Virus record (IMG/VR): IMGVR_UViG_3300025601_000131
Coordinates: 1 to 23,121 of that record
Length of the DNA stretch: 23,121 nt
Strand: one strand, 5' to 3'
Source: a virus
The stretch's first letter is position 1; the number at the start of each line of letters is the position of its first letter. The translations under genes and the position numbers were made by a program. The notes under the pieces were generated by a model. The model was given only the letters and a program-made list of their open reading frames with translations. It was not told the origin of the DNA and made no database searches. Below, piece after piece: positions 1 to 23,121 of this stretch.

Positions 1-1
1 G

Positions 2-847
2 ATGCCCAGTAAAGCATATTACGAAGCTAATAAAGAAAAATTAAAAGCATATGGTAGAGCATACGGCAAAGCTAATAGAGAAAAATTAACAGCTCATAAA
101 AAAGAATATTGCGAAGTTAATAAAGAAAGAATAAAAGCTTATGAAAAAGCATATCGCGAAGCTAATAGAGAAAAATTAACAGCCCAAACAAAAGCATACC
201 ATGAAGCTAACAAAGAAAAGATAAAAGCATATCGCGAAGCTAATAGAGAAAAAATAAGAATAAAGGCTAAAGCCTATCGTGAAGCTAATAAAGAAAAAAT
301 AAAAGGCTGGTACAAGGCTAATAAAGAAAAAATAAAAGCTTATGAAAAAGCACATTACGAAGCTAATTCAGAAAAAATAAAAGCTCGATCAAAAGCATAC
401 TACGAAGCTAATACAGAAGAGGTCCTTGCTAAAAACAAAGTATACCGCGAAGCTACTAAAGATAAAATAAAAGCGTACCGTAAAGCTAATAGAGAAATAA
501 GAATGGCCCAGAAAAGAGCATGGCACAAAACGAATACAGAAAAAATAAAAGTATATGCTAAAACCTACCGCAAAGATAACAGAGCTATGATGTATACACA
601 TGTTGCAAAAAGAAGGGCATTAAAGATGAATCAGTATGAAAAGTTAAGTGCTGATGATAAATTTGTGATAGAAGAGTGCTATGGGTTAATGCAATTAAGG
701 ACTACAAAAATGGGGTTTGCGTGGCATGTAGATCACATTATCCCTTTGAGCAAAGGGGGTTTACATAAGCCCACTAATTTACAGGTAGTTCCTGCAACAT
801 GGAATTTACAAAAAAATAATAACCACCAGGAGAAATGGATTGGCTAA
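2..847 (+). CDS. HNH endonuclease with long Lys-rich repeat region
   Basis: A 281-aa protein. Residues 6-193 are about 14 copies of a Y-x-E-A-N-x-E-K-I-K-A type unit, very rich in Lys, Glu and Ala and probably helical. The C-terminal ~45 residues form an HNH nuclease core: HVDH at 242-245, then PLSKGG, N259 and the terminal WNLQK (267-271). HNH enzymes cut DNA using a metal-bound beta-beta-alpha fold; in phages they are often free-standing homing-type nucleases. I infer that the basic repeats bind DNA or act as a spacer. The ATG at base 2 is probably the real start because the protein begins MPSKAYYEANKEK, much like its paralogue at 1116, but the ribosome-binding site lies outside the window, so an upstream extension cannot be excluded. 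The HNH assignment is firm; the biological role is not. Confidence 0.85.
   Translation: MPSKAYYEANKEKLKAYGRAYGKANREKLTAHKKEYCEVNKERIKAYEKAYREANREKLTAQTKAYHEANKEKIKAYREANREKIRIKAKAYREANKEKIKGWYKANKEKIKAYEKAHYEANSEKIKARSKAYYEANTEEVLAKNKVYREATKDKIKAYRKANREIRMAQKRAWHKTNTEKIKVYAKTYRKDNRAMMYTHVAKRRALKMNQYEKLSADDKFVIEECYGLMQLRTTKMGFAWHVDHIIPLSKGGLHKPTNLQVVPATWNLQKNNNHQEKWIG
17..580 (+). repeat. Tandem 15/11-residue coding repeats
   Basis: The Asn of the E-A-N unit, or its equivalent, falls at residues 10, 25, 40, 55, 70, 81, 96, 107, 122, 137, 152 (Thr), 163, 178 and 193. Spacings are therefore only 15 or 11 residues (45 or 33 nt). The units have diverged at DNA level but keep the pattern Y-x-(E/K)-A-N-(K/R)-E-K-(I/L)-K-A. 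Confidence 0.85.
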
Positions 848-864
848 AATAAAAAGGGATTGTG

Positions 865-1116
865 ATGGCGGACATTGAACACGAAATATATGATGGTCTA
901 TTAGTAATGGATCACTTTGATGATTGCATTATTGGAGTAGTAAAGGGTATTGATAATGAAGATAAGATTTGTTACAGCTACCAATGTATCATCGCTAAAC
1001 TTATGTGTGATGATGAGATGGAAGAGATTGATGCAATAGAATATTTTGAGTACAACATGATGGGTGCGTATGTAGGAGAAAACACTCCATGCTTTTTATT
1101 TACCGAGGATGATTGA
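865..1116 (+). CDS. Small acidic conserved phage protein of unknown function
   Basis: About 83 aa and strongly acidic, with many Asp/Glu and a C-terminus ending in EDD. It has no membrane segment or signal peptide. Its features are an internal GVVKG...YSYQ strand, a helix containing EYFEYN and the closing G-x-x-TPCF. I recall similar small proteins in phage and bacterial genomes but know no function. A GTG at 862 is also in frame, but the AAGGG at 854-858 fits the ATG at 865 better (6-nt spacer). The gene lies between two HNH genes and overlaps the start of the second one (TGATG). Expression is probably coupled to its neighbours. Confidence 0.7.
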   Translation: MADIEHEIYDGLLVMDHFDDCIIGVVKGIDNEDKICYSYQCIIAKLMCDDEMEEIDAIEYFEYNMMGAYVGENTPCFLFTEDD

Positions 1117-1649
1117 TGCCCTATAAGAATCCTGAAGATAGAAAAGCGTATTGCGAAGCTAATAAAGAAAAAATAGTATCCAATAAAAAAGCTTACCGTG
1201 AAAGAAATAAAGAAAAGATAAAAGCATATGCCAAGGCTTGGCAAAAAGCTAACAAAGAAAAAATGAAAGCTTACTACGAAGTTAATAAAGAAAAAATAAA
1301 AGCAAATGGCAAAGACTGGAAAAAAACTAATAGAGAAAGGGTAAAAACTAGCAACAAAGCTTACTACGAATCTAATAGAGGTGCAGCCTGTGCGCGAGTA
1401 AAAGTATACAAAGCAAAGAAGAAACAAAATAATCTCATCACTACAAAAGGGGATAAACAGTTAGCAAAATGGATATACACTATGGCTTCAAAGCTTACAG
1501 AAACAACAGATATTGTGTGGCATGTAGACCATATTAAACCTTTATCCAAAGGGGGTATGCACTCACTAAATAACTTGCAGATTGCCCCCGCACAATGGAA
1601 TTTACAAAAGAGTAATAACAACGAGGAAAGATGGAATGGCAAAGATTAA
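1116..1649 (+). CDS. HNH endonuclease, second copy with shorter repeat region
   Basis: A 177-aa paralogue of the protein at 2-847. Residues 12-87 carry six copies of the same Lys/Glu-rich unit. A linker follows, then the HNH core: HVDH at 136-139, PLSKGG, NNLQ and WNLQKSN. The two HNH cores are close in sequence while the repeat arrays differ in length, suggesting duplication followed by gain or loss of repeats. I chose ATG 1116, which overlaps the upstream stop by one base and has GAGG at 1105-1108; a TTG at 1113 is in frame but poorly placed. The last 14 bases overlap the next gene. HNH fold is well supported; target site and role (homing, packaging nick, host DNA degradation) are unknown. 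Confidence 0.85.
   Translation: MPYKNPEDRKAYCEANKEKIVSNKKAYRERNKEKIKAYAKAWQKANKEKMKAYYEVNKEKIKANGKDWKKTNRERVKTSNKAYYESNRGAACARVKVYKAKKKQNNLITTKGDKQLAKWIYTMASKLTETTDIVWHVDHIKPLSKGGMHSLNNLQIAPAQWNLQKSNNNEERWNGKD
1149..1376 (+). repeat. Coding repeats of the second HNH gene
   Basis: Six units with the conserved Asn at residues 16, 31, 46, 57, 72 and 87 counted from ATG 1116. The spacings are 15, 15, 11, 15 and 15, the same two-length rule seen in the first HNH gene. Confidence 0.8.
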
Positions 1650-1776
1650 ACAAACAGAAACACGTAGGGAACCCGTACACAAACGAACAAAGCAAGGTGG
1701 TAGGATACTTAAGACTAGCTCAATGAATAAGAACCAGAAGACTGATTACAAAAAATACAGAGGACAGGGCCGTTGA
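1636..1776 (+). CDS. Small basic conserved phage protein ending KKYRGQGR
   Basis: A 46-aa, highly basic protein beginning MAKIKQTETRRE and ending NKNQKTDYKKYRGQGR. I chose ATG 1636 because GAGGAAAG at 1623-1630 lies just upstream; the longer open frame has no sensible start and would run through the HNH gene. It overlaps the HNH gene by 14 nt and the next gene by 4 nt (TTGA), so translational coupling is likely. I recall short proteins with a KxxSYKKYRGQGR-type tail in several tailed phages, always without a known function. The density of Lys/Arg suggests nucleic-acid binding, but that is inference only. Confidence 0.7.
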   Translation: MAKIKQTETRREPVHKRTKQGGRILKTSSMNKNQKTDYKKYRGQGR

Positions 1777-1994
1777 AAACCCTTATCCATGTTAACCAAC
1801 ATGTTATAAAGTCAAACAGAAAGAACAAGGTAGAAGAACCTGTATTGACTGTTAAGACGTACAAGAGCAACACCTATGCACATGAAGTAAATATAAAAGG
1901 CGACTCTAAAGTAGTGTACAGCCCAGACAAACCACTATCATGTGGCGCACATGTTTGGATAGAAACCCAATCGGAAGTGGAGATAATTAGATAA
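1773..1994 (+). CDS. Conserved hypothetical phage protein, TTG start
   Basis: 73 aa, starting at TTG 1773 inside the stop of the previous gene, with AGAGGACAG just upstream. No ATG or GTG fits. The protein has short beta-type segments (TLIHVNQHVI, LTVKTYK, RVVY-like KVVYSPDKP, HVWIET) and no Cys cluster or membrane segment; I would guess a small beta-barrel or sandwich. Proteins with a KTLIHVNQHVI opening and a PDKPLSCGA(R/H)VWIET tail are familiar to me from other phage genomes as conserved hypotheticals. The stop at 1992-1994 overlaps the next start by one base. Function unknown. Confidence 0.7.
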   Translation: MKTLIHVNQHVIKSNRKNKVEEPVLTVKTYKSNTYAHEVNIKGDSKVVYSPDKPLSCGAHVWIETQSEVEIIR

Positions 1995-2656
1995 TGGTAG
2001 ATTTTACATGGAGTTACTCTTCCTTAAAAGAGTTTGAGAATTGCCCTAAGAAATATCAAGAAGTAAGAATCTTAAAGAATTATTCATTTGTAGATACCCC
2101 CCAAACGATATATGGTAAAGAAGTACATGAGGCACTAGAGCTTTATGTGCGTGATGGTAAGCCACTAGCAAAAAACTATTTACGCTTCAAGAAGATGGTA
2201 GATACATTGATTGCTATCCCGGGAACTAAATATCCTGAATTAAAAATGGCGTTGACTAAGGACTTAAAGCAGTGTGACTTTGATGATGAGAACCGATGGG
2301 TACGAGGTATCGCTGACTTGGTTATTGTAGATGGTGATAAAGCTTTTGTGATTGATTATAAAACCGGCAGCAATAAATACCCTGATCCTAAACAGTTGCG
2401 GCTGATGGCCTTGATGTGTTTCATTATATTTCCCGAGGTTAATCATATTAAAGCCGGGTTACTATTCTGTATGAAAAATAGTTTTGTTCAAGAGACGTAT
2501 ACTAGGGATGACATCCATAAATCTTGGAAGAAGTTTGAGAAGATATTAGATCGACTTACCATGTCATATGAGAACGATACGTGGGTACCTAACCCTACAC
2601 CCCTATGTGGATGGTGTCCTGTAGAAACATGTGACCACCATAAACCTAGAAGATAG
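1994..2656 (+). CDS. PD-(D/E)XK nuclease, Cas4/RecB-like with probable Fe-S cluster
   Basis: 220 aa. The catalytic set of the PD-(D/E)XK superfamily is visible: H45 in GKEVHEALE, D108 in GIADLV, D121 and K123 in VIDYKTG, and Q134 in PKQLRLMAL. A lone Cys at 17 (ENCPKKY) and three near the C-terminus (C205, C208, C213 in CGWCPVETC) match the one-plus-three arrangement of the 4Fe-4S cluster in Cas4, AddB and related exonucleases. Enzymes of this type usually process DNA ends with 5'-3' polarity. No Cas1, Cas2 or CRISPR repeats lie nearby, so I read it as a phage recombination or replication exonuclease rather than an adaptation gene. GGAG at 1979-1982 serves the ATG at 1994. Confidence 0.85.
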   Translation: MVDFTWSYSSLKEFENCPKKYQEVRILKNYSFVDTPQTIYGKEVHEALELYVRDGKPLAKNYLRFKKMVDTLIAIPGTKYPELKMALTKDLKQCDFDDENRWVRGIADLVIVDGDKAFVIDYKTGSNKYPDPKQLRLMALMCFIIFPEVNHIKAGLLFCMKNSFVQETYTRDDIHKSWKKFEKILDRLTMSYENDTWVPNPTPLCGWCPVETCDHHKPRR

Positions 2657-2688
2657 TGTATAATTATGGCTAAAAGAGGTAGCTAATC

Positions 2689-2994
2689 ATGCCATACACA
2701 AAGAGTCCTAGACCCTACAAAGCAGAATATAAGAAACAAAAAACACGAGGCGAACATGCAGATCGTATGGAACGTCAACGCGCTCGACGTAAGATGGACG
2801 CTACTAGTGTAGATGCAAATAAGAATGGTAAGGCAGATAAACGTGAGGGTAAAGATGTAGCCCACAAGAAGCCTTTATCTAAAGGTGGTAGCAATAAGGA
2901 CGGTGTGACTATCCAGTCAAAATCTAAGAACCGTTCATTCAAAAGAAACTCTGATGGTTCAGTTAAAACCAGACAATATTTAGCTAATAAATAA
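2689..2994 (+). CDS. Small basic HNH-like protein, probably degenerate
   Basis: 101 aa, Lys/Arg-rich. Residues 56-67 read DVAHKKPLSKGG, which aligns with the VDHIKPLSKGG core of the HNH nucleases at 2-847 and 1116-1649. Here the metal-proximal Asp is Ala, the first His (H59) remains, the usual NL(Q/R)V step is GVTIQ, and a later Asn survives in KNRSF (80-84). I recall a family of small phage HNH proteins ending ...NRSFxR; this seems a divergent member that may have lost cleavage. Residues 42-53 (DANKNGKADKRE) also fit an EF-hand calcium-loop spacing, possibly by chance. The start at 2689 is supported by AGAGG at 2675-2679. Confidence 0.65.
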   Translation: MPYTKSPRPYKAEYKKQKTRGEHADRMERQRARRKMDATSVDANKNGKADKREGKDVAHKKPLSKGGSNKDGVTIQSKSKNRSFKRNSDGSVKTRQYLANK

Positions 2995-3056
2995 AAGGTA
3001 AAATAATACTTGCGTTATCTTTTTAGGTAGTGCATACTCTAGTTTCCATGAGAGGA
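2993..3056 (+). promoter_or_regulatory. Intergenic gap with weak hairpin, promoter-like boxes and strong SD
   Basis: This 66-nt gap, the largest in the left arm, separates the nuclease group from the helicase group. AAAAGGTAA (2993-3001) can pair with TTATCTTTT (3015-3023) in a 9-bp, AT-rich stem with one G-U pair and a T run to 3024, so a weak terminator is possible. TTGCGT (3010-3015) and CATACT (3033-3038) are 17 nt apart and weakly resemble sigma70 -35/-10 boxes. AGAGGAAA (3051-3058) is a clear SD for the helicase. Only the SD is convincing. Confidence 0.3.
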
Positions 3057-3060
3057 AACT

Positions 3061-4629
3061 ATGAAACTAATTGACAATAAAGCAGTAAAGATTACTGTGC
3101 CTAATGAGGTTGCGGGCTTAATACAAAAGCATATACCGAAGGCGACAGTAGTAGAAACAAGAGAGAACTTATCTGACATCCTAGTATATTGGGGTATCGA
3201 TGAGATGATTAAACTCAACCAATTGGTTACGTTCAAGAAACCATTACCCTCACCTATAACACGAGACTACAAATGGTCTGGACGCTTCCAACCCTTCGAT
3301 CACCAAAAAGTTACCAGTGAATTTCTAAGTACGCATACTAGGGCATTCTGTTTTAACGAGGCCGGTACAGGTAAAACATCTTCGGTACTATGGGCATGCG
3401 ACTATCTTATGAATGAGAAAAAGATTAAGCGTGTACTGGTGGTATGCCCTTTGTCTATCATGACATCTGCTTGGAAGAATGATATTTACAATACGTGTGT
3501 GCATAGGGTACCCGGCGTGGCATATGGTACAGCAGATCAACGAAGACTTATTATAGATAACCCTCAGTATGAGTTTGTTATTATTAATTATGATGGGGTA
3601 AACATTGTTAAAGATGCTATTAAAGAGGCTAACTTTGATTTAGTAGTTATTGATGAGGCCAATGCTTATAAGACAGTGACTACTGCTAGGTGGAAAACAC
3701 TGGCTAAAATACTACGACCTGAGACAAGGCTGTGGATGTTAACAGGTACCCCGGCATCCCAATCTCCTGTAGATGCGTATGGTTTGGCTCGTTTAGTATG
3801 TCCAGATAGAGTGCCTAAATTTTCATCAGCTTGGCGTGACATTGTTATGAAACAGTTAACAAGGTTTAAGTGGGTACCTAAGCCGGGTAGTGAAACTAAA
3901 GTCTTTAACACATTACAACCCGCCATTCGGTTTGCTAAGAATGATTGCTTGGACCTACCCGACGTTATGTATCAGACTAGGATAGTTCCTTTAACAAAAC
4001 AAGTAGAAACTTACTACAACAAACTGAAGAAAGACTTTCTTATTGAAGCAGCGGGAGAAGAGATAAGTGCTGTGAATGCGGCGGCTAACATGACTAAACT
4101 GCTACAGATTTCTGGCGGTGCAGTGTACACCGACGAACATAAAGTAGTCGACTTTGACATTAGTCCTAGACTAAAAGTATTGATGGAGACTGTTGACCAA
4201 ACCAAACATAAAGTATTAGTCTTTGTACCCTACCGACATACCATAGATATTGTTGCTAAGAATCTTAATCAGAACAATATCACTACTTCTATTATCAATG
4301 GAAGTGTATCAGCACACAACCGCACACAGATTATTAAAGAGTTTCAAACTGCTGATGATCCGAGAGTTCTTGTTGTCCAACCTCAATCTGCTTCACATGG
4401 AGTTACCCTTACCCGGGCCGACACGGTAGTATTCTGGTCGCCTGTGATGAGTGTAGAAGTATACCTCCAATGTATTGCGAGGATTGATAGGGTGGGTCAG
4501 AAGAATAAGATGACAGTCGTTCATCTGCAAGGATCAGCAATTGAGAAGAGGATGTATGACATGCTACAAGGCAAGGTAGATAATCATACGAAGTTAGTAG
4601 ATTTATATAGAGAGGAGATAGGACTATGA
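3061..4629 (+). CDS. SNF2-type superfamily 2 DNA helicase/translocase
   Basis: 522 aa with a full two-lobe SF2 architecture. Lobe 1 has a Q-motif-like FQPFDHQK (77-83), Walker A AGTGKT (101-106), motif Ia near VLVVCPLSI (125-133), motif II DEAN (198-201) and motif III TGTP (228-231). Lobe 2 has VLVFVPYR, motif V region SHGVTLTRADTVVFW and motif VI RIDRVGQ (474-480), the RxxRxGQ signature of SNF2 proteins. Such enzymes translocate on double-stranded DNA with ATP and in phages accompany replication and recombination genes. There is no accessory DNA-binding domain, so it is a minimal version. Motif II DEAN rather than DEAH or DEAQ is uncommon. The stop overlaps the next start (ATGA). Confidence 0.9.
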   Translation: MKLIDNKAVKITVPNEVAGLIQKHIPKATVVETRENLSDILVYWGIDEMIKLNQLVTFKKPLPSPITRDYKWSGRFQPFDHQKVTSEFLSTHTRAFCFNEAGTGKTSSVLWACDYLMNEKKIKRVLVVCPLSIMTSAWKNDIYNTCVHRVPGVAYGTADQRRLIIDNPQYEFVIINYDGVNIVKDAIKEANFDLVVIDEANAYKTVTTARWKTLAKILRPETRLWMLTGTPASQSPVDAYGLARLVCPDRVPKFSSAWRDIVMKQLTRFKWVPKPGSETKVFNTLQPAIRFAKNDCLDLPDVMYQTRIVPLTKQVETYYNKLKKDFLIEAAGEEISAVNAAANMTKLLQISGGAVYTDEHKVVDFDISPRLKVLMETVDQTKHKVLVFVPYRHTIDIVAKNLNQNNITTSIINGSVSAHNRTQIIKEFQTADDPRVLVVQPQSASHGVTLTRADTVVFWSPVMSVEVYLQCIARIDRVGQKNKMTVVHLQGSAIEKRMYDMLQGKVDNHTKLVDLYREEIGL

Positions 4630-4907
4630 ATTTAGATGGCATAGACACACAACTAGGAAACAACTTACATTGTTTTCATGTAGCAACAGAAGAAACGCCG
4701 CATCGAGAGTGGATTGATACCCCAGGATGGGGGCCTAAAGAAATAGAGGTACATTTATTTTTTTGGGATGAACATAATATAAATCAGATAAAAGTTTTAA
4801 ATATACAACACAATAAAGGAATAACACTTACCAATTGGTCAAGTGATGAGGGGGCTTCTACGCTTTTAAGAAAAGAGATTGTAAATTTAAGGGGAAAAAA
4901 TAAATGA
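4626..4907 (+). CDS. Unknown 93-aa protein
   Basis: I do not recognise this family. It starts at ATG 4626 inside the helicase stop, with AGGAGA at 4613-4618, and overlaps the next gene by ATGA. It has alternating aromatic and acidic residues, several Trp (WIDTPGWGP, FFWDEH, TNWSSDEG), no Cys pair, no membrane helix and a basic C-terminal tail (LRGKNK). The N-terminal half looks beta-rich. The tight coupling to the helicase and to the following coiled-coil gene suggests a replication-associated role, but that is inference from position alone. Confidence 0.6.
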   Translation: MNLDGIDTQLGNNLHCFHVATEETPHREWIDTPGWGPKEIEVHLFFWDEHNINQIKVLNIQHNKGITLTNWSSDEGASTLLRKEIVNLRGKNK

Positions 4908-5305
4908 GTGATATAAAGGTAGGAACCTTAGTTGAAAGTTACCTTGCTATTAGACGAGAGCGAGAGATATTAGCTAAGAAATTTGAACAAGAAGATAGTG
5001 TCTACAAAGATCAGTTGAATAGACTGGAGGAGGCGATGCTAGAAACTTGTAACGATATTGGTGCTGAAACATTACGCACTGAAAGTGGCACAATTATTAA
5101 GTCTTTAAAAGAGAACTATGTTTGTGGGGATTGGGATAATTTTAAGCAGTATATCCTTGAGAACCAAGCGTTGGAGTTACTTCAACAGCGCATTAGCCAA
5201 ACAAACTTTAAAGAGTTTTTAAGCACGAGGGGAGAAGAAGGATTACCTCCTGGAATTAGTACGATGAGAGAGTTTAAAATAACTGTACGTAAACCAACAA
5301 CTTAA
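4904..5305 (+). CDS. Coiled-coil protein of the replication cluster, unknown function
   Basis: 133 aa. Residues 8-50 form an amphipathic, charged helix (LVESYLAIRREREILAKKF and on to RLEEAML) that should make a coiled coil. A beta-type ETLRTESGTI segment, a WDNFKQYI helix and the motif LPPGI (112-116) follow before a short closing strand. I recall phage proteins of this layout (N-terminal coiled coil, central TxSGT, late LPPG) next to single-strand binding proteins, annotated only as hypothetical. A resemblance to Gam-like proteins is superficial. AAGGGG at 4889-4894 is the SD. It ends 11 nt before the SSB gene. Confidence 0.65.
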   Translation: MSDIKVGTLVESYLAIRREREILAKKFEQEDSVYKDQLNRLEEAMLETCNDIGAETLRTESGTIIKSLKENYVCGDWDNFKQYILENQALELLQQRISQTNFKEFLSTRGEEGLPPGISTMREFKITVRKPTT

Positions 5306-5316
5306 GGAGAACTACT

Positions 5317-5985
5317 ATGGCTCAACAGCCTATTACATTTACAACGCCGAAAGGCATTGCGCAATATCCTTGGTTATCCACACCGGATACTAAGTTTTCA
5401 GAGGAAGGGGAATATAAAGTTAATCTTATTATTCCTAAACAAGAAGCTATACCTGTATTAAAACAAATCAATGAGGTCTATGCTCAAAACGTTGAAAGCG
5501 AACTTAAGAAGGCCGGCGGTAAGGAAATTAAAAAAGCCCCACCACCGTACGCAGAAGAGCTTGATGAGACGGGTCAACCTACGGGTAACGTGATCCTTCG
5601 ATTTAAATCAAAAGCCGCTTATAAGCCAGCTATCTTTGATTCTAAAGGCATCCCTATGATAGAAAGTAACATCTGGGGTGGGTCTGAGCTTAAAGTTAAT
5701 GGTTCCGTAGCACCTTACTTCACTAGTTTAATTGGTGCGGGTGTTGCTTTAAGGTTAAGAGCAGTACAAGTTATCCAGTATGTACAGGGTAACAGTTCAT
5801 CATCTCGCTTCGGGTTCGAAGAAGAAGTTGGGTATGAGCACAAAGCTCCTAAGACTTTTGAAGAAGTTGCGGCTCCGACACAAGCTCCGGCAGTTGCAGA
5901 ACCAACAGTACGTGCTGAGACATCTCCTCCTGTTAAACCGGCGGATGATTTATCAGACATCATTAACCAATGGGCTAAGGCTTAA
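5317..5985 (+). CDS. Single-stranded DNA-binding protein, T7 gp2.5/DUF2815-like
   Basis: 222 aa, with AAGGAGA (5304-5310) seven bases before ATG 5317. The opening ITFTTPKGIAQYPWLSTPD and KFSEEGEYKVNLII match the start of phage OB-fold SSBs related to T7 gp2.5 and the DUF2815 group. The core continues through FKSKAAYKPAIFDSKG, WGGSELKVNGSVAPY and LRLRAVQVIQYV. Residues ~170-222 are a Pro/Ala-rich linker ending DDLSDIINQWAKA; in gp2.5-type proteins a flexible acidic tail contacts polymerase and helicase, and here the tail is only mildly acidic. It should coat single-stranded DNA at the phage replication fork. Its place between the helicase and primase-helicase genes fits. Confidence 0.85.
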   Translation: MAQQPITFTTPKGIAQYPWLSTPDTKFSEEGEYKVNLIIPKQEAIPVLKQINEVYAQNVESELKKAGGKEIKKAPPPYAEELDETGQPTGNVILRFKSKAAYKPAIFDSKGIPMIESNIWGGSELKVNGSVAPYFTSLIGAGVALRLRAVQVIQYVQGNSSSSRFGFEEEVGYEHKAPKTFEEVAAPTQAPAVAEPTVRAETSPPVKPADDLSDIINQWAKA

Positions 5986-5987
5986 TT

Positions 5988-6335
5988 ATGCCTAAAAAAT
6001 ATAGCCAAGAGTTTTTGGTTGAGTTGAATACTCTTGATGAGACAAGACTCGGTGTGCAGTTAGCGAAGGCCTGTGTTAATGCAGAACTTCCTATCACCGA
6101 AATAGCAAAAGTCTTTGAGGTATCCCGGATGACTGTACACAGTTGGTTCCGGGGTTCCCCTATTCGAGATAAAAATGAGTCTAAGATTAAGAGATTTTTA
6201 GTAGCTCTTGATGGCGCATGGAAAGCTCAATTAGAAAACCATACTCAAGATTTACCTATTTCAGAGATGAAAAAGGCTAGGACGTTTTTAGAAACGAATA
6301 TTATTCCTAAAATCGTTGAAGATAAATCCATATAA
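5988..6335 (+). CDS. Helix-turn-helix DNA-binding protein
   Basis: 115 aa. Residues ~35-58 (ITEIAKVFEVSRMTVHSWFRG) form a clear helix-turn-helix with a recognition helix of SRMTVHSWF type, as in Cro/CI/XRE or Mor-like regulators. The C-terminal half is helical with no recognised effector domain. It follows the SSB stop by two bases, with AAGG at 5977-5980. A promoter-like sequence and a hairpin lie immediately after it, so it could regulate the primase-helicase gene, or it may be a replication-initiation or terminase-small-subunit-like protein. HTH is certain enough; the target is unknown. Confidence 0.75.
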   Translation: MPKKYSQEFLVELNTLDETRLGVQLAKACVNAELPITEIAKVFEVSRMTVHSWFRGSPIRDKNESKIKRFLVALDGAWKAQLENHTQDLPISEMKKARTFLETNIIPKIVEDKSI

Positions 6336-6343
6336 GGTATACT
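6316..6343 (+). promoter_or_regulatory. Sigma70-like promoter candidate before the primase-helicase
   Basis: TTGAAG (6316-6321; four of six -35 bases) and TATACT (6338-6343; five of six -10 bases) are separated by 16 nt. Transcription would begin near 6350, which is inside or beyond the ATG at 6349. It overlaps the end of the HTH gene. Confidence 0.35.
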
Positions 6344-6345
6344 AG

Positions 6346-6377
6346 AAAATGCTCCGCTTAAATCCCGGGGCATTTTT
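6346..6377 (+). terminator. Terminator-like hairpin over the annotated primase-helicase start
   Basis: AAAATGCTCC (6346-6355) pairs with GGGGCATTTT (6367-6376) in a 10-bp stem with one G-U pair and an 11-nt loop, running directly into a T run (6373-6377). The ATG at 6349-6351 lies in the left arm. It could be an intrinsic terminator for the SSB-HTH group, or a translational hairpin hiding the start codon. Confidence 0.45.
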
Positions 6378-9246
6378 AACCTTAAAAGATAGAGAGAAAA
6401 TGTTAAAACAATTCTATGAAAAGGCACTGCCTAATGAGGGCTACTACTGTGTAGCTTATAACATTCCTAATAGTAAAGCCTATGTACATGACTATGCATC
6501 ATCTATAGACGAAGTTGTTGAGTTAATTCAGACACACGTAAAAGAAGAGCGTAATGTTTTTGTAGCGATGAGTACATTCAACGAACAGGACCGGAAGGCT
6601 TCTAAATCTATATTTGTTAAGTCCTTTTATCTTGACCTTGATGTTGGTGAGAGCAAAGATTACCAGACACAGAAAGAGGCCTTAATTGATCTTAGTAACT
6701 TTCTTGAAACTTCTAAGCTACCTATGCCTGCTATTGTTAATAGTGGTAACGGGATACATGCTTACTGGTTCTTAAAAGAACAAATTACTGTTGAAGAATG
6801 GAAACCTTTAGCAACTCAGCTTAAAAATCTATGTGTAGCTGAAGGATTAAAGATAGACTTAGCTATCACTGCAGACTGTGCTCGATTGCTTAGGTGTCCT
6901 AATACAGTTAACTATAAAAAAACTCCACCTAGTCCAACACTCGTAGTAAAAGATGCAGAAGAATATGACTTAAAAGTAATAAAAACGATACTAGACAATG
7001 TAGAAATACCTTTAGAAGAGTTAGTTAAAAAGTCTAACTTTACCGACGAAGAAAAACGAGTGAAGTATGGCAACTACGAGAACCACTTCAAGCCTCTACT
7101 TATTGATAGTATGCAAGAAAACGAAGATGGGTGTGCTCAGATTAAACACTATATAGATAATGCTAAAACTGCTGACGAACCTTTATGGTGGCGCGTGTTA
7201 TCTCTTGCACAAAACTGTGTGGATAGAGACGATGTTATCCATGTTATATCTAAGGACCATGTAGGATATTCCTATGATGAGACAGAAGAGAAAGCAACTT
7301 CAACTGATGGAAAGCCACACACATGTAAAGACTTTAATAATGTTAGCCCAGGTATCTGTACATCGTGCCCACACTGGCAGACTATATCAACACCTATTCA
7401 GTTACATAAGGTAACCGCTAAGGCGGAGCCGGTAGAAGAATCAGTGGAACTGATAGCTATAGAAGGAGAGGTATTACCTGTAATACACAAGAAGAAGAAC
7501 GGGTTACCTCAAACTTTAGATGATAAAGGTTACTGGCTAGGAGCTAAACAGGGCGGTATATTTAAAAGCATTACTACCGTAGATAAAAAAGGTGCTACCC
7601 TTAAAGAAGACTTACTAGTATATGAGTATGATATGTTTGCTATCCGACACCTTAAAAGTAATGCGGATGGTAACTGTCTAGTTATTAATGTAATGCATCC
7701 TCATGACGGTACACTCGAGTTTTTACTGCCTATGAAGTCGGTATATGACCCTACAGAATTAAGAAAGACATTAACGAGCCAAGGTATTTATTATGATTCA
7801 AGACAACAGGAGGAATTAATTATGCGTTATTTTATTGATTGGGCAAAGGATATGCAAAGAAAGAATAAGTATGATGTTATGTATGATCAGATGGGATGGA
7901 ACGAAGATCATAGTTCCTTTGTGGCAGGTAACATAGAAATGTCTAGGGATGGGACAGAAAAGATTACACCTATATCTCCTCTTGCTAGGCCAGTAGCACC
8001 CTTTGTAACTAAGAGTGGAACCTATGAAGGATGGAAAATAGCCGCGCAAAAGCTCAACCAGAACGGTATGGAGATGCATATGTTTACTATGCTATGTGGA
8101 TTTGGTTCTGTGCTTATGACTTTTTCATCTACTAATGGGGTTGCTATATCATTAACAGGAGAATCCGGTGCGGCTAAGACTGGCGCATTAAAAGCAGCGA
8201 TTAGTATATGGGGTGAACCAGAAAACCTATATGTGCAAAACATTACTGCTAACGCTTTACAAGGAAGGTTCTTAACACTTCACAACTTACCTATGGGATT
8301 TGATGAAGTAGGTAATAAAAATCCATACCTTATTTCTGATTTTATATTAGGAGTTTCACAAGGTAAGGCAAAAGTTAAGATGCAAGCATCAACTAATTCT
8401 GAACGTGATTATGAAGCACCTTCATCTTTGATTGCCATCATGACCTCTAACCATTCGTTGATTGATAAACTAAAACAGATTAGGTCTAACCCTAATGGTG
8501 AGGCGGCTAGGTTGATTGAGTTCTCTATGAGAAAGCCTAAATCATTCATTGATAACGCACGACTAGGTAAAGAAATCTTTGATGAGTTTAATGTACATTA
8601 CGGATGGGCAGGTCCTGACTTTATTAGGGCACTGTACAAGTATGGTGATGAAGCAGCTATCAAAGCTAATCTAGGTAAGTGGGAAAACCGATTTGTAGCA
8701 GATTTTGGTAATGATACTGCCTACCGGTTCTACGAGAACTTAGTGGCCGTTACTATGACAGCCGCAGAAATAGTTGTTGATGCAGGTATTTTGGTGATAG
8801 ACATTGAAAGAATCTATAAGTTTATTGTAGGTGAAATGATTAGTATTAAAGATGAAACAGTTAAGATTAATGATGTAGATTATGAGTCTGTTCTAGCAAA
8901 CTATCTTGATTCTAATATAGACAAGGTCCTCGCGTTCTCTGAGGAAGGTAACATGATTAGTGAACCTAGAAACCAATTAGCTATTCGTATAGAACACGCT
9001 AAAGATTATATGTGGATTTCGAAGAAAGAGTTCGACGCATACCTTGCAGAGCTACCTATCAGTACAAAAGAGTTTGTATACCAGATGAAACAGATGGGGG
9101 TAGGGGTAGATGTAGGTGCTAAAATTAAACAACGTATGAATGCCGGGTGGGTAGATGTACAAAAATCTGCTACGGCGGTGTATAGGTTTAAGCTAAGTAC
9201 CATTGGTAAGACATATGAGGTAGAAAAGCTTGCAGCTACACAATGA
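6349..9246 (+). CDS. Primase-helicase (AEP-like primase + DUF927-type P-loop ATPase)
   Basis: 965 aa. The N-terminal part carries primase-polymerase (AEP/RepB-like) signatures: YLDLDVGE with the metal-binding pair D96 and D98, SGNGIHAYW (132-140) and the DLAITADCARLLRCPNT block (170-186). Cysteines at 326, 337 and 340 (CKDF...GICTSC) suggest a zinc site. The C-terminal half is a P-loop ATPase of DUF927/helicase type: Walker A GESGAAKT (604-611), Walker B FDE (651-653) and sensor-1 MTSN (698-701). It should prime and unwind DNA at the phage fork. ATG 6349 gives the longest frame with TAAGG 11 nt upstream, but a hairpin covers it and a promoter would start transcripts there; ATG 6400 (residue 18), preceded by AGAGAG, is a serious alternative and keeps all motifs. 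Confidence 0.85.
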   Translation: MLRLNPGAFLTLKDREKMLKQFYEKALPNEGYYCVAYNIPNSKAYVHDYASSIDEVVELIQTHVKEERNVFVAMSTFNEQDRKASKSIFVKSFYLDLDVGESKDYQTQKEALIDLSNFLETSKLPMPAIVNSGNGIHAYWFLKEQITVEEWKPLATQLKNLCVAEGLKIDLAITADCARLLRCPNTVNYKKTPPSPTLVVKDAEEYDLKVIKTILDNVEIPLEELVKKSNFTDEEKRVKYGNYENHFKPLLIDSMQENEDGCAQIKHYIDNAKTADEPLWWRVLSLAQNCVDRDDVIHVISKDHVGYSYDETEEKATSTDGKPHTCKDFNNVSPGICTSCPHWQTISTPIQLHKVTAKAEPVEESVELIAIEGEVLPVIHKKKNGLPQTLDDKGYWLGAKQGGIFKSITTVDKKGATLKEDLLVYEYDMFAIRHLKSNADGNCLVINVMHPHDGTLEFLLPMKSVYDPTELRKTLTSQGIYYDSRQQEELIMRYFIDWAKDMQRKNKYDVMYDQMGWNEDHSSFVAGNIEMSRDGTEKITPISPLARPVAPFVTKSGTYEGWKIAAQKLNQNGMEMHMFTMLCGFGSVLMTFSSTNGVAISLTGESGAAKTGALKAAISIWGEPENLYVQNITANALQGRFLTLHNLPMGFDEVGNKNPYLISDFILGVSQGKAKVKMQASTNSERDYEAPSSLIAIMTSNHSLIDKLKQIRSNPNGEAARLIEFSMRKPKSFIDNARLGKEIFDEFNVHYGWAGPDFIRALYKYGDEAAIKANLGKWENRFVADFGNDTAYRFYENLVAVTMTAAEIVVDAGILVIDIERIYKFIVGEMISIKDETVKINDVDYESVLANYLDSNIDKVLAFSEEGNMISEPRNQLAIRIEHAKDYMWISKKEFDAYLAELPISTKEFVYQMKQMGVGVDVGAKIKQRMNAGWVDVQKSATAVYRFKLSTIGKTYEVEKLAATQ

Positions 9247-9430
9247 TCCGGAGTGGCTCTTCCCCTATGAGATGATGCAAGTAGGGGATAGTTTTTTTAT
9301 TCCGACACTTAAGAGTGCACCACTAATCTATTCAATTGAAACCGCAGCGAAACGTGCTAAGGTAAAAGTTAAAACGTATGCGGTAGTAGAGGATGACTTG
9401 ATGGGTGTACGTACGTGGCGTATAGGCTAA
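9230..9430 (+). CDS. Small conserved phage protein with VGDSFF(I/V)P motif, TTG start
   Basis: 66 aa, starting at TTG 9230 within the end of the primase-helicase gene, with GAGG at 9217-9220. An ATG at 9272 would begin just before VGDSFF, but the preceding WLFPYEM also looks conserved (PW.EM-VGDSF in related small phage proteins I recall), favouring the TTG. The motif VGDSFFIP is followed by a helix (IETAAKRAKVKVK) and a C-terminal GVRTWRIG. The family is common next to phage replication genes; its function is unknown and a DNA-binding role is only a guess. Its stop overlaps the convergent gene by 4 bp and the gene contains a terminator-like hairpin. Confidence 0.7.
   Translation: MQLHNDPEWLFPYEMMQVGDSFFIPTLKSAPLIYSIETAAKRAKVKVKTYAVVEDDLMGVRTWRIG
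9261..9298 (+). terminator. Intrinsic-terminator-like hairpin inside the last left-arm gene
   Basis: TCCCCTAT (9261-9268) pairs with GTAGGGGA (9281-9288), giving seven Watson-Crick pairs plus one closing G-U pair and a 12-nt loop. TAG and then seven T (9292-9298) follow. This GC-rich stem with a T tract is the best terminator candidate in the window and would end rightward transcripts about 130 nt before the convergent gene. Confidence 0.5.
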
Positions 9431-12400
9431 TCAGGTATTCCATAAATATCATTTAATGATTCGTCGTATTTTTTACCAATGAATACACCATTTACAGAAT
9501 CTTTTAATCTAGCGTCCCTTGCTTTCATAGACCTTTGTATAGTCTTTCTTGATAGCTGAAAACCTTTTGGAGCTTTGCTATTAAACCTATCAATATCTCG
9601 TTGAATATCTTCTACACCATCCTCATCTCCTGCTTGTCTGGCTAGGTAATATTTTAATAATAGTTTAGACTTCCGAGCTAACAGTTTTCTTTCTGGGCCT
9701 TTTAATGCATTAGCTTTAGTATAAGCTTCTGCTAACTCAATGTTACTAAACCCTACTATTTGCATGAAGGACTCGTATACACTTGGATCACCTTCTATAA
9801 TAGGCACACCATATTTGTTAGTCATGCCGTCAGTATTATATCTAACAGTCTTAAGGGCATTTCCTAGGAAAGTAGGTAACACTCTTTCAGCTCCTCGACC
9901 TACGTCGCCATCTGCAATCATACCAACGCCTTCCGTAAATCTACGAAGTATTCCATATCCAGGACCACCTAATACTTCCATCATATAAGCCGACGCACCT
10001 ATTTTTTCTAATCTAGCTGGGTCTTCTCTAAATGCTAAGTCTCTAAAACCTGTTCGTTGAGATATGTCTATACCAAGTAGTGCACTTAAAGGACCTCGAA
10101 AGGCTAAGTCTCCCACTGCTGCATTAACATATGTATGTGGTTCAAATGGCTCATCGTCATCATCTAATAACAATGAAGCTAATACGGTGGCTCCTCCATA
10201 CAATGGCATACCTTGAATTCCTGCCATTAAGAAAGAATACCCATAGACACCTATCAATTGTTTTGCTGCAATGGCACGAGTTTCTTTATCTGCCTCTGTT
10301 TTAGGTTTTGCATTAAACACATCATTAAATAATTTACTTACTAAATAGATCTGTGCCTGAGCAAATCGTTTAAAGACGAAAGCTACTTTACCAATACCGT
10401 CTTGGAACATGCTAGGACCTACTTCAGGTAACGCGTGAGAATGGACTTTACTGGTAAGCTCAATAGCTTTTTGTATAGCGTCTGTTTCCGAAGCTCCTTT
10501 CGATCTTGCTAAATTAAATGCAGCAATTAAAGTAATCTCACGGTTAATTCGTTCAGAGTTTTGAAACACATACCCTATTCCTGCCTCAACTTTTGATTTA
10601 ATTTTTAATCCACTACCCACTTCCTGACCTAAGTTTTTTTGTAGTTCGGTTATTTCGTACCCTATACCCCGACGTAACGCGGCCGTTTCTTCTGCCCTTG
10701 TAAATAAATTGTGGTACTTACCCCCTTCTTTGAATAACTTAGCATTTTTTCCGGTGTAGGTTTTCTCACCTGTTTTTTCATTAATGGTAAAAGGAGCAGA
10801 TGTTCTATCAGGAAGGAACCCTCTATTCTGCTCAAACCCGCCAGCTCCATATAGTTTCATTGCATCAAATAAAGCTTTTTGTGAAGAATCAAACCCATAC
10901 TCACCCTGTAAAAAAGGTAATACAATAAGGGGGATTTGCGTTAAGTTAACAATAGCTGAAGATATATTACCACCAATGTACCATACATAACTTAAATATG
11001 CTGGCATAGCCGCCCACCCTTTTGCTACTGGGTTAAGATAAAAAGGTAAGCTTTTAATAGTATCGGCACCTATTGCTCGTATTAAAGCACTGTCAGAGTT
11101 AGAAGCTTCCTTACTAATTATATCTGATGTGTTAACTATTTTATTATTATACTTTGCATTCGCTATAGAGCTTACTATCTTAGGTGCTGTACTTGCATAA
11201 GCAAATAAAATATCCTCTTCATAACCCGGTATACCTTTACGATGTGCTTCTTGGTTTCTTAGTGACTGTTCAGGAAATAAAGATAGATACTGTTCTTCAA
11301 TATTTTCAATTGTTAGTTTTTTTGCCTCATCACTTAATTTAGGGTCATTATTAATCTTTGCTTTTAGCCGTTGAACAAATGCTGCTGGTGGGGCCCCACG
11401 TATTTCAGCTCTTTGTGATTGTGCAAAATCTTCAAAGTTTGTGGCGCCTTCTTGACGTAATTGTTCTTTTTTCTTTTTCCTTAAGAATGGTGATTCTGCA
11501 GAAGCTTTACCTTCTTCCCCATCTTTAGTTACATACTTAAACCAATAATCACCTTTACGTACCATAGGTAAATAATAGTTAAGTGGTACAAACTCTTCGC
11601 GTAAATTTGCTTCAGCTTCCGGATAAGCCTCAATCATTGTATCTAAAAGTGCTTTGTATTTATTTCTTAGGTCGTTAACAATCTGATTACCTAAATCTTT
11701 TAGGTCTTGTGGTAGCCGTTCGTACCGCTCTACAAACTCAGCTGCTTTAGGATTTTCTTGCAATAGCTGTTGTCTAGCTACTTCGTCTTTAATAATAGCT
11801 TCGGGGTCTATATTTGCTCTAGATAGTTCAAGTAATACACGGTTCCATTCTTTAACAAGCTGTTTACCTCTTGGGGTTTGAGCATACTTTTTACTTATAA
11901 GGTCTTCTGCATACCGCAACACAACAGATACTTGTTCTCTACCTTGTTTAATTATGTTTGCTTTGAGTTCAAGAAAAGATTGAAGTTCTCGTAGGCCAGA
12001 TATTTGGTCGCCAAACAACTCAATCTTATTAGGAATAGATAAAAACCCCATGTATATCCGCGCAGCTTTATCTTTTAATGTAGATAAAAATGATACCAGT
12101 TCTCTACCAGTACCCGACTGTACTACAGGCATATTCAGAATAGAGTTGCCTAGTTTGTCAAACTGTTTCATTGCAAAGCTTTTGGATGGTACGCCACCAA
12201 GATCGACTATGTTAATGTCTGATGCTGCTTTTTCTTCAGCTGTTAATTCTTTTGCAGGTACTACCTCTGGTATTTCTTCATCTTTTTCTAATACACCTTT
12301 TTTGTTTTCATCTTTAATAGGGTTAGTATTTTTAGGTAATCTTATGTTAAGGGCTTCTCCCTGTACCTTCGCCGCCGCTTCTCTAGGCTTGGCGGGCTGT

Positions 12401-15400
12401 ATCTTACTTTTAAGCTCCATGATAGTGTCGGTTACTTCTTCTTTTGAGAACTGAATGTCTTGTGACACTTCAGGGTTAACATTAAAATCTATCATTTCTC
12501 TAATAGCAGCTTCATTTTCAGGCTCTATAGAAATTATATTATCTATAACAGTATTTTCTTCAAATTCAAATCTGGCTTCTTGTTTTACAAATTTTTTGCC
12601 AGCTATATTAGGGACAGCTACTCTTTTTGGAAATCTTGTGTCGGTGTTGTCTGGGGCTATTTCTCTTCGAGGACCTATCATAAGCACCGGCATTTGTGTG
12701 ACGCCCAGTCGTTGTAGAGCCCTTGCTCTATGCCTGCCTTCATGGCCTGTAATTTTTGCCCATCCTCTCTCAGGTGACTCAAATGTTAGATTGGGCACAT
12801 CGTATGGGTTGCCCATATAAGCGCCATCTTTATCGAATTGATTAACCCATTTTACAACGGCTTCAGAATTACCTTCAAAATATTCAGCAATTTGTGCATC
12901 TAAAGATTTAATTGATTCCGCCTCTGTCCCTATAAGTTTTTGTGAGGCTAAATCTAAAAATTGTTGAGGCGACATTGTAGCTACGTAATAGGTTCCCTGC
13001 TTAGCGTAATTTGATGCCGTATTGTTATTGTTTAATTCTTCTATTAGTTTAGTTATTCTTTCAGGTAGCCATCCTGCAATAGTTTTTATTTCTTTCTTAG
13101 ACATCTGTACAGCCGCTGTACTTGATGTCTGTCCTCTAGTACTAGTAGCCTCTGCTAAGGAAACTCTCAGAGAGTTCAAGATCATGTCTTGGATGTCTGC
13201 ATCGCTAAACTTGTTAACGTCGTACAAGCCAAGCCTGCGTAAGAAGTTTTTCACTGCGCCTACTATGCGTCTAAACAACGAGTTGTTAGGGGCACGTTCA
13301 CCTAGCTTAGCCATGACCTCTTGTAAGAAGGGAGTACTGTCTACCGTAAGTTCTGGATAGAGGCGTTGCACTTCATCAAAGATTGCCTGCACCTCAGCGT
13401 TTTGTTTTCTTAATGTTTTAAGGCGGTTGAGTAGCGGGATGTAATCTTTACCTACCATACGCTCTAACCCGTAATGCTCACCTATTTCGTGCAGTAAGAT
13501 ACGACGCGCCTGGCCTTTCTGTATACGGTTAGCTACTATATAAGAGGTTTGTGTTTTAGGGGCGTAAGCACCATTAGCTGTAGAAGACATTTTAATATTG
13601 GCAGGCAATTGATCTACGCTATTCACGATGACTAACTTGCCGCTCTCTATCATTCTGTTCACGCCAGGTCCAAACTCTTGGACCAACTCTGCGGTTACGG
13701 TTTCTGTAGTTTGTCCGGTGCCTTCTGTTTCAACTCGTGATTCTTGAGTAGCTAGGTAGTCAGCTTTTTCTTTTCGTAAAGCTCTAACTCGGTTGGCTAT
13801 ATAAGAAGGAATCTTACGGTTGGGTTCTTGGTTTAGGTAACTCTGCACTTCAAATTCTGCTTGCGCTAATCGTGACTCTATGTCCGCCAATTGTGTATCA
13901 GTTCGTGACTCTTGTGTTTCTTGAGGTGGAGGAGTTATACCAAATTCAACTTCTAACTGTTCTACATAATTTAAAGCCATTGCAGGATCTTCGTCAACAA
14001 TATTATCTAGCTCGGTAATAATATCTGACTGAGGATCATCTATTTTAATACGTGCTTTAAGTGCATTTATTCTTTGTGTTAGTGAACGAGGCTCTCCGCT
14101 TGTTCCGCTTTCAACTGTTCCAGCAACATTTGGATCGACCACCACTGGAGATCCGTCAGTTGGGATAGCGCTCTCGGTAGGGATGCTGTCGGGTACTCCA
14201 ATGCTATCATTGCTAACTCCAGCTGTTCCAGCGGTATATTCTGCAGTTCTGTTTCTAGCATTTTCTATCTCCTTCCTTAACTTAGGTAGAGCTTTTTTAA
14301 GGTTTCCAAACTTTGTAATTGCTTCTACATTATTATCCGTTTTTGCTTTAGTAAGCATAGCTTGTGCTTGTTTACCAAAGTCTGCTAATTCTTTTGAAGA
14401 AAAAGGTCTTTCAGTAAAATAGTTAACTAATCCTTGGTCTACTGTGTCGGCCGTAATACCTGCACTTTCTAACATAGCAGGAGTAATGACTACTTCATCA
14501 GGGTTTACTTTATTAGCTATGTTTTGTTTACTATTGGCTAATTTCGCATCAGTTTCTGCAGTTCTTCCTAATGCTTTAGCTTTAGTAATTTCACTACGTA
14601 ATTTTTTTAAATCATTTCTTATTTGTTTTCTTTCATTTTCATTATACCCGCCAAAGTATGTATCTAAATCTTTCTCCATAACTTGAGTAATACTTTTTTC
14701 GTCGAGTAGCTGGGTGTCTAAATCTTTCTGAAGTTGTTCAACTTTTGCTTGCTGAGCTAATACGTTAGCTGCTTCTTGATCTCTAGCTTCTGTTGAGGGC
14801 TGTGGTTCTATTACTGCTTCTGTTGTTGTAGTCGCTGTCTGTGTAGTAGCCACAGGAGTTGTTACTGTAGTGTCTACTAGCTTAGTTTCTTCTATAATCT
14901 CTTCTTGTTTTTCTGGAGATGCTTTTTTAGTTAATGCTTTTTCTCTAAGATGTTCTGGTATAGAAGCTACACCCTTGAATGTACCACCAGCAACAGCACC
15001 TTTTATACCAGCTTCTAACATACGATCAAAGTCATCAGAATCAAAGATAACTGAATGGCCTTGCACAAACTTCTCCGCTGCAATACTAACGGCCTCTTGT
15101 GTAGCCTCAGTCAATCCTTCGGTACCAAGTCCACCTAATATATTAGCTGTAGCACGACGAGCAAGTCCGGGTTGCATACCTGACTTCTGTAGTATCTCAG
15201 TAACAACTGATGCTCTACCAGGCTTACTAAAGCTTTTCATAATACTAGTAGGTAGGATGCTATCAAGAGAAGCATTAACAATCCCTGCAAGAGAGGCTGC
15301 TAGAGGTTCAAAGTCCCCTGTCTGCTCGTAGATATTTTGGAATACTTCGGGAGCATTGAGAGCATAAGAACCTAAAAATACACCGGCGGCTTGCCCCTTT

Positions 15401-15972
15401 GCCTTACTTTTATTGATGTCTGATAGAATCTTTTTTGCGGCTCTAGCTGAGGCTTGTTCTGATATTTGTTTTTTAAATTCTTTTTTAGTTAATGCTTCGG
15501 TTGCTTTCTTCGCTGCAGTTTTCGCTGCTATACCTCCAGCAACACCACCAACACCGCCGGTACCTATGATACCAAATAGATTAGGGATTTGTTCAAAGGC
15601 TGTTTCTAATACAAACTTTCCAGCATCTCCTACACCTTTAACGTCTTTATAGGAAGGGTATTGAGGTGCCATAGTTTTAGCAATTGTAGCTTCACTAGCT
15701 TGGGCTTCTTGCATTTGCTTTTTAGCATATTCATCAAAACCTAATGCACTTGCACCCATTGCGGGTAACACGTCACCAATAGTAGAGCCAATACGTTTCG
15801 CACCACGACCAAAACCTTTGCTAACGATTTCGCCTAGTGAGTAATCTCTTTCTAGCTCAGGAGTATATAGTTGCTCCGTCGCAGTTCTTATCACTTCATC
15901 TTGGGAGAGGCCATCAGGTCCTTCAAAGCTATGGATTTTACCATCAGGGCTCGCTACATCATATATAGCCAT
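9427..15972 (-). CDS. Giant polyvalent internal virion protein (zincin-like, ParB-like, LPD38-like)
   Basis: 2181 aa. The N-terminus (MAIYDVASPDG, then EGPDGLSQDEVI) is typical of large phage internal proteins. A Gly/Ala-rich hydrophobic patch at ~125-155 may interact with membranes. Long Gln/Glu/Lys-rich helical stretches follow. Residues 828-833 read HEIGEH, with E885 downstream in QEVMAKLGE: the HExxxH layout I recall for the metallopeptidase domain of polyvalent proteins. GHEGRHRARA (1076-1085) is a ParB-like motif. From ~1280 on are helical regions, hydrophobic segments at ~1658-1695 and ~1905-1930, and a C-terminal block (~1790-2150) resembling LPD38. Such proteins are packaged and ejected with the DNA, where they may form a conduit and act on host targets. 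AGGAGCT precedes the ATG. No frameshift seen. Confidence 0.8.
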   Translation of the reverse strand: MAIYDVASPDGKIHSFEGPDGLSQDEVIRTATEQLYTPELERDYSLGEIVSKGFGRGAKRIGSTIGDVLPAMGASALGFDEYAKKQMQEAQASEATIAKTMAPQYPSYKDVKGVGDAGKFVLETAFEQIPNLFGIIGTGGVGGVAGGIAAKTAAKKATEALTKKEFKKQISEQASARAAKKILSDINKSKAKGQAAGVFLGSYALNAPEVFQNIYEQTGDFEPLAASLAGIVNASLDSILPTSIMKSFSKPGRASVVTEILQKSGMQPGLARRATANILGGLGTEGLTEATQEAVSIAAEKFVQGHSVIFDSDDFDRMLEAGIKGAVAGGTFKGVASIPEHLREKALTKKASPEKQEEIIEETKLVDTTVTTPVATTQTATTTTEAVIEPQPSTEARDQEAANVLAQQAKVEQLQKDLDTQLLDEKSITQVMEKDLDTYFGGYNENERKQIRNDLKKLRSEITKAKALGRTAETDAKLANSKQNIANKVNPDEVVITPAMLESAGITADTVDQGLVNYFTERPFSSKELADFGKQAQAMLTKAKTDNNVEAITKFGNLKKALPKLRKEIENARNRTAEYTAGTAGVSNDSIGVPDSIPTESAIPTDGSPVVVDPNVAGTVESGTSGEPRSLTQRINALKARIKIDDPQSDIITELDNIVDEDPAMALNYVEQLEVEFGITPPPQETQESRTDTQLADIESRLAQAEFEVQSYLNQEPNRKIPSYIANRVRALRKEKADYLATQESRVETEGTGQTTETVTAELVQEFGPGVNRMIESGKLVIVNSVDQLPANIKMSSTANGAYAPKTQTSYIVANRIQKGQARRILLHEIGEHYGLERMVGKDYIPLLNRLKTLRKQNAEVQAIFDEVQRLYPELTVDSTPFLQEVMAKLGERAPNNSLFRRIVGAVKNFLRRLGLYDVNKFSDADIQDMILNSLRVSLAEATSTRGQTSSTAAVQMSKKEIKTIAGWLPERITKLIEELNNNNTASNYAKQGTYYVATMSPQQFLDLASQKLIGTEAESIKSLDAQIAEYFEGNSEAVVKWVNQFDKDGAYMGNPYDVPNLTFESPERGWAKITGHEGRHRARALQRLGVTQMPVLMIGPRREIAPDNTDTRFPKRVAVPNIAGKKFVKQEARFEFEENTVIDNIISIEPENEAAIREMIDFNVNPEVSQDIQFSKEEVTDTIMELKSKIQPAKPREAAAKVQGEALNIRLPKNTNPIKDENKKGVLEKDEEIPEVVPAKELTAEEKAASDINIVDLGGVPSKSFAMKQFDKLGNSILNMPVVQSGTGRELVSFLSTLKDKAARIYMGFLSIPNKIELFGDQISGLRELQSFLELKANIIKQGREQVSVVLRYAEDLISKKYAQTPRGKQLVKEWNRVLLELSRANIDPEAIIKDEVARQQLLQENPKAAEFVERYERLPQDLKDLGNQIVNDLRNKYKALLDTMIEAYPEAEANLREEFVPLNYYLPMVRKGDYWFKYVTKDGEEGKASAESPFLRKKKKEQLRQEGATNFEDFAQSQRAEIRGAPPAAFVQRLKAKINNDPKLSDEAKKLTIENIEEQYLSLFPEQSLRNQEAHRKGIPGYEEDILFAYASTAPKIVSSIANAKYNNKIVNTSDIISKEASNSDSALIRAIGADTIKSLPFYLNPVAKGWAAMPAYLSYVWYIGGNISSAIVNLTQIPLIVLPFLQGEYGFDSSQKALFDAMKLYGAGGFEQNRGFLPDRTSAPFTINEKTGEKTYTGKNAKLFKEGGKYHNLFTRAEETAALRRGIGYEITELQKNLGQEVGSGLKIKSKVEAGIGYVFQNSERINREITLIAAFNLARSKGASETDAIQKAIELTSKVHSHALPEVGPSMFQDGIGKVAFVFKRFAQAQIYLVSKLFNDVFNAKPKTEADKETRAIAAKQLIGVYGYSFLMAGIQGMPLYGGATVLASLLLDDDDEPFEPHTYVNAAVGDLAFRGPLSALLGIDISQRTGFRDLAFREDPARLEKIGASAYMMEVLGGPGYGILRRFTEGVGMIADGDVGRGAERVLPTFLGNALKTVRYNTDGMTNKYGVPIIEGDPSVYESFMQIVGFSNIELAEAYTKANALKGPERKLLARKSKLLLKYYLARQAGDEDGVEDIQRDIDRFNSKAPKGFQLSRKTIQRSMKARDARLKDSVNGVFIGKKYDESLNDIYGIPD

Positions 15973-15984
15973 TAAGAGCTCCTA

Positions 15985-17595
15985 TTATCTTGAACCTACA
16001 TATGTAAGACCACCACGTTGTGTGCCAGCTGATAGTGCTTTTGCTGCAGCATTATCTAATACTTGTTGTTTAGCCGCTGCATAGTTAGGTTGATTTACTA
16101 CATCTTTACCTTTTGATTCTATCATACCTTTTTCCCAATTAGCTACTTCTAATAGAACTTGTTCATTTTCAGTTGCATCTAATCTATCTCCTGGATCAGC
16201 CATCTGTTTTAATGCTACTTTTAGCTGCATATCTTGTTGAGCTAATTGAAGTTTCATAGCTCGAGTATCTTCAAATTGTTTACTGTCCATACCGTATTGT
16301 ACCGCAGCTAATTGCTCAGCTCTTTCAGCTTGACGTAGTTGTATAGCGGTATCAAATTGTTGTTCTTCTAACGCTCTTCGTTCTTTTTCAGATGCAGCAT
16401 AGGATTCAATACCTCTAGTTGCTCCTGATGCAATATTAGTTAAAGCGTTTTGATCTTGACCTGCAGCTATTGCCAGTCCTGCTTCTGTTAATGCCATCCA
16501 CGGAGCTATCTCTGCTTGTCTATCAGCTGACGCATCCATTTTTTTCCTTTTTTCAGCTAACATATCATTATATGTATCATCGCCCATGAGGGATTTAAAC
16601 TCTGCTATCCTGTCTGCCATAGTAACTTCTTTAGCTGGAGCAGCTGGAGGTTGTTGATTAGCTAAGTTCTTTTGCACTTCTGCTTCTAGGGCTGATTTTT
16701 TAGCTTTTTCTTGAACATCAGAACTTCCTTCCCAATACTTATCCTCTTGTTCTTTAAGATACCTTTTGTTTGCTATGTCTTGTTGCGTATATTCGCTGTA
16801 TGGTTTTTGGTCTAATTTTTCTAACTCTATCGCGTAAGGGGATTTAAACTGTTTCTTTAACTGTTCTGTTTGTTGTCGTTGATCTGCAGCAAATAGTGGA
16901 GGAGCTGCTCTTTTTTGTGCTTCTGTAAAAGACTCAAATGCTTCGTTTCCACCGGGTAAATCTTCAAAGAAAAACTGTCCGGCTTCTGCTATTTCTGTTG
17001 GCCGTGTGACTCCGCTAAGATTAGGGTTTCTTCCACGTAAGTTGTCAACAAGACCGCCGGGAGCGTATCCCATTATGCCTGCCATTTCTTCAGGACTATA
17101 TCTTTCAGCTGCTTGTACTTCTCCTGGCCACATACCACCTACAATAGGGCCAGCAAATTTACCCATAAATAACCCAGCTGCATCTAATCCAGGACTGACG
17201 TAGTCATCAACAACTATATCAAACATGTCTCGCTCTTCACCTACAATACCACCCTCTGCGTAGTTACCTACATTAGGTGCAGGTAAGTTAGCTATGCCGG
17301 TTTCCGTGATAGTTTCAGACTCTGACATGACTTCTGGTTGTGGCATTTGTGGAGCTGACATACTATTAGTTAAAGCACCAATACCCATTTGTGGAGTAGC
17401 TTTGGCTACAATTTCTTCTGATACGGTTTCAGTAGGGGTAGCTTGCGCTTGATACTTTGCTCGCATCTGTTCTCTACGTTGAAGTTCACCAAGTGCTAAA
17501 TATGTAGGGACGTCAGGGGTAGGTCGTTCTACATATCCCACTAACGATTGATCATCTACACCTTTTAATCTGTCTTGTACCTGAATAATATTCAT
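15985..17595 (-). CDS. Putative internal virion/structural protein with YAxGGxV motifs
   Basis: 536 aa. The N-terminus contains DVPTYLALGELQRREQMR (28-45), a helix I recall at the start of phage internal proteins. YAEGGIV (112-118) and YAPGGLV (177-183) repeat a short motif that also occurs in the 484-aa protein at 19304-20758. A moderately hydrophobic Gly/Pro/Met stretch (~135-160) lies between them. The C-terminal half is Gln/Ala/Glu-rich and helical (~320-510), likely a coiled coil. It lies 12 nt upstream of the giant polyvalent gene and 3 nt after the 428-aa gene, with SD-like GGTGGG at 17602-17607. By position and composition I infer a minor capsid-internal or ejection protein; no enzyme motif is visible. 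Confidence 0.6.
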   Translation of the reverse strand: MNIIQVQDRLKGVDDQSLVGYVERPTPDVPTYLALGELQRREQMRAKYQAQATPTETVSEEIVAKATPQMGIGALTNSMSAPQMPQPEVMSESETITETGIANLPAPNVGNYAEGGIVGEERDMFDIVVDDYVSPGLDAAGLFMGKFAGPIVGGMWPGEVQAAERYSPEEMAGIMGYAPGGLVDNLRGRNPNLSGVTRPTEIAEAGQFFFEDLPGGNEAFESFTEAQKRAAPPLFAADQRQQTEQLKKQFKSPYAIELEKLDQKPYSEYTQQDIANKRYLKEQEDKYWEGSSDVQEKAKKSALEAEVQKNLANQQPPAAPAKEVTMADRIAEFKSLMGDDTYNDMLAEKRKKMDASADRQAEIAPWMALTEAGLAIAAGQDQNALTNIASGATRGIESYAASEKERRALEEQQFDTAIQLRQAERAEQLAAVQYGMDSKQFEDTRAMKLQLAQQDMQLKVALKQMADPGDRLDATENEQVLLEVANWEKGMIESKGKDVVNQPNYAAAKQQVLDNAAAKALSAGTQRGGLTYVGSR

Positions 17596-17598
17596 ATG

Positions 17599-18885
17599 TT
17601 ACCCACCTAATACATTATATAAGCCTAGACCTGCTAGCCCTAAACCACCAATTTGAGAAGCCATGCTTGGAGCTGGCGCATACTGTGTCTGTGTTGAACC
17701 TAATGCACCCGCTGTACCACGTAGGATGTTTGACTGGAACTCAAGAGCCCGTCTTTCAGCATCTTGATTTTCCATAAACTGTTGATAAGCAATATTTAAT
17801 TCTTCTTGCGACATAGCTTGTTGCTCAGCGCCTGTTGCAGCTTGAGCTTGAAGTCTTTCTAACTCAGTCGCTTGATCTGCTGCTCCAATTGTAGCTTGTT
17901 GCCCAGCTCCTGCCATCTGAGCTTGTAACCCAGCAAGACCAATATCTTTTTGTAAACCCGCACCATACTGATCGCCTTGTTGCTGTAGTTTTCTTCGGTC
18001 CATTTCTGCTTGAAGAGTTCTTTCTTCGGCTGTCATGCCCGCAGCTCTATCTCTTTCAAACTGTGACTGCGCATTGAGGAAAGATTTTTCTTGTCCTTGT
18101 GCCCTTAAATCTGCTATCAATGCCCTAGTCTGAGCATCTGCCTCACCTGTCATTAAAGCCTCACGCCCACTCCCAAATGTACCTCGACCTATAGAGCTCA
18201 TTGCGTTAGCATTTTTTTGTATATCTGCTTGTTTTTTAGCTTCTCTAATAGCTGCATCAGTAACATTAGTTTGATAAGGACTCATGTATGTAGCGGCAGC
18301 TGTTGCATCAAACGTGCCCGGTGTAGTCATACCTAACGATTCTACTGTTCCTGGAGTGTATCCTAATGCCGAACCAATACCCCCTGCAGCTGTTCTACTA
18401 GTGCCAATGGCATCAGCTATATTTGTTTGTGCTAAATCAAACTCACCTCTTGGGCTCATACCTGCTACATCAGTTTGAACACGCTCTTGTAAGTCAGTAA
18501 ATCCAGCTACTCTATCTCCAGCATAGGGAGTGTCAGTTTTAACCCCGGTAACATTACCAGCCGCATCAGTAGTATATGTTTGCTTACCTGATTGTTTTAA
18601 TAGTTCTTCATAGAAGGGCTTAGCATATTCAGGAAGGTCAGAAGTATAAGTAGTGTTTTCTTGAGGAGCACCACCACCACCACCACCACCTTTGCCTTTA
18701 AACTCTACAAGACCTGTGCGAGGATTAATAGTGCCTGCACCGCCGTGAGCTTTTAAGAGAGCTACTTCCATAGAGTTGACGTGAGCTAATGTAGTGTCAC
18801 CACCATCACCCATAGCTGCAATGTCTGCATACAGGTGTTTGATTAGCCATACTTTAATTTTATTTGGTATTAGTTTTAACAACAT
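17599..18885 (-). CDS. Putative virion protein, Gly-rich N-terminus and Gln/Ala-rich helical body
   Basis: 428 aa. The first ~20 residues (MLLKLIPNKIKVWLIKHLY) are a basic amphipathic or membrane-seeking helix. MGDGGDTTLAHVN (25-37) and GGAGTINPRTGLVEF (48-62) follow, the latter a signature I recall in aquatic phage structural proteins, then seven Gly (66-72). The rest (~140-400) is Ala/Gln/Glu/Arg-rich and helical, ending in a hydrophobic Gly-Leu tail. GGAGTG at 18891-18896, overlapping the upstream stop, is the SD. A role as an internal or ejection protein is inferred from its neighbours; there is no catalytic motif. Confidence 0.6.
   Translation of the reverse strand: MLLKLIPNKIKVWLIKHLYADIAAMGDGGDTTLAHVNSMEVALLKAHGGAGTINPRTGLVEFKGKGGGGGGGAPQENTTYTSDLPEYAKPFYEELLKQSGKQTYTTDAAGNVTGVKTDTPYAGDRVAGFTDLQERVQTDVAGMSPRGEFDLAQTNIADAIGTSRTAAGGIGSALGYTPGTVESLGMTTPGTFDATAAATYMSPYQTNVTDAAIREAKKQADIQKNANAMSSIGRGTFGSGREALMTGEADAQTRALIADLRAQGQEKSFLNAQSQFERDRAAGMTAEERTLQAEMDRRKLQQQGDQYGAGLQKDIGLAGLQAQMAGAGQQATIGAADQATELERLQAQAATGAEQQAMSQEELNIAYQQFMENQDAERRALEFQSNILRGTAGALGSTQTQYAPAPSMASQIGGLGLAGLGLYNVLGG
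18670..18690. repeat. (ACC)7 trinucleotide run
   Basis: Seven perfect ACC units on the + strand encode most of the seven-Gly stretch of the 428-aa virion protein. Changes in copy number would keep the reading frame and only alter linker length. Confidence 0.8.
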
Positions 18886-18890
18886 TTATA

Positions 18891-19304
18891 TCACTCCAAT
18901 GGTAACTCGTAAAACACGAGTCTTTTTATATATCCTTGTTTCTTCCACATCTTTTCCCACCCGGGTCTGCCGTAGGATTCTATTTTACTGCAACCTGTGT
19001 CTTTTGCGAACTGTTGTAGTTTAGGGTATCCGTCAGGTAACCATTCGTTAAAATCTTTTCCTCCGGTAAAATGAAGTACTAGGGTTTTTGTCTGGGGGTA
19101 TATTAATACCTCTGTTACCCAAAATCCATGAATACCTTCGTCATCAAAAGCAATCCACAATTGTTGATCTTTAGTAAGAAGACCTTGTAACATATCTTCT
19201 GCGGTAAATCTGCCATAAGTATACTTGGCACACCGTTCTGCAAACCCTTTTATACTATCCCAAACTACGGGAATATGTTCTCTAGGAACAAGTGATGTCT
19301 TCAT
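18891..19304 (-). CDS. GNAT-like acyltransferase fold protein in the virion gene cluster
   Basis: 137 aa. It shows a GNAT-like order: an N-terminal helix pair (REHIPVVWDSIKGFAER), strands QLWIAFDDEGIHGFWVTEVL and TLVLHFTGG, a helix (YPKLQQFAKDTGC), then the strand KIESYGRPGWEKMWKKQGY. The final GRPGWEKM..KQGY resembles the terminal part of GNAT folds and of T7-like small virion-cluster proteins annotated as acyltransferase-like. The usual acetyl-CoA loop (Q/R-x-x-G-x-G/A) is not evident, so it may not bind acetyl-CoA. Start and upstream stop overlap as TAATG. Its role inside a structural operon is unknown: modifying a virion or host protein, or a purely structural use. Confidence 0.6.
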   Translation of the reverse strand: MKTSLVPREHIPVVWDSIKGFAERCAKYTYGRFTAEDMLQGLLTKDQQLWIAFDDEGIHGFWVTEVLIYPQTKTLVLHFTGGKDFNEWLPDGYPKLQQFAKDTGCSKIESYGRPGWEKMWKKQGYIKRLVFYELPLE

Positions 19305-20758
19305 TAAGCAGGCATATACCTTTCGGGATTAATTTGATTCCCTTGTTGTTTGTTTCCTGTTCTCGCTTGTCTTACTTTATCCATCATAGCATATAATCTT
19401 CTTGATCCTGCGTCGGAAGAGCCATTACCTAAATGACTAACTACGTCCGCTGGCACAACAAATTCACCTTGTGATAAAGCTGCTTCTTGCTCACCATCTA
19501 TGTTCGCAGGTACATCATCACTCATACCATCACCGGGTAGCATACCACCATCTAAGTAACCACCTTGAGCGTATCCTTCATTTCGCATTTTCTCGTATAT
19601 ACGCCTCGTAGTTCCGCCGCCTGATGGAGTTGCGTACACACCTGAATTTTCACCTGCACTTCTAATAAACTCTGAGGCATCATACCCTCCACCATAAACG
19701 GGGGTAGGAGACCTAAGTGATGCAAGTCTTTCTTCGTCAGTTGAACCCGATAGTGAAGCTATTCCTGTCTGTTCATAGGGTGTAGCAAGAGGGTTCACAT
19801 AGTCTGGGTAGTTTCCGCCCGGCACATTAGGTAATTTAAGTTGAGTCGCTGCGTTTAAAGGATCAACCCCAGAAGCTACCATGTTTTTATAAGTTGTTCC
19901 AATGGGTAATCTTGAACTATCTGCACCAGTACTTACGGGGCCGCCATCAGCGTATAGTCTTAGACCAGAATCTTTTTGTAATGCTTCGTTAATCCCTGTG
20001 TCCATATTAAGATTAAGGGTTCTATAAGGGTCGTATTTTTCATCTTTATTATAATCGTCGTAGCTTAAAGGTTCTGGTGCAAATGCTTCAGTTAGAGGGC
20101 CTGCGGCAGTCAATCCTAATTTACCCATACCCATTGCTTTGCTACCATTACCTAATCTTTCCATACTACCCATAAAACTAGTGTCTAGAGGAGGTGGGTT
20201 ACCTGCATACCCCCCTGATAACCCTGGTTTTAATGGATCAATAACACCGGGTGTTTTACTTGCAAAGCCTGTAGTGGGCTTAGCCACATTTCCTATCCCT
20301 GATATAGCACCGCCTCTTGGTACAGGAGACAAAGCACCTGTAACCCCAGGATTTATTCCAGCAATTCCTCCAGCACCCGCAGTACCTGATAACGCAGCTG
20401 GATTAGACATCATACCAACATTTCCACCCATAGCGCCAGGAGCCATATTAGTATAAGGACTTAACAGATTAGAATTCATTACTGGAGTGGTTGCCCCAGG
20501 AATAGCAACTGCGTTTGCTGGATTAAAAGCGCTTTGCATTGCACCTCCACCCATACCACTAAGACCACCCATAGCAGCCCCACCTAAAATGTCTCCACCG
20601 GATAATGCAGCAATACCTCCACCAGCTAAAGCGCCACCTAGCATAGCACTTCCTGTAGAGCCTAAACTAGACCATAATCCTGCTCCGCCCGCTGCTCCGC
20701 CTGTGAAATATCCCGCGGCTATTGGGGCTATCGAGCCTAATACATTTCCTAAAGACAT
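19304..20758 (-). CDS. Gly-rich virion protein with conserved C-terminal DGMSDD...GEFVVPADVVS block
   Basis: 484 aa. Residues 1-80 are extremely Gly/Ala-rich and mildly hydrophobic. The centre is Pro/Gly-rich and low complexity. YADGGPV (269-275) and YAQGGYL (396-402) share the short motif seen in the 536-aa protein. The C-terminal DGMSDDVPANIDG (410-422), LSQGEFVVPADVV (428-440) and SRRLYAMMDKVR (452-463) form a block I recall as strongly conserved in phages, without known function. It is probably an internal or ejection protein or scaffold, with the C-terminal block as the folded part. AGGAA at 20767-20771 is the SD, in the 62-nt gap after the 208-aa gene. Confidence 0.65.
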   Translation of the reverse strand: MSLGNVLGSIAPIAAGYFTGGAAGGAGLWSSLGSTGSAMLGGALAGGGIAALSGGDILGGAAMGGLSGMGGGAMQSAFNPANAVAIPGATTPVMNSNLLSPYTNMAPGAMGGNVGMMSNPAALSGTAGAGGIAGINPGVTGALSPVPRGGAISGIGNVAKPTTGFASKTPGVIDPLKPGLSGGYAGNPPPLDTSFMGSMERLGNGSKAMGMGKLGLTAAGPLTEAFAPEPLSYDDYNKDEKYDPYRTLNLNMDTGINEALQKDSGLRLYADGGPVSTGADSSRLPIGTTYKNMVASGVDPLNAATQLKLPNVPGGNYPDYVNPLATPYEQTGIASLSGSTDEERLASLRSPTPVYGGGYDASEFIRSAGENSGVYATPSGGGTTRRIYEKMRNEGYAQGGYLDGGMLPGDGMSDDVPANIDGEQEAALSQGEFVVPADVVSHLGNGSSDAGSRRLYAMMDKVRQARTGNKQQGNQINPERYMPA

Positions 20759-20820
20759 AATAAAAATTCCTATTTATATAATTTGTATAATACCACGTAA
20801 TGTGCTACGTATAAACCGTT
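20759..20820. other. 62-nt intergenic gap in the virion operon
   Basis: It holds the SD of the 484-aa gene. CCACGTAA (20793-20800) is an imperfect inverted repeat of TTATGTGG (20821-20828), which overlaps the upstream stop; on the transcribed strand the stem has a C-A mismatch and no T run follows, so it is not a convincing terminator. No clear promoter was seen. Confidence 0.4.
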
Positions 20821-21447
20821 TTATGTGGCTTCTCCACCAGATATTGTGATGGTTGGCCCTTCTCCATAATCAAAAACTGCTGTAATTCCTGTGCCCCCAC
20901 CTGTGGTGGCAGACGATGCTGTGCCCGCTGTTACGACAATAAAAGTGTTAGTAGTTGCACTAGTGACAGTCAATGTTGTATTAAGCTGTGGAGCAGTAAT
21001 ACCCCCTACGGCAACAGCTCCACTAAAGGTGACCGAATCACCATCCGATGCATTGTGGTTTGCAATAGTTACTAGAACATTACTTTCAGTGCCACCGGTA
21101 GTATTAGTAGTAAAGCAATTGTCAGTTGCCGTGGAAACAAAAGTTGCTGTTGGTGCTGTACCTTTAACTTGTATTGTATCCCCCTGGCTTAGTACTTGTG
21201 TCCCTTTCCAATGAAAAGTTGTGTTCGCCGCTATTGCATAACTATTATATATAGAATTAGCTTCTCCTACTACGGCTTGGTCTGGCACTATATTAATAAA
21301 CACAGTAACCGCCCCCGGCTGTGTATTACACACTAGCATATCTTTTACGTAGGTCCTTGCGTTTGTAGGGCATGTGTATATAGCAAGGTAACTTTCAGTA
21401 ATAACGGCCTGAGCTAATCTTATAGGTGTAACTGATTGAAAAGCCAT
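20821..21447 (-). CDS. Small virion protein with added beta-module
   Basis: 208 aa. Residues 1-~98 form a compact beta-rich domain (YLAIYTCPTNARTYVKDMLV, NTQPGAVTVFINIV, QVLSQGDTIQVKG) typical of a family I recall among phage structural genes, usually little more than 100 aa. Residues ~110-195 look like an addition: SNVLVTIANHNASDGDSVTF, then AVAVGGITAPQLN and TTNTFIVVTAG, the pattern of repeated beta-modules often labelled FCCH-like in phage virion proteins. The C-terminus resumes with GPTITISGG. The start overlaps the 61-aa stop (TAATG) with GGAGAT upstream. Likely a tail, head-decoration or adaptor part. Confidence 0.65.
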   Translation of the reverse strand: MAFQSVTPIRLAQAVITESYLAIYTCPTNARTYVKDMLVCNTQPGAVTVFINIVPDQAVVGEANSIYNSYAIAANTTFHWKGTQVLSQGDTIQVKGTAPTATFVSTATDNCFTTNTTGGTESNVLVTIANHNASDGDSVTFSGAVAVGGITAPQLNTTLTVTSATTNTFIVVTAGTASSATTGGGTGITAVFDYGEGPTITISGGEAT

Positions 21448-21632
21448 TAGTTATCTCCTAACCATTGTAAAGTGATAAGCCCATCAATGCTAGACTTAAC
21501 AGCGTTGTTATTAGTATCTAGTTGATTAAAATAAAGTCGTAATTGATTAGCAAACTGCAGTGCCTGATCCCTATTATACTCACTCTGAGGTGGCGCTAAG
21601 TTAGGAGCTTTAGTTGAAGGTATGCGTGACAT
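21447..21632 (-). CDS. Small conserved virion-cluster protein
   Basis: 61 aa, starting at the TAATG overlap with the large structural gene and ending at a TAATG overlap with the 208-aa gene; GGAGAGG lies just upstream of the start. The N-terminal P-rich stretch (IPSTKAPNLAPPQSEYN) leads into one helix (QALQFANQLRLYFNQLD) and a short GLITLQWLGDN end. I recall small proteins with this Pro-rich start plus QLxLYFxQLD helix at the same place in other phages. The function is unknown; a chaperone or connector for its neighbours is a guess. Confidence 0.65.
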   Translation of the reverse strand: MSRIPSTKAPNLAPPQSEYNRDQALQFANQLRLYFNQLDTNNNAVKSSIDGLITLQWLGDN

Positions 21633-23121
21633 TAGCCTCTCCTGCCATCGGGTTTAAAGTCTACGCGAGTGACACCGAGTTGCCATTGCACTCCTACGTC
21701 TTCAGATGCAATCTTAAACGCCATCTGTCTTCCTCGTGCTCTTACAAATACTTGGTTAGTATACTGGTCAATAGTTGCTGTAGTGATAACTTCTCTAGTC
21801 AGTGTATTACCCTCGACATCAGAAGTAGCTAAGCTTGAACCGGGGAAGTTTCTTACGCCTACTGTTACTTGTACTTCAGGTACTAGCGGGGCTCCTGTTA
21901 CAGGATTAGAAGTTAATGATTTAGTGAAGTTTACATCAGGTATAACTCTTTTAGTTAATACAAACAAATCACCATCTTCTATGCCCATATCGGCTGACTG
22001 TATAAATGCATCAATAGCTACCGGTGCGGCTCCTAAAGGCTGACCATCGTCATTCCCGTCTTCGTGTCGATATACGTACCCAGCATTTGTAGCAAGAGGG
22101 TAAGGAATAGTCCCTGTATCTGCCCATGTAGTTCTTGTTAATGTACCATAATACCAAACTTTATCCTCATAGTTGTATATAACATACCTATCTATTGAAG
22201 CTGAGCCCCCCGAAGCGTAGAACCATATTACCTCATTAAACTCACTATTAATCCCAGCAAAGAAATCATTGCCTTGTACCTTGTTCATATCTTCAAATAC
22301 ATACTGTTTTAGTGTACAAGGAAGGGTGTTTACTCTACCATCGTAAGCAAAGAATTTATCCGTTCCCATCCAATATACTACGTTATTTGCTTCGGCTACT
22401 ACTTTGCCACCCATAATATTAATAGAGGTAGATATTTCTTGCTGGGAAAATACCTCAGCTGTTTGTGTAAACTGTAGAGTAGTAAGGGCTATATCAGTAA
22501 ATATTAATACTTCTTGGCGAGCAATAAACCCAGTAACAATGCCCGACCCTTGCTTAACGCGTAAGAACCCGGCTGAGTTAGTAATTTCTGGTTTCCATTC
22601 TTCAGGATTAGGACCTACATCAGCACTGACATTAGCCCACCGAATAAGGTTTAAGTCATATGATCCCCCACTATAATCTACTTTGTTCATAGTGCCCGGC
22701 GTTGTAGCATCACTAGCTGGATCATAAGGCAGAGTATAAGTAAACGTCGTTCCACTAGGGACAGAGGTTACTTGATACTCCCCTTGATATGCTTGGGGTG
22801 CTTGATTAGATAGTAAAACCCAATCTCCTTCTACTAAACCATGAGAGGTAGATACGGTAGCAGTGGCTACAAGACTTGACCTTACTATTCCAGATACTAC
22901 TAAACTAGCACCTAAAACTCTATTATATTCTTGAGTACCTAGTGCTAGTAAATGTCCACTTGGGGCAAACATAGTTTTGCCTGTTTGATTAGGTACTGCC
23001 CTTGCGTTAGGTAAACTACTTAAAAGAACACCCCGATTACTTAATGTACTGTCGTATTCCCAGAAGTAAATAGGTCCATTATAAAGATTCCATATAATAT
23101 TATTGTTAAATTTGTCTTGAT
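21632..23121 (-). CDS. Large beta-rich virion protein, 5' end cut by window edge
   Basis: The frame stays open from the internal Met at 22972 to the window end, adding 49 codons (for example NNIIWNLYNGPIYFWEYD), so the true start is outside and at least 495 aa are present. Counted from Met 22972, residues ~30-95 are a beta-module (STSHGLVEGDWVLL, then TTFTYTLPYDP) apparently inserted before the core. The core contains LIRWANVSADVGPNPEEWKP (109-128), NNVVYWMG, NEVIWFYASGG, RYVIYNYEDKVWYYG and DGDLFVLTKRVIPDVNF. I recall this (L)IRW...W.P...vYWMG...WFY family as a widespread phage virion protein, probably a propeller-like tail or head-tail component. It overlaps the 61-aa gene by TAATG. Confidence 0.75.
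   Translation of the reverse strand, partial: QDKFNNNIIWNLYNGPIYFWEYDSTLSNRGVLLSSLPNARAVPNQTGKTMFAPSGHLLALGTQEYNRVLGASLVVSGIVRSSLVATATVSTSHGLVEGDWVLLSNQAPQAYQGEYQVTSVPSGTTFTYTLPYDPASDATTPGTMNKVDYSGGSYDLNLIRWANVSADVGPNPEEWKPEITNSAGFLRVKQGSGIVTGFIARQEVLIFTDIALTTLQFTQTAEVFSQQEISTSINIMGGKVVAEANNVVYWMGTDKFFAYDGRVNTLPCTLKQYVFEDMNKVQGNDFFAGINSEFNEVIWFYASGGSASIDRYVIYNYEDKVWYYGTLTRTTWADTGTIPYPLATNAGYVYRHEDGNDDGQPLGAAPVAIDAFIQSADMGIEDGDLFVLTKRVIPDVNFTKSLTSNPVTGAPLVPEVQVTVGVRNFPGSSLATSDVEGNTLTREVITTATIDQYTNQVFVRARGRQMAFKIASEDVGVQWQLGVTRVDFKPDGRRG

Follow-up and report, generated by a model that had tools for sequence, protein, structure and literature searches.

The giant open reading frame in the window, an IMG/VR record of 23,121 nucleotides that is itself a fragment, encodes a protein of a known class, the polyvalent proteins, and the last ~390 residues of this protein are homologous to internal virion protein D of the Zobellviridae. 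Most likely, the protein is packed in the shell of an uncultivated short-tailed phage and injected with the DNA. We infer delivery with the DNA from homology and gene order, in agreement with an earlier note that had been made from the sequence alone. The link between the C-terminal module (C-module) and internal virion proteins was not found in the openly licensed literature and may be the part that a specialist would not expect.

The reading frame at 9427-15972 is intact on the minus strand and codes for 2181 amino acids; the plus-strand frame across the same interval is riddled with stops. The protein recurs with 99.9% identity in a second IMG/VR contig, L001, indicating that the frame is not an assembly artefact. 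The earlier note had the coordinates, the length and the residue numbers right and left the strand unstated, and HEIGEH, Glu885 and GHEGRHRARA do lie in a single intact frame as it described. Its assignment to the polyvalent proteins also holds. Such proteins carry at least two distinct conflict- or virion-type domains in one polypeptide and are encoded beside late virion genes; here a zincin-like domain, a ParB-like domain and an NF032893 domain are found in one chain.

The genomic neighbourhood places the gene in the late arm, where the earlier note had put it. Upstream on the same strand are, in order, the 536-aa gene, the 428-aa ejection protein homologue, the 137-aa gene, a 484-aa gene and the virion structural genes. 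This cassette, including the phrog_4287 homologue, is present in the same order in almost all loci that carry the N-terminal module (N-module) and have enough upstream sequence. On the other side, the primase/helicase-like gene faces the giant gene convergently, an arrangement shared by 34 of the 36 relatives that have 2.5 kb or more of downstream sequence, and beyond this gene lie genes for an SSB/annealing protein, a SNF2-type helicase and a PD-(D/E)XK nuclease. No terminator was detected between the convergent arms at 9000-9700, and terminase and portal are absent from the 23-kb window. The 137-aa gene at 18891-19304 resembles an acetyltransferase by eye only; it gave no Pfam match and no BLAST match to P12053L gp44, and this assignment was not confirmed. 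Single genes in two relatives, L026 and L045, match the 428-aa gene of the cassette as well as the 536-aa one and may be fusions of two ejection-type proteins. In another (L002:137-1215), two adjacent late-arm genes match a 'DNA endonuclease V' PHROG, and the first also matches a 2OG-Fe(II) oxygenase PHROG. The window itself also contains two HNH endonuclease genes, at 2-847 (+) and 1113-1649 (+), whose 3' ends are 74% alike; in both, long tandem repeats of the EANKEKIKAY type, with units of 11 and 15 aa, precede the HNH domain.

Table 1. Features of the giant gene and its neighbours, in positions of the window
Feature	Residues	Position	Strand	Basis or remark
Whole ORF, 2181 aa, giant polyvalent, ejection-type protein		9427..15972	-	last gene of late arm
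N-module	1-350	14923..15972	-	common to about 35 distinct IMG/VR proteins
Linker, cargo slot	351-762	13687..14922	-	relatives carry other cargo there
Zincin-like metallopeptidase domain, HExxxH type	763-936	13165..13686	-	conservation and model
HEIGEH; predicted ligands H828 and H833, predicted general base E829	828-833	13474..13491	-
Glu885, predicted third metal ligand, on next helix	885	13318..13320	-
ParB/Srx-like domain core	990-1110	12643..13005	-	profiles, model, fold search
GHEGRHRARA, aligned to SbnI DGxHR active-site turn	1076-1085	12718..12747	-
Linker	1111-1270	12163..12642	-	partly pLDDT < 50
C-module, NCBIfam NF032893 'tail-700' / PLxRFG	1271-2174	9451..12162	-	model match 1466-2169
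C-module part homologous to Zobellviridae internal virion protein D C-terminus	~1750-2139	9556..10725	-
965-aa DUF927 primase/helicase-like gene, convergent with giant gene		6349..9246	+
536-aa gene, adjoining, conserved late-cassette member		15985..17595	-
428-aa DNA ejection protein homologue, conserved cassette member		17599..18885	-	phrog_4287, E 4e-12
137-aa cassette gene		18891..19304	-

The zincin-like domain is supported by both conservation and a confident model. All 13 zincin rows of alignment A8 have H828, E829, H833 and E885, and the zincin columns are aligned in every version of the alignment; an HExxxH motif followed by a downstream Glu is characteristic of the HEXXXH clade. The AlphaFold2 model (mf545db84ff80), with pLDDT mostly 84-97, contains three strands (46-49, 67-70 and 75-79 in model numbering), an N-terminal helix (22-33) and two ligand-bearing helices, 88-123 with H94, E95 and H99 and 146-159 with E151. 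This three-stranded sheet with an N-terminal helix and two helices holding the motif and the Glu is the fold of the clade. The earlier note would have given up the domain if His828, Glu829 and His833 were placed away from a metal site; in the model a single high-confidence helix carries all three, and E885 is on the helix that follows. The zincin region has no Pfam match at E <= 1, and zincin chains (anthrax lethal factor) are among the Foldseek matches at an E of only about 0.85. HExxxH forms occur in ten members of the N-module set, and HExxHA in most of the others. The sequence HEGRH (1077-1081), inside GHEGRHR, fits HExxH by chance and was rejected as a second zincin.

The ParB-like part is supported at the level of the fold. 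In the model, helix 1077-1088 is flanked by strands 1061-1064 and 1094-1099, and confidence in this region is moderate. The motif, present in 23 of 23 rows of alignment A7, opens a helix between two strands, as does the Gx(H)R-type turn of ParB/Srx proteins, and is not located in the disordered loop that the earlier note had named as a reason for doubt. The best PDB profile match is SbnI, of the ParB/Srx fold, with the motif in register and a weak E of 0.27; in the fold search, sulfiredoxin chains are the highest-probability matches (prob 0.38, weak E of 0.63). Each match is weak alone, and the two agree with each other on a ParB/Srx fold. Pfam ParB_N (E 0.069) and a ParB-like PHROG (E 1.3e-5) each match only 1 of the 23 members, and no Pfam model covers the domain family. 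A DdrB-like ParB was considered and rejected, as the family profile scores 3.9 bits on P1 DdrB, outside the ParB motif of that protein.

The GHEGRHRA motif heads a conserved domain family with about 95 distinct matches in the loci collected, a count that is not independent because most of those contigs were themselves collected with a scan for this motif; the conservation flanking it on both sides does not depend on that scan. In the first alignment (A6) the ParB rows were out of register; its replacement, A8, leaves out row L050, and its motifs were checked one at a time. Since the choice of rows was guided by the expected motifs, A8 cannot serve as independent evidence for the ParB register. 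The domain follows the zincin in the giant protein, L070 and L088 and precedes it in L005, L123 and L150, indicating that its position is mobile. An IRWSEQ-DP-FDY-WP block is missing from the ParB-like domains located after the zincin (12628-12990 (-) in the window, L070 and L088) and is conserved in other members. Without the IRWSEQ-DP-FDY block, the ParB domain of the giant protein may be altered in function.

The loss of this block is one of the observations that would fit two inactive, purely structural domains: a zincin retained as a conserved folding or packing unit, a role that C1 may have in N4 vRNAP, and a ParB-like domain in decay. N4 vRNAP, which also contains a zincin, is packaged uncut (PMC5512222), so that self-cleavage is not a given, and descriptions of its C1 domain are confined to structure (PMC12633501). 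All 13 diverse sequences nevertheless keep the three ligands and the general base, including the extra residue of HExxxH, and the ParB motif retains its EGRHR core. We consider inactive domains unlikely, though with a real minority chance of being right.

The N-module is shared at 36-47% identity among seven proteins. It occurs in 50 IMG/VR loci, of which about 35 are distinct, and has no convincing match in a collection of 50,697 cultured-phage records. A relationship to the N-terminus of N4 vRNAP was suggested by a PHROG match (E 1e-8) but was rejected, as direct profiles against nine N4-like proteins score at about control level. The comparison of the N-module with the profile of Zobellviridae internal virion protein D also scores at control level. 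Most N-module proteins also have a zincin and a C-module, and the content between varies: the cargo in relatives includes ART-PolyVal, ParB, LPD39, LPD1 and helicase domains (by Pfam, ART-PolyVal, LPD1 and helicase in the inserts, and LPD39 in L005). The linkers of the giant protein, roughly 350-780 and 1110-1270, have no recognised domain in Pfam or NCBIfam, as the earlier note had said, and the predicted model falls below pLDDT 50 at residues ~1109-1144 and 1244-1299. The C-terminus can be exchanged too. In L070, the zincin and ParB domains are ~51% identical to those of the giant protein, but the chain ends in LPD38, not PLxRFG; L006-L008 likewise keep the N-module and end in LPD38. The PLxRFG and LPD38 C-modules are thus interchangeable. 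One related protein of more than 3644 aa (L050:10004-20935) has an N-module and two zincin motifs, HEWHH and HEAIGH.

Nearly all members with the N-module carry a zincin whatever the cargo, usually near the C-module. This constancy favours a processing role over a host target. Zincins in polyvalent proteins have been proposed to process their own chain, and the HEXXXH form and ParB-MPTase fusions have already been described among them (PMC5512222). We suggest that the predicted peptidase probably cuts the giant protein itself. The earlier note had instead proposed cleavage of a host protein, for which no evidence was found; self-processing agrees better with the layout and with what has been argued in print. 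A closely related scheme makes the zincin an injected effector that cleaves a host protein, and the ParB-like domain a nuclease against host DNA. It draws on the view that MPTase effectors are possible in polyvalent proteins (PMC5512222) and on the ADP-ribosyltransferases, which modify proteins, among the cargo of relatives. The near-constant presence and placement of the zincin argue more for general processing than for a host-specific target, and we regard this scheme as unlikely.

The C-terminus belongs to NF032893: the model matches with 354.8 bits (cut-off 100; E=1e-105) over 679 of its 681 positions, and there are about 40 matches to the C-module in the loci collected. The earlier note had called this region LPD38-like, which is the wrong family, as Pfam gives no match at E <= 1. 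Profile-profile comparison of LPD38 (PF18857) with the C-module gives a probability of 62 and a score of 48.7, versus 29.1 for the reversed control, which suggests from sequence profiles that the two may be remotely related. The same note had described the C-terminal third as membrane-prone. One stretch of 19 residues, 1670-1688, does pass a Kyte-Doolittle mean threshold of 1.5, and it is the only one in that third, so that this description holds weakly and for that stretch alone.

The model of the C-module is mostly helical (pTM 0.71). A PDB fold search gave no match, with a library that may not include the N4 C-terminal domain. Among predicted viral proteins (BFVD, searched with Foldseek) there are 84 matches at E <= 0.001, including internal virion protein D of roseophage CRP-4 and gp42 of Celeribacter phage P12053L; these two match with a probability of 1.00 and an E of about 4e-7, but with TM-scores of 0.36-0.38. 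P12053L gp42 itself matches phrog_12003 'internal virion protein'. A profile of internal virion protein D was then built from six proteins (P12053L, ICBM2, CRP-5, CRP-4, CW02 and T5S1). Its hhalign comparison with the C-module gives a probability of 97.3, an E of 1.8e-11 and a score of 109.6 over 353 columns, compared with scores of 21-22 and E near 0.3 for reversed-alignment controls. HMMER searches in both directions agree, with E of 7e-5 to 1e-3 (Z = 40,000). Because the family was chosen on structure and tested afterwards on sequence, the two lines of evidence are largely independent. The homology does not span the whole protein and is limited to these ~353 columns. Neither HExxH nor HExxxH occurs in the internal virion protein D relatives, indicating that the peptidase is an extra and does not belong to the core. 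The C-module was also considered as a homologue of N4 C2, which was rejected at the level of sequence (profile score 21.8 versus 19-22 for reversed controls), though a structural relation may exist. We found no virion proteomics of PLxRFG or Zobellviridae proteins in the openly licensed literature.

The C-module also occurs outside the viral records. A contig of the Solimonas marina genome contains a 3297-aa frame (L197:3932-13825) with the same zincin type and C-module, probably in a prophage, and two ~2.17 Mb 'Neisseria gonorrhoeae plasmids', NZ_CP119140.1 and NZ_CP119142.1, which are chromosome-sized, each have an unannotated C-module match.

A role mainly in shielding incoming DNA from restriction by binding, like the Dar proteins of phage P1, is very unlikely: PLxRFG proteins are often annotated as antirestriction, and the C-module aligns with the terminal part of phrog_10089 'DarB-like antirestriction' (E 4.9e-71), but this match covers the shared C-module only (profile 4248-4632 of 4647), not the methylase-helicase that gives DarB its name, and P1 DdrB, the ParB-bearing Dar protein, is dissimilar to the giant protein. 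The 'DarB-like' name spreads through the shared C-terminal tail. Nothing found here bears out the suggestion of the earlier note that the protein protects incoming DNA.

Based on the domain identities, the conserved metal ligands, the shared ends with exchanged cargo, the gene order and the C-module homology, all of which were computed here, the reading that we find reasonably probable is a giant ejection protein of a short-tailed phage: polyvalent, packed in the capsid, injected, and fitted with swappable cargo. The N-module and the C-terminal PLxRFG module would form a conserved delivery chassis and the middle a slot for differing enzymes, the payload here being the ParB/Srx-like domain beside the HExxxH zincin. 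The protein would be packed together with the ejection proteins encoded just upstream and would be threaded into the cell before the DNA or together with it. There, the zincin would cut the polypeptide within the flexible linkers, and the freed ParB-like domain could act on DNA or nucleotides at the start of infection.

More tentatively, and with somewhat less than an even chance, PLxRFG/tail-700 and, more remotely, LPD38 may be the C-modules of a general chassis for ejection that arose from internal virion proteins, in which uncultivated podovirus-like phages plug different enzymes between fixed N- and C-modules and the zincin frees them after delivery. If so, the position of a cargo in the chain could be what allows it to be recognised, or exchanged. 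The layout of fixed ends and a variable middle gives a testable rule: anything between the N-module and the C-module would be injected cargo. Many large PLxRFG-tailed phage proteins are labelled 'unknown' or 'DarB-like antirestriction', and the link to internal virion protein D offers them a testable role in packaging and ejection; the 'DarB-like' label calls for caution, as it is often based on the shared tail alone.

Like described polyvalent proteins (PMC5512222), the giant protein joins several unrelated domains around a zincin MPTase hub, includes ParB and is encoded among late virion genes; the available part of that source does not explicitly describe an N-module, an HExxxH zincin, a non-DdrB ParB-like domain and PLxRFG together. 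Known NF032893 PLxRFG/tail-700 proteins, such as the Lastavirus PLxRFG protein (495 kDa) and VPAG_00062 of Vibrio phage douglas 12A4, have the same C-module, far over the cut-off, and the Vibrio phage protein also has a related zincin; their N-terminal parts differ from that of the giant protein. LPD38 is the C-module of the N-module sister proteins L006-L008 and takes the place of PLxRFG there, whereas the giant protein has no Pfam match to it and a profile-profile probability of only 62. N4 vRNAP follows the same plan of an N-terminal domain, an enzyme, a zincin (C1) and a large helical C-terminus (C2) (PMC12633501), and its gene has the same place at the convergence of the arms. Its enzyme is an RNA polymerase; Pfam finds vRNAP domains in an N4-like protein and none in the giant protein. 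Since neither N- nor C-terminal homology can be demonstrated by profiles, N4 vRNAP is an analogue only. The Zobellviridae internal virion protein D (P12053L gp42, CRP-4, ICBM2, CW02 gp40) has no zincin motif and no detected N-module and is shorter (1240-1490 aa versus 2181), but shares the C-terminal homology, and its gene lies in the late arm beside internal virion genes, with convergent arms, as here. In P12053L, too, the arms converge and the late arm encodes a large internal virion protein; the published annotation lists internal virion proteins B and D and a GNAT in this region (PMC6775973).
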